A stretch of 64,000 nt of DNA from Chryseobacterium salivictor (GTDB taxonomy: Bacteria; Bacteroidota; Bacteroidia; Flavobacteriales; Weeksellaceae). The stretch covers positions 1,302,001 to 1,366,000 of the forward strand of contig NZ_CP037954.1 in the NCBI RefSeq assembly GCF_004359195.1, written 5' to 3'. The position numbers were made by a program, and so were the translations under genes. A model generated the notes under the pieces. It was given only the letters and a program-made list of their open reading frames with translations. It was not told the origin of the DNA and made no database searches. Below, one piece after another: positions 1 through 64,000 of this stretch (positions are counted from its first letter, which is position 1; each line of letters opens with the position of its first letter).

Positions 1-1340
1 AAACCACGCATGTAATCCGTAATTTTCGCTCCTTTTGATCCGCGGAGAAAATCAATAATTAAATTTTTTCCGTAACGTTCTTTCAAACGGAAAATGGCAC
101 TCAGTAATTTTTGGGCATCAATAGTGGCGTCCCAATTTTCAAAATCGCTGAGACAATAGTCGCAGGAATTACAGTTTCCGGGATGTGATTCTCCAAAATA
201 TTCCATCAGATATTGTCGTCTGCATCTTTGCATCTCGGCAAAGTCGGTCATTTGTTGCAATTTTTTCAACATCAAAGTAGATTGCTCCTCGTTACCTTCG
301 ATCATTGCAAATTTCTTCAGCTTCATTACATCCGCATTGGAGTAAAATAAAATCGCTTCACTCGGCAATCCATCTCTTCCGGCTCTTCCCGTTTCCTGGT
401 AGTAACTTTCTATATTTTTGGGAAGATCTGCATGCATTACAAAACGGACATTACTCTTATCGATTCCCATTCCAAACGCAATGGTAGCAACCATTACTCT
501 GATTTTATCCTTGATGAAATCATCCTGAACCTGCGCGCGTTCTGAGGAAGAAATTCCTGCGTGATAAAACGCTGCATTGATGCCATTTTCTTTGAGGTTA
601 TTTGCCATGTCTTCCGTTCCTTTCCGGGACAAACAGTAGATAATTCCCGAATCATTCGGATGTTCATTAAGATATTGAACAATGTGATTGAGAACGGACT
701 GTTTCGGCTGCACAAAATATTTAATATTGGCTCTGTCAAAAGATGAAATCAAAACAGCCGGTTCTCAGAGATTAAGCTGTTTAATAATGTCCTGCCTCGT
801 AATTTCATCGGCACTTGCCGTTAATGCAATAATTGGTGTTTGTGGAAACTGCCTTTTTAATCCATTTAAAAATAAATAATCCGGACGGAAATCATGTCCC
901 CAATGTGAAACACAATGCGCTTCATCTACCGCAAATAAGGAAATGTGGAGGTCCGACAGCAAGTTTAAAAACGAACCGTTATCTGCACTCAGTTTTTCGG
1001 GCGCAACATACAGAAGTTTGAGTTTTCCTTCTTTTAATTGATGAAAAGTTTGATTCTGCTCCAAAGGATTCATCGAAGAATTGAGGAAAGCTGCAGGGAT
1101 TCCATTCGTACGCAAAGTATCAACCTGGTCTTTCATCAAAGCGATTAAGGGCGAAATTACAATTGCTGTTCCGTCCAAAACCAGCGCTGGAACTTGGTAG
1201 CACAAAGATTTTCCACCGCCAGTCGGCATCAAGACAAATGTATCTTTTTTTGCAATTACGTTTTCAACTGCACTTGCTTGTTCGAGTCGGAAATTGTCGT
1301 AGCCAAAATATTGTTGAAGTATTTGTAAAGCTTTTTCCAT
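1..1340 (-). pseudogene. recQ: ATP-dependent DNA helicase RecQ, interrupted by an in-frame stop; 3' end outside the window
   Basis: RecQ is a 3'-5' DNA helicase of recombinational repair. The first 191 codons carry motif I (TGGGKS), the DEAH box and LTASA. Codon 192 is TGA (complement of 765-767). The same frame then stays open to the window edge and carries the rest of the family signature: FDRANIKYF, the GRAGRDG motif VI, and the zinc-site pattern with one Cys followed by CNSCDYC. No base needs to be added or removed, so the lesion is a single nonsense codon; the context fits CGA (Arg) changed to TGA by one C-to-T transition. The N-terminal piece alone lacks motifs IV-VI and the zinc domain and should not be active. 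Alternatives are a sequencing error or readthrough. Start is the ATG at 1340. Confidence 0.9.
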
Positions 1341-1406
1341 AAATCAAAATTTGTGTTATGGTAAAAATAGTAAATTAACGGAGAACTTCATAGCGTTGCA
1401 TTCATT

Positions 1407-1446
1407 AAAAAAAATCTCACCGTTTATGAAAACAATGAGACTTTTT
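1407..1446 (-). terminator. Probable terminator after aspS
   Basis: On the minus strand a TCTCA/TGAGA stem with flanking A/T pairs and a long loop is followed by a run of eight T. It begins about 20 nt beyond the aspS stop codon. The stem is short, so the call is moderate. Confidence 0.45.
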
Positions 1447-1465
1447 ATATTGATTTTGAGAATCT

Positions 1466-3220
1466 TTATGCTTTTAAATTCAATTTCAATTCCAACTCAT
1501 CCAACTGCTCATCCGCAATCGCACTCGGCGCATCAATCATCACATCACGTCCCGAGTTATTTTTCGGGAAGGCGATATAATCCCGGATCACTTCATTTCC
1601 GTCGAGAATCGCAACCAAACGGTCGAAACCTAATGCCAGACCAGCATGTGGCGGTGCACCATATTGGAAAGCGTTCATCAGAAACCCGAACTGTGTTTCT
1701 GCATCTTCTTTTGTGAAACCTAAAAGATTAAACATTTTCGCCTGTAAATCTTTATCGAAAATTCTCACAGAACCACCGCCGATTTCATTTCCATTAAGAA
1801 TTAAATCGTAAGCATTCGCTCTGGCTTTTCCCGGATCGGTTTCCAATAAATGTACATCTTCCGGTTTCGGTGAAGTGAAAGGATGGTGCATTGCGTGATA
1901 TCTTCCGCTTTCTTCGTCCCATTCCAAAAGTGGGAAATCGATCACCCAAAGTGGGGCAAATTCTTTCGGATTTCTTAATCCCAATCTGTTCCCCAATTCC
2001 ATTCTGAGGGCGGACAGTTGGGTTCTTACTTTATTTTCGTTTCCGGACATCAGGAAAATTAAATCTCCCGCTTTTGCCCCGAATTTTTCTGTGATTTTCT
2101 TTAAATCCTCTTCGTTGTAAAATTTATTTACAGAAGAAGTGACAACACCATCATTTTGAAATTTAATCCAAATCATGCCGTTTGCGCCAATTTGCGGGCG
2201 TTTTACCCAATCGATCAGTTCATCGATTTGTTTTCTGGTGTAATCTGCGCAACCTTCAACATTGATTCCGACAACCAATTCTGCGTCGTCAAAAATTTTG
2301 AAATCTTTTCCTTTTACCAATTCGTGCACTTCGACGAATTCCATTCCGAAACGGATGTCCGGCTTGTCGTTTCCGTATTTTTGCATCGCATCTGCGAAAG
2401 TCATTCTCGGGAATTTACCGAATTCTTTTCCGGCGATATCTTTCAGTAAAGTTGCGGTCATTCCTTCGAAAATTTCCAGCACATCTTCCTGTTCTACAAA
2501 TGCCATTTCACAATCGATTTGGGTGAATTCCGGTTGTCTGTCGGCTCTTAAATCTTCATCGCGGAAACATTTTACAATTTGGAAATAACGGTCCATTCCA
2601 CCAATCATCAATAATTGTTTGAACGTTTGTGGCGATTGTGGTAATGCATAAAACTGTCCCGGATTCATTCTGCTTGGAACCACGAAATCTCTTGCCCCTT
2701 CAGGAGTTGATTTAATGAGAACTGGCGTTTCAACTTCAATAAAATCCTGTTCTGAAAGATAATTTCTTACTTTCTGCGCCATTTTGTGACGGAAAATCAA
2801 TTTGTCTTTCACCGGATTTCTGCGGATATCCAAATATCTGTATTTCATGCGAAGTTCTTCGCCGCCATCCGTTTGGTCTTCGATAGTGAAAGGTGGCGTT
2901 TCTGATTCATTTAAGATCGTTAATCTCTCAACTAAAATTTCGATTTCTCCCGTTGGGATTTTCGGGTTTTTACTGATTCTTTCGATTACTTTTCCTTCGA
3001 TTTGAATCACGAATTCCCGGCCGAGTTGATGAGCGTTTTCTAATAATTCTGCGGAAGAACGGTCTGCATCAAATACCAACTGCGTAATTCCGTAACGGTC
3101 GCGTAAATCAATCCACATCATAAAACCTTTGTCACGAATGGTTTGAACCCATCCGGATAGGGTGACGTTTTGATCAAGATTTTGTAAAGTTAATTCTCCG
3201 TTGGTGTGCGTTCGAAACAT
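1466..3220 (-). CDS. aspS: Aspartate--tRNA ligase
   Basis: Charges tRNA-Asp with aspartate in the cytoplasm. The 584-residue protein has the usual bacterial length and layout: an N-terminal OB-fold anticodon-binding domain (about 1-110), a class II catalytic core with motif 2 ([16 protein letters not shown], around residue 220), a GAD insertion domain (about 285-405), and motif 3 ([13 protein letters not shown]) near the C-terminus. The insertion domain and the sequence [12 protein letters not shown] mark it as the bacterial rather than archaeal type. It is monocistronic: its own -7 box lies about 60 nt upstream and a weak terminator follows. Whether it is discriminating or non-discriminating cannot be decided from sequence alone. 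Confidence 0.97.
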
Positions 3221-3279
3221 AGTTTTTCAGATATTAGAAGTTAAAATTGAAATGTAGATTTAGTCTAAAATTTCAGTGG

Positions 3280-3287
3280 CAAAGATA
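3280..3287 (-). promoter_or_regulatory. -7 promoter box of aspS
   Basis: On the minus strand the sequence reads TATCTTTG, a perfect match to the Bacteroidota -7 consensus TAnnTTTG, about 60 nt upstream of the aspS start. I do not see a clear -33 TTG at the ideal spacing. Confidence 0.6.
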
Positions 3288-3477
3288 AGTTTTTTGGACG
3301 ATTGTAAGAAGTGATTGTTTATTGTTGTTGCTGCAGTAATAATGCTCTTAGGATTTGTACACAGACAATTCGTAATAAAAAGATGACGTCTGTTGCTGAA
3401 TTCGGTTTAAGCACAGGTAAGAAGTAAACACCGGAAACTTTATGATTTTTTAAGAATTAGTTTATTTAAATATTACT

Positions 3478-3485
3478 TAACTTTG
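3478..3485 (+). promoter_or_regulatory. -7 promoter box of the bTHX gene
   Basis: TAACTTTG matches TAnnTTTG and lies 33 nt before the ATG of the short bTHX gene, which supports expression of that small gene. Confidence 0.6.
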
Positions 3486-3518
3486 TGAATATCAACATTA
3501 AAAAACAAATTATTTATT

Positions 3519-3689
3519 ATGGGAAAAGGAGATCAAAAATCGAAAAGAGGAAAAATTGTAGCGGGCAGTTATGGTAAAAAAAGACCTCGAAAAGAATCAA
3601 AGCCAATGCTCGCAACGGTGGATCAGGTTGAGAAACCGGAAAAGGAAGTGAAGCCAAAAGCTGCAGCAAAACCTAAAGCAGAAAAATAA
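3519..3689 (+). CDS. 30S ribosomal protein bTHX (THX/Psrp-like), small gene
   Basis: A 56-codon gene easily missed because of its size. The product starts MGKGDQKSKRGKIVAGSYGK, followed by KRPRK. This is the signature of the bTHX family found in Bacteroidota, a very basic peptide that sits in the head of the 30S subunit. The N-terminal 28 residues carry the family core; the tail is a low-complexity Lys/Pro/Ala/Glu stretch common in flavobacterial members. It has its own -7 box upstream and a strong terminator downstream, so it forms a complete single-gene unit between aspS and the DUF937 gene. Function is from family knowledge. Confidence 0.85.
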   Translation: MGKGDQKSKRGKIVAGSYGKKRPRKESKPMLATVDQVEKPEKEVKPKAAAKPKAEK

Positions 3690-3728
3690 GAGGTTAAGTT
3701 AAAAAGAACAACAAACCAAATTGAATAT

Positions 3729-3760
3729 AAAAAAACCGAAGAACATTCTTCGGTTTTTTA
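3729..3760. terminator. Bidirectional terminator between bTHX and the DUF937 gene
   Basis: A perfect hairpin with arms CCGAAGAA and TTCTTCGG, framed by A-rich and T-rich arms, so it has a U-run on either strand. It lies between two convergent genes and can serve both. Confidence 0.85.
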
Positions 3761-3779
3761 TATTGTAATGTTGGTAATA

Positions 3780-4442
3780 TTATTTTCTGTCAAATAAACT
3801 TCCTAAAAGTCCACCTAATCCGCCTTCTGATTGTTGATCATCGCCAAGAACACTTCGCAAAATATCACCGAGGCCACCACCGGAACCTTGATTTGCACCG
3901 CCAAGAACACTGCCTAGAATTTCAGTTAAAGGACTGGAGTTTCCTTGAGCTTGTTGTTGCTGAACCTGACTGGTCGCGCTGCCTAAAATTCCACCCAGCA
4001 GATCTCCTAGACCGCCGCCCGAATTTATGCCGGTTTCTTGCTTTTCTTTGCCGATAAATCCCATAATTACAGGCGCCAGCATTGCTAAAATTGGTCCGAT
4101 TTTATCCACTGAAATTCCTGTTTTCTGAGAAAGTTGGTTTTCAACATCTGCCTTTTGGCTGCCGAAAACGTGGTCGAGAATTGAATCTCCTTCCTGTTGT
4201 CGTGCTGCTGCCTGAGAAGGATCGTTTAAAATACTTCCGTCATGATCTTTGTCCAGTGCATTATTCAGTTCTTCTGCTTCCTGCGGACTGTCCTGAGATT
4301 TTTTTCTCAGATAAGAAATTACCAGTGGTGCAGCGACTGCTAATAAAGCGATAATTTGGTTTTTGCTGATTCCAAATTTGTTTTCAGCATCTGCCGCAAC
4401 CTGATTTCCTGCGTTTCCTGTGATAAGGTCAATTAAACTCAT
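3780..4442 (-). CDS. DUF937 domain-containing protein
   Basis: A 220-residue protein of unknown function. It shows two similar hydrophobic helices (IIALLAVAAPLVISYL near residue 30 and IGPILAMLAPVIMGFI near 120), each preceded by a polar helix, the internal duplication seen in DUF937/YidB-like proteins. The C-terminal 80 residues are Gly/Gln/Ser-rich with repeats of GGLGDLLGGILG type, probably flexible or self-associating. There is no signal peptide, so it is likely cytoplasmic despite the hydrophobic stretches. It is transcribed alone and ends at the shared terminator. No catalytic residues are evident. Confidence 0.8.
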   Translation of the reverse strand: MSLIDLITGNAGNQVAADAENKFGISKNQIIALLAVAAPLVISYLRKKSQDSPQEAEELNNALDKDHDGSILNDPSQAAARQQEGDSILDHVFGSQKADVENQLSQKTGISVDKIGPILAMLAPVIMGFIGKEKQETGINSGGGLGDLLGGILGSATSQVQQQQAQGNSSPLTEILGSVLGGANQGSGGGLGDILRSVLGDDQQSEGGLGGLLGSLFDRK

Positions 4443-4529
4443 ATTCGTGTGGTTTTAGAAATTATTAATAATTAAAGGTATCAAAAATTAGTCCCTATTA
4501 TTTTTCTAAAACTTAAGAAATATTAAAGT

Positions 4530-5033
4530 TTAATTTTTAAAAATAGGAACGTTCGAGCAGGCTTCGCCAAACATTAAAGATTTTACAAGAGGTTTTAGTT
4601 GTTCAACCAATTCGATATAGGCATTTTCTGGAATCGACTGATCACTGCAACCTTTTACCAAAACTCTTTTACCGGTCAGTTCAGTAAAGTCATAAGTTTG
4701 AATGGCATTGTGCATTAATAAAACTTCCAGATCTTCTCTGTTTCCGAAAACGATTTTCTTTGCGGTTTCTGTTAATTTTGCCGTGAGCAGAAAATAAGCC
4801 CACAGCGGGACAATCGCATCTGCAGAATTATAAATATAGATGTAGCAATCTTTATATTCTTCGACGTTAATGTTTGCTATTTTTTCACGGAAATCTTTTT
4901 CTTTTAAAATCAATTCCTGGAAAAGATAATCCTTCAGATCGATGCCGATCCGTTTGCCTTTGGGTACCAGTTGCGAGAGATCGAAGTTGACCAGTCCGCT
5001 TTCTGCAATTTTGTTTTTTATTTCATCCATCAT
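4530..5033 (-). CDS. DUF2480 family protein
   Basis: A 167-residue cytoplasmic protein that I recognise as the Bacteroidota-restricted DUF2480 family from its length and the conserved segments IDLKDYLFQ, DAIVPLWAYFLL and VLVKGCSDQSIPENAY. Its function is unknown. There is no signal peptide or membrane segment. Two consecutive ATG codons open the gene (5033 and 5030) and either could be used. It is transcribed divergently from the broken toxin-antitoxin pair. Confidence 0.8.
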   Translation of the reverse strand: MMDEIKNKIAESGLVNFDLSQLVPKGKRIGIDLKDYLFQELILKEKDFREKIANINVEEYKDCYIYIYNSADAIVPLWAYFLLTAKLTETAKKIVFGNREDLEVLLMHNAIQTYDFTELTGKRVLVKGCSDQSIPENAYIELVEQLKPLVKSLMFGEACSNVPIFKN

Positions 5034-5052
5034 TGATAGGCATAAATTTTAT

Positions 5053-5060
5053 TATCTTTG
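5053..5060 (+). promoter_or_regulatory. -7 promoter box upstream of the broken antitoxin gene
   Basis: TATCTTTG is a perfect -7 box, 40 nt before the antitoxin ATG. The promoter looks intact even though both genes it serves are frameshifted. Confidence 0.55.
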
Positions 5061-5099
5061 AAGGAACAAATTTAGGTTAAAAATTTTTAAAACTTAAAA

Positions 5100-5326
5100 A
5101 TGATGACAATACTTGAACGCAAAAAAATCATTAAAAAAAGATCGATTTTTCTGATAAAACAACTTTAGAAAAGATTGAAAAACTTTTGGAGGAAGATGTT
5201 TATGTTTTTTCTGAAGAGCAGCTATTGAAGATAAAGGGAGCAAGAGAACAATACGAAAGAGGGGAATACTTTACCGCAGAAGAAGCCAGGAAAGAAATGA
5301 TGAAATGGTTCAAAGAACAAGAGTAG
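5100..5326 (+). pseudogene. Antitoxin of a RelE/ParE-type module, frameshifted
   Basis: Read from the ATG at 5100 or 5103, the frame stops after about 20 codons. From 5139 onward a second frame runs without interruption to the TAG at 5324: it begins IDFSDKTTLEKIEKLLEEDV and ends in an acidic/basic helix (RGEYFTAEEARKEMMKWFKE). Adding a single A to the seven-A tract at 5133-5139 joins the two into one reading frame of about 74 residues, the size and composition of small antitoxins that precede RelE/ParE toxins in Bacteroidota. The reading frame end overlaps the toxin start by 22 nt, the usual coupling. The family assignment rests mainly on the toxin partner. Confidence 0.7.
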
Positions 5327-5600
5327 TTATTTGGTCAACAGAATCTTTGGCAGATAAGAAAGCTGTTTTTTCTTATTGGAATAACAGGAATAAATCAACG
5401 TTATACACTAAAAAGCTGAATATATTGTTGGATGAAAAAGCGAAACTCAAAATCCTTTTATCGGAAGAAAAACTTCAGTAAAAAATATACGGACTTCTGT
5501 GGTGAGATATTGCTTATTAATTTACGAGATTCACCAAGATGTTATTTTGATTTTAGGAGTTTGGGAAGCGCATCAGAATCCTGAAAATCTGATTTTTTAA
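5305..5600 (+). pseudogene. RelE/ParE family toxin, frameshifted
   Basis: The ATG at 5305 opens a frame with the N-terminal toxin strand (RVVIWSTESLADKKAVFSYW) and the helix TKKLNILLDEKAKL, but it stops at 5479-5481 after 58 residues. The remaining half lies in another frame: PFIGRKTSVKNIRTSVVRYC, then LLIYEIHQDVILILGVWEAH, ending at the TAA at 5598. These are the NPxIGR turn, the conserved Arg/Tyr region and the final strand of RelE/ParE toxins (mRNA interferases or gyrase poisons). Restoring one base in the four-A run at 5449-5452 gives a 98-residue protein of normal family length; a deletion of seven bases is equally possible, because relatives usually carry a few more residues before NP. 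The toxin is almost surely inactive. Confidence 0.8.
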
Positions 5601-5631
5601 AATGACATCTATCAACCATCTTTAAACATTT

Positions 5632-6738
5632 ATGAAATATTATATCATCGCTGGCGAAGCATCCGGAGATTTGCATGCTTCCAATTTAATGAAATCGATT
5701 CTTAAAAAAGATTCCCAAGCGGAATTTCGTTTTTGGGGCGGCGATTTGATGGCCAACGTCGCAGGGTTTTCGCCCATAAAACACTACAAAGATCTGGCAT
5801 TTATGGGTTTCTTGGAAGTTGCCAAAAATTTGCGGACGATTCTGAAAAACATTAAAATCTGCAAAGAAGATATTAACCAGTTTCAACCTGATGTTTTGAT
5901 TTTGGTTGATTATCCTGGTTTTAATTTAAGAATTGCCGAATTCGCAAAAAAATCTGGAATACAAGTTATTTATTATATTTCTCCGCAGCTTTGGGCTTGG
6001 AAAGAAGGCCGTGTAGAAAAAATCAAAAAGTTCGTGGACGAAATGTTGGTTATTCTTCCGTTTGAAAAAGAATTCTATAAAAAACATAATATTGATGCAC
6101 ATTTCGTTGGACATCCTTTATTGGATGCGATTTCCGATTTGCCGAAAATCAATGTCAGCCAATTTAAAAAAGACAATCATTTAAACGAAAAAGAAATCAT
6201 CGCACTTTTGCCAGGTTCACGTGAGCAGGAAGTTACCAAAATGCTTGAATTAATGCTTTCTGTACGGCCGCATTTTAAGGATTATCAGTTTGTAATTGCC
6301 GGAGCGCCAAGTTTACCAAAATCATTTTACCAGAAATATGTTGATGAAAATGTTCATTTCGTTTCCAACAAAACTTACGATCTTTTAAGATGTTCAAAAG
6401 CGGCTTTGGTGACATCGGGAACGGCAACTTTAGAAACGGCTTTGCTCAATATTCCGGAAGTGGTTTGTTACCGCAGCAGTACTGTTTCTTATGAGATCGG
6501 AAAACGCGTGGTTAAAAATATCAAATATATTTCTCTGGTCAATTTAATTATGGATAAGGAAATTGTTACGGAACTTATTCAAAGTGGATTAAACACGAAG
6601 AATTTAGTTAAAGAACTATCCGCGATATTGAATGGAGAACAGAGAGAAAAAATCTTAAACAATTACCAGCAGCTTAGGGAAAAGTTGGGAGGGAAAGGTG
6701 CAAGTGATGAGGCTGCGGATATTATTGTAAAAGGGTGA
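5632..6738 (+). CDS. lpxB: Lipid-A-disaccharide synthase
   Basis: Joins UDP-2,3-diacylglucosamine and lipid X to make the lipid A disaccharide at the inner face of the inner membrane. The 368-residue protein has the normal length and begins directly with the family signature (MKYYIIAGEASGDLHASNLM). Further conserved blocks are YISPQLWAWKEGR, ILPFEKEFY, ALLPGSREQEV and the nucleotide-sugar site around VTSGTATLETAL. This is a GT19-family glycosyltransferase. It begins 31 nt after the broken toxin gene and is followed 27 nt later by the comEC-like gene, so the two may be co-transcribed. Confidence 0.96.
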   Translation: MKYYIIAGEASGDLHASNLMKSILKKDSQAEFRFWGGDLMANVAGFSPIKHYKDLAFMGFLEVAKNLRTILKNIKICKEDINQFQPDVLILVDYPGFNLRIAEFAKKSGIQVIYYISPQLWAWKEGRVEKIKKFVDEMLVILPFEKEFYKKHNIDAHFVGHPLLDAISDLPKINVSQFKKDNHLNEKEIIALLPGSREQEVTKMLELMLSVRPHFKDYQFVIAGAPSLPKSFYQKYVDENVHFVSNKTYDLLRCSKAALVTSGTATLETALLNIPEVVCYRSSTVSYEIGKRVVKNIKYISLVNLIMDKEIVTELIQSGLNTKNLVKELSAILNGEQREKILNNYQQLREKLGGKGASDEAADIIVKG

Positions 6739-6765
6739 TTTTACCCGTGATATTATCATCGGAAG

Positions 6766-8565
6766 TTGATAATTTTACAAAAAAATAAATTGCATAAAGA
6801 ACCTTTATTTATTCTCTTTGTCTGTTTTGTACTTGGGATCTTTTTTCAGGATTATTTTTTGTTATCTGATGTTTCGATTTATATTTTGCTGATTTCGAGT
6901 GCTTTAAGTGTTTCTTTGGTTGCGGTTAAAAATTTCTACTTCTATAAAATTCGTCCCGTACTGTTTGGTTTTTTGGCATTTACAATTGGCATTTTTATGC
7001 ATTTTCACCATTCCCAAAAGCCTGAACTTCCGGTATTGAAAAGTAAGGAAACCATTACTTTTAAAATCATCAAGAAACTCAATTCCAATGAGAAAAACCG
7101 TCGTTACGAAATTGATGCCTGGAAAGATGAAGCTCATTTTAAAAGTGTCCTGTCCTTCCCAAAAACCGAAAAAGATTTAGATTTTAAACATTATTATAAA
7201 GGAGAGGTTTACATCAATCAAATCGAAAAACCGTACAATGATTTTCAGTTCGATTATGGGAAATACCTTTCCCGAAAAGGAATTTACTTTCAAAGTTATC
7301 TGCCTAATTCCTTCAAGTTTGCACAACGGGAAGATCTTTTGTTTGCTGAGAAAATTAAACAGCGGCGGCTAGAAACTTTAGCAAAAATTGATCAGACAGC
7401 TATAAAGAAACGCAGCCGTGAATTTGCCAAAGGAATAATTCTGGCTGACCGTACAGAAATGGATCAGGAAACTGTTCGTGATTTCAGGGATTCGGGAACG
7501 ATGCATATTCTGGCGATTTCGGGAACGCACATGGCGATTATTTTTGGAGTGATTCTGCTCATTTTGAATTTTATTTTTCCACCGAAATATCGGAGACCTA
7601 AAATTTTGCTTGCGCTAATTTTAATTTGGTCGTTTGCCATTTTTATTGATTTCGGGAATTCTGTGGTCAGAAGTTGCGTGATGATTTCTGTTTATTACAC
7701 CTTTATATTATTGCAACGGAAAACCGATTTGCTGCATTCGATGGCGCTTGCGGGGTTTGTGATTTTATTGCTGAATTCCAATCAACTTTTTGAAGTCGGT
7801 TTTCAACTGAGTTTCGCAGCTGTTTTCGGGATTTATTGGTTTAATCAGCCTATTTTGAAATATTTACCGAAGGCCAGAAATAAGTTTCAGAATTTTATGT
7901 TAAATATTTTGTCCATCAGTTTGTCTGCCCAGCTTGGGACAGTTCCGCTGGTGATTTATTATTTTCATCAATATTCTGCGGTTTCAATTGTTGCGAACCT
8001 GGTAATTATTCCGTTTGCGGAAATTGTGATTGTCTTTTCATTATTAATGGTTATTCTGATTTCCTTATCTATTGATTTCAGTTGGCTCAATTCTATGTAT
8101 GATGAATTGATTACATTTACTTTAAAGGGGATTCACTTTTTTGGCGATGCGGATTCTTTGATGCACAGGATGATTCCTTTAACTTTGTTGGAAGTGTTGC
8201 TTTTATACTTGCTCTTTTATTTCCTGCGCTTTTCTATTCAAAAGTTGACCATTAAAAATGTTTCGATGGTTATTTATTTTGCATTGGTTTTTGTTTCCCT
8301 TCGTGCAATGCTGAATTACAAAGCTGAGAAATCAGATGAGGTTTTGGTTCATCAGTTTTTTAAAGAAAAAGTTATATCGGTAAAAGAACGGAATTCAGTG
8401 GTTTTTTACAGTTCAGAAAATGCTGATCAGGAAAAAATCAAGCAATATATTATCGAACCTTATTTAACTTCCAGAAGGACAAAGAATTATTCGGTAGTTT
8501 TTATACCGAGAAATATTTCATCAGCTGAATTTCAAAAACAAAAGCACGAAGTCGCCCGGCAGTGA
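6766..8565 (+). CDS. ComEC/Rec2 family DNA uptake channel protein
   Basis: A 599-residue polytopic membrane protein. The N-terminus has closely spaced membrane helices and a soluble OB-like domain (DUF4131 type, about 80-190). The Competence domain follows (about 225-480) and carries the family hallmark SGTMHILAISGTHMAIIFG. ComEC forms the inner-membrane channel for single-stranded DNA during natural transformation. The final 90 residues are too short for the metallo-beta-lactamase-like domain found in many homologues and show no HxHxDH motif. The start is uncertain: TTG at 6766 or TTG at 6790, the latter giving a family-like MHKEPLF N-terminus. Whether the organism is competent cannot be told from this gene. 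Confidence 0.88.
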   Translation: MIILQKNKLHKEPLFILFVCFVLGIFFQDYFLLSDVSIYILLISSALSVSLVAVKNFYFYKIRPVLFGFLAFTIGIFMHFHHSQKPELPVLKSKETITFKIIKKLNSNEKNRRYEIDAWKDEAHFKSVLSFPKTEKDLDFKHYYKGEVYINQIEKPYNDFQFDYGKYLSRKGIYFQSYLPNSFKFAQREDLLFAEKIKQRRLETLAKIDQTAIKKRSREFAKGIILADRTEMDQETVRDFRDSGTMHILAISGTHMAIIFGVILLILNFIFPPKYRRPKILLALILIWSFAIFIDFGNSVVRSCVMISVYYTFILLQRKTDLLHSMALAGFVILLLNSNQLFEVGFQLSFAAVFGIYWFNQPILKYLPKARNKFQNFMLNILSISLSAQLGTVPLVIYYFHQYSAVSIVANLVIIPFAEIVIVFSLLMVILISLSIDFSWLNSMYDELITFTLKGIHFFGDADSLMHRMIPLTLLEVLLLYLLFYFLRFSIQKLTIKNVSMVIYFALVFVSLRAMLNYKAEKSDEVLVHQFFKEKVISVKERNSVVFYSSENADQEKIKQYIIEPYLTSRRTKNYSVVFIPRNISSAEFQKQKHEVARQ

Positions 8566-8655
8566 TTTTAAAGTGCGGATAGATCATCTTATTTAGAAAG
8601 ATTACAAACTAAAATTTTCTGACATTTCTCACGTGAAATACACTCAGCATTTTTC

Positions 8656-8663
8656 TAACTTTG
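8656..8663 (+). promoter_or_regulatory. -7 promoter box of the sdhCAB operon
   Basis: TAACTTTG, a perfect TAnnTTTG box, lies 26 nt before the sdhC ATG. It is the only evident promoter for the operon. Confidence 0.7.
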
Positions 8664-8689
8664 TAAGAATTCAAATTTAAACATTAATT

Positions 8690-9352
8690 ATGGCAGGATT
8701 AACTAGTTCTTCTATTGGAAGAAAGTACGCAATGGCATTATCTGCAATGTTTTTGCTCATTTTCCTAATTATGCATCTCTCGGTCAATTTACTATCCGTT
8801 ATTAGTAAAGATGCATTCAATTCCGCATCGGAATTTATGGGTTACAACCCTTTTATTCAGTTTTTGATGCAACCAATTCTTGGTTTCGCAGTAATTTTTC
8901 ACTTTGCAATGGGCTTTATTCTTGAAATTAAAAACAATAATTCAAGACCAATAAAGTACAGAATGAACAATCGTTCTTCTAATTCTACCTGGATGTCTCG
9001 CAACATGCTGCTTTCCGGAGTTGTGGTTTTGGCGTTTTTAGGATTACACATGTATGATTTTTGGTGGCATGAAATGGACTACAAATATGTTGTAGGAAGT
9101 GTTAGAGATGAAGCAAGGTATTGGCCGGAACTGCATGCACAGTTTGGGAATGTCGGAAGAGTAATTTTCTATGTTGTTGCTTTTGTATTATTAGGACTGC
9201 ATTTAGCACACGGATTCCAATCGTCTTTCCAGTCGATCGGTGCAAGACATCCGAAATATACACCGATGATTAAGGCGGTAGGAACCTGGTATTCTATCCT
9301 TATTCCTGCTGGTTTTATTTTAGTGGCCGTTTTTCATTACGTAACTCAATAA
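8690..9352 (+). CDS. sdhC: Succinate dehydrogenase/fumarate reductase cytochrome b subunit
   Basis: Membrane anchor of respiratory complex II, carrying heme b and quinone chemistry. The 220-residue protein has five predicted membrane segments, as in single-subunit (type B) anchors of Bacteroidota, so no separate sdhD is expected and none is present. Candidate heme histidines lie in the membrane helices (LIMHLSVN, FHFAMGF, LGLHMYDFWWHE, LGLHLAHG). It is first in sdhC-sdhA-sdhB, 57 nt before sdhA, with an AT-rich repetitive spacer. Confidence 0.95.
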   Translation: MAGLTSSSIGRKYAMALSAMFLLIFLIMHLSVNLLSVISKDAFNSASEFMGYNPFIQFLMQPILGFAVIFHFAMGFILEIKNNNSRPIKYRMNNRSSNSTWMSRNMLLSGVVVLAFLGLHMYDFWWHEMDYKYVVGSVRDEARYWPELHAQFGNVGRVIFYVVAFVLLGLHLAHGFQSSFQSIGARHPKYTPMIKAVGTWYSILIPAGFILVAVFHYVTQ

Positions 9353-9409
9353 ATTTTAAATTTTATATCGACATTAAAATTTAAAATCTAAAATTTAAAA
9401 TTTCTAAAA

Positions 9410-11422
9410 ATGAGCAAATTAGATTCAAAAATTCCGGCAGGTCCACTAGCGGACAAATGGAAAAATCATAAAGATCATATGAACTTGGTTTCGCCAAACA
9501 ACCGTGATAAAATTGATATCATCGTTGTAGGAACAGGTTTGGCAGGTGGTTCGGCCGCAGCTACATTAGCAGAACAGGGATATAACGTAAAAGCATTTTG
9601 CTATCAGGATTCGCCAAGAAGAGCACATTCAATTGCTGCGCAAGGAGGTATCAATGCTGCGAAAAATTATCAAGGTGACGGGGACTCTACTTACAGATTG
9701 TTTTACGATACTATTAAAGGAGGTGATTACCGTTCAAGAGAAGCAAACGTTTACAGACTTGCAGAAGTTTCTGCAAGCATCATCGACCAGTGTGTTGCAC
9801 AAGGTGTTCCTTTCGGAAGAGAATATGGCGGTCAGCTAGACAACCGTTCTTTCGGTGGAGTTCAGGTAAAAAGAACGTTTTATGCTAAAGGGCAAACCGG
9901 ACAGCAGTTATTATTAGGAGCATATTCAGCCGTGAGCCGACAAATCGGTAAAGGAAGAATCAAAATGTATAACCGTCACGAAATGCTTGATTTAGTAATC
10001 GTTGATGGAAAAGCAAGAGGAATTATCGCCAGAAATTTAGTGACCGGAGAAATAGAAAGACATTCTGCTCATGCAGTAGTAATCGCTTCCGGTGGTTATG
10101 GCAACGTATATTTCCTTTCTACCAACGCGATGGGATCTAATGTTTCTGCCGCCTGGAAAATTCATAAAAAAGGAGCGTATTTCGCCAATCCTTGTTATGT
10201 ACAGATTCACCCAACCTGTATTCCGGTACATGGAACGGCGCAGTCTAAACTGACTTTAATGTCAGAATCATTAAGAAACTCCGGAAGAATCTGGGTTCCG
10301 AAAAATATAGAAGATGCCGTAGCAATCCGTGAGGGTAAACTAAGACCGGAAAATATTGCTCAGGAAAACCGTGATTATTATTTAGAAAGAAGATATCCTG
10401 CTTTTGGAAATTTAGTTCCGAGAGATGTTGCATCCAGAGCAGCGAAAGAAAGATGTGACGCCGGTTACGGAATTGAAAATAATGACACGCATGAAGGAGT
10501 ATATTTAGATTTTTCTACTGAAATTCAGAAGAAAGGTAAAGAAGCTGCTATCGAAAAAAATATTCATAATCCTACCGATCAGCAGATTTATGATTTAGGA
10601 AAAGCATGGATTGAAGAGAAATATGGTAACCTTTTCGTGATGTACGAAAAGATTACCGCAGACAATCCTTATGTAACTCCGATGAAGATTTATCCGGCAG
10701 TTCACTATACAATGGGTGGTGTTTGGGTAGATTACAATTTACAGTCTACAATCCCGGGATGTTTCGTAATCGGTGAGGCCAACTTCTCTGATCACGGTGC
10801 AAACAGACTTGGGGCTTCCGCTTTGATGCAAGGTTTGGCAGACGGTTATTTCGTTCTTCCATATACGATTGCAGATTATCTTTCTGCAGATATCAGAACC
10901 GGAGAGATTCCAACAAACAGTCCGGCTTTTGATGCTGCTGAAAAAGAGATTAAAGATAAAGTGAACTTCTTTATGACCAATAACGGTAAACACAGTGTAG
11001 ATTATTTCCATAAAAAACTAGGCCACATCATGTGGAATAAAGTTGGAATGGGAAGAACTCCTGAAGGTTTACAGGAAGCGATTAAAGAAATCGAGGAAGT
11101 AAGAAAGGAATTCTGGGCAGATGTAAGAGTTCCGGGTGATGCAAACGGAATGAACATGGAACTTGAAAAAGCTTTCAGAGTTGCAGATTTCCTGGAGTTG
11201 GGTCAGTTAATGGCGAAAGATGCTTTGGCAAGAGAAGAATCTTGTGGCGGACATTTCCGTTGGGATCATGCAACACCGGAAGGTGAGGCCGAGAGAGATG
11301 ATGAAAACTTCAAATATGTGGCGGCATGGGAATATCAGGGAGACGATATCAATCAGGAAACCATGCATAAGGAGGATCTGATTTATGAAAATATCGAAGT
11401 TAAAACAAGAAGTTATAAATAA
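9410..11422 (+). CDS. sdhA: Succinate dehydrogenase/fumarate reductase flavoprotein subunit
   Basis: Catalytic subunit that oxidises succinate to fumarate using covalently bound FAD. The 670 residues match the long type-B/Bacteroidota form. Visible features are the dinucleotide-binding loop [17 protein letters not shown] (about residue 40), the flavinylation region [11 protein letters not shown], and the C-terminal segment [12 protein letters not shown]. It is the middle gene of the operon, followed 20 nt later by sdhB. Direction of catalysis in vivo cannot be inferred from sequence, but the context without a dedicated fumarate respiration gene favours succinate oxidation. Confidence 0.97.
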
Positions 11423-11442
11423 TCTCCAAAAAAGTTAAGAAT

Positions 11443-12210
11443 ATGAGTGCACAAAAAGGATTAAACCTGACTCTGAAAATTTGGAGACAGAAAAATAATA
11501 AAACAAAAGGACAGTTTGAGACTTATAAGATTTCCGACGTTTCTACGGATTCGTCATTTCTGGAAATGTTGGATATGCTCAACGAAAACCTAATCAACGA
11601 AGGGCAAGAGGCAATCGCATTTGACCACGACTGTAGAGAAGGGATCTGCGGAATGTGTTCATTGTACATCAATGGCCGTCCACACGGACCGGATACGGGA
11701 ATTACCACATGCCAGCTGCACATGAGAATGTTCAAAGACGGCGAAACAATTCATATCGAACCGTGGAGAAGTGCCGCTTTCCCAATTATTAAAGATTTGG
11801 TAGTAGACAGAAGTGCTTTTGATAGGGTGATGGCAGCGGGAGGTTTTATTTCTGTAAACACTTCCGGAAACACACTTGATGCAAACGCTATTTTGGTACC
11901 GAAAGAAGATGCAGATAATGCGATGGATGCAGCAGCCTGTATCGGTTGTGGAGCTTGTGTTGCAACTTGTAAAAATGGTGCCGCGTCACTGTTTGTGGGA
12001 GCTAAGGTTTCTCAGTTCGCTTTACTGCCGCAAGGTAGAGTAGAGGCCAAAAGAAGAGTGCTGAATATGGTGAAAGCCATGGATGAAGAAGGGTTCGGAA
12101 ACTGTTCAAATACAGGCGCTTGTGAAGTAGAATGTCCGAAAGGAATTTCTTTAGAAGTAATCGCCAGAATGAACAGAGAATATTTTAGCGCAAGTCTAGA
12201 TCAAGGTTAA
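11443..12210 (+). CDS. sdhB: Succinate dehydrogenase/fumarate reductase iron-sulfur subunit
   Basis: Carries electrons from FAD to the membrane quinone site. The 255-residue protein shows the plant-type [2Fe-2S] site ([18 protein letters not shown], then a further Cys in TTCQ) and two ferredoxin-like cluster-binding segments ([15 protein letters not shown] and [15 protein letters not shown]) for the [4Fe-4S] and [3Fe-4S] centres. The length and the extra spacing between clusters fit the type-B complex II family. It is the last gene of the operon; a strong terminator follows 20 nt downstream. Confidence 0.97.
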
Positions 12211-12230
12211 AATTATTTTACAATTATAAA

Positions 12231-12266
12231 AAAACTGCTTTCAGAAATGAAAGCAGTTTTTCTTTG
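12231..12266 (+). terminator. Terminator of the sdhCAB operon
   Basis: A perfect 12-bp stem (arms AAAACTGCTTTC and GAAAGCAGTTTT, loop of six) runs into a T-rich tract, 20 nt after sdhB. Confidence 0.88.
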
Positions 12267-12318
12267 TTAAACTTTCACAAATCTTAAAAATAAATTTTTA
12301 ATAACTCGGTGAAAACCC

Positions 12319-12326
12319 TATTTTTG
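12319..12326 (+). promoter_or_regulatory. -7 promoter box of the thioredoxin-fold lipoprotein gene
   Basis: TATTTTTG matches TAnnTTTG, about 67 nt upstream of the ATG at 12394. Confidence 0.45.
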
Positions 12327-12393
12327 CTCAGATTTAAAAACAAGGGTAGTTTGGTTGAATCAATTTTAATTAAATAAAAGAAAAACAATAAAG

Positions 12394-13890
12394 ATGAGTA
12401 AGTATTTTTTAATGCTATTGGTTGCATTCGCTGCAATGTCATGTTCAAAAAAAGTGGAGGTTTCCGGTAATTTTGCCGGTGGATCACCATTAGAAAGAAT
12501 TGAATTTATAGAAGCATCTGGCGTAGCGACACTTCCGTTGATTAATATTGGAGTAGACAGCAAAGGAAGCTTTTCCGGAAGCTTCGAGGCTCCGAAAGAC
12601 GGTATGTATATTATGACTTATGCAGGTAAACAGGCGATGGTTTATCTTAAAGGAGGTCAGAAGGTAAATATCTCAGGACAGGCAGACGCTTTCCCCGCGA
12701 AATTTACAGTGACCGGCGATGCGAAGAAAAATAATGACTTCATCCAGGAATCATTAGCTTCTATCCAGGAATATGCAGGAAAAATAAATGTTGGTGAATT
12801 GGTAACTAAAGACGAAGCTGCATTTTTAAAAGAAGTTGAAAAAATAAGAACCGATTTAGAAAGCAGAATTGATGCTGCCGCTAAAAAAACATCAGCCGAC
12901 AGTGAAGCTGTTCAGTGGAAAAAAGACGAATTGAATGCAAGTATTCTTGGACTGATGACTCAGTACGAAATGAATCACGCACAGGCAACCGGAAAAGCAG
13001 ACTATAAAGTTTCCAAAAACTTTACCGATGCTGAAGCGAAGATGAGTACAAACAAAGACAGAATGTTGAAAAATCAACCGATTTACAGAAATTATTTATT
13101 GGGGAAATTAAGTAAGGATTTCCAGACGTACGCAGAAGCTCACAATAAATCGGGTCAGGAAACTTCTTCCGTTTTGTTTTCTAATTTTTTAGATACCAAA
13201 AAAGATATGCCTCAGTTAGAGAAAGATTATCTGTTGGCATTTGTAATGTCAAACAGTGATATCAATCCTTCTACGACTCCGGAAAATGCTGCAAAAATTA
13301 CTAAACTGATCCAGGATAAAATTAAAGATGCAACAATCAAAAAAGATTTAAAGCATATTCAGTTCGTTCTTTCGGGGCCTAAAGTGGGTGAGCCGATTTC
13401 AGCTGCAAAATTAGTGAAAGAAGATGGCAGCGCTTTCAAATTAGCAGATAACAAAGCAAAACCTGCAATGGTAATGTTTTACGCTTCCTGGAATCCATAT
13501 ATTAGCGAAGCGACCATTCCGGTTCTGAGAGAAATTACCAACTTCTACAAATCAAAAATGGATTTTATCTATGTCAATTTAGATGACACAAAAGATCAGT
13601 TTTCTAAAACAAGCAAAGCAATGTTAATGGGATTCCCGGGAACTAATGCATATGGTGAAGCCGGTATGAACTCCCAAATTGCAAAAGATTTAGGAATCTT
13701 TGGTTTCAAACTTCCATCATTTATCCTTATCGATAAAGAAGGCAAAGTGGCCAGCAAGTTTTTCTTTAATTTAGGTGATCCGGAATTAGTGACCATGCTT
13801 GATAAAATAACGGGATTAAAAGCGCCTGCTGCACCGGAAGCAACATTGCAAAATGATTTGGTTCAGCCTCCTGTGCCTGCAGCTAAATAA
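12394..13890 (+). CDS. Thioredoxin-like lipoprotein (DUF4369-type N-terminus) lacking the CXXC motif
   Basis: A 498-residue predicted lipoprotein: signal peptide with lipobox AAMSC (Cys17), then a beta-rich DUF4369-like domain (about 20-115), a helical linker, and a C-terminal TlpA/AhpC-like thioredoxin fold (about 335-475) recognisable by VMFYASWNPYISEATIPVL, FIYVNLDD and LPSFILIDKEGKV. In redox-active relatives the segment after ASW is CxxC; here it is NPYI, so no disulfide chemistry is expected from this domain. It may act as a binding or chaperone protein in the envelope. The tail is Pro/Ala-rich. It has its own -7 box and terminator. Its function is unknown beyond the fold. Confidence 0.8.
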   Translation: MSKYFLMLLVAFAAMSCSKKVEVSGNFAGGSPLERIEFIEASGVATLPLINIGVDSKGSFSGSFEAPKDGMYIMTYAGKQAMVYLKGGQKVNISGQADAFPAKFTVTGDAKKNNDFIQESLASIQEYAGKINVGELVTKDEAAFLKEVEKIRTDLESRIDAAAKKTSADSEAVQWKKDELNASILGLMTQYEMNHAQATGKADYKVSKNFTDAEAKMSTNKDRMLKNQPIYRNYLLGKLSKDFQTYAEAHNKSGQETSSVLFSNFLDTKKDMPQLEKDYLLAFVMSNSDINPSTTPENAAKITKLIQDKIKDATIKKDLKHIQFVLSGPKVGEPISAAKLVKEDGSAFKLADNKAKPAMVMFYASWNPYISEATIPVLREITNFYKSKMDFIYVNLDDTKDQFSKTSKAMLMGFPGTNAYGEAGMNSQIAKDLGIFGFKLPSFILIDKEGKVASKFFFNLGDPELVTMLDKITGLKAPAAPEATLQNDLVQPPVPAAK

Positions 13891-13910
13891 TATTACGCCT
13901 GTTCAAAATA

Positions 13911-13943
13911 TATTCCTGTCATTTTTATGGCAGGAATTTTTTT
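13911..13943 (+). terminator. Terminator after the thioredoxin-like lipoprotein gene
   Basis: An 11-bp stem (ATTCCTGTCAT with ATGGCAGGAAT, one G-T pair, loop of four T) followed by seven T. An upstream ATG at 13927 of the next reading frame lies inside this hairpin, which argues against that start. Confidence 0.85.
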
Positions 13944-13965
13944 ATCTTTCAGAAAATATTTAAAA

Positions 13966-14271
13966 ATGAAAAAAGAATTACTTCTTTCTAAAAATGTTTT
14001 GTATACGCTTATTTTGGTAAATTTTGTATTTAATTTTTTTACAGTTTTTTACAGTATTCCAAGTTTGGATATTCCACTCGCAGCGGGAAAAGTTCTTATT
14101 TATATAGGTTTATTTTCCAGTTTTATTGCTTCTGTGGTATTGATTGTCGATGTTTTTACTAATCATATTAATGGAAGATATCTTTGGACTTTAGCCTTTC
14201 TGTTCTCTGGTGGTCTTTTGGGCTTTTTCTACTTGAGAGGTCGTGATTATTATTTGAATGCAAGTAATTAA
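13966..14271 (+). CDS. Small membrane protein of unknown function
   Basis: A protein of 101 residues with three hydrophobic segments (about 10-28, 38-60 and 72-90) ending in FSGGLLGFFYLRGRDYYL, reminiscent of short two- or three-helix inner-membrane proteins. I do not recognise a named family. The start at 13966 is preferred over an in-frame ATG at 13927 because the latter sits in the preceding terminator, and a near-consensus -7 box (TATCTTTC, 13943-13950) lies between the two. It stands alone between two terminator-like hairpins. Confidence 0.65.
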   Translation: MKKELLLSKNVLYTLILVNFVFNFFTVFYSIPSLDIPLAAGKVLIYIGLFSSFIASVVLIVDVFTNHINGRYLWTLAFLFSGGLLGFFYLRGRDYYLNASN

Positions 14272-14307
14272 ATAGAAGCCCATTATAATTTAATAATTAA
14301 AAACTAC

Positions 14308-14336
14308 AAAGCGGGAAAACTTCCGGTTTTTTTATT
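14308..14336 (+). terminator. Weak terminator-like hairpin before rlmD
   Basis: A short stem (CGGGAA with TTCCGG, one mismatch) followed by seven T, placed between the small membrane protein gene and rlmD. Confidence 0.4.
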
Positions 14337-14345
14337 TTAAAACCT

Positions 14346-14353
14346 TACTTTTG
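14346..14353 (+). promoter_or_regulatory. -7 promoter box of rlmD
   Basis: TACTTTTG matches TAnnTTTG, 17 nt before the rlmD ATG. Confidence 0.6.
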
Positions 14354-14370
14354 CCTCCAGATTAATTGTC

Positions 14371-15780
14371 ATGAGAAAGAGAAATAAAAATATTGTTTTA
14401 GAGAATATCAAATTGGTTTCTGCCGGTTCAAAAGGCGTTGCTGTAGGAAAAACCGCTGAAGGAAAAACCGTTTTGGTTTCAGGTGCGGTTCCCGGAGATA
14501 TTGTAAATGCCCGCGTAAAAAAATCAAAATCCAATTACTTCGAAGCAGAAATGATTGAGATTGTCGAAAGATCACCTTTCCGTGTGGAACCGAAATGTAT
14601 TCACTTCGGGGTTTGTGGCGGTTGCAAATGGCAGAATCTTTCTTATGAAAAACAACTGGAATTTAAACAGGACGAAGTTTTTAATCATATTAAAAGAATC
14701 GGAGGAATTGAAGATTTTGAAACTTTGCCAATTCTCGGGAGCGATGAACAGTATTTCTATCGTAATAAAATGGAATTTTCTTTTTCCAATGCACGTTGGC
14801 TCACCCAATATGAAATCAGTTCTGAAGAGAATTTCGGAAATCGCGATGCTTTAGGATTTCATATTCCAGGAATGTGGAGCAAGATTTTGGATTTGAAAGA
14901 ATGTTTCCTTCAGGAAGACCCATCGAATGCCATGCGGCTGGCGATTAAAAAGCATGCGGTAGAAAATGGTTTAGAGTTTTTTGATGTCAAAGGTCAGCAG
15001 GGTTTTTTGAGAACCGTCATGTTCCGTCAGAATTCAAAAGGCGAGTGGATGGTTTTATTTCAGTTATTCCGGGAAGAAAAAGAAAATCAGCAGCAATTAT
15101 TCGACTTTATGTTGGGCGAATTTCCACAGATTAAAACTTTACTTTTCTGTATCAATTCAAAACAAAATGACTCTTTATACGATCAGGACGTTCAAACTTA
15201 TTTTGGCGATGGTTTTTTAATGGAAGAAATGGAAGGCTTGAAATTTAAAATCGGACCCAAATCTTTCTTCCAGACGAATTATAAACAAGCCTTAAATTTA
15301 TATGCAAAAACTTTGGAATTTGCTGATTTAAAAGGTGATGAGGTCGTTTACGATTTGTACACAGGAACTGGAACAATTGCTCAGTATGTTGCGAAAAAAG
15401 CAAAACAGGTCATCGGAATTGAGTCGGTTCAGGAATCGATTGATGCCGCAAAAGAACACGCAGAACTGAACGGTTTAACCAACTGCACCTTCTATTGTGG
15501 TGATATGAAAGAAATCTTTAATGATGAATTTATCGCACAACATCCCAAGGCAGATGTACTGATTACCGATCCGCCAAGAGACGGGATGCACCAGAAAGTA
15601 GTAGAGCAAATTCTGAAAATCGCACCGGAAAAAATCGTTTACGTAAGTTGTAATTCTGCCACACAGGCGAGAGATTTAGCTTTGATGAAAGACCATTACA
15701 AGCTGGTGAAAATTTTACCGGTAGATATGTTCCCACAAACGCATCATGTTGAAAATATTGCTTTACTAATTAAAATATAA
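14371..15780 (+). CDS. rlmD: 23S rRNA (uracil-5-)-methyltransferase, RlmD/TrmA family
   Basis: Adds a methyl group to C5 of a uridine in 23S rRNA (U1939 in E. coli for RlmD) using S-adenosylmethionine. The 469-residue protein has an N-terminal TRAM domain (about 1-65), a cysteine cluster for a [4Fe-4S] centre (CIHFGVCGGCKWQ), the SAM-binding motif (DLYTGTGTIAQYVA, about residue 330), the DPPRDG motif and the catalytic Cys in YVSCNSATQARDL. Length and the iron-sulfur site separate it from TrmA. Exact target uridine (1939, 747 or tRNA U54) cannot be fixed from sequence, since flavobacterial paralogues exist. Confidence 0.88.
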   Translation: MRKRNKNIVLENIKLVSAGSKGVAVGKTAEGKTVLVSGAVPGDIVNARVKKSKSNYFEAEMIEIVERSPFRVEPKCIHFGVCGGCKWQNLSYEKQLEFKQDEVFNHIKRIGGIEDFETLPILGSDEQYFYRNKMEFSFSNARWLTQYEISSEENFGNRDALGFHIPGMWSKILDLKECFLQEDPSNAMRLAIKKHAVENGLEFFDVKGQQGFLRTVMFRQNSKGEWMVLFQLFREEKENQQQLFDFMLGEFPQIKTLLFCINSKQNDSLYDQDVQTYFGDGFLMEEMEGLKFKIGPKSFFQTNYKQALNLYAKTLEFADLKGDEVVYDLYTGTGTIAQYVAKKAKQVIGIESVQESIDAAKEHAELNGLTNCTFYCGDMKEIFNDEFIAQHPKADVLITDPPRDGMHQKVVEQILKIAPEKIVYVSCNSATQARDLALMKDHYKLVKILPVDMFPQTHHVENIALLIKI

Positions 15781-15810
15781 ACACTATTTTTATTTTTTTA
15801 ATAAATAATT

Positions 15811-18315
15811 ATGAAAGGATTAAAGAATTTTTTTGTGCTTACTGTATTGGTAGGCTTTGTGAATGCCGCAACAGCGCAGGTTAAAGACACCGTGGTTGTC
15901 AAATCAGATTCTTCTGCAACTGCTAAAGCTAAACCTGGTGCAAAAAAACCAGAGAAGATAAAACCATACAAAGAAGTGATTACTGATAAAGCGATCACAG
16001 ATTTAGGGGTTCTTTCCGTTCATAAAGTTCAGGACAAATTTTACTTTGAAATTCCACAGACGCTTCTGGGTAAAGAATTTTTATTGGTGAGCCGATTAAC
16101 CAAAGCGGCTGCTGGAATGCGCTCGGGAACGAGTGGTTATGCAGGAGACCAGATTGGGCAGAATGTAATCACTTTTGAAAAAGGGCCGCAGGATAAAATT
16201 TTCATCAAATCGATTTCCTTCGTAGATTACGCAAAAGATTCTACCTCTCAAATGTATAATTCTGTAATGCGGAATAATGTGCACGCCATTATTATGTCTT
16301 TTGATATTAAGGCATTCGGAGAAGATAAAAAATCATACGTCATCGATGCCACAGATATGCTTGATGCAGACAACGAACTGGTATCCTTTGATGCCACCGT
16401 GAAAATGGGTTACAAAGTCGGCGCCTTCCAAAAAGACAAATCTTACATTAATTTTGTTAAATCTTTTCCCAATAATATTGAAATTAATACCACCAAAACT
16501 TTTGCTAAAACATTAGGGCGTCTTACAGTTCCACCTGGACAGGAAAAACCCGTAGTCAGCGGAAACTATACGGTAGAAATAAACTCTTCTCTGGTTTTGC
16601 TCCCGGAGAATAAAATGCAGGCAAGATACTTTGATCCTCGGGTGGGTTATTTCGCAGTGGGGTATACCGATTTTGATTTAGATCCTCAAGGAGTAAAAAG
16701 AGTTTCTTTGATTAAAAGATGGAGACTCGAACCGAAACCTCAAGATTTGGAAAAATATAAAAGAGGCGAGTTGGTAGAGCCCGCAAAACCGATTGTATTT
16801 TATATCGATCCGGCAACTCCTAAAAAATGGGTTCCGTATTTAATGGAAGGTGTTAATGATTGGAAGAAGGCCTTTGAAAAAGCAGGATTTAAAAATGCGA
16901 TTTATGCTAAAGTTCCCAATACTAAAGATGATCCGGAATGGAGTTTAGAAGATGCCAGATTTTCTGCAATTGTTTACAAACCTTCTGATGTTCCCAATGC
17001 ATCAGGTCCGTCGATTTCAGATCCCAGAACCGGAGAGATTTTAGAAAGCCATATCAATTGGTACCATAACGTAATGCTTTTGCTGCGGAATTGGTATTTT
17101 GTGCAGGCATCACCCAATGATCCGCGCGCAAGAAAGATGGATTTCGACGATAAATTAATGGGTCAGCTTATTCGTTTCGTTTCTTCTCATGAAGTGGGTC
17201 ATACTTTAGGGTTAAGACATAATTTCGGATCCAGTTCAACCGTTCCGGTAGAGAAACTTCGTGATCGGAACTGGCTGGAAAAAAACGGTCATACACCGTC
17301 TATTATGGATTATGCCAGATTTAATTATGTTGCACAGCCAGAAGATAAAGTCACCGAAGCTGGCATAATGCCAAGAATTGGTGATTATGATGATTGGGCA
17401 ATTGAGTGGGGTTACCGCCGGTTTTACCAATATAATTCTCCGGATAAAGAAAAAGAGCACCTTAATAAATGGGTGATTACCAAGTTGAAAAATAACCGTC
17501 TTTGGTTTGGTACGGAAAGTAATCCTTACGATCCACGTTCTCAGAGTGAACAGGTGGGTGATGATGCAATGATTGCAAGTGCCTACGGTATTAAAAATTT
17601 AAAACGGATTGTAGATAATCTTCAGGACTGGACGAAAAAACCTAATGAAGATTTCAGCAATCTTTCAATAATGTATGATCAGGTGACAGGACAGTTCTCG
17701 AGATATCTGGGACATGTGTCCAAATATATTGGCGGACAGTTAGAAACACCGAAAACAATTGAACAAAGTGGTTCTGTTTATGAAGTAGTTTCTAAAGCAG
17801 ATCAGAAGCGGGCCTTAGAATTTTTAAATCAAAATATTTTTACAACACCGGAATGGCTTTTAAAGAAAGAAGTTTTTCAGAACACAGAGAAGACACCTGT
17901 TAATTTGGTGGAAAATCTTCAGACCACCGTTTTAAATAGAATTTTGGCAGACAATGTTCTTCAAATGATAAATCAGAGCCAAACGGAGGATGCAGATGCG
18001 TATGCATTGGTTGATTATATGAACGATTTGAAGGAAAATATTTTCACTAATTCAACCGAAGATATTTACCGGCGAAATCTACAACGCAATTACGTGGAGT
18101 CACTGATCGGTTTACTAAATGCGAAACCCTCATCGGCAAACAGATTTTCAAGAACTGCGGAAGTTTCTAAAAATTCCGATGTTGCTGCAGTGGTGCGTGG
18201 AACTTTAAATAACATTAAGGAAAATATTGCCGTAAAAAAATTGGCTGATCTTGTGAATAAGTATCATTATGAAGATTTGACGTATAGAATACAAAAAGCC
18301 CTGGATCCTAAATAA
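15811..18315 (+). CDS. Secreted zinc-dependent metalloprotease (DUF5117/DUF5118 type)
   Basis: An 834-residue protein with a Sec signal peptide ending ATAQ (residue 23). It has a long beta-rich N-terminal region, followed near residue 460 by the extended zinc site HEVGHTLGLRHNFG, i.e. HExxHxxGxxH of metzincins. PSIMDYARFNYVAQ about 40 residues later supplies the Met-turn. The family is widespread in Bacteroidota and annotated as zinc-dependent metalloprotease; substrates are unknown. No T9SS sorting domain is seen at the C-terminus, so it is more likely periplasmic than cell-surface. The stop codon overlaps the start of the next gene (TAATG), suggesting translational coupling. Confidence 0.85.
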   Translation: MKGLKNFFVLTVLVGFVNAATAQVKDTVVVKSDSSATAKAKPGAKKPEKIKPYKEVITDKAITDLGVLSVHKVQDKFYFEIPQTLLGKEFLLVSRLTKAAAGMRSGTSGYAGDQIGQNVITFEKGPQDKIFIKSISFVDYAKDSTSQMYNSVMRNNVHAIIMSFDIKAFGEDKKSYVIDATDMLDADNELVSFDATVKMGYKVGAFQKDKSYINFVKSFPNNIEINTTKTFAKTLGRLTVPPGQEKPVVSGNYTVEINSSLVLLPENKMQARYFDPRVGYFAVGYTDFDLDPQGVKRVSLIKRWRLEPKPQDLEKYKRGELVEPAKPIVFYIDPATPKKWVPYLMEGVNDWKKAFEKAGFKNAIYAKVPNTKDDPEWSLEDARFSAIVYKPSDVPNASGPSISDPRTGEILESHINWYHNVMLLLRNWYFVQASPNDPRARKMDFDDKLMGQLIRFVSSHEVGHTLGLRHNFGSSSTVPVEKLRDRNWLEKNGHTPSIMDYARFNYVAQPEDKVTEAGIMPRIGDYDDWAIEWGYRRFYQYNSPDKEKEHLNKWVITKLKNNRLWFGTESNPYDPRSQSEQVGDDAMIASAYGIKNLKRIVDNLQDWTKKPNEDFSNLSIMYDQVTGQFSRYLGHVSKYIGGQLETPKTIEQSGSVYEVVSKADQKRALEFLNQNIFTTPEWLLKKEVFQNTEKTPVNLVENLQTTVLNRILADNVLQMINQSQTEDADAYALVDYMNDLKENIFTNSTEDIYRRNLQRNYVESLIGLLNAKPSSANRFSRTAEVSKNSDVAAVVRGTLNNIKENIAVKKLADLVNKYHYEDLTYRIQKALDPK

Positions 18316-18791
18316 TGAAAAAAAAAATCCTTTTCTTGCTGCTCATTTTCTTGTTTCTCTGTTCCTGTGGTTCAGATGATGATATCTGCATCGGTGGTGA
18401 AGCAACCCCGCGGATGAAGATTAAATTCAAGACTAAATCCAGCGGAAAAATGAAAACAATGGATTCCCTTTTTATTGCAGTAGATTATGGTACCGGGCCG
18501 ATTGGGGTTTTTGGCAGTGTCGTAAAAACCGATTCTGTTTTGATTCCTTTGCGGGTAGATGACCAGCCTTTTACAAAGATGTATGTGGGCGCTTCCAGAG
18601 CGGCCGTGAATTCTGAAATTAAAATTAATTATACCTCGACTTCCCAATATGTTTCCCCGGCGTGTGGAATAAAAAAATTGTATCAGAATCTAAATTCTGT
18701 ACTCGAAGTTCCCAATGCAGTTTTGGGAGTTGAACAAAATCAAAACCAAATCATCGATGAAAGCAAAACGCATCTTTACCTTCTTTTTTAG
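18315..18791 (+). CDS. DUF6452 family lipoprotein
   Basis: A 158-residue predicted lipoprotein: signal peptide with lipobox FLCSC, then an acidic stretch (GSDDDICIGG) of the kind that can mark surface-exposed flavobacterial lipoproteins. The remainder is a small beta-rich domain starting with the conserved ATPRMKIKFK segment, which I associate with DUF6452. Function is unknown. Its start overlaps the stop of the metalloprotease gene by one base and its 3' end overlaps the next gene by 35 nt, so the three genes form a tight operon. Confidence 0.7.
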   Translation: MKKKILFLLLIFLFLCSCGSDDDICIGGEATPRMKIKFKTKSSGKMKTMDSLFIAVDYGTGPIGVFGSVVKTDSVLIPLRVDDQPFTKMYVGASRAAVNSEIKINYTSTSQYVSPACGIKKLYQNLNSVLEVPNAVLGVEQNQNQIIDESKTHLYLLF

Positions 18792-19416
18792 TTTTCTTTT
18801 CATGATGACTTTTGCTCAAAAGGAGCAGGATTCGCTTAAAGTAAAATGGAAATACGAACCTAATTTTTTAGCCGGTTTTGATGTTTTGAATGCAGGAGTT
18901 GGCGCTTTTTCAGATCGGAAATTATTTCAGGGTTTCGTCTCTTCACATATAAAAGGAAATTGGTACGCCATCGCAGATGCAGGTTTTGAAAAGAATATTT
19001 ATCAAAAAAACGGATATGATGCTTCGGTCAGTGGGCCTTTTCTAAAATTAGGGACACTTTACATGTTAGCCCACGACCAGGAAAATCCGATGAATGGTTT
19101 TTTTGTTGGTGGAAAAGTAGCGGGCTCCTTTTATAATCAGGAATATAAAGCTGTTCCGATCCGTGGATATGGTGGGAGTGATGCGTCTCAGGCATTCCCT
19201 GCATCTAATCAAAGTTCTTATTGGATGGAGGCAAATATTGGCGGAAGAGTACAGTTGTTTGATTCCCCTTTTTATATTGAAGCCACTGTTCAGCCCAAAT
19301 ATTTATTGTTCAGTACTAAACAGGATGAAATTAAACCGATGATCGTTCCGGGATTTGGAAAAAGTTCCGCAAAATTTAATATGGGATTTTCCTGGAATAT
19401 CGCTTATTCTTTTTAA
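18757..19416 (+). CDS. DUF6048 family outer-membrane beta-barrel-like protein
   Basis: 219 residues from the ATG at 18757, which gives a clean signal peptide (KAKRIFTFFFSFLFMMTFAQ); an in-frame ATG at 18715 would add 14 polar residues in front of it and is unlikely. The mature part is made of amphipathic strands with repeated aromatic ends (GNWYAIADAGFEKNIY, GFFVGGKVAGSFY, KFNMGFSWNIAYSF), and the last residue is Phe, both typical of outer-membrane beta-barrels. I associate it with DUF6048, which travels with DUF6452 lipoproteins. A joint envelope role is inferred from the overlap of the two genes. Confidence 0.7.
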   Translation: MKAKRIFTFFFSFLFMMTFAQKEQDSLKVKWKYEPNFLAGFDVLNAGVGAFSDRKLFQGFVSSHIKGNWYAIADAGFEKNIYQKNGYDASVSGPFLKLGTLYMLAHDQENPMNGFFVGGKVAGSFYNQEYKAVPIRGYGGSDASQAFPASNQSSYWMEANIGGRVQLFDSPFYIEATVQPKYLLFSTKQDEIKPMIVPGFGKSSAKFNMGFSWNIAYSF

Positions 19417-19668
19417 TGATATAGCTTATAGTGCGAATGCCGGATGGGTTGTTTTTGAGCTATTATTTCGACAATTATTTCTTAAATGTTTACCCGGAAT
19501 TTGATCTTTCATAATTTTGTGATATATAATTTATCTATATATTGATTTTTATGTTGGATAAATACGGATTAATTTATTAATTAAAGGGAATGTTATCAAT
19601 TTTATTTTGATGGCTAATAAAAAAAAATTACTTTTGATTAATGATATTTAATAAAATAAATTAGTCTT

Positions 19669-22584
19669 ATGAAGAAAATTTTTATTTCCTTACTTTGTGG
19701 ATTGATGGGCACGGCAGCTTTTGCACAATGGAGTCCAACATCAATGCAAGGCGAGAAAATCCGGCTTTCATCCAACGTAAAAAAATACTATTCCTTAGAT
19801 CTCAAGATGATGAGATCCAAACTTGCCAATGCGCAGGAAACCGGAAAGAGCGCAAAGCCGGTAGAGATTCAACTGCCAACTCTTGATGGCAAAGTTGAAA
19901 GATTTGCAGTGTACAGTGCGCCTGTTGTGGTGAAGTCTTTGCAGGATCGTTACCAATTGGGTTCTTATGTAGGCGTTGGGATTGATGACCCTACAGCGTA
20001 TGTAAGATTCAGTGTGGCACCGAACGATTTCCAGTCGATGATTCTTAGGAATGGAGCTTATGAATTCATAGAGCCACAAAATACAGGTAAAACCGTTTAC
20101 GGTGTTCACCCGAAAACCAATAAATCGGAAGCCGATAAAGCATTTGTTTGTTCTACAAGCGAAGAGCCTTTAACAAAACAGCAGATCGACAAGCTTTACA
20201 TGTCTGGAAAAAATTTCACTAATAATCCCAGCGATTTTAGCAAAGCTTCTGACAAAAAGTACAGAACAATGCGCTTGGTAATGACTACTAATGGGGAATA
20301 TACTACTTATTTTGGTGGTGTGGCCGGAGCTATGGCTGCCATTAATGCAACATTAACCCGTTGCAATGGTGTTTTTGAAAAAGATTTTGGTCTTCATTTA
20401 ATTCTTCAGGATTTCCCGAGTTTAATTTATACCGATGCATCTACAGATCCATTTACAACAGCGACAGTAAGCAGCGTTCCTTCTGCTTGGAACTTAGAAA
20501 CTCAAAAAGCAATTACAGCAGTTGCAGGTGAAGCAAATTACGATATCGGCCATATGTTTGGAGCATATGGTGGTGGTGGTAACGCAGGTTGTATCGGCTG
20601 TGTTTGTGAGAGTCCATCAGTAAATGGAAGTGGGATTCCTACCGATACGAAAAAAGGTTCAGGTATTACATCTCCAGCTGATGGAAAGCCGTTTGGCGAT
20701 AACTTCGATATCGATTATGTAGCGCACGAAATGGGTCACCAATTAGGCGCAAACCATACTTTCTCTCATAATAGTGAGTTTTCAGGACAAAATGTGGAGC
20801 CTGGCTCAGGATCTACAATCATGGGGTATGCAGGAATTACTGGTGCAACTGATATTCAGCGCCATTCTGATCCTTATTTTCACATTAACTCTATTATACA
20901 GGTTCAAACTAATTTGAACGATAAAACGTGTGATATCGAAACGGCTGTTACCAATAACCCACCTGTTATTACGCCAATGCCGGATGTAACCATTCCCAAA
21001 GGAACAGCTTTTGTATTGACCGCTCAGGCGACTGATCCCGAAAATGATGTTCTGAATTATACTTGGGAACAGGTAGATGATACATTTGAGCCTATTTCTA
21101 AATCTAATTTAGGAACAACAAGAAATGGTGCAAGTTTTAGATCAATTATGGGAACTGCTAATCCAACAAGATATTTTCCAAAACTGGAAACCGTAATGAC
21201 AGGCACTCTAAGTAACCCGAATGGTTGGGAAGCGGTGTCAGCGATAGCAAGAGACTCTAACTTTAAAGTTACAGTTAGAGATAATAATCCCGATGTAACA
21301 GAACAGCAAACTCAAACTGCTGCTCAGAAAGTAACGGTAAGTGCTAATGGACCATTTAAAATCACCTCTACAAAAGTTTATAACAATGCTCCAGGTCCAT
21401 TGAACTGGGATGTAGCAGGAACAAACGCCGCTCCGTTCAATGTGACGAATGTGAAAATTGATTATACAACAGATAATGGCACAACATGGACGGTTTTAAC
21501 AGAATCTACACCAAACGACGGAACTGAAGACTTTATCTTTGCATCGTTTGCAACAAACACGGCTATGAAAATGAGAATTTCTGCGATCGGAAATGTATTT
21601 TATGCAGTTGCTCCGGTGGTAGTATCCGTGACCAGTGCATGTGATAACTCAGCGCCGGCAGGACTTGCAGTTTATGGAATTTCAAATACTGCGGCAAATC
21701 TGAGCTGGGATCCAATTAGTAATGCTACCTATAAAGTAAGATATAAAAAAGTATCAGACGGTATGTGGACGGAGGTCGCTTCTTCCAAAAGCAGCTATAG
21801 CATTACCGAATTAGCTGAAGGTACTGCTTATGAAGTTCAGGTTGCGGCGGTTTGTACTGGGGTTACAGGTTCATTCTCGACATCTGTTAATTTTACTACG
21901 ACTGTTGCTACATACTGCACAGCGGGAGCGGGTTCTACTAGTTATGAGAAAATTAGTAATGTAACATTTGCTAACATTAATAAAAGTTCAACAAGTAAAG
22001 CGGGATATGAAGATTTTACCTCCGTAGTAGGAAATGTAACCAAAGGAATGACTTATGCATTCAACGCTACGGGTACAGGATCATTTGCCACTGACGAAGT
22101 AAAGGTTTGGATCGATTTTAATCAGGACAAAAGCTTTGATGACTCCGAACTTGTTGTGGTTTCAGGAATGAAAAAATCTCCTTGGACTGGGTCTGTAGTT
22201 ATTCCTCAGAATGCAAAATCAGGTCTTACCAGAATGAGAGTGAGATTACATGATACCAGTGAAGGCAGTAATGGAACTCCTTGCGGTTATTCGGGATATG
22301 GACAGGTTGAAGATTATACGTTAGATATTGGCAGTCTTGCAGTAGGTGAAAGTGGTACCAAAGCAAATATACAGCTGTACCCTAATCCTGCAGTTGACGT
22401 ATTGAATGTTACTAAAGTAGGTAATAAAGCAACTTACACCATTTACAATATGACAGGGCAAACTGTCAGTAAAGGCAAAGTAGTCGATAATAAAGTACAG
22501 GTTTCTCAATTGCAGAAAGGAGTATATGTTATCGCGATAGATGACAATGGCGAGGCAGCCCAACTGAAATTTATCAAAAAATAG
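19669..22584 (+). CDS. Reprolysin-like secreted metalloprotease with FnIII, GEVED and T9SS sorting domains
   Basis: A 971-residue multidomain secreted protease. Order: signal peptide (cleavage after AFA, residue 19), propeptide-like region, a metzincin domain with zinc site HEMGHQLGANHTF near residue 355 and Met-turn STIMGYAG, Ig/cadherin-like region (about 430-650), fibronectin type III domain (about 660-745), a GEVED domain (VWIDFNQDKSFDDSELV, about 820), and a C-terminal T9SS type-A sorting domain (LYPNPAVDVLNV ending KFIKK). This is the layout of flavobacterial M12B-like proteases exported by T9SS to the surface or medium. It is a single-gene unit with a strong terminator. Confidence 0.9.
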   Translation: MKKIFISLLCGLMGTAAFAQWSPTSMQGEKIRLSSNVKKYYSLDLKMMRSKLANAQETGKSAKPVEIQLPTLDGKVERFAVYSAPVVVKSLQDRYQLGSYVGVGIDDPTAYVRFSVAPNDFQSMILRNGAYEFIEPQNTGKTVYGVHPKTNKSEADKAFVCSTSEEPLTKQQIDKLYMSGKNFTNNPSDFSKASDKKYRTMRLVMTTNGEYTTYFGGVAGAMAAINATLTRCNGVFEKDFGLHLILQDFPSLIYTDASTDPFTTATVSSVPSAWNLETQKAITAVAGEANYDIGHMFGAYGGGGNAGCIGCVCESPSVNGSGIPTDTKKGSGITSPADGKPFGDNFDIDYVAHEMGHQLGANHTFSHNSEFSGQNVEPGSGSTIMGYAGITGATDIQRHSDPYFHINSIIQVQTNLNDKTCDIETAVTNNPPVITPMPDVTIPKGTAFVLTAQATDPENDVLNYTWEQVDDTFEPISKSNLGTTRNGASFRSIMGTANPTRYFPKLETVMTGTLSNPNGWEAVSAIARDSNFKVTVRDNNPDVTEQQTQTAAQKVTVSANGPFKITSTKVYNNAPGPLNWDVAGTNAAPFNVTNVKIDYTTDNGTTWTVLTESTPNDGTEDFIFASFATNTAMKMRISAIGNVFYAVAPVVVSVTSACDNSAPAGLAVYGISNTAANLSWDPISNATYKVRYKKVSDGMWTEVASSKSSYSITELAEGTAYEVQVAAVCTGVTGSFSTSVNFTTTVATYCTAGAGSTSYEKISNVTFANINKSSTSKAGYEDFTSVVGNVTKGMTYAFNATGTGSFATDEVKVWIDFNQDKSFDDSELVVVSGMKKSPWTGSVVIPQNAKSGLTRMRVRLHDTSEGSNGTPCGYSGYGQVEDYTLDIGSLAVGESGTKANIQLYPNPAVDVLNVTKVGNKATYTIYNMTGQTVSKGKVVDNKVQVSQLQKGVYVIAIDDNGEAAQLKFIKK

Positions 22585-22605
22585 GACTTTGGTCTTTATC
22601 ATCCT

Positions 22606-22635
22606 AATCCCCGGAAAACTTCCGGGGATTTTTTG
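22606..22635 (+). terminator. Terminator of the reprolysin-like protease gene
   Basis: A perfect 11-bp GC-rich stem (AATCCCCGGAA with TTCCGGGGATT, loop AAC) followed by six T, 21 nt after the stop. Confidence 0.92.
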
Positions 22636-22763
22636 TTTAAATAAAGTAAACCATTAAAATAAAATCCATTAACATTTATTTGGACCATTTAACCAAACTT
22701 TAACCATGTTTTGAAATCCAAATTAGAATTATTAGTAAAAAATTCATTTATTTTGCGCACTGT

Positions 22764-23555
22764 ATGAGGAAAGTTTTTTTACTGCTCACTTTTTTTATTT
22801 TAATTAAAGTTCAGTCCCAGTTTTTTTCCGGTGAAATTTTGATTAGAGATAAATCGGTGTATTATCTTAATCAGGTATATGTCACCAATATTACCGCTCA
22901 AAAGACGGTTTATACCGATTATTTTGGAACGTTCAAAATCCCTGCAAAACCGGGAGATATAATCCGTTTTACTTCTATAGTGACCGATCGTACTGATGTG
23001 AAGGTGACTGCCGAGCAACTCCAGACCGATAAAAATTTTGTAGAACTAAAAATCGCCTACTATGACATACAGGAAGTGGTGATTAATAAATTTAAGCCTA
23101 CCGGAAATCTTAAAAAGGATGTGAGTTCCCTGAAAAATGGAGATAAAACATGGGAACTGCAAAAGATGATTGGCCTTCCGGCACCCGTTGGAGATGGAAC
23201 TTCCCCTCAGTTACCCGTAGCAGGATTCAGCGGAGGCGGACTTACATTTAGTTTAGAAAGTATTTATGACATTTTATCGGGCGAGCGTAAAAAACAGGAG
23301 CGGGCTCAACAATATGAAAAAATGAATGTCGCAGTTACCAATATCAGAAACTATTATGGTGAAGCATACTTTACCAACCTTAAAATACCCGTAAATCTCA
23401 TCGACAACTTCCTGCAGTTTGTCTATTCTTCAGACAACCTTTATCCTTTTGTAAAGGCTAATAATTATGAAGCAGTCGCGATTTATATCGACAAATATCT
23501 GCCTATTTATCAAAGAAGATTAAAAAACTCGCAGTTGATGAACGAGTTTAGGTAA
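22764..23555 (+). CDS. Secreted protein with carboxypeptidase-regulatory-like N-terminal domain, unknown function
   Basis: A 263-residue protein with a signal peptide (cleavage near VQSQ, residue 18). Residues 20-100 look like a CarboxypepD_reg-like/peptidase-associated beta-sandwich (FSGEILIRDKSVYYLNQVYV, then TDYFGTFKIPAKPGDIIRFT), the domain that opens many Bacteroidota outer-membrane proteins. The remaining part is helical and charged, without recognisable motifs. No TonB-dependent receptor follows, so the domain is used outside its common context. Function unknown. Confidence 0.65.
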   Translation: MRKVFLLLTFFILIKVQSQFFSGEILIRDKSVYYLNQVYVTNITAQKTVYTDYFGTFKIPAKPGDIIRFTSIVTDRTDVKVTAEQLQTDKNFVELKIAYYDIQEVVINKFKPTGNLKKDVSSLKNGDKTWELQKMIGLPAPVGDGTSPQLPVAGFSGGGLTFSLESIYDILSGERKKQERAQQYEKMNVAVTNIRNYYGEAYFTNLKIPVNLIDNFLQFVYSSDNLYPFVKANNYEAVAIYIDKYLPIYQRRLKNSQLMNEFR

Positions 23556-24074
23556 ATTACAGTCGTCATTATTGACTTTGCTTATTATTTTTTATCCTTG
23601 GAGATATCCTTGCTTTAAAGACAATAATCTGGTTACGGGTTGATACAATAAATACTTCCGTTTATCATTGGCTGAAGCCACCCTTTTTTACTTTTCATTT
23701 TCCACTTCTGCTTTTATCAAAATGTTGATGAACACATCTTCTGCGCAAATGAAATAAGACTGTTCCGCAAAGAAAGTATTGTGTTGAGAATACATCTCAG
23801 ACTGTAATTTAATTGTAAGAATTGAAGGAGTGGGAAATGCGAACTATAGCCTTGCGGTACCCTTAATATGCAGAAGTTTCCATTGTGGTGACAAAGGGTG
23901 GTTATGTGTTTTCGGGGAACGTATGGCGCGCCGGATCTTCTTCATAGAAGAACATACAAAAATCAATTGTGGTTTCTCTAAATAATCCCGGTAAATAAAT
24001 CATGATTTCTTTTTAAACTTTTAAAGCAGTAAGAAATTATTTTTAAGTAATTTTGAACGATTTTTGAAAAAAAT
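23556..24074. other. Gene-free stretch of about 520 bp
   Basis: No open frame of convincing length or composition on either strand, no clear terminator after the upstream gene, and no RNA gene that I can recognise. The 3' end holds the trmB promoter box. The base composition around 23840-23960 is noticeably richer in G and C than the flanks, which may mark remains of a lost gene. Confidence 0.5.
24048..24055 (+). promoter_or_regulatory. -7 promoter box of trmB
   Basis: TAATTTTG matches TAnnTTTG, 19 nt before the trmB ATG. Confidence 0.6.
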
Positions 24075-24752
24075 ATGGGTAAAAATAAAATGGCAAGATT
24101 TGCCGAAAACAAGACGCTTCCGAATGTATTTCAACCAACCAGAGCTGAGGCTTTAGCTGATTTTCATCTCAAAGGTAAATGGCGACAGGAGGTATTTAAA
24201 AATGACAATCCTATCGTCTTAGAATTGGGATGTGGCAAAGGTGAGTATTCGGTAGGCTTGGGAAGAGCCTTCCCGGAAAAAAACTTTATAGGAGTCGATA
24301 TCAAAGGAGCCAGATTTTGGTTTGGTGCAAAAGATGCCATCGATAATAATTTGAACAATGTTGCGTTTCTAAGAACGCAGATTGAGTTAATTGATCATTT
24401 TTTCGATGAAGGTGAAGTTGACGAAATCTGGATAACCTTCCCAGATCCGCAAATAAAATACCGGCGGACCAAACATAGAATGACCCATCCGGATTTCCTG
24501 GAACGGTATAAGAAAATTTTAAAGAAAGATGGAATCATGCATCTTAAAACAGATTCAGAGTTTTTGCACGGATATACACTGGGACTGCTTCAGGGGTTAG
24601 GTCATGAAATTATGTTTGCTAACCACGACATTTATGGTGCTCCGGAGTTTGATCCCGAGACCCCTTTATTACGGGAAATAAAAACCTATTATGAAGGATT
24701 GTTTTCTGCCAAAGGGAAAACCATCACTTATATTAAATTTAAAATTAAATAA
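24075..24752 (+). CDS. trmB: tRNA (guanine-N7-)-methyltransferase
   Basis: Methylates N7 of guanosine 46 in the variable loop of tRNAs using S-adenosylmethionine. The 225-residue protein starts with the flavobacterial N-terminus MGKNKMARFAENKTLPNVFQ and carries the SAM-binding motif LELGCGKGEYSVGLGR, the acidic VDIKGARFWFGAKDA strand and the substrate motif TFPDPQIKYRRTKHRM. Full length. It is followed 15 nt later by a secreted-protein gene that may share its transcript. Confidence 0.95.
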   Translation: MGKNKMARFAENKTLPNVFQPTRAEALADFHLKGKWRQEVFKNDNPIVLELGCGKGEYSVGLGRAFPEKNFIGVDIKGARFWFGAKDAIDNNLNNVAFLRTQIELIDHFFDEGEVDEIWITFPDPQIKYRRTKHRMTHPDFLERYKKILKKDGIMHLKTDSEFLHGYTLGLLQGLGHEIMFANHDIYGAPEFDPETPLLREIKTYYEGLFSAKGKTITYIKFKIK

Positions 24753-24767
24753 CCGCTCATTACATTA

Positions 24768-25460
24768 ATGAAGAAAATATTTTTCACACTTTCGATAGTA
24801 AGTTGTATTGCAATTTCTGCTCAGAAAAAATATAATAATATCGTCAACAGCAATAGTATTACCGAGATCGAAAACTTTCTGAAGGAGGCTCATCCTGACG
24901 ATTCACGACGGTTCATGCTGAAACGCAAACTGGTTTCGCTGAAAAATCAGCAATGGATGAAACAGGAGAAATCGAGTTTTTCAGCGGTGCAGTATTCAAA
25001 AGCTAAAGCGGCGGACCAGACTGATCCAACAGGAACTTCTGTGAAGAGTACATCTTCAGGTATGAGTAATTACAGGAGTGAGGAAGAAGAATTCCGACAG
25101 TTAATTACCGAAACATCAGCAACGCATAAGGAAAAGACAGTGAAATTATTAAATCAAATGTTTGATAATGATATTTCAAATGAGGAGGCAATTCTTTTAA
25201 TAAAAAATACGGGAGACTGTAATATCATTGTTAGGATTAAAGGAAAGGAATTTTATAATCTTGCAGTTCCTGCACATGGTGAAAATTTTGTGACCGTAAA
25301 AAAAGGAGAGTATTCGCTATATGGTAATATGTGCGAAGCACGATATCATTCGAGCAAGAATATCGCTAAGAATATGTTGGTAACACTCAATAAGATACCC
25401 AATAAAAGCTATGCGGAAAGAACTGGTATTGGTAACAATGCCACCGGGATTTCCAATTAG
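24768..25460 (+). CDS. Secreted DUF6759-like protein
   Basis: A 230-residue exported protein (signal peptide ending AISAQ, residue 19). The N-terminal half is charged and helical. The C-terminal half (about 145-215) contains NTGDCNIIVRIKGKEFYNLA followed by VPAHGENFVTVKKGEYSLYG and a second Cys, a compact beta domain that I associate with DUF6759 of Chryseobacterium-group proteins. The two cysteines could form a disulfide. Function unknown. It sits directly behind trmB and ends at a bidirectional terminator shared with rpsB. Confidence 0.65.
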   Translation: MKKIFFTLSIVSCIAISAQKKYNNIVNSNSITEIENFLKEAHPDDSRRFMLKRKLVSLKNQQWMKQEKSSFSAVQYSKAKAADQTDPTGTSVKSTSSGMSNYRSEEEEFRQLITETSATHKEKTVKLLNQMFDNDISNEEAILLIKNTGDCNIIVRIKGKEFYNLAVPAHGENFVTVKKGEYSLYGNMCEARYHSSKNIAKNMLVTLNKIPNKSYAERTGIGNNATGISN

Positions 25461-25496
25461 AACGAAATTTATACCATAAGGAATCCGGTTATATAT

Positions 25497-25533
25497 AAAA
25501 AAAAGGTTCAGAAAAAATTCTGAACCTTTTTTT
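25497..25533. terminator. Bidirectional terminator between the DUF6759-like gene and rpsB
   Basis: A perfect 9-bp stem (GGTTCAGAA with TTCTGAACC, loop of four A) flanked by eight A and seven T, so either strand has a U-run. It separates two convergent genes. Confidence 0.92.
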
Positions 25534-25550
25534 ATTGGGAAGATAAAATC

Positions 25551-26321
25551 TTATTCTGCAGCAGCGGAATCGAAATCTGCATCAGCATCGGCTGAAACTT
25601 TCTCTCCTTCTTCTTTAGATTTTTCTTTATCTGCTTTTCTTTGAGACAAACCATCTTTGATAGAAGCTGAAACTACGCTCAAAATCATATCGATAGATTT
25701 AGATGCATCATCATTTCCAGGAATTACGTATTCCACTTTTCTTGGATCAGAGTTTGTATCTACGATTGCGAAAATTGGAATTCCCAATTTCTTAGCCTCA
25801 GTAACAGCGATGTGTTCTTTCATGATATCAACAACAAAAAGTGCTGATGGAAGACGAACCATGTCAGAGATTGAACCTAAGTTTTTCTCCAAGTTTGCTC
25901 TTTGACGATCAACTTGTAGTCTTTCTTTTTTAGATAAAGTTTCGAAAGTTCCGTCTTTCTTCATTTTATCAATGTGGTTCATTTTCTTAACCGCTTTACG
26001 GATGGTAACAAAATTTGTTAACATTCCTCCTGGCCATCTTTCAGTAATATAAGGCATATTAAGTTCTGCTGCATATTTCGCTACAACTTCTTTTGCTTGC
26101 TTTTTTGTAGCAACAAAAAGAACTTTTTTACCTGCAGAAGTGATTTTTTCCAAAGCTGAACAAGCTTCGTCCAATTTCACAGCTGTTTTATGTAAGTCTA
26201 CGATGTGAATACCGTTTTTCTCCATAAAAATGTATGGAGCCATATTTGGATTCCACTTTCTGGTCATGTGACCAAAGTGTACGCCTGCCTCTAAAAGGTC
26301 TTTAACATTTGCTTTTGCCAT
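25551..26321 (-). CDS. rpsB: 30S ribosomal protein S2
   Basis: Structural protein of the 30S subunit, needed to recruit S1. The 256-residue protein carries the family signatures VKDLLEAGVHFGHMTRKWNP near the start and IPIFAIVDTNSDP with PGNDDA near residue 200. The last 35 residues are a low-complexity acidic tail rich in Lys, Glu, Asp and Ala, common in flavobacterial S2. It is the third gene of the rplM-rpsI-rpsB run, but it is separated from rpsI by 176 nt. The elongation factor Ts gene that follows rpsB in many bacteria is absent; a terminator follows instead. Confidence 0.97.
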   Translation of the reverse strand: MAKANVKDLLEAGVHFGHMTRKWNPNMAPYIFMEKNGIHIVDLHKTAVKLDEACSALEKITSAGKKVLFVATKKQAKEVVAKYAAELNMPYITERWPGGMLTNFVTIRKAVKKMNHIDKMKKDGTFETLSKKERLQVDRQRANLEKNLGSISDMVRLPSALFVVDIMKEHIAVTEAKKLGIPIFAIVDTNSDPRKVEYVIPGNDDASKSIDMILSVVSASIKDGLSQRKADKEKSKEEGEKVSADADADFDSAAAE

Positions 26322-26497
26322 GTCTCTTTTTTGTTTTTAGTTTACGTGCCGCTTTATGCAATCAACGATTTCTTTGATGGGAGAAATGTTTGGGTGCTAA
26401 ACTAACGGGGCATTTTTTGATTAGATAATAGATGAATAGATAAAAAACATGAGACAAAAAGTCTCTGGTCTCCAATCTATAAGACTCCAGTCTCGTA

Positions 26498-26884
26498 TTA
26501 ACGTTTCGAGAATTGGAATTTCTTTCTTGCTTTTTTCTGACCTGGTTTCTTTCTCTCCACCATTCTTGCGTCTCTCGTAAGCAATCCGTGTGGCTTAAGA
26601 AGCAAACGGTTTTCTTCGTTGATTTCGCACATCGCTCTAGAAATAGCTAATCTGATAGCTTCAGCCTGACCGGTAATACCTCCACCGAAAACATTCACAG
26701 TCACGTCATACTGACCTACTGATTCTGTTAACAAAAATGGCTGATTCACTTTGTAAACTAAAACGTCAGTCCCAAAGTATTCCTTAGAATCCTTTTTGTT
26801 TATCGTGATCACACCAGAACCTGGTCTCACATAAACTCTTGCAACAGAAGTTTTTCTTCTTCCGATTTTATGAACTATTGACAT
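26498..26884 (-). CDS. rpsI: 30S ribosomal protein S9
   Basis: Small-subunit protein whose C-terminal tail reaches the P-site tRNA. The 128-residue product has the typical start (VHKIGRRKTSVARVYVRPG), the GGGITGQAEAIRLAISRA motif and the basic tail ending KFQFSKR, with the conserved final SKR. It begins 5 nt after the rplM stop, the conserved rplM-rpsI pairing, so the two are co-transcribed from the rplM promoter. Confidence 0.98.
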   Translation of the reverse strand: MSIVHKIGRRKTSVARVYVRPGSGVITINKKDSKEYFGTDVLVYKVNQPFLLTESVGQYDVTVNVFGGGITGQAEAIRLAISRAMCEINEENRLLLKPHGLLTRDARMVERKKPGQKKARKKFQFSKR

Positions 26885-26889
26885 ATTAA

Positions 26890-27345
26890 TTATTTGAATT
26901 CGTTAATATTAATTACTTTTGGCTGCTGAGCTTCATGTTTGTGCTCGGTTCCTTCATATAAATAAAGGTTTTTGAACAATTGATTCCCTAATTTAGTTTT
27001 TGGAATCATTCCTTTTACAGATTTTTCCAATACTTTCAAAGAATCTTTCTTTTGAAGTTCGAGCGCAGTCATTGACTTTTGACCACCTGGATAACCAGTA
27101 TGCCAAATGTAAGTTTTGTCAGCCCACTTGTTTCCGGAAAGGGTAATCTTTCCAGCATTCAAAACGATTACATTGTCTCCGCAATCTGCGTGAGGTGTAA
27201 AATTCGTTTTGTGCTTACCTCTCAAAATCTTTGCAACCTTAGAAGCTAATCTTCCTAACGGCTGTCCTTCAGCGTCTACCACAACCCATTCTTTATTTGC
27301 AGTAGCTTTGTTAGCTGAGACGGTTTTGTAACTTAATGTATTCAC
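26890..27345 (-). CDS. rplM: 50S ribosomal protein L13
   Basis: Early-assembly protein of the 50S subunit. I place the start at the GTG at 27345, giving 151 residues beginning VNTLSYKTVSANKATANKEW (V read as Met), the usual flavobacterial N-terminus. An in-frame ATG further upstream (27474) would add 43 residues that contain the -7 promoter box and are unlike the family. Conserved blocks are DAEGQPLGRLASKVAKILRG, GDNVIVLNA and the HTGYPGG motif. First gene of the ribosomal run. Confidence 0.97.
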   Translation of the reverse strand: MNTLSYKTVSANKATANKEWVVVDAEGQPLGRLASKVAKILRGKHKTNFTPHADCGDNVIVLNAGKITLSGNKWADKTYIWHTGYPGGQKSMTALELQKKDSLKVLEKSVKGMIPKTKLGNQLFKNLYLYEGTEHKHEAQQPKVININEFK

Positions 27346-27679
27346 ACTTTTTTCGTTTACGATTAAACATAATTTTCCCCAATACGGGTGTGCAAAGGTA
27401 TAAATTTTTTTTTCTATCTCGAAATATTTGTGAAAATTTATTCCAAACATTTGAAATTGAAAATAATAGGACATTTTATTTTCATTAATATCAAAAGAAA
27501 TACTGGCTCAAAAGTTCCTAATTTCTCAAAGATTTTCTTTTTCTAAAGTTTGGAAATAAATAATAAGCGATAAAAATTATTGCGAAATTTTTCACAGAAA
27601 GCCTTCTTAGCTTTAAGTCCTTTGGTTTTTATATGAATTTTATTATAAAATCTATATATTTATATCGTAAAAATATATT
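27346..27679. other. Promoter region between rplM and a divergent lipoprotein gene
   Basis: This 334-bp non-coding stretch contains the rplM -7 box. The rest is very AT-rich and shows no convincing -7 box for the divergent lipoprotein gene; the sequence just before its ATG is A/T only. Confidence 0.5.
27393..27400 (-). promoter_or_regulatory. -7 promoter box of rplM-rpsI
   Basis: On the minus strand the sequence reads TACCTTTG, a perfect -7 box about 48 nt upstream of the rplM GTG. It lies inside the long upstream extension of the L13 frame and therefore argues for the shorter protein. Confidence 0.75.
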
Positions 27680-29131
27680 ATGAAATTTCTTTATCTATTT
27701 GTATTGATTTGCTGTGTATTTTCTTGTTCTGAACGAGAAGATGTGCAAACTAAAGAACCGGAAATTAATCAGCCTCCGTCTCAAGTAAATTTTAACATAG
27801 ATAGTGTTTCACATAATTTCGCATACATCTCGTGGGAACCAGCCGTAGATCCTGAAAATGACGAGGTGAAATACAGTATTGAGTTAAATGGACAGAAATT
27901 AATGGAAAATTCTAAAGAAAGAACTTACAGATTTCAGAATTTAGAAGAATTAAAAAGCTATAATGGAAAGATTATAGCAACGGATATTTATAAGCATTCT
28001 AGTTCCACGACATTTGCTTTTCAAACTAAAAAATATTATTTAACTTTTCTTAGAAATTATAAATTTCCGGGTCCTGATTTAACTTCTGGAGCTGCAACAA
28101 ACATTTTAAAATTATCGGATGGAAACTATCTCATGGGAGGCTATGTATATTTCGATCGGGGATATTCGGTTTTTTTAATGAAAACTGATTACGATGGAAA
28201 TGTAATTTGGAAGAAAAATTATGATATAGACGGTGAAAGTTCACCATCAACTTTCAAAATGAAAGAAAGTAAAGGTGAAATAATTATTGCTGCAAGTTAT
28301 ACTGTTGCAAAACTTGATTTGAACGGAATGTTGAAATGGAAAAACCGAATCAATACTTATGATAATGGTTATGGAAATTCTACGATCAATTCTTTCGCTA
28401 TAGATTCTCAAGACAATATTTATGTAGTCGGAACATTAGCTGATGATAGTGATGATATAAATGAAAAAGGGCTTATTTCAAAGTTATCAAAAGATGGCAA
28501 TAAAATATGGGAAAAAGAATACATTTCGCATATGCTTGAAACTGGCGGAAAATCTAGACATCTCAGATTTATGGATGTCGACATTCAAGATGATCAACTT
28601 GTGATTTTTGGCGATGTTAGTATTAACAACTCCTTTTCTACACAGCAAGTTTATTATTTATTTAAAACTAATTTAGACGGTAATGCAATTTCTGAGAAAA
28701 TATTTGCCAACACAGGAGTGTCGTATCAATTAGTTAAAAGAAAAAATGGGAATTATCTCTTAAGTAGCAGCCAAAATATAATGGAAATTGATAAATCTGG
28801 TAAAGAGTTGTGGGCAAAGACATTTTATAATCATTTTACGCCTTACGATATGTTTTTCTCTGTGAAGGAAACTCCTTCTGGCAATCTTTTATTTATTGGT
28901 AAAGAAGACAAAGGACTTTATAATGGCACCTATTTTCTTACAGATTCTAAAGGAAATATAATTTGGAAAAAATATTTTAAAGACCCGCCTAATTATACCA
29001 TGGGATTAGACGTTGTTTTGGAAAATGATGGAGGTTTTAGACTTGCATTTCTTTTTGCACGCTATCACAGTTATAAAAAATGGTACGAAGAAGTAATGAT
29101 TATAAAAACAAATCCTGAAGGTAATTATTAA
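27680..29131 (+). CDS. Lipoprotein with fibronectin type III and propeller-like repeats
   Basis: A 483-residue predicted lipoprotein: signal peptide with lipobox VFSC (Cys16), a fibronectin type III-like domain (about 35-115: SVSHNFAYISWEPAVDPEND and YRFQNLEELKSYNGKIIATD), then repeated units of the kind 'LSDGNYLMGGY ... KTDYDGNVIWKK' (about 130-480). The recurring D-G-N-x-I-W-x-K strand is typical of PQQ-like or SBBP beta-propellers. It is probably attached to the outer envelope; no ligand or partner is evident. The gene is more AT-rich than the ribosomal genes beside it, which may reflect relaxed selection or recent acquisition. Confidence 0.75.
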   Translation: MKFLYLFVLICCVFSCSEREDVQTKEPEINQPPSQVNFNIDSVSHNFAYISWEPAVDPENDEVKYSIELNGQKLMENSKERTYRFQNLEELKSYNGKIIATDIYKHSSSTTFAFQTKKYYLTFLRNYKFPGPDLTSGAATNILKLSDGNYLMGGYVYFDRGYSVFLMKTDYDGNVIWKKNYDIDGESSPSTFKMKESKGEIIIAASYTVAKLDLNGMLKWKNRINTYDNGYGNSTINSFAIDSQDNIYVVGTLADDSDDINEKGLISKLSKDGNKIWEKEYISHMLETGGKSRHLRFMDVDIQDDQLVIFGDVSINNSFSTQQVYYLFKTNLDGNAISEKIFANTGVSYQLVKRKNGNYLLSSSQNIMEIDKSGKELWAKTFYNHFTPYDMFFSVKETPSGNLLFIGKEDKGLYNGTYFLTDSKGNIIWKKYFKDPPNYTMGLDVVLENDGGFRLAFLFARYHSYKKWYEEVMIIKTNPEGNY

Positions 29132-29153
29132 ACGTACTTTTTTAGAGATAAAT

Positions 29154-29486
29154 TTATTTCCTCAAAGATTTCGTTTTCCTAAAACTGGCAAATACGTAAT
29201 ACGCCACAAACACCATTGAAAATTTGATAATTGATGGAACGGCTAATTCTAAATTAAACAGAATTAAACCTATAATTAGTAAAACTACCATCGATATAAA
29301 AGAATAGCCTAGTTTCTTCGGAAGAGTGAACTTTTCATCATCTAAAAAATAGGCAGTTCCCCAAGCCAAACCAAAAGCAAACCCATAATACAAATCCAAT
29401 TCCCAACCCTGACTTCCCAATAAAAAGTAATTCAGTAAAAAACTGAGGCCGGTTCCGGCGAATAAATAGATAATTGCTTTTTGCAT
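29154..29486 (-). CDS. Small four-helix membrane protein, unknown function
   Basis: A 110-residue protein with about four hydrophobic segments and a basic tail (FRKTKSLRK), consistent with an inner-membrane protein with its C-terminus inside. I do not recognise a family. It converges on the propeller lipoprotein gene with a gap of only 22 nt and no evident terminator between them. Confidence 0.6.
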   Translation of the reverse strand: MQKAIIYLFAGTGLSFLLNYFLLGSQGWELDLYYGFAFGLAWGTAYFLDDEKFTLPKKLGYSFISMVVLLIIGLILFNLELAVPSIIKFSMVFVAYYVFASFRKTKSLRK

Positions 29487-29672
29487 TTGAAATTAATTTC
29501 TGCAAAACTAACCATTTTTAAAGTTTTAACAATTCTAAAAAAGTGTTTACTCATTCTAATGATATGTTTTAGAGAATATAAGCAGTAATCCACAAAATAC
29601 TTATTGGGACCTGAAATTAAACGGCTGGAATTCTTGCACCTGGACTAAAAAAAAGAATAATTCTCCTTGCTG

Positions 29673-29707
29673 ACCTTTTCAAAATAGTTGAAAAGGTTTT
29701 CTTTTCC
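29673..29707 (+). terminator. Orphan terminator upstream of icmF
   Basis: A 10-bp stem (ACCTTTTCAA with TTGAAAAGGT, loop AATAG) followed by a T-rich tract. It precedes the icmF promoter box and no intact gene ends here. A short open frame without a start codon (29563-29673) ends exactly at its foot. Confidence 0.65.
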
Positions 29708-29726
29708 TCAAAATTCCAAAAAGTCT

Positions 29727-29734
29727 TATCTTTG
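29727..29734 (+). promoter_or_regulatory. -7 promoter box of icmF
   Basis: TATCTTTG is a perfect -7 box, 22 nt before the ATG at 29756. Its last three bases form an in-frame TTG that could be mistaken for a start codon. Confidence 0.75.
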
Positions 29735-29755
29735 AAACCAATCGAAAATTCAATT

Positions 29756-32700
29756 ATGGAATCCCAAAAATATACACCGAAAAATAAAGTAAGAGTTGTA
29801 ACAGCCGCTTCTTTGTTTGATGGACACGACGCTGCGATTAATATTATGAGAAGAATGATTCAGGCTACAGGTGCCGAAGTTATTCATCTCGGTCACGATA
29901 AGTCTGCTGAAGAAGTGGTGGATTGTGCGATTCAGGAAGATGCAAATGCAATTGCATTAACTTCTTATCAAGGTGGTCACAACGAATATTTTAAATACAT
30001 CTACGATCTTTTACGTCAGAAAGGCGCGCCTCAAATCAAAATTTTTGGCGGCGGCGGCGGCGTAATTCTTCCCGAAGAAATCAAAGAATTAATGGACTAC
30101 GGAATCGACCGCATTTATTCACCAGATGACGGACGAGAAATGGGATTACAAGGCATGATCAATGATCTGGTACAGAAATCTGACTTCGCAACTGGCGAAT
30201 ATATTCAAGTTTCAGATTTAAATAAAATTAAATTTGAGGATTCAAAATCCATTGCTGAAGTTATTTCAGCCGTAGAAAATTTCTCTGATGAAAAACCGGA
30301 TCTCGTAAAAGCCATCGACGAAAAAGCCAAAGATTCAAAAATTCCAATCATCGGGATTACAGGAACGGGCGGAGCAGGGAAATCTTCTTTAACGGATGAA
30401 TTGGTTCGGAGATTTTTACGTTCCAATCCTGATCAGAAAATCGCGATTATTTCTGTAGATCCTTCAAAAAAGAAAACAGGCGGAGCGCTTTTGGGTGACA
30501 GAATCCGCATGAATTCCATTAATGATCCCCGCGTTTATATGCGTTCGATGGCGACCCGGGAAAATAATGTTTCGGTTTCTCCGTACATTCATTCCGCTTT
30601 AAATATTTTAAAATTGGCAAAACCGGATGTTATCATTCTGGAAACTTCCGGGATTGGACAGTCAGGTTCTGAAATTACCGATATCGCCGATGTTTCAATG
30701 TACGTAATGACGCCGGAATATGGTGCTTCGACGCAATTGGAGAAAATCGATATGCTGGATTATGCTGATTTAATTGCCTTAAATAAATCCGACAAACGCG
30801 GCGCTTTAGACGCGCTTCAGGCCGTTCGGAAAACCTATCAGCGTAATCACACCGCTTTTGATAAAACGTTGGAAGAAATGCCGGTTTTCTCTACAAAAGC
30901 CAGTCAGTTCAACGATTACGGAACCACGGAATTGTACAATGCTTTAATTAATAAAGTCAATGAAACTTTAGAAAAATCGGAAGGTGAAAATACGCGTAAA
31001 TTTAATGAGTTTATAGAACAGAACGTTTCCGATGACACTACGGTAATTCCGCCGAAACGCGTGCGTTATCTTTCAGAAATTGTAGAGTCGAACCGCGAGT
31101 ACGATAAAGAAGTTGAGCGCCAGGCTTTAATTGCAAAAAGAATGTATCTGTTGGAAGGTGCAAAGGTTTTAATCACCGATGACCAGCATACTCATGATAA
31201 ATTAGAGAAAGTATTTCTGAAAACTAAAAAAGAACTTTCCGAAGAAAATACCGCTTTTCTAAAAGGTTGGAAACATTTCAAAGAAGAAATGTCCGGAGAT
31301 TCATTTTCTTATTTCGTTCGTGGAAAAGAAATTAAGGTGGAAACCAAATATGAATCTTTATCTCATTTAAAAATTTCGAAAATATCTTTACCGAAGTTCC
31401 AGGATTGGGGAGATTTATTAAGATGGAAAGGTCAGGAAAACGTTCCGGGACAATTTCCCTATACCGCAGGATTATTTCCTTTTAAAAGAACGGGCGAAGA
31501 TCCAACCAGAATGTTTGCTGGCGAAGGCGGACCCGAAAGAACCAACCGCAGATTCCATTATGTTTCCGCAGATATGGATGCAAAACGTTTGTCAACAGCA
31601 TTTGACTCGGTAACATTATATGGTCAGGATCCCGCTTTTCCGCCCGATATTTACGGAAAAATCGGAAATGCCGGAGTTTCAATTGCAACTTTAGATGATG
31701 CTAAAAAACTCTATTCCGGTTTTGATCTGGTCAATGCCATGACATCGGTTTCCATGACGATTAATGGACCTGCGCCAATGTTACTCGCGTTTTTTATGAA
31801 TGCCGCTATCGATCAGAATGTAGAGAAATACCTTTCCGAAAATAATCTTTGGGAAGCAGTTGAAGAAAAATTAAAACAAAAGTTCGATGATAAAGGTTTG
31901 AAAAGACCTGCTTATGAAGGCGAACTTCCACACGGAAATAACGGTTTAGGTTTAAAATTATTAGGACTTACCGGTGACGAAGTAATTGATGCTGAAACTT
32001 ATAATAAAATTAAGGCAGAAACCATTGCAACGGTTCGTGGAACGGTTCAGGCAGATATTTTGAAAGAAGATCAGGCGCAGAATACCTGTATTTTCTCTAC
32101 AGAATTTGCATTGAGATTAATGGGAGATGTACAGCAGTATTTCATTGATCAGAAAGTGAGAAACTTTTATTCGGTTTCTATTTCCGGTTATCACATTGCA
32201 GAAGCGGGCGCAAATCCGATCACGCAGTTGGCCTTTACTTTGGCCAACGGTTTCACGTACGTGGAATATTATTTGAGCCGCGGAATGAACATCAATGATT
32301 TTGCACCGAATTTATCGTTCTTTTTCTCGAACGGAGTTGATCCCGAATATGCCGTTATCGGCCGCGTCGCCCGTAAAATTTGGTCAAAAGCAATGAAGTT
32401 TAAATACCACGCCAACGAAAGAAGCCAGATGCTGAAATACCATATTCAGACTTCGGGAAGATCGCTCCACGCGCAGGAAATTGATTTTAATGATATCAGA
32501 ACGACTTTGCAGGCTTTGTATGCGATTTATGACAACTGTAACTCTTTGCATACCAATGCTTATGATGAAGCAATCACAACGCCGACGGAAAATTCTGTTC
32601 GACGTGCAATGGCGATTCAGTTGATCATTAATAAAGAATTAGGTTTAGCGAAAAATGAAAATCCGCTTCAGGGTTCGTTTATTATTGAAGAATTAACGGA

Positions 32701-33136
32701 TTTGGTGGAAGAAGCAGTTTATACCGAATTCGACCGAATTACGGAAAGAGGAGGCGTTCTCGGTGCGATGGAAACGATGTATCAAAGGTCGAAAATTCAG
32801 GAGGAAAGCATGCATTACGAAATGCTGAAACATACGGGAGAATATCCGATCGTCGGTGTGAATACTTTCCTTGGAAAAGACGGCTCGCCAACGGTCCGTC
32901 CGGGAGAAGTAATCCGTTCCACCGAAGAAGAAAAACAATTACAGATTCAGAATTTGCAGAATTTCCAGAAGTCGCATGCTGAGAAAAGTGAGCAAATTTT
33001 GAAAGATTTACAGACTGCCGCCATCAACCAGGAAAATTTATTTGAAAAAATGATGGAAGCGGTGAAATACTGTTCGCTTGGGCAAATCACCAACGCTTTG
33101 TTCGAAGTGGGCGGAATGTACAGAAGGAATATGTAG
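29756..33136 (+). CDS. icmF: Fused isobutyryl-CoA mutase / GTPase (methylmalonyl-CoA mutase family)
   Basis: A B12-dependent acyl-CoA mutase with its G-protein chaperone in one chain; IcmF enzymes interconvert isobutyryl-CoA and n-butyryl-CoA. The 1126-residue protein from the ATG at 29756 has, in order, a B12-binding domain (about 10-140, with DGHDAA carrying the ligand His and IKIFGGGGG), a MeaB-like GTPase (P-loop GTGGAGKSS near 205, ETSGIGQS, base motif NKSD), a linker, and the mutase TIM barrel (about 560-1126, beginning around [20 protein letters not shown]). This domain order is specific to IcmF. An in-frame TTG at 29732 lies inside the promoter and is rejected as start. Substrate preference between isobutyryl- and pivalyl-CoA is not decided here. 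Confidence 0.92.
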
Positions 33137-33168
33137 GCTGCTTTCGAAAACCTAAATATGATTTTATC

Positions 33169-33208
33169 AACCGTGTCAACGTTTAAATCCTTGACACGGT
33201 TTTTTTAT
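33169..33208 (+). terminator. Terminator of icmF
   Basis: An 11-bp stem (AACCGTGTCAA with TTGACACGGTT) and a T-run, 32 nt after the icmF stop. Confidence 0.88.
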
Positions 33209-33256
33209 ATAACAGGAATTTACTTGCCATTATTGAATCAGTATTAAAAATTGGAA

Positions 33257-33388
33257 CTAAGCGAATTTTGGATCATCAGAAAAAATACAGTTGGTCAAAA
33301 TCTGATTTTTGTGCAGTCGTCCTAAAAAGACATTGGAACCCAGTAAATCATCTCCGATTACGTATTCTCTTAGGTGTTCAAACTGCAC
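33257..33388 (-). pseudogene. Possible remnant of a protein-coding gene
   Basis: A minus-strand frame of 43 codons from a GTG at 33388 to a TAG at 33257. The product starts VQFEHLREYVIGDDLLGSNV, continues FLGRLHKNQILTN and ends DDPKFA. Its composition and codon use (GGA GAT GAT TTA CTG GGT) look coding rather than random, but a stop codon lies a few codons upstream and there is no promoter box. It could be a truncated gene or chance. I do not recognise a family. Confidence 0.3.
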
Positions 33389-33412
33389 CCAACCCCATAG
33401 CAACCCCTAGTG

Positions 33413-33443
33413 TATGCTGACCTTATGCTGACTGTATGCTGAC
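33413..33443. repeat. Three-copy 11-bp tandem repeat
   Basis: TATGCTGAC occurs three times at exactly 11-bp spacing (33413, 33424, 33435), with the two spacer bases varying. The period is close to one helical turn. Confidence 0.85.
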
Positions 33444-33651
33444 CCCTTTCATTGTTTTCATTGTCCGAACATCGGTCATGGGAAATAATTTGAAGAACTG
33501 ATTTTTTTTACTGCCCTTTTCAGATCTGCAATAATCAAAGCAGTCCATATTCTTCAAAATTAATTATTTATATCTTTCTCCCCAAATTTTATGGTTTAAT
33601 CTCCATTTTTTCTTTCAGGTTAATTTCAATATTTTTATAAAAACTTCAAAA

Positions 33652-34797
33652 GTGATTCAAAAATTCAAACTGCTTTATTTTCTCTTTCTATTGGTTGCAA
33701 TTTTTTCCTGTAAATCGGAAGAAGATAAGCAGGTTGAGCGAACCGCAGCACGAAATGCGGTCATCGACAGTACACTCACGGTTTTTAAGCAACAGCTTTT
33801 GAAGGTTCAAATCGATTCTGTATTTGCGAAAACCCAGTTTAATGGCAACATTTCTGTTCTTCAGGATGGGAAAATTTTATATCAAAAAGAAAACGGTTTT
33901 GAAGATTTTAAAGACAAAACAAAACTCAACAGCAGTTCGGTTTTCGCAATTGGTTCAATAAGCAAACAGTTTACGGCAGTTTTAATTTTATTGCAGGAAG
34001 AAGAAGGAAAGCTTTCCACAGAGGACAAAGTTTCTAAATATTTAACGGAATTTCAGCCGCGACAATTTGAAAATATTAAGGTTAAAGAGTTACTGAATCA
34101 CACTTCAGGAATCAGCGATTTCGGAAATGGTTTACTGTCAAAACCGGGGCAGGAATTTAATTATTCCAATAAAGGGTTTTATTATTTGGGAAAGATCATT
34201 GAAAAGGTTTCGGGTAAATCGTATGATAAAAACGCCATGGATCTTTTCAGAAAAGCGGAGATGAAAAGTTCTTTCACTGCAAATCTTTTTAAAGGAGCGC
34301 ATTTTGCGTCCGCTTACATCGGTAATGCAAATAATTATTCTAAAGTTGAAAATATGCCGACGCGACTTTCAGCAAAAGAAATTTCTGTGCCTGCCGGTGG
34401 CATTTTGTCAACGGTTAATGATTTGCATCTTTGGAATAATGCTTTGTTTAAGGGGGATATTTTAAAACCATCCTCTTTAAAAAAGTTAAGGGAAAAATCT
34501 GCGGACAGGAATCACCAGATTCTAGGGAAAATGAATTATGGTTTTGGTTTGATGATGAATGTCGGAAAACCTGAATCGTATTTTCATACCGGCTATGTAA
34601 AAGGGTCGCCTTCTTTGAATATGTATTATCCGGAAACAAATACTTCGGTGGTGATTTTGTCTAATATCGCTGATGAAAGCAAAGGGAAAAATGCCGTTTT
34701 TTATCCTCACAAAGAAGTGAAGAAAGCAACTGATTGGGTGGAAAATGCAGTTGTTGAATTTCGAAAAGAGATGTTGAAAACTTCCCTTTCCGAATAA
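33652..34797 (+). CDS. Serine hydrolase of the beta-lactamase/PBP4-like family, lipoprotein
   Basis: A 381-residue predicted lipoprotein (signal peptide with lipobox IFSC, Cys20; start codon GTG). The class C beta-lactamase/D-Ala-D-Ala peptidase fold is shown by the catalytic SISK motif (Ser102, Lys105), the YSN motif around residue 170 and the HTG triad (FHTGYVKGS, near 310). Members cleave peptides or esters in the periplasm; most flavobacterial ones are not beta-lactamases in the clinical sense. The SxxK-YxN-HTG set is complete, so it should be active, but the substrate is unknown. Confidence 0.85.
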   Translation: MIQKFKLLYFLFLLVAIFSCKSEEDKQVERTAARNAVIDSTLTVFKQQLLKVQIDSVFAKTQFNGNISVLQDGKILYQKENGFEDFKDKTKLNSSSVFAIGSISKQFTAVLILLQEEEGKLSTEDKVSKYLTEFQPRQFENIKVKELLNHTSGISDFGNGLLSKPGQEFNYSNKGFYYLGKIIEKVSGKSYDKNAMDLFRKAEMKSSFTANLFKGAHFASAYIGNANNYSKVENMPTRLSAKEISVPAGGILSTVNDLHLWNNALFKGDILKPSSLKKLREKSADRNHQILGKMNYGFGLMMNVGKPESYFHTGYVKGSPSLNMYYPETNTSVVILSNIADESKGKNAVFYPHKEVKKATDWVENAVVEFRKEMLKTSLSE

Positions 34798-34865
34798 ATG
34801 CGGAGAGGTTTAAAAGTTGAAATGTCTTCTTGTCCTACATCAATGGTTTGCAAATGAACATGTTG

Positions 34866-34873
34866 TAAATTTG
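34866..34873 (+). promoter_or_regulatory. -7 promoter box of the pirin gene
   Basis: TAAATTTG matches TAnnTTTG, 21 nt before the ATG at 34895. Confidence 0.6.
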
Positions 34874-34894
34874 CGGTGTTAAAATCATTAAAAT

Positions 34895-35626
34895 ATGAAA
34901 ACAATTTATCATAAAGCAGATTCAAGGGGTCATGCAAATCACGGCTGGTTAAACAGTTATCACACTTTTAGCTTTGCAAATTATCAAAATCCCGAACGCG
35001 TCCATTTCGGAGTTTTGCGCGTGCTGAACGATGATTCAGTTTCGAAAGGAATGGGGTTTGGGACACATCCTCACCGGGATATGGAAATTATTTCAATTCC
35101 GTTATCAGGCGATTTAGAACATAAAGATTCGATGGGAACCACTGCGGTTATCCGGAAAGGCGAAATCCAGGTGATGAGTGCAGGAACCGGAGTTCAACAT
35201 AGCGAATACAATAAAAACAAAGATGAAGAAGTTAAGTTCTTGCAGATTTGGGTTTTCCCCCGGGAAGCAGGTGTTGAACCAAGATATGATCAAAAGAGTA
35301 TCGTAGAAAGTGCAAAAATTAATGACTTTCAGCAAATATTATCACCCAATAAGGAGGATGATGGCGTTTGGATCCATCAGGACGCCTGGTTTAATTTGGC
35401 AAATTTTGAAAAAGGCCACGCAAAAGATTATACGCTCAACAAAAATGGAAATGGAGTCTATGCTTTTGTTTTGAAAGGCAGTGCAAAAATTGGTGACCAG
35501 ATTTTAAATGAAAGAGATGGTTTAGGAATTTGGGATACTAAAAGTTTTAATGTGGAAGCTTTAGAAGACACTGAAATTCTTTTAATGGAAGTGCCAATGG
35601 AACTCCCAGATTATCTTAAAAAGTAA
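34895..35626 (+). CDS. Pirin family protein (YhhW-like bicupin)
   Basis: A 243-residue cytoplasmic bicupin. The N-terminal cupin carries the metal-binding cluster HPHRDMEIISIPLSG with a further His in LEHKDSMG and the Glu-containing GVQHSEYN, all expected iron ligands of pirins. Some relatives (YhhW of E. coli) have quercetin 2,3-dioxygenase activity in vitro; the physiological role is unclear. Full length, single gene with promoter and terminator. Confidence 0.9.
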   Translation: MKTIYHKADSRGHANHGWLNSYHTFSFANYQNPERVHFGVLRVLNDDSVSKGMGFGTHPHRDMEIISIPLSGDLEHKDSMGTTAVIRKGEIQVMSAGTGVQHSEYNKNKDEEVKFLQIWVFPREAGVEPRYDQKSIVESAKINDFQQILSPNKEDDGVWIHQDAWFNLANFEKGHAKDYTLNKNGNGVYAFVLKGSAKIGDQILNERDGLGIWDTKSFNVEALEDTEILLMEVPMELPDYLKK

Positions 35627-35629
35627 AAG

Positions 35630-35658
35630 AATCGGCTTAGAAATAAGTCGGTTTTTTT
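35630..35658 (+). terminator. Terminator of the pirin gene
   Basis: A 10-bp stem with two G-T pairs (AATCGGCTTA with TAAGTCGGTT, loop GAAA) followed by a run of T, just after the stop codon. Confidence 0.75.
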
Positions 35659-35716
35659 GTATCAATTTTTCACTCGATGCATTAAGATAAATCAAAATCG
35701 AAGTTTTTTTTTAAGG

Positions 35717-35749
35717 CGAAAAAATCCGGCTCATTTCTGAGCCGGATTG
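35717..35749 (-). terminator. Orphan minus-strand terminator
   Basis: A perfect 11-bp stem (AATCCGGCTCA with TGAGCCGGATT). Only on the minus strand is it followed by T residues, so it should end a leftward transcript, yet no intact minus-strand gene lies to its right. A 28-codon open frame without a start (35753-35839) ends 4 nt before it. Confidence 0.7.
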
Positions 35750-35876
35750 ATGTTAAACAATCCATTCCCAAAATGGTTTTTTGAATGTTGGTGGGATTGA
35801 GTGAAGTTGACGGCGGATTAACTTTTGGATCAGATATATTTATTCCTTAATGATTTTCACAGTTCCTTTAATTGAA

Positions 35877-35884
35877 TACCTTTG
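35877..35884 (+). promoter_or_regulatory. -7 promoter box of the fatty acid desaturase gene
   Basis: TACCTTTG is a perfect -7 box, 16 nt before the ATG at 35901. Confidence 0.7.
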
Positions 35885-35900
35885 CAACTTAATATAAAAT

Positions 35901-36962
35901 ATGACGAAAGAGCACGAAGAAATTATTATTCAAGACTTAAAAGACTGGAAACGACTCATCAAACCTTATGCTTCACCTGAAACAAAACTAGCCTGGAAAC
36001 AGATTTTCAACACGATTTTACCATTCATCGGCATATTCGTCCTGGCGGCAATTGTCTATGATTATTCATTGATAGCGACTTTATTGATCTCAATTATCGG
36101 CGGACTTTTCTTGACCCGCGTATTTATAATTCAGCACGATTGCGGACATCAAGCTTTCTTTCCGGATCGAAAGAAAAATGACAGAACCGGTTTTTTAACC
36201 AGCTTTCTCACCTGTATACCTTATAAATACTGGGCTAGATCCCATAACCACCACCACGCACATCAGGGACAGCTTGACACGCGGACTATCGGAGATGTAA
36301 ATCTTCTAACGGTGCGCGAGTACGAATTGCTTTCCAAATTTGAAAAATTCAAGTACCGCATTTATCGATCTGTTCCGGTGATGTTTATTATTGGGCCTGC
36401 TTATTATATTTTCATCCATAACAGGATTCCTTTTATCACCTTAAAAGGATGGGACAAAGAAAGGAAAATGTTGCTTCTTACCAATGTTTATTTGGTGCTT
36501 TTCTTCGTGGTGTTGGGCCTCGTATTGTGCCTGCCGCATTTTGATCTGTTATATGGTTTCAAAAAACTGGCATTTATTTATGTGCCAATTTTACTCACTT
36601 TTGTTTTTACAGCCATTTGGTTTTTCTACGTGCAGCACCAGCACGACCCCAATTACAAAGCTTGGAAAAAAGATTGGGAATACCTACTGGCTGCGATAAA
36701 AGGAAGTTCTTATTATAAGTTGCCCGCCATCTTAAATTTCTTCACTGGAAATATAGGCTACCATCATCTCCATCATTTGGCTCCAAAGATTCCGTTTTAT
36801 AAGTTGCACAAATGCAGCCATGAAAACCCGGTTTTCCAGAAGCACGTTTCTGAAATTACCTTTTGGAGTAGCCTAAAGTATGCATTTTACACCCTTTGGG
36901 ATGAAGAGAACAACCGCATGATAAAATTCTCGCAACTGAAGGAAATTCGGGTTAAACCTTAA
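35901..36962 (+). CDS. Membrane fatty acid desaturase
   Basis: A 353-residue integral membrane di-iron desaturase. All three histidine boxes are present: HDCGH (about residue 83), HNHHHAH (about 119) and GYHHLHHL (about 290), together with hydrophobic segments near 35-75 and 195-245. The sequence resembles the acyl-lipid omega-6/delta-12 type, introducing double bonds into membrane lipid acyl chains, presumably for fluidity control. Electron donor and position of the double bond are not evident. It is followed 33 nt later by ruvC, which has its own promoter box. Confidence 0.88.
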   Translation: MTKEHEEIIIQDLKDWKRLIKPYASPETKLAWKQIFNTILPFIGIFVLAAIVYDYSLIATLLISIIGGLFLTRVFIIQHDCGHQAFFPDRKKNDRTGFLTSFLTCIPYKYWARSHNHHHAHQGQLDTRTIGDVNLLTVREYELLSKFEKFKYRIYRSVPVMFIIGPAYYIFIHNRIPFITLKGWDKERKMLLLTNVYLVLFFVVLGLVLCLPHFDLLYGFKKLAFIYVPILLTFVFTAIWFFYVQHQHDPNYKAWKKDWEYLLAAIKGSSYYKLPAILNFFTGNIGYHHLHHLAPKIPFYKLHKCSHENPVFQKHVSEITFWSSLKYAFYTLWDEENNRMIKFSQLKEIRVKP

Positions 36963-36982
36963 TATTCTATATTTACTTATCT

Positions 36983-36990
36983 TACCTTTG
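36983..36990 (+). promoter_or_regulatory. -7 promoter box of ruvC
   Basis: TACCTTTG is a perfect box; its last G is the first base of an in-frame GTG at 36990, so the ruvC start must lie downstream, at the ATG at 36996. This leaves a leader only a few bases long, if any. Confidence 0.65.
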
Positions 36991-36995
36991 TGGTG

Positions 36996-37550
36996 ATGAA
37001 GAGCGAAAAAATTATTTTAGGAATCGATCCCGGAACCGCAATTATGGGTTTCGGAATCATTTCTGTGAAAGGAAATAAAATGGAATTGGTTTCGATGCAT
37101 GAACTTATCCTAAAGAAATATCCCAATCACGAAACAAAACTTAAATATATTTTTGAACGGACTTTGGCAATTATCGATGAGTACAATCCCGATGAGGTCG
37201 CCCTCGAAGCGCCTTTCTTTGGAAAAAACGTACAGTCGATGTTGAAGTTGGGTCGGGCGCAGGGTGTTGCTATGGCAGCTTCCTTATACCGCGATGTTCC
37301 CATTACCGAGTATTCTCCGAAAAAAATTAAAATGGCCATCACCGGAAACGGAAATGCCAGTAAAGAGCAGGTCGCCGGAATGCTGAAAAGTCTTCTCAAT
37401 CTAAAAGAATTCCCAACCAAATACCTCGATGCATCCGATGGTTTGGCAGTGGCGGTTTGTCATCATTTTAATTCCGGCAATTTATCGATGGAGAAATCAT
37501 ATACCGGTTGGGACAGTTTTTTGAAGCAAAATCCAGATCGGTTAAAATAG
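36996..37550 (+). CDS. ruvC: Crossover junction endodeoxyribonuclease RuvC
   Basis: Cleaves Holliday junctions after RuvAB branch migration. The 184-residue protein begins MKSEKIILGIDPGTAIMGFG, with the first catalytic Asp in GIDPGT, a catalytic Glu in ALEAPFFGKN (about residue 68), and the acidic C-terminal site in YLDASDGLAVAVCHH. Length is normal. In-frame GTG codons at 36990 and 36993 sit at the promoter and are less likely starts. Its 3' end overlaps the convergent lipoprotein gene by 88 nt. ruvB lies 9 kb away on the other strand. Confidence 0.95.
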   Translation: MKSEKIILGIDPGTAIMGFGIISVKGNKMELVSMHELILKKYPNHETKLKYIFERTLAIIDEYNPDEVALEAPFFGKNVQSMLKLGRAQGVAMAASLYRDVPITEYSPKKIKMAITGNGNASKEQVAGMLKSLLNLKEFPTKYLDASDGLAVAVCHHFNSGNLSMEKSYTGWDSFLKQNPDRLK

Positions 37551-38026
37551 CCGCCTTTATTTTTTTCATAAATTTTTTCAATTTTTACCTCTTTTCCACC
37601 AATAAAATCATTGGTGATCAGCATGAATTTATGGTCAGAAATCACCTTTATTTTTACAGAATATAAGACATCATCAACGAAGTACTGCATATTGTTATCG
37701 GTAAAAATTACCGTACCGCTATTTGTAGATATGAACTCGGAACAGTTTTTTCCTTTTGCAGTGAATTTTGATTGGGTTAGAATTTCATTTTTCTCATTAA
37801 ATTCCCAATAGGATTTCTGCTGGCAATTGGATTGTGGTTGCAGCTTTTTCTTGTTTCCGATGATATAATATGTTTCGGTATTGACCCATTTACCGACAAA
37901 ATATTTTTGATTTGGTAACTCGCTGTTGGTTTTTTCTAAAACGGGTTGAGAACTTGGTTCTTTTTTTTGAGAACAGCATTGATAGAAAAACGAAACAATG
38001 GCGAAAAACAGGATTGTTCTTTTCAT
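37463..38026 (-). CDS. Small lipoprotein, lipocalin-like, unknown function
   Basis: 187 residues from the ATG at 38026, which opens a clean lipoprotein signal (KRTILFFAIVSFFYQCCSQK); an in-frame ATG at 38056 would precede it with 10 polar residues. The mature region (KYFVGKWVNTETYYIIGNKK, WEFNEKNEIL, GTVIFTDNNMQYFVDDVLYS) has the spacing of a lipocalin-like or DUF4488-type beta-barrel that measures about 130 residues. The last 29 codons run antiparallel through the 3' end of ruvC. Function unknown. Confidence 0.65.
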   Translation of the reverse strand: MKRTILFFAIVSFFYQCCSQKKEPSSQPVLEKTNSELPNQKYFVGKWVNTETYYIIGNKKKLQPQSNCQQKSYWEFNEKNEILTQSKFTAKGKNCSEFISTNSGTVIFTDNNMQYFVDDVLYSVKIKVISDHKFMLITNDFIGGKEVKIEKIYEKNKGGYFNRSGFCFKKLSQPVYDFSIDKLPELK

Positions 38027-38040
38027 GATTTTTATTTCAG

Positions 38041-38072
38041 AAAAAAGAGCCATCATGTAAAAATGGCCCTTT
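38041..38072 (-). terminator. Terminator of the M43 protease gene
   Basis: On the minus strand a 9-bp stem with one G-T pair (AAGGGCCAT with ATGGCTCTT) runs into TTTTT, directly after the protease stop codon and before the downstream lipoprotein start. Confidence 0.75.
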
Positions 38073-38082
38073 CTCGTGGTGT

Positions 38083-39906
38083 TTAATTATTAATGAATTT
38101 TTTAGAAGAGTTTTGGTAGTGAACGATATACGTGCCCATCGGAAGAACTTGATTGATCAGGATTGTACTTGCCGCATTTCCTTTTTGTACGATATTGCCA
38201 TTCATATCATAGATTTTATAGTCGCCAAAACCCTTACTAAACTTGCTGCTGAGTGACAGTTTGTTTTCCGATTTTGAATAGTAAATTAAATCAGATGAAT
38301 CTTTAGGGTTTTCAGAAGTTGCCAAATTGGTGGCAATTCTTACGGAATAATCTTCGGTCTGTCCGTAACTCAAATTCTGGCAAGCCGTATCATTGGTATA
38401 ATCTGCGATGATTCTCATTCTTAAATAGGTGTCTTTCACAGCATTTGCCGGCGGAGTAAATAGGATGACAAATGGGGAACTTTCAGTGGAAACTCTTGTA
38501 GCCGAAGCGCCAATTAACTCTGAAGATTCAAATATTCCATTATTGTTATAATCAATCCAAGCTTTAATAAACTGAGGATTGGTACCGAAACTCACATTGA
38601 GCTCACTCGGTTTATTGGGTGGAATATCAGTATATACTGCTTTGCTGGTACAGTTTTGTAGGCTGTAATCCACATAATATTGATTATTGATAGGGTTGTA
38701 AGGATCAGAAACATTGTTAATATTGGCCAGTAAAACATTGGTCGGTCCCATACCGAAATTACCGGGATTTGTGATTCCTGTTGGGCTGCAGTTTGCCGCA
38801 GTTAAAGTTCCTGCGCCAGGATCGGTAGCAAGGTCTGTTCCACCCAGGGAGTTCGTTAAATTTGCTCTGTACTGCATGAAAACTGAAAGCGCGCGATCCC
38901 GCTGTCCCGCTGTGAACTTTCTTGGTTGCCGGGTATAGTTCATGATATTGTACTGCACACCGTCATAAAATGTTCCCGTACATGGATTTATAACGGTATT
39001 TGTCGGTGTGGGATTTACATTCAAAAGACTTGCGCAGGGAGCGGTGTCACACACTCTGTCATTATCGATAAGGCAGTTGTTGTTAATAGGACAGTCTGCC
39101 GCGATTGGCGGATTGTTGGTGGGTGATGACGGTGCTCCTTCAAAAGTGTGGAGAAGTCCGAGCCCGTGACCAAATTCATGAGCCAGGGTGGAATCGTTAT
39201 TATTGGTGACCACCGTAACTTTCATAAAACTTTCGTAAAAAGCATCAGGGTTAGTCGGGTAGCCACTCCAGCCCAATAAGCCAGATGTCGATTTGTCTCC
39301 GTCAAAGCCAATCACAACGTAGATGTTGAAATAGGCGTTTTCCGGCCAATGCGGTGCTAGCGCTTTTACCTGTTCTATCATAGCTCCACTTGTTGTGCTT
39401 CTTTGTACGCCATATTGGTCGTACCCGGAAATGATACTGCCGTTATATCTTACAATTCCCGTACTTGGTGTACATTGGGGAGTTCTTTTTGCCAGAACCA
39501 ATTTTATGGGAATTACATTTCCGTCAAGACTTCCTGTACCTTCCGGAAAAAAACCGTTTCCGTAAGTTGTTGCGTACATTTTATTGCAGTTGTTGATCCA
39601 GGTGATAATTTGGTTGTCTGTTAAGGCAAGACCTGAATTACTCGCTGAGGTGGATGTGATAAGATGCACAACAACGGGGATTTCGTAAATCGTCCCGTCA
39701 TAAAGTCCGTTTCTGGAGGTGGCTCCAATTTTTTTAAGATAGGATTTTACATCGGTACCGAGAAGTTGAGTTTCTGACAATTCTCTTTTATTTTTAATTT
39801 CAGGATATTTGAGTTCCAGGTTTTTCTGAACCTCATCGAATCCACATGTTTGAGCAATAATTCCAATTGAAAAAACCATTGCTACAACGATAATAATTTT
39901 TTTCAT
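38083..39906 (-). CDS. M43 (pappalysin/cytophagalysin-like) secreted metalloprotease with T9SS sorting domain
   Basis: A 607-residue secreted zinc protease. A signal peptide (cleavage after IIAQ, residue 19) precedes a short propeptide and the catalytic domain with zinc site HEFGHGLGLLH (His243, Glu244, His247, His253) and Met-turn YNIMNYT. A GEVED domain follows (KAWIDYNNNGIFESSELIG, then GQTEDYSVRI), and the C-terminus is a T9SS type-A sorting domain (KIYDMNGNIVQKG ending KKFINN). Cysteine-rich loops after the zinc site (DCPINNNCLIDNDRVCDTAP) are typical of M43B. Expected to be exported by T9SS and to act on extracellular protein. Confidence 0.92.
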   Translation of the reverse strand: MKKIIIVVAMVFSIGIIAQTCGFDEVQKNLELKYPEIKNKRELSETQLLGTDVKSYLKKIGATSRNGLYDGTIYEIPVVVHLITSTSASNSGLALTDNQIITWINNCNKMYATTYGNGFFPEGTGSLDGNVIPIKLVLAKRTPQCTPSTGIVRYNGSIISGYDQYGVQRSTTSGAMIEQVKALAPHWPENAYFNIYVVIGFDGDKSTSGLLGWSGYPTNPDAFYESFMKVTVVTNNNDSTLAHEFGHGLGLLHTFEGAPSSPTNNPPIAADCPINNNCLIDNDRVCDTAPCASLLNVNPTPTNTVINPCTGTFYDGVQYNIMNYTRQPRKFTAGQRDRALSVFMQYRANLTNSLGGTDLATDPGAGTLTAANCSPTGITNPGNFGMGPTNVLLANINNVSDPYNPINNQYYVDYSLQNCTSKAVYTDIPPNKPSELNVSFGTNPQFIKAWIDYNNNGIFESSELIGASATRVSTESSPFVILFTPPANAVKDTYLRMRIIADYTNDTACQNLSYGQTEDYSVRIATNLATSENPKDSSDLIYYSKSENKLSLSSKFSKGFGDYKIYDMNGNIVQKGNAASTILINQVLPMGTYIVHYQNSSKKFINN

Positions 39907-40107
39907 GGTTAAGGTTTTTAGTTATTAAATTAAAAGGCGGACTACTAAGTTACTGCTTTTGAGCAAGTCAGCTCAAAATTTAAGAATGTTTAATACAGAT
40001 TCATAATATTTTATTAAAATTTTCGTGATTAGAATGTTAAACCTAATACTATCTGTAACATTGTTCCGTTTTTGAATACCAATTGGTCAAAGTTTAATTG
40101 AAAAAGA

Positions 40108-41181
40108 ATGAAATCTCAAAAAATAAATCCCGTACAACATGTCAATCATTCCATGAATTGGTTTCAGAAATTTCTGATGGTCTGCTCTGGTGGAAACCTT
40201 CATATTCTTCGAAAAACACCAAGCGAGTGGAATAAGTTTTCCGGTATTGGCGGCATCGTTTTATTTACCGCAGTTTTTGCGACCCTTTCCGCGGGATACG
40301 CCATGTTTACCGTTTTTGATGATATCTGGATTTCCGTAGGTTTTGCCATTTTATGGGGATTGATGATTTTCAATTTGGACCGCTATATCGTTTCTTCAAT
40401 CAAAAAAACAGGAACCTGGTGGAACCAGATTTTGATGGCAATTCCGAGATTAATCCTGGCTGCTTTTTTAGGAATCATTATTTCTAAACCTTTAGAGTTA
40501 AAAATTTTCGAAAAGGAAGTCAACAAGCAGTTGAATACCATTATTCAAAGAAATAAAACGCAGCTTCAGGCAGAAATGAACGGCAGGATTCTGCAGCAAT
40601 CCGGACCTTTTGAAACCGAAAAAAAACAAATTCAAACCAAAATTGCTGACTATCAAAAATCCTACGATTCTGCTTCTGTAGAATTAGAAAAAGAAATTCT
40701 CGGCAAACAAAGCGGCTTAACAAGTGGAAAGGTAGGATTTGGTTCTAACGCAAAACGTAAGGCTGAACTGAAAGAACAGCGCCGTCTAGATTTAGAAAAT
40801 TACCAAAAACAGATTGCCCCACGGTTGGAATATCTGGATAAAGAAGTGTCGAAAGTTTACACCAATATCGAAAAAGAAAGAAATAAGACCGAAACTTTCG
40901 AAGATCAGTTCAATGGATTTGCCGCCCGGTTGCAGGCGTTGGACGAACTCGGGAAAAACTCTGCGGTTATAGGGCTTGCCGCTGCTTTTATTATGGGTCT
41001 TTTTATTACCTTAGAAATTTCTCCCGTCCTGATCAAATTAATTTCATCGGTGGGTCCTTATGATCATCTTTTAGAAAAAACCGAAAATGATTTTAAACTC
41101 TATTCCAAAGAGAAAATTGAAAAAGGAAATGCCTTAACCGATTTTAGAATCGATGATTTTAAAGATAAACTCGGAAAATAA
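40108..41181 (+). CDS. DUF4407 domain-containing membrane protein
   Basis: A 357-residue inner-membrane protein: three hydrophobic segments near 45-65, 72-95 and 108-130, a long charged helical region (about 135-290, heptad-like, rich in Lys/Glu/Gln, likely coiled coil), and a final membrane segment around VIGLAAAFIMGLFITLEISP. This is the DUF4407 layout. The family has no established function. It is followed 23 nt later by a TPR protein, probably in the same transcript. Confidence 0.85.
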   Translation: MKSQKINPVQHVNHSMNWFQKFLMVCSGGNLHILRKTPSEWNKFSGIGGIVLFTAVFATLSAGYAMFTVFDDIWISVGFAILWGLMIFNLDRYIVSSIKKTGTWWNQILMAIPRLILAAFLGIIISKPLELKIFEKEVNKQLNTIIQRNKTQLQAEMNGRILQQSGPFETEKKQIQTKIADYQKSYDSASVELEKEILGKQSGLTSGKVGFGSNAKRKAELKEQRRLDLENYQKQIAPRLEYLDKEVSKVYTNIEKERNKTETFEDQFNGFAARLQALDELGKNSAVIGLAAAFIMGLFITLEISPVLIKLISSVGPYDHLLEKTENDFKLYSKEKIEKGNALTDFRIDDFKDKLGK

Positions 41182-41204
41182 TTTGTAGATTTATTAAAAA
41201 ATTA

Positions 41205-41825
41205 ATGAAAACAAATTTTAGTATTCTCTTCATATTCCTCTCGGTTTCGGTTTGTTTTGGACAGTCCAGGAGAGAAATAAAACGGCAGGGTTTAGCTGCT
41301 TTTAATAATGAAGATTTTATGACCGCAAAAGTAAATTATCTTAAATTACTGGAGAAAGGCGAGAAGACCTGGGAGACTTATACAATTTTGGGAGATTGCG
41401 AATTTCAAACTGGGAATCCCGATGAAGCGTTAAGCTATTACGGAAAAGCCCAGGAAAAAAATCCTGTTTATCTGGGACTTTATTTGCGGATAGGAACGGT
41501 TTTGAGGCAACAAAAGAAATTTGACGAAGCGATAATGAGTTTTCGGAAAATGACGGTTACCAATCCGAAGAGTCCGCAAGTTTATAATATAATTGCAAGC
41601 ACTTATTATGAAAAGGGAGATTATAAGGAAACTTTAGATGAAATCAATACCATGGTGCAAATGGTTGGTGAAAATCTGGATTCCAGTTTTGGACGAAGCA
41701 TGTCTTATATTAAATTAAATCAAATTCCGGAAGCCTGCGTTGAACTGGAAAAAGCAGACCGGTTTGATACAGAGAATCAAAACAAAGAAATCGATGTTAT
41801 GAAAGCACAGTTTTGCTCGAAATAA
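41205..41825 (+). CDS. Exported tetratricopeptide repeat protein
   Basis: 206 residues with a signal peptide (cleavage near CFGQ, residue 20) and about four to five TPR units; the clearest are WETYTILGDCEFQTGNPDEA, then PVYLGLYLRIGTVLRQQKKF and PQVYNIIASTYYEKGDY. TPRs mediate protein contacts, and here the protein is expected in the periplasm. Together with the DUF4407 protein upstream it may form a membrane-associated pair, an inference from spacing only. Confidence 0.8.
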   Translation: MKTNFSILFIFLSVSVCFGQSRREIKRQGLAAFNNEDFMTAKVNYLKLLEKGEKTWETYTILGDCEFQTGNPDEALSYYGKAQEKNPVYLGLYLRIGTVLRQQKKFDEAIMSFRKMTVTNPKSPQVYNIIASTYYEKGDYKETLDEINTMVQMVGENLDSSFGRSMSYIKLNQIPEACVELEKADRFDTENQNKEIDVMKAQFCSK

Positions 41826-41840
41826 TTGATAATTAAGCAT

Positions 41841-41870
41841 AAAAAAACCTGCAAAATTTCTTAAGCAGGC
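41841..41870 (-). terminator. Terminator of the nirK operon
   Basis: On the minus strand a stem GCCTGC... with GCAGG and a T7 run follows the SCO gene stop by about 25 nt. The hairpin core is only 5 bp, with A/T extensions. It may also serve the convergent TPR gene. Confidence 0.6.
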
Positions 41871-41894
41871 TTTGATGGCTGATTTAGTGTTATT

Positions 41895-42470
41895 TTAATT
41901 CAGGCCATTTACGGTTTGTGCTATTTCTTCGGATTTCACGGTTCCTTCAACCTGACTCACCATTTCGCCATTTTTATTAAAGACCGAAATGATGTTGGAG
42001 TGGGAGAAAACGATCGGCGAAATTTTCTTGTATTTTACGGCAAGAACATTTGCTAATTCACGTACAGATTCTTTGTCACTTCTTAAGAAAAGCCAGGGTT
42101 CACCATCCATATTTCTTTGTTTGGCATAGGCTTTTAAGACTTCCGGTGTGTCATTTTCCGGATCAATGGAAACTAAAACCATGGTGGTTTCTTTCAGTTT
42201 ATTCTTGTCGATTTTCGATTCGATCTTCTGCATATCTGCAACCAAAATGGGGCAAGCCGTTGTACAACTTGTAAATATCATGACGACAACTAAGTTTTTA
42301 CCTTTTAAATCTTTTAGCTGAAGTTCTTTACCGTCCTGGTTTTGCCATTTTGAATCCAACATAAATATGGATCCTGCAGAAGTTTCTTTTTTTGCAGTTT
42401 GAGGTTCTTGTTTTTCAGAACAGGAAAAAAGGAATATCGCTGAAAATAAAGCTACAATTAAATTTTTCAT
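41895..42470 (-). CDS. SCO1/SenC/PrrC family copper chaperone lipoprotein
   Basis: 191 residues from the ATG at 42470. Lipoprotein signal (AIFLFSC, Cys17), then a thioredoxin fold with the copper-binding CxxxC (FTSCTTACP, Cys69 and Cys73) and a downstream His in VFSHSNIISVF, the three copper ligands of SCO proteins. SCO proteins deliver copper to Cu-enzymes such as the CuA site of cytochrome oxidase. Here the start overlaps the stop of the SUMF1-like gene (TAATG), in the operon with copper nitrite reductase, so NirK is an attractive client; this is inference from context. Confidence 0.9.
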   Translation of the reverse strand: MKNLIVALFSAIFLFSCSEKQEPQTAKKETSAGSIFMLDSKWQNQDGKELQLKDLKGKNLVVVMIFTSCTTACPILVADMQKIESKIDKNKLKETTMVLVSIDPENDTPEVLKAYAKQRNMDGEPWLFLRSDKESVRELANVLAVKYKKISPIVFSHSNIISVFNKNGEMVSQVEGTVKSEEIAQTVNGLN

Positions 42471-43318
42471 TATGGTGTATTTGATGCATCTTTTGCACAC
42501 CGGAAACCGAGATTCCCGACGGTATAATTTGCTTTTAAACTGGATCGGAATGCGTATCTCATAAAGGAAGCGTAATTTAAAACATCAGTCGCAGTAGTTG
42601 CTGCCGAGGCGCAGAACAATCCTTTGTCATCGAATTCGGCCGTACGGGAATCGCTGGTCGTCATGATTGAATTAAAGTCGTCAGTCCATTCCCAAACCAG
42701 ATCAAACATATTGTAAACGCCCCAATAATTAGGCGCAGAACTTTTTACTTTGTTTTTCTGCCGGTCTTTTTCGTTATAAAGATTGATCAGATGAGCAGAG
42801 TAGGTTGGTTTGTTTCTGGCGTTCGGATTTTCTTCATCAGCCATCGCCACATATTCCCATTCATCTAAAGTCGGTAATCTTTTGCCTGCACTTTTTGCGT
42901 AAGCTTTCGCTGCAAACCACGAAACGTAAGTTACGGCTGCATTTGGATCTGCATTTTCAGGAAGCGTTTCATCACCCTGCCAATCTTTCAGATAGGTGTC
43001 ATCAGCAAAAATTGCTTTGATATTGCTGCGTTTCCATTGCGGATTTTTTTTAACAAAATCCAGAAACTCTGCATTCGTGACCGGTCTTTCATCCAATAGG
43101 AAATCTGCAACTTTAACCAGAGTGCTGTCTTCCCCGTAAAAAGGCTGATAGTCGCCACCTTTAATCAAAACCATTTTAACATCAGGAGTAATGGCAGTTT
43201 CCTTTTGAGTTGAACTTGAAGATCCTTCTGTTGATTTGAGTGTGTTTGCTTTTTCACAGGAAACCATCAGAAAAAAGAAACCACCAAGGAACAAGAATAT
43301 TTTAATAATTTTGGACAT
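42470..43318 (-). CDS. SUMF1/formylglycine-generating-enzyme-like lipoprotein in the nirK operon
   Basis: A 282-residue predicted lipoprotein (lipobox FLMVSC, Cys21) with an FGE-sulfatase (C-type-lectin-like) fold: KMVLIKGGDYQPF, DERPVTNAEFLDFVKK, VTYVSWFAAKAYAKSAGKRL, PTLDEWEYVA, WEWTDDFNS and the final GNLGFRCAK. The fold is complete. I cannot confirm the paired catalytic cysteines of true formylglycine-generating enzymes, so it is better seen as a SUMF1-domain protein of unknown role. In flavobacterial denitrifiers such a protein accompanies nirK; it could help mature or hold NirK. Lies 35 nt after nirK and overlaps the SCO start. Confidence 0.82.
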   Translation of the reverse strand: MSKIIKIFLFLGGFFFLMVSCEKANTLKSTEGSSSSTQKETAITPDVKMVLIKGGDYQPFYGEDSTLVKVADFLLDERPVTNAEFLDFVKKNPQWKRSNIKAIFADDTYLKDWQGDETLPENADPNAAVTYVSWFAAKAYAKSAGKRLPTLDEWEYVAMADEENPNARNKPTYSAHLINLYNEKDRQKNKVKSSAPNYWGVYNMFDLVWEWTDDFNSIMTTSDSRTAEFDDKGLFCASAATTATDVLNYASFMRYAFRSSLKANYTVGNLGFRCAKDASNTP

Positions 43319-43353
43319 GGCGGTTTCTTTAATTATAATTAATGGTTGTAGGA

Positions 43354-44388
43354 TTATTTTACTTTATTGTAGATTTTCGGATTTTTCTCTCCAGTCACTT
43401 TTAGCATTCCGATAGCACCTTTATTAAATGCCCGGAAAATTGAGTGGTCCACGATAATGTAGTTTCCTGGTTCTTCAACCTTAAATTCTACGATAGCTGC
43501 TCCGCCTGCGGGGATTACTGTGGTTTGTACGTTTTTGTTAATGGCGCTTCCTCCTTCCATATATACCCTGTCGAAGATTTCACCAATCACGTGGAAAGAA
43601 GAAACCAGGTTTGGTCCGCCATTTCCTACGAAAAGTCTTATTGTTTCGCCTACTTTAGCTTCCAGGGCATTTTCACCCATTAAAGCATTCTTCTTGCCAT
43701 TGAAAACTACATAAGATGGTCTTTCGTCAACTCCTTTATCCTGATCAAATTCCTGAAGGCCTTTTTCATCGGTTTTTCCTTTGGTGTAGAATTCGCCCTG
43801 CATGATGTAATATTCCCGGTCAACTTTTGGCAATCCGCCAGCTGGTTCTACTAAAATCAAACCATACATTCCGTTGGCAATATGTAACGGAACCGGTGCT
43901 GCTGCACAATGGTAAACATATAAACCTGGATTGAGCGCTTTAAAATTGAAGACCGCCTCTTTTCCCGGAGCCACGTTGGTCGCTTCTGCGCCGCCACCCG
44001 GACCGTTCACCGCGTGAAGATCGATATTGTGAGGCATTACACTGTCGCTTCTGTTGGTTACGTGAAGTTCAACTTCATCGCCCACTCTGATTCTGATAAA
44101 AGTTCCCGGTACGGTACTGTTGAAAGTCCAGAATTTGTAAGTTACCCCGTCGGCTAATTCACCAACTTCTTCGGTTGCTTCTAAATGAACGACTACTTTT
44201 TTGGCAGCGCGGTCACCAATCGGAGCAGGCACCATCGGTGGATTTACAATTGCCTGGGTTTCTGTTTCACCGCTGACTTTGATGTCCATTGCGTTTTCAG
44301 ATGTTGCCGTGGAATTTTCGGAAGGATTTTGTTTACAAGCCTGCAATGTTAATAGGGCTAATGTAAAACAGGTTACGATTCGTTTCAT
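43354..44388 (-). CDS. nirK: Copper-containing nitrite reductase (NO-forming)
   Basis: Reduces nitrite to nitric oxide outside the cytoplasm. The 344-residue protein has two cupredoxin domains and the complete set of metal ligands in the first: type-1 copper His120, Cys161, His169, Met174 and type-2 copper His125 and His160, with catalytic Asp123 (motifs [27 protein letters not shown]). The second domain supplies the active-site His in SSFHVIGE and a type-2 ligand in VDHSIFRAF. The N-terminus is a lipoprotein signal (LTLQAC, Cys18), so the enzyme is likely membrane-anchored. First gene of a three-gene operon with SUMF1-like and SCO proteins. No nitric oxide reductase gene is in the window. 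Confidence 0.95.
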
Positions 44389-44419
44389 AATTAATTTTTT
44401 ATGCTGTTCTTTAATAGGA

Positions 44420-44427
44420 CAAATTTA
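44420..44427 (-). promoter_or_regulatory. -7 promoter box of the nirK operon
   Basis: On the minus strand the sequence reads TAAATTTG, matching TAnnTTTG, 31 nt upstream of the nirK ATG. I looked for an FNR/CRP-like palindrome (TTGAT-N4-ATCAA) further upstream and did not find a convincing one. Confidence 0.5.
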
Positions 44428-44587
44428 TCTTAATTAGACTGTGTTTGAAAATTTGATGGTATGAGTTTTATCAGATTAAAACACAATAATTTGAAAATCG
44501 CATGTAAGGCTTTGCTGTCAGTGCCTGTCATTTCATTTTGCTGCAAAAATCCAATAGAGTATGATTTAACTTTTTGATAAAATTTTA

Positions 44588-45208
44588 CTAGAACGATTTT
44601 ATTTCCTCCAATACTTTCTTCGTTTCCTGTTGAAGCTCTTCCAATCCATCATTATTAAAAATAACAAAATCGGCAAGTTTCACTTTGTCTTTTTCCGGCA
44701 TTTGTTTCAGCATAATCGATTCAACTTCACGGTAGGTTTTGTTGTCGCGATCCATGACTCTTTTCAGTCGGCAGTTGTCATCTGCAGTTACGAGAATAGA
44801 TTTGTAACAACTTTCATTTAATTTTAATTCAAACAAAAGTGCCGTTTCTTTAAAAACAAAATCCGTTGTTTGCTGGGAAATCCAGTTTTCAAAATCGGTT
44901 TTTACTGCCGGATGAATCAGTGAATTTAACTTTAATAATAATTCTTCATTATTAAAGACCATTTCAGAAACATATTTTCGGTCGTACAGACCATTTTCGT
45001 CATAGGCATTTTCACCCAAAAGTTCTTTGATCTGCTGCTGAAGTTGCGGCTGATCGTTGACAATAGTTTTCGCACGGATATCAGAATAATACACAGGGAA
45101 TCCTGCTTCTTCGATATATTTCGAGACCGTTGATTTTCCAGAGCCAATTCCTCCGGTTATTCCAATAATCTTTGTGTTGACCCTGGGTTCAGGTTCGTCG
45201 TTTATCAT
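44588..45208 (-). CDS. coaE: Dephospho-CoA kinase
   Basis: Last step of coenzyme A synthesis: phosphorylates the 3'-hydroxyl of dephospho-CoA. The 206-residue protein has the P-loop GITGGIGSGKST, the YYSDIRAK segment that binds substrate (the position of the usual DaDxiar motif), LIHPAV and RDNKTYREVESIMLKQMPEK in the lid region. The start ATG at 45208 gives about 12 residues before the family core. It is 26 nt downstream of the MBL-fold gene and probably co-transcribed. Confidence 0.93.
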   Translation of the reverse strand: MINDEPEPRVNTKIIGITGGIGSGKSTVSKYIEEAGFPVYYSDIRAKTIVNDQPQLQQQIKELLGENAYDENGLYDRKYVSEMVFNNEELLLKLNSLIHPAVKTDFENWISQQTTDFVFKETALLFELKLNESCYKSILVTADDNCRLKRVMDRDNKTYREVESIMLKQMPEKDKVKLADFVIFNNDGLEELQQETKKVLEEIKSF

Positions 45209-45234
45209 TTTTATATAATTTTCTTTTTCTTTAA

Positions 45235-46101
45235 TTAATAACCGAAAACCTCATTCATACTAAAGGTTTGGTCTAAGCGAATTCCCTTTTCGGTCATTTT
45301 CAGACTCGCCAGTTCGTGGTGTGCATCGTGTTCAAAAAACAACAGGTAATCGTTATCTACGCACTGTTTCAAAAACTTTCCCTTTTCTTCCATGGTCAAA
45401 AGTGGACGCGTATCATAACCCATCACATAAACCTGTGGAATGTGGCCCGCAGTAGGAATTAAATCTGCTGCAAAAACAATCGTTTTTTCCTGATACTGAA
45501 TCACAGGAAGCATTTGCTTTTCGGTATGTCCATCCACAAAAATAACATCCATCTTCAAATCCGGGGCAAAACCATAATTTCCACTTTTCGGTGTTGGCAG
45601 AAAATTCAACTGCCCGCTTTCCTGCATCGGCAGAATGTTTTCCTTCAGAAAACTGGCCTTTTCTCTTGGGTTAGGTTCGGTTGCCCATTTCCAATGGTTT
45701 TCATTCGTCCAGAAATGGGCGTTTTTAAAAGCCGGTCTGTAACCGCTGCGGTCGTCATTCCACTCGATGGCGCCGCCGCAATGATCGAAATGAAGGTGCG
45801 TCAAGAAAACATCTGTAATGTCTTCTTTTACGAAACCATATTTTTTAAGATTTTTATCCAATGTATCGTCGCCATATAAGGAATAATGTCCAAAGAATTT
45901 CTCGTCCTGTTTGTTGCCTAAACCACAATCGATGAGGATCAGTTTTTTACCGTCTTCCACCAAAAGCGAGCGGGTTCCCAGTTCGATCAAATTATTTTCA
46001 TCGGCCGGATTCGTTCTTTGCCAAAGGGTTTTCGGCACGATACCAAACATCGCACCACCATCTAATTTAAATTTTCCGCACTGTATGGGATAGAGTTTCA
46101 T
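45235..46101 (-). CDS. MBL-fold metallo-hydrolase
   Basis: A 288-residue cytoplasmic hydrolase of the metallo-beta-lactamase superfamily. The metal motif is THLHFDHCGG (HxHxDH type), with further ligands in VDGHTEKQML (His) and FAADLIPTAGH (Asp) and a C-terminal His in FFEHDAHHE. The long insertion rich in Trp/Asn (FWTNENHWKWA) is typical of AHL-lactonase-like and related members. Substrate unknown; quorum-quenching activity would be a guess. No signal peptide. Confidence 0.88.
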   Translation of the reverse strand: MKLYPIQCGKFKLDGGAMFGIVPKTLWQRTNPADENNLIELGTRSLLVEDGKKLILIDCGLGNKQDEKFFGHYSLYGDDTLDKNLKKYGFVKEDITDVFLTHLHFDHCGGAIEWNDDRSGYRPAFKNAHFWTNENHWKWATEPNPREKASFLKENILPMQESGQLNFLPTPKSGNYGFAPDLKMDVIFVDGHTEKQMLPVIQYQEKTIVFAADLIPTAGHIPQVYVMGYDTRPLLTMEEKGKFLKQCVDNDYLLFFEHDAHHELASLKMTEKGIRLDQTFSMNEVFGY

Positions 46102-46130
46102 AAAATTTTAATTTTTATCTTGATATATTT

Positions 46131-46654
46131 TTAACGCAAAGATCCGCAAAGACTTTTTTACTTGCACATCACTTTTTAAGAACGCAAAGGCGTTTCACTC
46201 AGCAAAGTAGTAAATCTTTTACAAATTATTTGCTATTCTTTTAACGCCGTCTTTAAATAATAAAGAGTGAAAATTCAACAGCATACCTAATTTAAATCCT
46301 GTAATTCTTAAATAGTTTAAAGTTGATAGGTATGATAAGTAATAATTTCAGGAACTGCCTTAATCTCTATTATTACTTTATCTTCAATTGAAATATCTTT
46401 TTGCTTTTCAACTTTCAAACCGTTCCTCTTTAATTCATAAACTAAACATTCTTCATATACCGCTTCATAAAGACCAATTCCAACCTTACGATGAATTTTC
46501 AAACCCGACTCAAATACTACTTTTGAAATTTCATTTTCATTCATATTTTAATCATTTCATTTTACGACATTTATTCAAGCCTTCGCTAAGTGAAACGCCT
46601 TTGCGTTCGAATAATAAGTAATACGGTTTCATCTCTTTGCGTCTTTTGCGTTAA
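46131..46654. repeat. Nested inverted repeats enclosing a GxxExxY pseudogene
   Basis: Outer arms: TTAACGCAAAGATCCGCAAAG on the left (from 46131) and the inverse of a very similar sequence on the right (46634-46654). Inner arms: AACGCAAAGGCGTTTCACT at 46181-46199 and its exact reverse complement at 46589-46607. The arms enclose one broken GxxExxY gene. No transposase is present. The structure looks like a repeat-bounded cassette or non-autonomous element. Confidence 0.7.
46219..46544 (-). pseudogene. GxxExxY family gene, broken
   Basis: The frame from 46544 starts with the family signature (VGIGLYEAVYEECLVYEL, the GxxExxY motif) and reads to EDKVIIEIKAVPEIITYHTY before a TAA at 46317-46319. 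In the next frame the family C-terminus continues: LRITGFKLGMLLNFHSLLFK, then DGVKRIANNL and a stop at 46219. One missing T in the TTTAAA context at about 46316-46321 explains the shift. In addition, about 25 residues that normally lie between VEKQK and EDKV are absent, an internal deletion. The family is small, of unknown function, and often present in several copies in Bacteroidota. Confidence 0.8.
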
Positions 46655-46688
46655 AGATATTCTCTCACTTGAAGCGAGATCGTTGACA

Positions 46689-47711
46689 TTAAAAAAGTTC
46701 ATCAGGTCTTCTCGGCACCGAAATATTCAAATGCTTATACGCTTTTTCCGTTACTTCCCGTCCTCTCGGAGTTCGGATAATAAAACCTTCCTGAATCAAA
46801 AACGGTTCATAAACCTCTTCCAAAGTTTCCGGATTTTCGCCAATTGAAGTTGCCAATGCAGAAATCCCCACGGGTTTCCCACGGAAATTTTCAATCATCA
46901 CGCGCATAATTCTATTGTCCATATCATCGAGTCCGAATTCATCAACATTTAAAGAATTTAATGCAAATTTCGTAATTTCAATTTCGATTTCGCCATTTCC
47001 TTTAATTTCTGCAAAATCCCGAACTCTCCGCAAAAGTGCATTTGCAATTCTGGGAGTGCCACGACTTCTTCTCGCAATTTCCAAAGCAGCATCTTCGTAG
47101 ATTTTAACATCTAAAACCCGTGCACTTCTTTCGATAATCATCGATAAAAGTTCAATCGTATAATATTCTAACCGGGACTGGATTCCGAATCTTGCGAGCA
47201 TCGGTTTGGTCAGCATTCCGCTTCTGGTGGTTGCTCCAACCAACGTAAAAGGATTCAAACCGATCTGCACACTTCTGGCATTCGGACCGCTTTCCAGCAT
47301 GATGTCGATTTTATAATCTTCCATCGCCGAATACAAATACTCTTCTACAATCGGGGAAAGCCGGTGGATTTCATCGATGAATAAAACATCATTTTCTTCC
47401 AGATTGGTTAAAAGTCCGGCCAAACTTCCTGGCTTATCCAAGACCGGACCCGAAGTGATTTTACAGCCCACTCCCAATTCATTCGCAATAATATGGGCTA
47501 AAGTCGTTTTCCCCAATCCCGGCGGACCGTGTAAAAGAACGTGATCCAGCGCACCGCCACGGTTTTTTGCCGCTGCAACAAAAACTTCAAGATTATCCAG
47601 AGTCTTGCGCTGTCCGGCAAAATCCCGAAAACTCTGCGGACGGATTTTCTCTTCTAAAATTAATTCATCCTCGGAGAAATTCTCTTGATCGGGATGCAAA
47701 AAATCGGGCAT
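46689..47711 (-). CDS. ruvB: Holliday junction branch migration DNA helicase RuvB
   Basis: AAA+ motor that drives branch migration with RuvA. 340 residues from the ATG at 47711 ([12 protein letters not shown]). Walker A is GPPGLGKTT, Walker [10 protein letters not shown], sensor 1 GATTRSG, arginine finger region [13 protein letters not shown], and a winged-helix C-terminus ends [20 protein letters not shown]. An in-frame TTG at 47729 overlaps the -7 box and is rejected. It is the first gene of a leftward unit next to the repeat-bounded GxxExxY pseudogene. Confidence 0.97.
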
Positions 47712-47726
47712 TTTTATAAATTTCTT

Positions 47727-47734
47727 CAAAGATA
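47727..47734 (-). promoter_or_regulatory. -7 promoter box of ruvB
   Basis: On the minus strand TATCTTTG, a perfect box, 15 nt upstream of the ATG at 47711. Its final TTG is in frame with ruvB. Confidence 0.7.
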
Positions 47735-47857
47735 GAAAATTTTAGAACGGAAATATTCTTATCTTTTTTTAAAATAAAAAAATTAAGTGACTCTCTTTTT
47801 ATTCGTCAACCATTAATTTAATATCCAAAACACCCGAAATATAAAAGTCTAATGTCT

Positions 47858-47865
47858 TAATTTTG
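47858..47865 (+). promoter_or_regulatory. -7 promoter box of the MFS transporter gene
   Basis: TAATTTTG is a perfect box, 6 nt before the ATG at 47872. The in-frame TTG at 47863 is part of the box. With such spacing the transcript would be leaderless or nearly so. Confidence 0.6.
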
Positions 47866-47871
47866 CGGCAT

Positions 47872-49017
47872 ATGTTTTCAACACCTCAAAAGCAAAGAAT
47901 TGCACTTTCGGCCTATTTCTTTTTATCTGGAATTTGTTTTTCTACCTGGGCTTCCAGAATTCCCACCATCAAAGCTATTTTTAATCTTACAGAAGGAGAT
48001 TTAGGAAATCTATTAATGATCATGCCGGCAAGTGCCATCATCGGAATTCCTCTTTCTGGCTGGCTTGTCGCAAAATATGACAGCAGAATTCCATTACAAA
48101 TAGCCAGCGTAACCTTTTTGTTGTCTTTATTTTCTATCGGCTGGGGATTTTCATTGTTTGGACTTGTAATTTCCCTTATATTATTTTCGATATCGCTCAG
48201 AATTATTAATGTTGCCATTAATACGCAGTCACTCTCTATTCAGGAAAAATTTGAAAAAAGAATTGTGGGTAAATTTCATGGAGTTTGGAGTATTGGCGGT
48301 ATTTTAGGCGTGCTGTTTTCAACAATTATGATCAAATATCAGGTTTCAATATTTTGGCATTTTCTGATGATCATGTTGTTTGGGCTCGTCATCATTATTG
48401 GGATGTTCCCTTTTCTCATTAAAAATGACAAAGCCAAAACAAGCAATACTTTCAAATTGCAAAAACCCAGTAAATACATTTCCCTGTTAGGATTTATCGT
48501 TTTTTTTGCGGCAATTTGTGAGGGAGGAATGTACGACTGGAATGGCGTCTACTTGAAAGAAATTGTAAAACAGGAAGTTTTCACGTACGGTTATTTACTG
48601 TTCATGGTTTGTATGACGATTTCCAGATTAACGATCGATAATCTGATGGGACGGTTTGGTATGCAAAAATTGTATATCGCAAGTTCGGTTCTTATCATTT
48701 CGGGAGTTCTTATTGCTACTGTTTTTCCGTCCCTTTTTCCCGTTCTTATTGGGTTTTGTATGGTCGGATTTGGCGTTTCCGGACTTTATCCTATGACTTT
48801 TATTCTCGCTGGTAAGGCTAAAAAATATTCGGTTCCGATTGTGATTTCCATTATCAGTACCTACTCGACAGTGGGTATGTTTTTAGGTCCGCCGATTATT
48901 GGTTATCTTGCAAGTGCATTTGGACTGCAAAAAGCATTTATCACATTTATTGTAGCTGGATTAATGTTTATTCCACTTTCCAAATTCGTTTTCGATCATT
49001 TAAAAAAGACCAATTAA
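47872..49017 (+). CDS. MFS transporter, YbjJ/FucP-like
   Basis: A 381-residue major facilitator with about 12 hydrophobic segments. The N-terminal segment FFLSGICFSTWASRIPTIKA and the loop GWLVAKYDSR are typical of the YbjJ-like branch of the family, whose substrates are poorly known. The conserved acidic residue in FFAAICEGGMYDWNGVYL in helix 7 resembles sugar-transporter relatives. No neighbouring catabolic gene identifies the substrate; hutI lies downstream, but 276 nt and an inverted-repeat element separate them. Confidence 0.85.
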   Translation: MFSTPQKQRIALSAYFFLSGICFSTWASRIPTIKAIFNLTEGDLGNLLMIMPASAIIGIPLSGWLVAKYDSRIPLQIASVTFLLSLFSIGWGFSLFGLVISLILFSISLRIINVAINTQSLSIQEKFEKRIVGKFHGVWSIGGILGVLFSTIMIKYQVSIFWHFLMIMLFGLVIIIGMFPFLIKNDKAKTSNTFKLQKPSKYISLLGFIVFFAAICEGGMYDWNGVYLKEIVKQEVFTYGYLLFMVCMTISRLTIDNLMGRFGMQKLYIASSVLIISGVLIATVFPSLFPVLIGFCMVGFGVSGLYPMTFILAGKAKKYSVPIVISIISTYSTVGMFLGPPIIGYLASAFGLQKAFITFIVAGLMFIPLSKFVFDHLKKTN

Positions 49018-49068
49018 GCATAATTTAAATCGTCCTTAAAACCTATTATATTAATACCTTACAAAAAA

Positions 49069-49217
49069 CAACCACCAAGGACACAAAAGTTTTTATCACT
49101 GTGAAGATTAAATAATTTTGTGTTAAAGATAAAAAAGGATGATGCAAAAGCGTTCGGCTTATTTTACCTTTAATAGGATTGTTTTTATGCTTTACTCTTT
49201 TGTTACTTTTGTGGTTG
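49069..49217. repeat. MITE-like element with imperfect terminal inverted repeats
   Basis: The left arm CAACCACCAAGGACACAAAAG (49069-49089, written here in two parts: CAACCACCAAGG and ACACAAAAG) matches the reverse complement of 49197-49217 at 17 of 21 positions. The 149-bp segment between has no coding capacity. The arms resemble in style those around the GxxExxY pseudogene (AACxxCAAAGxxxxCAAAGA). Confidence 0.5.
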
Positions 49218-49263
49218 AAAAAATTGAATTATTTTTTTTGTCAAAACCTAAAGTCTTTTGTTT

Positions 49264-49271
49264 TATTTTTG
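49264..49271 (+). promoter_or_regulatory. -7 promoter box of hutI
   Basis: TATTTTTG matches TAnnTTTG, 22 nt before the hutI ATG. Confidence 0.5.
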
Positions 49272-49293
49272 AAATATTAAAAAAATCTTCGTC

Positions 49294-50523
49294 ATGAAAT
49301 TAATCGGTCCTTTCAAACAAATTGTAACGCTTGCCAAACTTCCTTTACGGGGAAAATTATCTGATGACCAACTCGAAATTATTAATGATGGCGGACTTTT
49401 AATTAAAGACGGAAAAATAGAAACCGCAGATTCTTTTCAAAATTTAAAAGAACAATTCCCCAATATTGAAATTGAAAATATCGAAGGTGAACAGATTTGT
49501 TTGCCGGCTTTTACGGATTCTCACACGCACATTTGTTTCGGAGGAAACCGTGCCAATGATTTTGCGATGAGAAATGCCGGAAAAACCTATTTGGAAATCG
49601 CAGAAAATGGAGGCGGAATTTGGAGTTCCGTTCAGCACACGAGACTGGCAAGTGAAGAAGAATTATTAAAAACCACTTTAGAAAGAATCAATTTCCTGGT
49701 TTCATTGGGAATTACAACGGTTGAAATAAAATCCGGTTATGGTTTAGATGTTGAAAATGAGCTGAAAATGTTGCGCGTGATAAAAAAAGCACAAGCTTTT
49801 ACAAAAGCGACTTTGATCACAACTTGTCTTTCCGCCCATTTAAAACCAAGAGATTTCGAAGGAAGTTCAGAGGCATATTTACAATACGTTTTAGATGAAA
49901 TTTTACCAAAAGTAAAAGAAGAAAACCTCGCAAAAAGAGTTGATATTTTCATTGAAAAATCCGCATTTTTACCGGAAGAAAGCAAAGCGTTTTTATTAAA
50001 AGCCAAAGAATTCGGTTTTGAAATAACGGTTCACGCCGATCAGTTTACGTCGGGGAGTTCAAGAATTGCGGTGGAAGTTGGTGCAAAATCAGCCGATCAT
50101 TTAGAGGCAACTATTGATGAAGACATCGAATTTTTAGCGAAATCTGAAACGGTTGCGACTGCGCTTCCAGGAGCAAGTTTGGGTTTAGGAGAAAAGTTTA
50201 CGCCGGCCAGGAAAATTTTAGATGCCGGTGGGATTTTAGCGATCGCTTCCGATTGGAATCCCGGTTCTGCTCCAATGGGAAATCTGATTACCCAAGCAAG
50301 TATTTTGGCGACTTTCGAAAAATTATCGACCGCAGAAGTTTTGGCGGGAATTACTTTCCGTTCGGCTTTTGCTTTAGGTTTAGAAGACCGCGGAACTTTA
50401 GAAAAAGGAAAGAAAGCAGATTTTGTTACTTTTGAAACTGATAATTTCCAGAACGTGCTTTATCAGCAGGGAAGTTTAAGAGCTGAAACGGTTTATATTG
50501 ACGGAGAAAAACAATCATCATGA
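49294..50523 (+). CDS. hutI: Imidazolonepropionase
   Basis: Third enzyme of histidine degradation: hydrolyses 4-imidazolone-5-propanoate to N-formimino-glutamate. The 409-residue amidohydrolase has the metal site TDSHTHICFGGNRANDF (residues about 74-90), the substrate region LVSLGITTVEIKSGYGL, a metal His in VHADQF (about 248) and a metal Asp in AIASDWNPGSAP (about 322). Other hut genes (hutH, hutU, hutG) are not in the window. Its stop overlaps the next start (ATGA), so it is translationally coupled to the DUF695 gene. Confidence 0.95.
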   Translation: MKLIGPFKQIVTLAKLPLRGKLSDDQLEIINDGGLLIKDGKIETADSFQNLKEQFPNIEIENIEGEQICLPAFTDSHTHICFGGNRANDFAMRNAGKTYLEIAENGGGIWSSVQHTRLASEEELLKTTLERINFLVSLGITTVEIKSGYGLDVENELKMLRVIKKAQAFTKATLITTCLSAHLKPRDFEGSSEAYLQYVLDEILPKVKEENLAKRVDIFIEKSAFLPEESKAFLLKAKEFGFEITVHADQFTSGSSRIAVEVGAKSADHLEATIDEDIEFLAKSETVATALPGASLGLGEKFTPARKILDAGGILAIASDWNPGSAPMGNLITQASILATFEKLSTAEVLAGITFRSAFALGLEDRGTLEKGKKADFVTFETDNFQNVLYQQGSLRAETVYIDGEKQSS

Positions 50524-51593
50524 CTGAATTAAAAAAACTGAACAAATCCACATATCAAGAGTTTTGGAAGTGGTTTGAAACCAAAGAAAAAGATTTTTTC
50601 AATGCGGTGAAAGAGCAACAAAACATTGATGAAAATTTTTTAAATATCATTCTACCACAATTGAAGGAATTGAATGAAAATTTCTTCATCCTTGTGGGAA
50701 TGTCTGATGATCTTACTGCCGAACTCATTATCACCGTTGATGGAAGCATTAAAGATATCGTTTACGCTGAAGAACTTATCGCTGAATCTCCGAATCTTGA
50801 AAACTGGAAATTCACCGCGCTCAAACCGGAACTGGATATTGAAAATGTGAGCATCAGAATGGGTGATTACATTTTCGACAAAAACAACATCTATTTCTAT
50901 TCCAACGACGACGAGGATTATCCGGATGAAATTGACTTAGTTTTTGTTCATGAAGATTTAAATGACCAAAATGAAAATGAACTGATCAATGGAACTTATC
51001 TGTTTATCGATAATTATTTAGGAGAATTAAATTTTGTGACTCAGATTGATAATTTTAGCATTGCAGGTAAAAGTGAGGCAGAAAAAGAATTAGTTCCCAT
51101 CGAAAAATTAAAGGATTTTTTGAGTTGGCGTGAAAGAGAATTTACCGAAAAATACGAAGCCGCCAAAATTGAAACAACCGAAGATTCCTACTCTTTATTA
51201 GAAGGAACTTTGGAAAATGGTTTTCCTTTGCTTGCCACGGTGAATGTCGATTTATTGCAATGGGATCAGAAAGCATCACATCCCTGGATTTCGGTTTTGA
51301 GAATTGCCTATTCAGGCGATGAAGACAATGGTTTTCCGGATGATAAAGATTATGATTTGTTTAATACAATCGAAGATGATATCATGCTTGAACTCAATTC
51401 CGAAGAAGGGAATTTGAATTTGGGCCGGGAAACCGCCGATAATATAAGAGAAATTTATTTTGTCAGCAGAGACTTCCGAAAAATTTCAAAAATTCTCGCC
51501 AAAACTGTTGAAAAATACCCGGACTACGAAATGAGCTTTGAAATTTATAAAGATAAGTACTGGCAATCATTTGAACGCTACGGAATTCATTAA
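50520..51593 (+). CDS. DUF695 domain-containing protein
   Basis: A 357-residue cytoplasmic, strongly acidic protein. Residues about 240-357 (ISVLRIAYSGDEDNGFPDDK, LNLGRETADNIREIYFVSRD) match the DUF695 pattern of a buried strand, a V/L-GR-x-T turn and an aromatic-rich strand. The first 200 residues look like a second, divergent domain of the DUF695-related type (GSIKDIVYAEEL, LNFVTQ). Function unknown. Its ATG overlaps the hutI stop; paaB begins 34 nt downstream behind a near-consensus -7 box. Confidence 0.7.
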   Translation: MTELKKLNKSTYQEFWKWFETKEKDFFNAVKEQQNIDENFLNIILPQLKELNENFFILVGMSDDLTAELIITVDGSIKDIVYAEELIAESPNLENWKFTALKPELDIENVSIRMGDYIFDKNNIYFYSNDDEDYPDEIDLVFVHEDLNDQNENELINGTYLFIDNYLGELNFVTQIDNFSIAGKSEAEKELVPIEKLKDFLSWREREFTEKYEAAKIETTEDSYSLLEGTLENGFPLLATVNVDLLQWDQKASHPWISVLRIAYSGDEDNGFPDDKDYDLFNTIEDDIMLELNSEEGNLNLGRETADNIREIYFVSRDFRKISKILAKTVEKYPDYEMSFEIYKDKYWQSFERYGIH

Positions 51594-51600
51594 AAATCTT

Positions 51601-51608
51601 TATCTTTA
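51601..51608 (+). promoter_or_regulatory. Probable -7 promoter box of paaB
   Basis: TATCTTTA differs from TAnnTTTG only at the last base and lies 19 nt before the paaB ATG, suggesting that the paa genes start here rather than reading through from hutI. Confidence 0.45.
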
Positions 51609-51627
51609 AACCTTAAAATTTACAGCA

Positions 51628-51909
51628 ATGAGCAACTTAGATATGTGGGAAGTTTTCATCCAGACAAAACCGGGACTTTCCCATAAACACGCAGGAACTG
51701 TACAGGCTGCAACGGCAGAAATGGCGCTTCAAGCTGCACGCGATGTTTATACCAGAAGAATGGAAGGGACTTCAATTTGGGTCGTTCCGAGTAAATATTT
51801 GGTGACTTCTGAAGGCATCGATAAAGAAGCATTTTTCGATCCGGCAGACGATAAACTGTACCGACACCCGACTTTTTACGAAATCCCGAACGATGTGAAA
51901 AACATGTAG
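51628..51909 (+). CDS. paaB: 1,2-phenylacetyl-CoA epoxidase subunit PaaB
   Basis: Small structural subunit of the multicomponent epoxidase. The 93-residue product has the family core WEVFIQTKPGLSHKHAGTVQ, ARDVYTRR and the segment ISIWVVPS-like TSIWVVPSKYL. Full length. In most paa clusters paaA, the catalytic diiron subunit, lies immediately upstream; here that position holds the DUF695 gene. The spacer to paaC is 82 nt and contains an A/G-rich imperfect hairpin. Confidence 0.93.
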   Translation: MSNLDMWEVFIQTKPGLSHKHAGTVQAATAEMALQAARDVYTRRMEGTSIWVVPSKYLVTSEGIDKEAFFDPADDKLYRHPTFYEIPNDVKNM

Positions 51910-51991
51910 CAATAGACTTTGAGAAAAAAGAGAATAGAAAAAAGACAATCGTCTTTACTCTTTGTTCTTTCATCTTTAATCTAAAAAATAA

Positions 51992-52741
51992 ATGAATCCA
52001 CTTTTTAATTATACTTTAAAACTCGCCGATGATACTTTGATTTTTGGTCAGAGACTGGGCGAATTGTGCGGACAGGGACCGTATCTGGAAGAAGATATCG
52101 CCTTGACGAATATTGCGCTTGATTATCTCGGACAGTCCAATAATTTTTATAAATATGCAGCACAAATTCAGGATTTGGGAAAAACGGAAGACGATTTGGC
52201 TTTCCTGCGTCTGGAAAAAGAATATCTGAATTGCCAGTTATCAGAACTTCCGAACGGTGATTATGCGAACACGCTTTTAAAAGTCTATTTCTTTTCGGTT
52301 TATCAAAAAATTCTTTACACGGAATTAATGAAAAGCAGCGACGAACAACTTTCTGCGATTGCCGAAAAATCTCTAAAAGAAGTAAAATACCATTATACGC
52401 ACACTTCAACCTGGATTAAAATGTTTGCAGGCGGAACCGAAGAAAGTAAAACCCGCCTAAAGAATGCGGTTGAAAATCTTTGGGAATACACTGGCGGAAT
52501 GTTTGCGGAAACTCCAGGCGAAGAGGATTTAGCAAAATTAGAAATCGTTCCGAACGGAAAACACATTCACGACGTGTGGACGAAAACCGTAACAGAAGAT
52601 TTCAAAAATTTCGGCATTGAAATCCCGGAAAGTGAATTTATGCAAAAAGGTTCACGAACCGGTTACCACACCGAATATTTTGGTTTTATCTTATGTGAAT
52701 TGCAATACATGCAGAGAACGTATCCGAATTGCGCCTGGTAA
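51992..52741 (+). CDS. paaC: 1,2-phenylacetyl-CoA epoxidase subunit PaaC
   Basis: Structural partner of PaaA with a ferritin-like helical fold. The 249-residue protein carries FGQRLGELCGQGPYLEEDIA and LTNIALDYLGQSNNFYKYAA near the N-terminus, LKEVKYHYTHTSTWIKMFAG in the middle and ends PNCAW. PaaC usually lacks functional iron ligands and scaffolds the catalytic subunit. It belongs to the run paaB-C-D-G-H-I. Confidence 0.95.
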   Translation: MNPLFNYTLKLADDTLIFGQRLGELCGQGPYLEEDIALTNIALDYLGQSNNFYKYAAQIQDLGKTEDDLAFLRLEKEYLNCQLSELPNGDYANTLLKVYFFSVYQKILYTELMKSSDEQLSAIAEKSLKEVKYHYTHTSTWIKMFAGGTEESKTRLKNAVENLWEYTGGMFAETPGEEDLAKLEIVPNGKHIHDVWTKTVTEDFKNFGIEIPESEFMQKGSRTGYHTEYFGFILCELQYMQRTYPNCAW

Positions 52742-52860
52742 ACTTAGTTGATAGTTACAAAATTATTGATTTTCAGTTTTTGTGAACTTTTATGAAGCAT
52801 AATTTTCACTTTAATAATCATAAAACTTTTGTGCCTTAAAAAAAACAATTTAAAAATCCT

Positions 52861-53334
52861 GTGGTTAATCAAGCAAACTTACTAGAACTCCTTTCCCAAA
52901 TTCCCGATCCCGAAATTCCCGTTATCAATATCGTGGAACTCGGCATCGTTCGGGATGCAAAAATGATTTCCGAAAACGAAGCAGAAATCGTGATTACTCC
53001 GACGTATTCGGCTTGTCCGGCCATGTTTAATATTGAAGAAGACATTGTAAAACTCTTCAAAGAAAAAGGAATTTCCGCGAAAGTTATCACAAAAATTTCC
53101 CCTGTTTGGACCACCGACTGGATTACCGACGAAGCACGTGAAAAACTGCGGGTTTACGGAATTACGCCGCCTGAAAAAGGAAATCACGAAGATCATTTGA
53201 ATGTTCCGAAAAAATGCCCAAGATGCGGTTCTTACAATACCAGACAAATCAGCCGTTTCGGTTCTACGCTTTGCAAAGCCAGTTATCAGTGCAACGACTG
53301 TCTGGAACCTTTTGATTATTTTAAATGTCATTAA
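52861..53334 (+). CDS. paaD: 1,2-phenylacetyl-CoA epoxidase maturation protein PaaD
   Basis: 157 residues starting at a GTG. The N-terminal MIP18/DUF59 domain (LLELLSQIPDPEIPVINIVE, TPTYSACPAM with the conserved Cys) is linked to iron-sulfur assembly; the C-terminus has a zinc-ribbon with CPRCGS and YQCNDC. PaaD is thought to help mature the Fe-S reductase PaaE or the oxygenase. A 119-nt spacer separates it from paaC. Confidence 0.93.
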   Translation: MVNQANLLELLSQIPDPEIPVINIVELGIVRDAKMISENEAEIVITPTYSACPAMFNIEEDIVKLFKEKGISAKVITKISPVWTTDWITDEAREKLRVYGITPPEKGNHEDHLNVPKKCPRCGSYNTRQISRFGSTLCKASYQCNDCLEPFDYFKCH

Positions 53335-53420
53335 AGTAATGTAATGATTTGCAAAGGTGATGATCAAAACAATCATTATTCTGAACATTACAACTTTTAC
53401 TTTAAATATAATTAAAACTT

Positions 53421-53428
53421 TATCTTTG
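53421..53428 (+). promoter_or_regulatory. -7 promoter box upstream of paaG
   Basis: TATCTTTG is a perfect box, 44 nt before the paaG ATG, indicating an internal promoter within the paa run. Confidence 0.6.
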
Positions 53429-53472
53429 TTAAAGTCCACCTTAACACATTATCAAATCATCACATCAATATT

Positions 53473-54270
53473 ATGTACAAACAACTCGAAATAGAATCTC
53501 ATCTTGATGGGAAACTTCAGATCGCCTATTTAAATGACGAGAAAACGTATAACAGTTTAAACAAAACATTGCTTTCTGAACTCAGAACTTTTGTTCATGA
53601 CGGAAGTCGTAATGAAAATGTTCGATGCCTCGCTATTTCAGGTCGTGGAAAAGCCTTCTGTTCAGGTCAAAATCTGAAAGACGCCATGTCGTTCAGCGAT
53701 CCTGATGAGGAAAGAGTCATTCAGCGAATGGTGATTGATTTTTATAATCCTTTGGTGAAGGAAATTGCAAACGCGAGAAAACCGGTTATTTCTTTGGTGA
53801 ACGGTCCTGCAGTTGGTGCCGGCGCGATGTTGGCCCTTATTTGTGATTTTACTTTGGCGACAGAATCTTCTTATTTCTCCCAGGCTTTCGTAAACATCGG
53901 ACTGATTCCTGATACTGGCGGAACGTATTGGTTACCAAAGCTTTTGGGTAGACAGCAGGCGAATTATTTGGCTTTTACAGGCAAGAAAATTTCCGCTGCA
54001 GAAGCGAAAAATTTAGGATTAATCGCTGATGTTTTTGAAGATGAAAATTTTATGGTTAACGCGATGGCTGTTTTAGAACAAATATCCAATCTACCGACCA
54101 AAGCAATTTCTTTAACCAAAAAAGCGTTCAATGAATCTTATGACAATACATTGAGCCAGCAATTGGATGTTGAAGGAATATTGCAACAAACCGCAGCCGA
54201 ATCGGAAGATTTTATGGAAGGGGTTTCTGCATTTTTAGAAAAAAGAAAACCGGAATATAAAGGAAGATAA
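53473..54270 (+). CDS. paaG: Enoyl-CoA hydratase/isomerase, probable 1,2-epoxyphenylacetyl-CoA isomerase PaaG
   Basis: A 265-residue crotonase. Oxyanion-hole segments are SGRGKAFCSGQNLKDA and LVNGPAVGAGAMLALICDF. The catalytic region IGLIPDTGGTYWLPKLLG carries Asp but lacks the Glu pair of true enoyl-CoA hydratases, the pattern of PaaG, which opens the epoxide to the oxepin ring. Position between paaD and a 3-hydroxyacyl-CoA dehydrogenase supports this. PaaF (a real hydratase) is the alternative. Confidence 0.85.
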   Translation: MYKQLEIESHLDGKLQIAYLNDEKTYNSLNKTLLSELRTFVHDGSRNENVRCLAISGRGKAFCSGQNLKDAMSFSDPDEERVIQRMVIDFYNPLVKEIANARKPVISLVNGPAVGAGAMLALICDFTLATESSYFSQAFVNIGLIPDTGGTYWLPKLLGRQQANYLAFTGKKISAAEAKNLGLIADVFEDENFMVNAMAVLEQISNLPTKAISLTKKAFNESYDNTLSQQLDVEGILQQTAAESEDFMEGVSAFLEKRKPEYKGR

Positions 54271-54336
54271 TTCGATGATGTGATAATTTGACGATTCTCT
54301 CATCATCTCATCAACACATTAACATATCAACACATT

Positions 54337-55476
54337 ATGAAAATTGGAATTATCGGGTCCGGAACAATGGGAATAGGAATTGCGCAGGTTGCGGCAACTT
54401 CAGGATGTGCGGTTTTTTTGTACGATGCAAATGTTGCGCAAACGGAAAAATCATTAGCAAACCTCCGAAAAGTTCTGGACAGATTGGTAGAAAAACAAAA
54501 AATATCTGCAGAAAAAAGTGAAGATATTTTCAATAAAATTAAACCTTGTACCGAACTTCAGGATTTCAAAGACTGTGATTTGGTCATTGAAGCAATTATT
54601 GAAAATAAAGAAATTAAAACAAAAGTTTTTCAAAATTTAGAAGAAATAGTTTCTGATGAATGTATTATTTCGAGCAATACTTCTTCGATTTCGATTACTT
54701 CGCTCTCCGCTGAATTAAAAAACCCGAAACGTTTCATTGGGATTCATTTTTTCAATCCGGCACCTTTGATGCCTTTGGTTGAGGTAATTCCGGGATTATT
54801 GACAGAAAAGAATTTAGCAGAGGAAATTGTTACTTTAATGGAAAGTTGGGGAAAAATTCCCGTGATTGCGAAAGATGTTCCAGGTTTTATTGTGAACAGA
54901 ATTGCGCGTCCGTTTTATGGCGAAGCTTTAAGAATGGTGGAAGAAAACATCGCGACTCCTGAACAGGTTGATGATGCGATGCGAACTTTGGGGAATTTCA
55001 AAATGGGACCCTTTGAATTAATGGATCTCATTGGAATCGACATTAATTTTTCTGTAACAAAAACGGTTTACGCTGATTATTTTTTCGATCCGAAATACAA
55101 ACCTAGCCTGCTTCAGCAAAGAATGAGCGAAGCCAAATTACATGGTAGAAAAACCGGAAAAGGATTTTATGATTATTCAGAAAATGCTCAAAAACCGGTA
55201 CCGGAAAAAGACGAAGAACTCTACCACGAAATTTTCATGCGAATTTTATCAATGTTGATCAACGAAGCCGTAGAAGCAAAACGGCTCGGAATTGCGAACG
55301 ATCAAGCCATCGAATTGGCGATGCAAAAAGGCGTGAATTATCCGAAAGGTTTATTGGCTTGGGGAAAAGAAATCGGTTATTCAACAATTTCTGAGACCTT
55401 GCAAAAAATGTACGGCCAATATCAGGAAGAGCGATATCGGCAAAGTCCATTACTTCGTAAAATGAGTAATAAGTAA
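54337..55476 (+). CDS. paaH: 3-hydroxyacyl-CoA dehydrogenase, probable 3-hydroxyadipyl-CoA dehydrogenase PaaH
   Basis: NAD-dependent oxidation of 3-hydroxyadipyl-CoA in the last part of phenylacetate breakdown. The 379-residue protein has the Rossmann motif GIIGSGTMGIGIAQVAA, the signature HFFNPAPLMPLVEVI with catalytic His, DVPGFIVNRIARPF, and a duplicated C-terminal helical domain. It is shorter than the roughly 475-residue E. coli PaaH but matches flavobacterial members. It follows paaG behind a 66-nt spacer made of short C/A/T repeats. Confidence 0.9.
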   Translation: MKIGIIGSGTMGIGIAQVAATSGCAVFLYDANVAQTEKSLANLRKVLDRLVEKQKISAEKSEDIFNKIKPCTELQDFKDCDLVIEAIIENKEIKTKVFQNLEEIVSDECIISSNTSSISITSLSAELKNPKRFIGIHFFNPAPLMPLVEVIPGLLTEKNLAEEIVTLMESWGKIPVIAKDVPGFIVNRIARPFYGEALRMVEENIATPEQVDDAMRTLGNFKMGPFELMDLIGIDINFSVTKTVYADYFFDPKYKPSLLQQRMSEAKLHGRKTGKGFYDYSENAQKPVPEKDEELYHEIFMRILSMLINEAVEAKRLGIANDQAIELAMQKGVNYPKGLLAWGKEIGYSTISETLQKMYGQYQEERYRQSPLLRKMSNK

Positions 55477-55550
55477 TTGGTAATCAGCAATAGGAAATAC
55501 TGGACTTATTCAACTCAAACACTCAATACCCAAACACTCAATAACTAAAA

Positions 55551-55964
55551 ATGACGCCAGACGAACTCGCTCAATACCTACTCAATCAGGATCATTTCTC
55601 GCAATGGATGGGAATAAAACTAATCGAAGTCCGGGAAAAATACTGCCTGATTGAAATGCCCGTCAAACAGGAAATGATCAATGGTTTACGAACGGTTCAC
55701 GGCGGAGTCACCTTTTCACTTGCCGATTCGGCGTTGGCTTTTTCGAGCAATAATACCAATGAAGCTTCGGTAGCGCTGCATTGTTCCATGAACTTTACCA
55801 AAGCCGTGAGATTGGGCGATACTTTAACCGCAGAAAGCGTTCTGATTTCCGACACCCGAAAAACCGGAGTTTATGATATTTCGATTACCAATCAGCATAA
55901 AGTTCTGGTGGCTACTTTTCGGGGAACGGTGTATAAAATTGATAAAAAGGTGACGGATTTGTAA
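55551..55964 (+). CDS. paaI: Hydroxyphenylacetyl-CoA thioesterase PaaI
   Basis: A 137-residue hotdog-fold thioesterase that releases CoA from stalled ring intermediates. Conserved features: the catalytic Asn/Asp region MINGLRTVHGGVTFSLADSA and the HCSMNFTKAVRLGDTL strand. Full length for the family. Last paa gene here, followed by a terminator. Confidence 0.92.
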   Translation: MTPDELAQYLLNQDHFSQWMGIKLIEVREKYCLIEMPVKQEMINGLRTVHGGVTFSLADSALAFSSNNTNEASVALHCSMNFTKAVRLGDTLTAESVLISDTRKTGVYDISITNQHKVLVATFRGTVYKIDKKVTDL

Positions 55965-55987
55965 TCCGACTTTTGCTTTAAAACTAG

Positions 55988-56018
55988 AACTTCAAAAACT
56001 ATTTTGAAGTTTTTTTTA
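55988..56018 (+). terminator. Terminator of the paa genes
   Basis: A 10-bp stem (AACTTCAAAA with TTTTGAAGTT, loop ACTA) followed by a run of T, 24 nt after paaI. The stem is AT-rich but the U-run is long. Confidence 0.8.
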
Positions 56019-56071
56019 TTTTGATGTAATATAATTCGGAAATTAGTTGTCTTACTTATAGAAACAAAACT

Positions 56072-56584
56072 ATGACTCATGCAGTTTTTAAAGATACGGT
56101 ATTTTGCCTCAAAGATGAGATGTATCGTTTTGCGAAAAGATTCGTGATGAGCAGCGACGAAGCCGAAGATGTTGTACAGGATTTGATGATGAAATTCTGG
56201 CAGAAAAAAGAAGAACTCGCCAATTTTGGCAATCTGAAATCCTACGCAATGAAATCGGTGAAAAATGAATGTCTGAACCGGTTAAAACACGAAGATGTGA
56301 AAATGGGTTTTGCAGATTTTCAGATGCATCGAAGTGAGCTTTATCAGGTGGAAACCAATAATCTGAAAGAACAGATCATCGGATTCATCAACCAACTGCC
56401 AGAAAAACAAAAAGCCGTGATTCACCTGAAAGATGTAGAAGAATATGACGTCTCGGAAATTGCAGAAATGCTGGACATGGAAGAAAATGCAGTTCGTGTA
56501 AATCTAATGAGAGCAAGGCAAAAGGTAAAAGACCAGATTCAAAAGCTGATGGATTTTGAAAATAGAATGATTGATAGTTTATAA
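56072..56584 (+). CDS. ECF-type RNA polymerase sigma factor
   Basis: A 170-residue sigma-70 family member with only regions 2 and 4. Region 2 spans about 8-75 (YRFAKRFVMSSDEAEDVVQD, LKSYAMKSVKNECLNRLKH) and region 4 about 105-155 (QLPEKQKAVIHLKDVEEYDV, SEIAEMLDMEENAVRVNLMR). It is followed 5 nt later by a membrane protein that fits an anti-sigma factor, and by two DUF4252 genes, so it probably responds to an envelope signal and may drive its own operon. Confidence 0.92.
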   Translation: MTHAVFKDTVFCLKDEMYRFAKRFVMSSDEAEDVVQDLMMKFWQKKEELANFGNLKSYAMKSVKNECLNRLKHEDVKMGFADFQMHRSELYQVETNNLKEQIIGFINQLPEKQKAVIHLKDVEEYDVSEIAEMLDMEENAVRVNLMRARQKVKDQIQKLMDFENRMIDSL

Positions 56585-56589
56585 AAAAA

Positions 56590-57252
56590 ATGAAAATGAA
56601 AACTGACCCGTCAAAAGATAAATATACCGAAATCCTGAAAGAAATCAAGGAAGAAAAAATGAATTGGGATTTCGAAGATTTTTTAGCTGAAACAGAAAAA
56701 AAAGAGAAAATCATCCCAATTACTTCGAAGACGGAAGGCGGTTCTTTCTCAAAAATTTTCTGGATGGCGGCAAGTGTTGTACTGCTTGTTGCGCTGGGAA
56801 TCCTCTTTAAATATGAATCCGGCAACACCATGGATGAAAAAAATCAGATGGTACAGAATGAAATCCTCAAACAGAAAGATGTTTTCCAGAAGGACTCACA
56901 ATTAGCGATTAATCAGATCAATGATTCTTTAAAAATAAAACCGGACAGCATCATTTCTGACTCCACGCGAACAGTTGAACAGAACAGTGATACAGATATC
57001 ATGGAGCAGCTGATCCCAAAAAGAGGCAGAATCAACAGAGCCTCAAGAGTACGGTATGCGGAAATTTCAGCCCCTAAAAACACAAAAACACCAAAATACG
57101 AATCTAATTACGTGATTATCAACGGACAAAAAATAGAAAACGAACAGGAAGCGATTGACTTGACGAAGTACTCCTTCCGGATCCTGTCCGAAAATGTGTC
57201 TAAAACGATGGCTCAAACTGAGGTTATCAATTCCTTTAACAATGATTACTAA
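56590..57252 (+). CDS. Single-pass membrane protein, probable anti-sigma factor
   Basis: 220 residues: a cytoplasmic acidic N-terminus of about 58 residues (ILKEIKEEKMNWDFEDFLAE), one membrane helix (IFWMAASVVLLVALGILFKY, about 55-75), and a periplasmic part rich in Gln, Asp and Ser without a known domain. Topology and position directly behind an ECF sigma gene fit an anti-sigma factor that holds the sigma factor at the membrane. No ZAS zinc motif (HxxxCxxC) is present, so it is a non-zinc type. The family is not recognised by sequence; the assignment is contextual. Confidence 0.7.
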   Translation: MKMKTDPSKDKYTEILKEIKEEKMNWDFEDFLAETEKKEKIIPITSKTEGGSFSKIFWMAASVVLLVALGILFKYESGNTMDEKNQMVQNEILKQKDVFQKDSQLAINQINDSLKIKPDSIISDSTRTVEQNSDTDIMEQLIPKRGRINRASRVRYAEISAPKNTKTPKYESNYVIINGQKIENEQEAIDLTKYSFRILSENVSKTMAQTEVINSFNNDY

Positions 57253-57264
57253 AAATAAATTATC

Positions 57265-58545
57265 ATGAAAAAATTACTTTTAATATTCGCCCTTTTCTTT
57301 TCCCACTTCTTTCAAATCAATGCCCAGAAAGATAAGCTGGATCAGCTTTTTGAAAAATACCAGGAAACCGATGGCGTGACCTCGATTAAGATTGCAAAAC
57401 CGATGTTCAATATGCTGAACAAGCTGAATATCGCTGATAATGAACTGACCCAAATAAAACCGTTACTGAGTAAAATCAATGGATTGAAAATTCTGATTGT
57501 CGAAAAGCCTGACGAACAGAAACTGCAGTCGCAGTTCCAAAAATTACAGTCCGACATTTCTGCTTCCATAAAAAGTATGAAATATGAAGAACTGATGACG
57601 GTGAACAGTAAAGACAATAAAATAAAATTTCTGTCTTCTGATGCCACAAATGGGATTCTCGACAATCTTTTACTGAGCATCAATTCCGACGGAAACCAAG
57701 TATTAATGATGCTCGACGGCAAAATTTCTATGGATGATGTGAACAACCTCATCAATGAAGCCGAAAAATCCGCGCCCATCAGTTCTGCTATTTCCACCAG
57801 TTCCAAAACTACCGTTATCACCAGTAATTCGGACATTACTACCAGCGGAACAAGCCAGGTCCGAAATGTAGGTAAGTTTGCAGGAATCTCGGTTTCCAGC
57901 GGTATTAAAGTGAATTTCACGCAGGGAAATAATCAGTCGGTCATTGTAGATACGGACCAAAATATGCAGGAATATGTTTCTACCGAGGTTCAGGACGGAA
58001 TCCTAGTTATTGCGGTAAACAATAAAAATAAGAAGAACTTAAATTTCAAAAAATTATTAGTAACCATCGAAGCGCCGCGACTTTCTTCGGTAAAGGTTTC
58101 ATCCGGTTCGCTTTTAACAGCGATTAATACAATTAATGAAAGCGATTTTAAAGCAGATATTTCATCGGGCGCCAATTTGAATGCAGATTTAAATATTAAA
58201 AATACGGTAAAAATGGAAATCAGTTCCGGTTCAAGTGCTAGAATTATGGCCCATGCAAAATCCATAGAAGTTGAAGGAAGCAGTGGTTCGATGTCAACAA
58301 TTGAAGGGAAAGCCGATAAAATAGCGATCGACTTATCGAGTGCTGCCGCTTGTAACGCACAGAATCTGGTAGCTAAAGACGTCATTGCACATGCTTCTTC
58401 CGGCGCCAATATTAAAGTTCACGCAACGGAAACCTTAGCAGGAAGCGCAAGTTCCGGAGCATCAATCCGGTACAAAGGAAATCCCAAAATATCGAGTACT
58501 GACACCAAATCTACAAGTGGCGGAACTATTAAACCTTTAGACTAA
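57265..58545 (+). CDS. DUF4252 domain fused to a GIN-type (DUF2807) adhesin domain
   Basis: A 426-residue exported protein (signal peptide ending INAQ, residue 20). Residues about 25-170 match DUF4252 (KLDQLFEKYQETDGVTSIKI, GLKILIVEKP). After a Ser/Thr-rich linker, residues about 205-405 form a GIN/DUF2807 beta-helix: VGKFAGISVSSGIKVNFTQG and then about ten repeats around ISSG, VSSG and ASSG turns. The C-terminus is Ser/Thr/Gly-rich. GIN domains are proposed surface or adhesin-like beta-helices. It lies in the ECF sigma operon, suggesting that the sigma factor controls envelope remodelling. Confidence 0.8.
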   Translation: MKKLLLIFALFFSHFFQINAQKDKLDQLFEKYQETDGVTSIKIAKPMFNMLNKLNIADNELTQIKPLLSKINGLKILIVEKPDEQKLQSQFQKLQSDISASIKSMKYEELMTVNSKDNKIKFLSSDATNGILDNLLLSINSDGNQVLMMLDGKISMDDVNNLINEAEKSAPISSAISTSSKTTVITSNSDITTSGTSQVRNVGKFAGISVSSGIKVNFTQGNNQSVIVDTDQNMQEYVSTEVQDGILVIAVNNKNKKNLNFKKLLVTIEAPRLSSVKVSSGSLLTAINTINESDFKADISSGANLNADLNIKNTVKMEISSGSSARIMAHAKSIEVEGSSGSMSTIEGKADKIAIDLSSAAACNAQNLVAKDVIAHASSGANIKVHATETLAGSASSGASIRYKGNPKISSTDTKSTSGGTIKPLD

Positions 58546-58549
58546 AATC

Positions 58550-59074
58550 ATGAAAAAAATATATTTCTTATCCGCGTTTGCCTTGCTGACGATTTCTTTA
58601 CAATCCTGTATTGTATCACAGCATCCGAATGTGGGATTCTTTGATAATCCTTACTATGATTATAAAGACGCCAAATTCACGAGCATTAATGTTCCGATGT
58701 TTCTCGCAAAACCCATTGTAAAAAAAGCATTGCGGGAAGATGGTGAAAATGAAGAGCTTATCAACCTTATTAAAAAAGTTTCTGATATTAAAGTAATGAC
58801 CATCGAAAACGGAAATGCAGAAATGGTCGCTGATTTTGCCAAATATTTGAAGAAAGACAATTTCGAAGACTGGATGACCGTGAAGAAAGAAAAAGAGACG
58901 ATTCATTTTCAGGCAAAACAGAAAGGAGACGAAATCAAGCGGCTAATGATCACGGTTGCCTCGGAAAGCGAACTTGTTCTTTTAGATGTTACCGGCAAGT
59001 TTACGGCGGACGATATTTCCAGGCTCATTAATTATTCAGAGAAAAATGAGGTAAATAAGATGGTAACGAAGTAA
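58550..59074 (+). CDS. DUF4252 lipoprotein
   Basis: A 174-residue predicted lipoprotein (lipobox SLQSC, Cys20) with one DUF4252 domain: SINVPMFLAKPIVKKALRED, KVMTIENGNAEMVADFAKYL and LVLLDVTGKFTADDISRLIN. It aligns with the N-terminal half of the protein encoded just upstream (4 nt gap), so the two may be diverged paralogues, one anchored in the membrane and one secreted with a GIN domain. Function unknown. Last gene of the sigma-factor operon. Confidence 0.82.
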   Translation: MKKIYFLSAFALLTISLQSCIVSQHPNVGFFDNPYYDYKDAKFTSINVPMFLAKPIVKKALREDGENEELINLIKKVSDIKVMTIENGNAEMVADFAKYLKKDNFEDWMTVKKEKETIHFQAKQKGDEIKRLMITVASESELVLLDVTGKFTADDISRLINYSEKNEVNKMVTK

Positions 59075-59125
59075 TTTAACATTTTTAAATAAACCATTGC
59101 TATTTTTTTTAATTAAATTTAGCCA

Positions 59126-61666
59126 ATGAAATTTTCAAAAGTCCTTTTATTTGTTACGCTCTTTCTGGGTTTAAATGCGAAAGCGCAGTTAGACTTAGAG
59201 CACTGGTTTCCCCCTGTATACAGGACCTCTTCTGGTCATGAGATTTCAGAAATATTTTTTTATCTTTCTACTGATAAAGTCGATCCTTTTGCTATAAAGG
59301 TTTACAATAATAATGTATTGATTAATACTTATACTCTAAGCAAGTCTTCCCCACTTATTTTTACTGTACCAGAAAGTATGATTTATGTAAAAACAGATAA
59401 AAGAGTCATGCAGCCTATTTCCAGCGGGATTCACATAACAGGACAGAAAAGCTTCTATGCAAGTTTGCGGTTGGCATCTGGGCCACCAATAACAAGTTCT
59501 AAAATTGCCGATGTTTTTGCTTCTAAAGGAAAGTCTGCGCTAGGCAAAGAATTTTTTACGGTGATGGACCAGGTGATTCTTTATGGTAACAAACCTGATG
59601 CTATGAATTATGTTGCCTCGGTGATGGCAACCAAAGATAATACTCATGTGCGGGTTACAGATTATGATAAAGATATTATTTTCTCTAATGGAAGTTCCGA
59701 TGATGAACTGAATTTTACTTTAAATAAAGGCGAGTCCTATATCATCGCTGCCGATAAGAAACAAAATAATCCCAGTGGGATTTTAGATGATAATGACCCC
59801 AATTTAATCGGAGCAAAAATTACATCTGATCAACCTGTCGTAGTTTCCAACGGTAATTTTTTGAGTCAAGATCTTGGGTTGGAGTCTGGAAATATGAATT
59901 TTGACCAATCAGTTCCAACGTCTAAGATCGGAAAAGAATATTTCATTGTTAATGGAATGACTAAATCTGATATTATGGAGAAACCTCTTTTTGTTGCAAC
60001 GAAAGACAATACCAAAATTTACTTTAATGACGAAAAAACTCCTTTTATCACTCTGAACAAAGGCGAACATTATATCGGACCTTATGCTAATCGTAACGAT
60101 AAATGGATTAAAGGAAATCAACCAGAATTTGTAAATACCGAACCGATCACAATCCCAACTCGGGGAATGTACATTCGTGCCTCCGAACCTATTTATTTAT
60201 ACCAATTAATTGGAGGTTATAATTTTTTAGTCAGAGGACCGGTACCTAATTTTACAGACTTTTCAAGCGGGATGTTATTTTCTTACCCGCTCGATAAAAA
60301 TTATCTGCCAGATCCACGGCAGAAATTATCCAATACCGTACAAATTCCTAGTATAAATAAATTGGGTGTTGTAACAGTTGATAATAAAATCACCGTAAAA
60401 ACAGAAGACAACGCTACTATTCTTTTTAATGGAGGCGCAGTTACCAACCTTTCTCCTATTCCAGGAAAACCGGGTTGGTCCTATTTTACAAGGCCTTATA
60501 ATGTAGGAGACATCAATATCACCTCAAACAAAAGTCTTATTGTTGATGTCGTTGGCGGATTTAGATATGCAGGGTTTGGAAGCAGTTATACTGGCTTTTC
60601 CAATGATCCATTCATTATCAGAAATGGAAACTGTATTGAAGAAGGTGTTTACCTTTATGTGAATAATACCGACTTCATTAGTTTTCAATGGCAAAGAAAC
60701 GGCGTGGATATTCCTGGTGCAACGAGTCCGAATTACACTCCTAATCTTCCCGGAAATTATACTTGCGTTTGTTTTTATACCGGTTTCAGTTCCACAACAG
60801 ATCCAGTTTTTGTAGATGCATGCCCCTACACGATGACCGAAAAAAAACTCGGAAATTTCTGCAACTCATTTTATATCGGTCCTTCATTTAGTCCACCGAG
60901 AATCAAAGAGATAATTAAGTCAATACAAATATTAACCCAGCCATTACATGGAACAGCAACTGTTTCCGATGACGGTATTATGGTTAAAATTGATGATGAT
61001 TTTTCCGGAGACAACCGAATGGTTTATCAATTAACTTCAGAAAGTGGTTTCTATGAAATATTCAAAGTTAGCTTTACGATTTATGCTTCGCCTACTGCCG
61101 AATTAAAAAATGCAATTTTTCCAAAAAGCTTTAACAACAGAAATTATATTTATGATTTAACAGAATCCATTGTCGCCAATCCAGATACGGATGTTCTAAA
61201 ATATTATCGTTCAATGAGTGATGCAGAAAGTGGCATTAATGAAATTACAGGAAATCAAATCACCAATTTCAATACAAACAATAACGAGGTTTATGCCAGG
61301 GTTATTACTAAAAACAATTGTTTTAGAATTAACAAGATAGATTTAATTCAAACTGATATTCCGGACCAACCAGGAAATCCCGACACCCTTCTTCCCAATG
61401 TTTTTACCCCAAATGATGACGGTATTAATGATGTTTGGGACTATTCAGCATTAGGGAATATGAGTAATCTACAGTTGGCTATTTTCGACCGATATGGCAG
61501 CAAAGTCTATGAACATGGCAAAAATAACAAATCCTTTTGGGACGGAAAATCAAGAAACGGCATGAGCCATCCGACGGGAACGTACTGGGCTTACTATATT
61601 GTCACCGATGAAATGGGCAACAGAATTCAGAAAACGCAATGGGTTCTTCTGAAGAATGCCTATTAA
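59126..61666 (+). CDS. Large surface protein with IgGFc-binding-like region and T9SS type-B sorting domain
   Basis: An 846-residue exported protein (signal peptide ending AKAQ, residue 20). The first 480 residues contain repeated beta modules of the type GKEFFTVMDQVILYG, VASVMATKDNTHVRVTDYD, YIIAADKKQNNPSG, ITSDQPVVVSNGNFL, which resemble the N-terminal domain of IgGFc-binding/VWD-associated proteins of Bacteroidota. An Ig-like segment (about 500-560, GVDIPGATSPNYTP) follows, and the end (about 750-846) is a gliding-motility-associated C-terminal domain (LPNVFTPNDDGINDVWDYSA, IFDRYGSKVYE, WDGKSRNG), the type-B signal for T9SS. Its ligand is unknown. Confidence 0.85.
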   Translation: MKFSKVLLFVTLFLGLNAKAQLDLEHWFPPVYRTSSGHEISEIFFYLSTDKVDPFAIKVYNNNVLINTYTLSKSSPLIFTVPESMIYVKTDKRVMQPISSGIHITGQKSFYASLRLASGPPITSSKIADVFASKGKSALGKEFFTVMDQVILYGNKPDAMNYVASVMATKDNTHVRVTDYDKDIIFSNGSSDDELNFTLNKGESYIIAADKKQNNPSGILDDNDPNLIGAKITSDQPVVVSNGNFLSQDLGLESGNMNFDQSVPTSKIGKEYFIVNGMTKSDIMEKPLFVATKDNTKIYFNDEKTPFITLNKGEHYIGPYANRNDKWIKGNQPEFVNTEPITIPTRGMYIRASEPIYLYQLIGGYNFLVRGPVPNFTDFSSGMLFSYPLDKNYLPDPRQKLSNTVQIPSINKLGVVTVDNKITVKTEDNATILFNGGAVTNLSPIPGKPGWSYFTRPYNVGDINITSNKSLIVDVVGGFRYAGFGSSYTGFSNDPFIIRNGNCIEEGVYLYVNNTDFISFQWQRNGVDIPGATSPNYTPNLPGNYTCVCFYTGFSSTTDPVFVDACPYTMTEKKLGNFCNSFYIGPSFSPPRIKEIIKSIQILTQPLHGTATVSDDGIMVKIDDDFSGDNRMVYQLTSESGFYEIFKVSFTIYASPTAELKNAIFPKSFNNRNYIYDLTESIVANPDTDVLKYYRSMSDAESGINEITGNQITNFNTNNNEVYARVITKNNCFRINKIDLIQTDIPDQPGNPDTLLPNVFTPNDDGINDVWDYSALGNMSNLQLAIFDRYGSKVYEHGKNNKSFWDGKSRNGMSHPTGTYWAYYIVTDEMGNRIQKTQWVLLKNAY

Positions 61667-61714
61667 ATTTCTGTTAATAAAAAGCATAAATTTTCATCTT
61701 TGATAAAAATAACT

Positions 61715-61722
61715 TAATTTCG
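61715..61722 (+). promoter_or_regulatory. Near-consensus -7 box of guaB
   Basis: TAATTTCG differs from TAnnTTTG at one base and lies 14 nt before the guaB ATG. Confidence 0.4.
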
Positions 61723-61736
61723 CGCAGAAAGTAAAG

Positions 61737-63197
61737 ATGTCTATCCACAACAAAATCGTAGAAACGGCCATCACTTTCGATGACGTACTTCTAATCCCTT
61801 CTTATTCAGAAGTTTTACCTAATCAGGTTTCTTTAAAATCACGACTTTCCGATAAAATCACCCTCAATGTTCCCATAGTTTCCGCAGCAATGGACACGGT
61901 AACGGAAGCAGAAATGTCTATTGCCTTGGCAAGAGTTGGAGGTTTAGGTTTCATTCACAAAAACATGCCTATTGAAGAACAGGCAGCACAAGTTTACCGG
62001 GTAAAACGTTCAGAAAACGGAATGATCTCTGATCCCGTGACACTTACAAAAGACCATACTCTGAGATACGCCAAAGATTTAATGGCTGATTATAAAATTT
62101 CCGGCTTACCAGTAGTGGACGCTGAAAATACTTTAATTGGAATCATTACCAACCGGGATGTAAAGTATCAGGAAAATCTTGAGGCAAAAGTGGAAGAATT
62201 GATGACGAAAGACAAATTGATTACTTCTGATAAATCCACCACCCTGGAACAGGCCAAACAAATCCTGTTGAAAAATCGGGTAGAAAAACTTCCTATCGTT
62301 GATAAAGATTTCAAACTTGTTGGTTTAATTACCATTAAAGATATCGATAATCAAATGGAATATCCCAATGCAAACAAAGACAGCAAAGGAAAATTGATCG
62401 TAGGAGCCGGCGTAGGAATAGGCGAAGACACCATTGAAAGGGTTACCGCTTTGGTAAAAGCTGGCGTCGATATTATTGCTGTTGATTCAGCACATGGTCA
62501 TTCAAAAGGAGTTTTAGATAAAATTACAGAAATCCGGAAAAACTTTCCAGATCTTGATATTGTAGGAGGAAACATTGTGACTGCAGATGCTGCAAAAGAT
62601 TTGATCAATGCCGGTGCGAATATCCTGAAAGTGGGTATCGGTCCCGGATCGATCTGTACAACCAGAGTAGTTGCCGGAGTTGGGGTTCCTCAATTGTCTG
62701 CAATTTATAATGTTTTCGAATATGCGAAAAGCCAAAATGTAGCCGTAATTGCCGATGGTGGAATTAAATTATCCGGCGATATTGTAAAAGCTTTGGCTTC
62801 TGGCGCAAGTGCCGTAATGCTCGGCTCATTGTTGGCAGGAACGGATGAAGCTCCTGGTGAAGAAATTATTTTTCAGGGTAGAAAATTCAAGGCTTATCAG
62901 GGAATGGGTTCACTTTCAGCCATGCGACGTGGCGGAAAAGAAAGATACTTTCAAAGTGAGGCCAAAAAATTCGTTCCCGAAGGAATTGAAGGCCGGGTTC
63001 CCCACAAAGGAAAATTAGAAGATGTCGTCTTTCAGTTAACCGGCGGAATCCGCGCCGGCATGGGATATTGCGGCACCAAAGATATCGATACTTTACAAAA
63101 AGACGGAAAAATGGTAATGATTACCGGAAGTGGTTTAAAAGAATCGCATCCACATGATGTTATTATTACGCAGGAAGCGCCGAATTATTCGCTGTAA
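61737..63197 (+). CDS. guaB: Inosine-5'-monophosphate dehydrogenase
   Basis: Oxidises IMP to XMP, the committed step to guanine nucleotides. The 486-residue protein has the catalytic TIM barrel with the loop [18 protein letters not shown] (Cys307), the phosphate-binding [18 protein letters not shown], the flap around [20 protein letters not shown], and two CBS domains inserted at about 95-205 ([36 protein letters not shown]) for nucleotide regulation. Full length, with near-consensus promoter and strong terminator. Confidence 0.97.
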
Positions 63198-63249
63198 AAA
63201 AATCAAACTTAATAGAATATCAGCAAAAATCATTTTGTCACTGATAAAA

Positions 63250-63290
63250 AAAGAAAAACCTGAATTTATATTGAATTCAGGTTTTTCTTT
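63250..63290. terminator. Bidirectional terminator between guaB and the T9SS type-B gene
   Basis: A perfect 17-bp stem (arms AAAGAAAAACCTGAATT and AATTCAGGTTTTTCTTT, 7-nt loop) between convergent genes, with U-runs possible on both strands. Confidence 0.9.
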
Positions 63291-63305
63291 GAATAGGAAG
63301 GATTT

Positions 63306-64000
63306 TTATTCCCTGATTTTAACCAACACCCAACCGCTGTATTGGGTAAGTGTTTCGTGACCCGGTTCTTTCCAGGACATCACATACCAGTAGGTTCCAG
63401 TGTTTACTGCTCTTCCGGCAAACTTTCCGTTCCAGGAAAAACGGTTGTTTTTGTCACCACTAAATATGGTTTGTCCAGAACGGTTGTAAATCTGTAGCGA
63501 AGGTTCATTTTTTTTCAGTAAACCGGAATAATTTAAAACATCATTAATTCCGTCATCGTTTGGAGTAATAGCGTTGTAGAGTTGTATAACATTGATATCT
63601 ACTGAAACCGGAGTGCAATTGTCGGCTGATATGACAGAAATCGTATGATCGCCGCCACGAACATTCAAAAAAACATTGGAAGACTGATAATTAAGGTTGT
63701 CTATGGCGTATTGATATGGAGGATTTCCGCCGTTAACATTCACCGATACGATAGATCCCTGAATGTCGATGCGTGTAATTTGGGGCAGGGCGATTGCAGT
63801 TATGGAAACATTTTGTCTGTAAATACAACCATTGGAATACAGATCTACCCAATAATCATTAATGGGAACATTTTGTATTACTTGAGTTTTTTCGCCAGTG
63901 CTCCAAAGATATCTGTCAAATCCTGAACCGGCATCAAGACTTGTTTTTGCATCAGGACAGATTTTTTTATCCTTTAACACGGCGGATATTTTTGGTTGTC
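63306..64000 (-). CDS. C-terminal part of a T9SS type-B sorted surface protein (5' end outside the window)
   Basis: The frame is open to the right edge, so this is the 3' part of a larger gene. The last 231 residues include a PKD/Ig-like module (CPDAKTSLDAGSGFDRYLWS and WVDLYSNGCIYRQNVSITA), a second beta module (YQYAIDNLNYQSSNVF), and a C-terminal gliding-motility-associated domain (YNAITPNDDGINDVLNYSGL, IYNRSGQTIFSGD, WNGKFAGRAVNTGTYWYVMS). This order is typical of large adhesin-like proteins in flavobacteria. The GTG at 63980 is internal, not the real start. Confidence 0.85.
   Translation of the reverse strand, partial: QPKISAVLKDKKICPDAKTSLDAGSGFDRYLWSTGEKTQVIQNVPINDYWVDLYSNGCIYRQNVSITAIALPQITRIDIQGSIVSVNVNGGNPPYQYAIDNLNYQSSNVFLNVRGGDHTISVISADNCTPVSVDINVIQLYNAITPNDDGINDVLNYSGLLKKNEPSLQIYNRSGQTIFSGDKNNRFSWNGKFAGRAVNTGTYWYVMSWKEPGHETLTQYSGWVLVKIRE

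Follow-up and report, generated by a model that had tools for sequence, protein, structure and literature searches.

A decayed GxxExxY gene (PF13366) flanked by two arms of about 80 nt in inverted orientation occupies positions 46125-46660 of the window, the 64,000-nucleotide stretch of Chryseobacterium salivictor DNA analysed here, and it is probably a broken representative of an extensive family of selfish cassettes whose nuclease would recognise its own arrays of short words, much as in a REPtron. The cassettes have a common anatomy: a GxxExxY gene lies between inverted arms with about 2-4 words C-R-C-N-N-A-G/T each, mostly about 10 bp apart and therefore on one face of the helix. The architecture is general at the level of phyla, the two arms of an element agree in element-specific letters, and pieces of arms also occur without a gene. 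Units are inserted in sense between co-directional genes, are present or absent at orthologous sites, include decayed copies, and in one case have been copied within a genome.

The window gene lies on the minus strand, as do the metallo-beta-lactamase (MBL)-fold gene (45235-46101, minus) and ruvB (46689-47729, minus) on its two sides. The insertion interval, from the start of the MBL-fold gene to the stop of ruvB, spans 46101-46689; it measures only about 74-80 bp in three relatives with an empty site. The 3'-side arm (46125-46207, plus strand) carries CGCAAAG at 46135, 46145 and 46183 and AGCAAAG at 46201, and is made up of an outer block, AACGCAAAG-atc-CGCAAAG, and an inner block, GAACGCAAAGGCGTTTCACTCAGCAAAG. 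The 5'-side arm (46581-46660, minus strand) carries AGCGAAG at 46581-46587, CGCAAAG at 46599-46605 and 46635-46641, and a further minus-strand word, CGCAAAAG, at 46643-46650. Each arm thus has CGCAAAG-type words in its outer and its inner block, and both contain the 5-bp stem AACGC/GCGTT. The nested arrangement of the original prediction was recovered: the inner arms (46180-46207 and 46581-46608) are 28 nt long and 93% complementary, and the outer arms (46125-46140 and 46645-46660) are 16 nt long and 94% complementary. The perfect inner match, given earlier as 19 bp, comprises the first 20 nt of the inner arms, GAACGCAAAGGCGTTTCACT. Since the words of the window arms come in pairs and never three or more in a row 8-13 nt apart, a strict array scan omits them. 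A profile scan of the five neighbouring ORFs (CoaE, the metallo-beta-lactamase-fold protein, RuvB, an MFS transporter and a multicopper-oxidase-type protein) found no transposase, in agreement with the earlier statement.

The decayed gene itself (PF13366 / TIGR04256; 46219-46544, minus) has its start codon at 46544 and remains open for 75 codons, to 46317; its former stop is at 46219-46221 (minus). The 75-residue ORF (46317-46544, minus) matches PF13366 at profile positions 2-51 with 59.2 bits (cut-off 22), and the rest of the gene is out of frame. Alignment with five relatives at the same site (G006, G009, G029, G033 and G007) showed that the reported one-base frameshift is real and placed it at 46317-46322 (minus). 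The internal deletion, originally estimated at about 25 residues, is smaller: 51 nt are missing in frame, or 17 residues, with the junction at 46383-46392 (minus), within the repeat AATTGAA. The lost segment includes the conserved Asp of the PD-(D/E)XK active site, which the aligned relatives retain; without it the site is incomplete in the window copy. By eye, the relatives bear a direct repeat at both ends of this segment, so a deletion between short repeats, as first suggested, would fit the loss; the repeat is of the AATTGAA(T/G)AT type, not GATATT.

Six further, intact GxxExxY genes are found in the same genome (3.14 Mb, one contig), two of them with 127.9 and 136.5 bits against the GxxExxY family profile (cut-off 35). 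All six are flanked by inverted repeats, with letters unlike those of the window arms (for example AACCACAAAAGTCACAAAAG, ACCGCAAAAGAGACAAAAG, TGCCACGAATTCACTAATT and AACCATTAAGATTTAATTAAG); the expectation that other copies carry the same arms therefore holds for the architecture and not for the letters. When 450-nt flanks were compared, 0-2 of 35 mismatched pairs scored as high as the true pair of each copy. Within the order, distribution of the family is patchy, with 0 to 11 matches per genome, a number of them broken, and 39 of 60 genomes (this one included) containing at least one. The 135 matches yielded 94 loci for analysis, the remainder being fragments, pieces of one gene or matches that were not fetched; one locus at a contig end (L049) was left out of the flank tests. 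True flanks beat 95% of mismatched pairs at 74 of the 94 genus and order loci and 99% at 56, while 20 fail at p<=0.05. Single-linkage clustering on flank similarity groups the loci into 38 locations, a count that is approximate because L144 and L145, whose flanks hold further arm copies, were wrongly merged, as perhaps were L057 and L123.

Inverted repeats could in principle arise by chance, as a spurious product of A+T-rich intergenic DNA, and a score of 26 is indeed attained by 4 of 50 control ORFs from the window. A score of at least 30 is reached by 59 of the 94 GxxExxY loci but by none of these 50 controls and by only 2 of 147 neighbouring ORFs, the respective mean scores being 35.5, 19.2 and 18.8. 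Tests with mismatched flanks, shuffled sequences and fresh loci agree, and we give chance next to no credence.

The same layout was found far outside the order. From at least 592 relatives, a scan with the pattern G[PV]GLLESAY kept 80 loci. Judged by record titles, most are from Bacteroidota, and the rest include Cyanobacteria, Proteobacteria, Acidobacteriota, Chloroflexota, Planctomycetota and other groups; five loci were without 120-nt flanks. In the mismatched-pair test 23 of the 75 usable loci pass at 0.05 and 52 fail, a control that is conservative across phyla because many loci share CACAGAG or CGCAAAG. Of 76 loci, 46 have the word C[AG]CN[AG]AG facing inward twice or more at each end, compared with 0.05 expected and with 2 of 80 control ORFs from the same loci. 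Inward words number 2.61 and 2.75 per flank on average, compared with 0.16 and 0.14 after shuffling; the enrichment extends, less strongly, to outward words (1.33 and 1.11 versus 0.11 and 0.13). Words keep close to the gene (285 of 421 within 60 nt), and the distance between word starts has its mode at 10 nt (107 cases, with 50 at 9 and 27 at 11). The density of arrays with at least three words rises 15.7-fold within 120 nt of a GxxExxY gene, and 74 of 160 word arrays in these loci lie away from it. For replication, we searched 13 of the cross-phylum genomes for further GxxExxY copies; 30 of 50 matches became loci, 13 of them recognised as the seeds from their coordinates, and the motif was not found in 2 of the remaining 17. 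Among the 15 fresh loci, 12 reach an inverted-repeat score of at least 26, as against 12 of 173 control ORFs, and in 9 of the 15 each end has two words; examples of their arms are CCGCCAAGACGCCAAGGCCGCCAAG (L341) and CACGCAAAGGCGCTAAGACGCAAAG (L342). Elements whose words are of the CACAGATT, CGAATT or TTAAG type escape the generic word expression, and in the genus and order set it finds both ends at no more than 18 of the 94 loci and 7 of the 38 locations, far below the inverted-repeat test. The original suggestion that GxxExxY genes occur as repeat-bounded cassettes thus has strong support, and it holds generally across phyla.

Comparison of the two arms within an element indicates that words are better conserved than spacers: arm-to-arm identity is 88% in words (593/674) and 65% in spacers (259/398) over 28 elements, 8 of 36 having been dropped for arm-length mismatch. 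At the variable word positions 2, 4, 5 and 7, the arms of the 42 elements that have three or more words in each arm agree in 0.761 of comparisons, versus 0.580 (sd 0.018) for permuted partners, and none of 2000 permutations was as high; local base composition may account for part of this agreement. When arms were swapped between elements at shared locations, own arms matched better in 116 of 174 pairs, worse in 45 and equally in 13 (by cluster, 9 of 14 positive, 4 negative and 1 tied), where the two doubtful mergers named above contribute one pair each. Across the 38 locations, arm 5-mer content did not correlate with protein identity (Mantel r=0.03, p=0.30), which counts against a simple code.

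A spacing of about 10 nt and words conserved above their spacers suggest protein binding, and they would also make sense if the arrays were operators or other binding sites, for GxxExxY or for another DNA-binding protein, in units that are not mobile. Arms at both ends of the gene would then serve autoregulation and solo arms would be further sites of the regulon; that many sites look inherited in place agrees with this. We consider such an explanation unlikely, since an autoregulator needs its site on the 5' side only, whereas the arms are mirrored at both ends in the sampled phyla, and since the unit that was copied within a genome is delimited by its arms and relatives have empty sites.

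The orientation of the genes is strongly biased. Both neighbours lie on the strand of the gene at 35 of 38 genus and order locations, compared with 29 of 51 window ORFs (p=2e-6), at 28 of 30 four-helix-bundle loci described below, and at 43 of 68 cross-phylum loci for which both neighbours were called. This sense, co-directional bias may mean that copies survive where genes of an operon meet and are transcribed through, or that a step at the RNA level is involved. For the latter, the arms would base-pair within the transcript of the operon, with processing of the unit like that of a 23S rRNA intervening sequence; in Coxiella, tandem heptamers stand ahead of the S23p ORF of such a sequence, which RNase III excises, as described in PMC4990558. 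Processing of this kind is decidedly improbable for the units studied here. Differences between arms show no excess of G-U-compatible changes at GxxExxY loci (123 versus 131), and spacers are less complementary than words. At the four-helix-bundle loci (L167-L196) the differences are biased against G-U compatibility (20 versus 59), the reverse of what RNA pairing predicts.

Presence and absence of the units could be followed at two sites. In the ruvB survey, 17 MBL-ruvB intervals were read from 30 fetched loci (36 genomes): six hold GxxExxY, three a four-helix-bundle gene (G030, G013, G031), two a short filler and three another ORF, and three are empty (G017, G018, G021), so that the empty sites looked for between the MBL-fold gene and ruvB do exist. 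A hand count found GxxExxY within about 2 kb of ruvB in 12 of 36 genus genomes, and the window copy looks largely inherited in place; movement would therefore be rare. The second site is the place where a dehydratase gene adjoins a nucleotidyltransferase gene (Pfam assignments); we take the two to be rfbB and rfbA. It contains GxxExxY in G000 and a PF05635 gene within arms of another word in G026, a close relative with an identical 180-nt left probe, and it is empty in G033 and G006, where a single base separates the stop from the start. Inspection by eye revealed no target-site duplication at this junction, at which the empty relatives match the probe at only 83% and 75%.

In one genome (G028), GxxExxY units at 944.7 kb and 2120.0 kb, 1.2 Mb from each other, are 84.6% identical over 929 nt, with 121 of 125 residues identical. 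As read from the alignment, DNA homology is limited to the gene and its arms, and the flanks contain additional arm copies. All remaining pairs from different locations stay at or below 73.5% DNA identity, and movement is for this reason, too, judged to be rare. Direct evidence for movement is limited to this one intragenomic copy and to presence or absence at the two sites. Plasmids were ruled out as the main route of spread, because GxxExxY was carried by only 7 of 72,556 plasmid records, all called non-mobilizable. At the L011 site, G026 retains arm sequence on both sides and has lost most of the gene.

Arms without a gene are common in the genus. The inner-arm 21-mer (up to two mismatches) occurs 15 times in the C. 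salivictor genome, compared with 0 for the reversed pattern; two of these occurrences are in the window element and 13 elsewhere, none of the latter within 19 kb of an intact copy. It is present in 28 of 36 genus genomes and is more abundant in those with the ruvB element (mean 10.6 versus 3.6); after subtraction of the element's own two, the excess has p=0.0026, a value uncorrected for kinship and based on counts by ruvB state that were entered by hand. Some of the gene-less arms are carried inside a distinct MITE, which has ends of its own (L008, L023, L306) and may have spread them.

Several other repeats were noticed in the course of this work. The MITE is about 180 bp long, contains no gene, has ATGTATATCCGT / ACGGATATACAT-type ends and a CGCAAAG arm inside, and was seen at L008 1470-1640 (1.987 Mb in the C. 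salivictor genome), L002/L024, L023, L306, L308 and L310; it is present in G000 and missing at the same place in G026 (L008/L286). Many solo arms form clusters, interleaved with other repeated units, in L314 (1617.5-1621.5 kb of the C. salivictor genome), where the cluster starts beside a serine hydroxymethyltransferase gene (PF00464), and in L311 (2939.3-2943.3 kb of G026). A further filler, of the type CCGCCTTCCACTCCCGCT...AGCTCCGTTCAAGTCGGG, occupies sites that contain cassettes in other genomes, in the MBL-ruvB interval of G026 (L079) and G023 (L083) and at the L011 site of G033 (L296) and G006 (L282). In the window, the 7-mer TTAAAAT is repeated in tandem 4.3 times at 9374-9403.

Genes for four-helix-bundle proteins (PF05635) form a parallel class. 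They are found in 36 of 36 genus genomes, with 1 to 11 matches per genome, and have mirrored arms of tandem 7-8-mers, for example TTAGAAGTTAGA or GTGAACTTGTGAA; 16 of 30 loci pass the mismatched-pair test at 0.05. The two sites described above alternate between GxxExxY and four-helix-bundle genes, the latter with arms of another word class. A nuclease is thus not needed for the layout, because these non-nuclease genes share it with other words. Two unrelated gene families with the same layout, and even the same insertion sites, together with a separate MITE that carries a CGCAAAG arm between its own ends, could mean that the arms are MITE-like ends moved in trans by another enzyme, with the GxxExxY or four-helix-bundle gene as mere cargo. 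The word class follows the gene family, however: CRCNNAK words stand at both ends of 15 of 38, 43 of 77 and 12 of 15 loci in the three GxxExxY sets (70 of 130) and of 0 of 30 four-helix-bundle loci. The constant element across phyla is the GxxExxY protein, and a passenger role for it is, in our estimate, rather doubtful.

What is predicted for this protein agrees with the preferred reading, that of a nuclease recognising its own arrays. An AlphaFold2 model of a Nostoc protein (L274), built with 46 relatives, has a pLDDT of 95.1, and its nearest chain is SSO0001 (4ic1; Z 9.9, rmsd 3.1, 99 residues aligned), which we take to be a Cas4, the entry title saying only SSO0001. Other PD-(D/E)XK nucleases follow at Z of 8.2 or less, and other Cas4 chains have Z of 5.8-6.7. 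Asp67, Lys79, Gln91 and Tyr95 are invariant in the 47 sequences and Glu77 is nearly so; the model predicts a Cas4-like PD-(D/E)XK fold, and the conserved D, E-x-K and Q are shared with Cas4 and RecB-like nucleases. Foldseek alone gave no match at E<=0.001 (best E-value 6.6e-3), the Pfam match is PDDEXK_3 with Cas_Cas4 under its cut-off (16.3 versus 22.7 bits), no solved relative was found by sequence at E<=1, and a defence library returned only weak Cas4-like and PDC matches. No role has been assigned to GxxExxY in the sources searched; in the open-access literature, the name occurs in two papers and PF13366 in one.

From these patterns we infer how recognition and movement might work. The Cas4-like PD-(D/E)XK protein would bind, at either end of the cassette, the word arrays that belong to it; the bound protein would join the two ends and cut the DNA there, and cutting would let host repair spread the cassette, or the arms alone. 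New copies would survive mainly at gene junctions within operons, in sense, and would then be inherited in place. Cassettes would subsequently decay, the window copy by the short-repeat deletion that removed its catalytic Asp. Somewhat short of an even chance, in our view, is a broader proposal that joins both gene families. GxxExxY with its arms would be an undescribed class of mobile element, in which a Cas4-like nuclease reads arrays of about 7-bp words, one helical turn apart, element-specific and mirrored at both ends, and also spreads arrays alone; four-helix-bundle (S23p/IVP) genes would represent another branch of this strategy, with words of their own, and would bring 23S rRNA intervening sequences and heptamer-type dispersed repeats into a single kind of system.

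Cassettes of the GxxExxY kind are widespread and apparently undescribed: a search of the open-access literature, with subscription journals outside its range, found no description of arms at GxxExxY genes. Linking this often multi-copy gene to mirrored word arrays would explain its co-occurrence and scatter with dispersed repeats. The gene and its arms offer a directly testable protein-DNA pair in many genomes, and orthologous elements with differing letters are natural specificity variants. The parallel class also suggests that S23p-bearing intervening sequences, an old puzzle, belong to a wider class of operon-dwelling cassettes.

Several known systems share parts of this picture. Like MITEs and insertion sequences, the cassettes have inverted ends, gene-less dispersed forms and presence or absence between relatives; unlike them, they end in word arrays whose letters differ between elements, and the five scanned window neighbours include no transposase. 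Cyanobacterial STRR or tandem heptamer repeats are short tandem words dispersed in intergenic DNA, including that of Nostoc; we know of no link between them and GxxExxY genes, and three Nostoc loci (L274, L269, L335) have word arrays at GxxExxY genes. The 23S rRNA intervening sequences likewise combine a small ORF with inverted repeats, and the four-helix-bundle genes of the genus have inverted arms of tandem 7-8-mers and occupy two of the sites that GxxExxY uses. The window locus and its relatives, in contrast, lie between protein-coding ORFs and not in rRNA (judged, for loci other than that of the window, from the ORFs called beside them), GxxExxY is unrelated to the S23p / four-helix-bundle ORF and uses another word class, and the wobble test gives no sign of RNA pairing at its arms. 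The REPtron is a further comparison: according to PMC6006769, a RAYT (TnpA-REP) gene is flanked by REP repeats, further REPs are dispersed, distribution is patchy and gene positions are mostly stable. GxxExxY cassettes similarly combine a small enzyme gene, flanking repeats, the same repeats scattered without the gene, patchiness and mostly stable positions. They differ in having a Cas4-like PD-(D/E)XK enzyme (predicted) rather than an HUH/Y1 enzyme, in arms that appear to be mainly arrays of words spaced about 10 nt rather than palindromes, and in a unit that is itself present, absent or copied. Seven single arms folded as DNA gave z values from -1.57 to +0.73, none below -2, and both window arms have the 5-bp stem given above. 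Because the HUH enzyme that defines the REPtron family is absent, we do not class them as REPtrons; we count them among the repeat-propagating elements, possibly as a class of their own.
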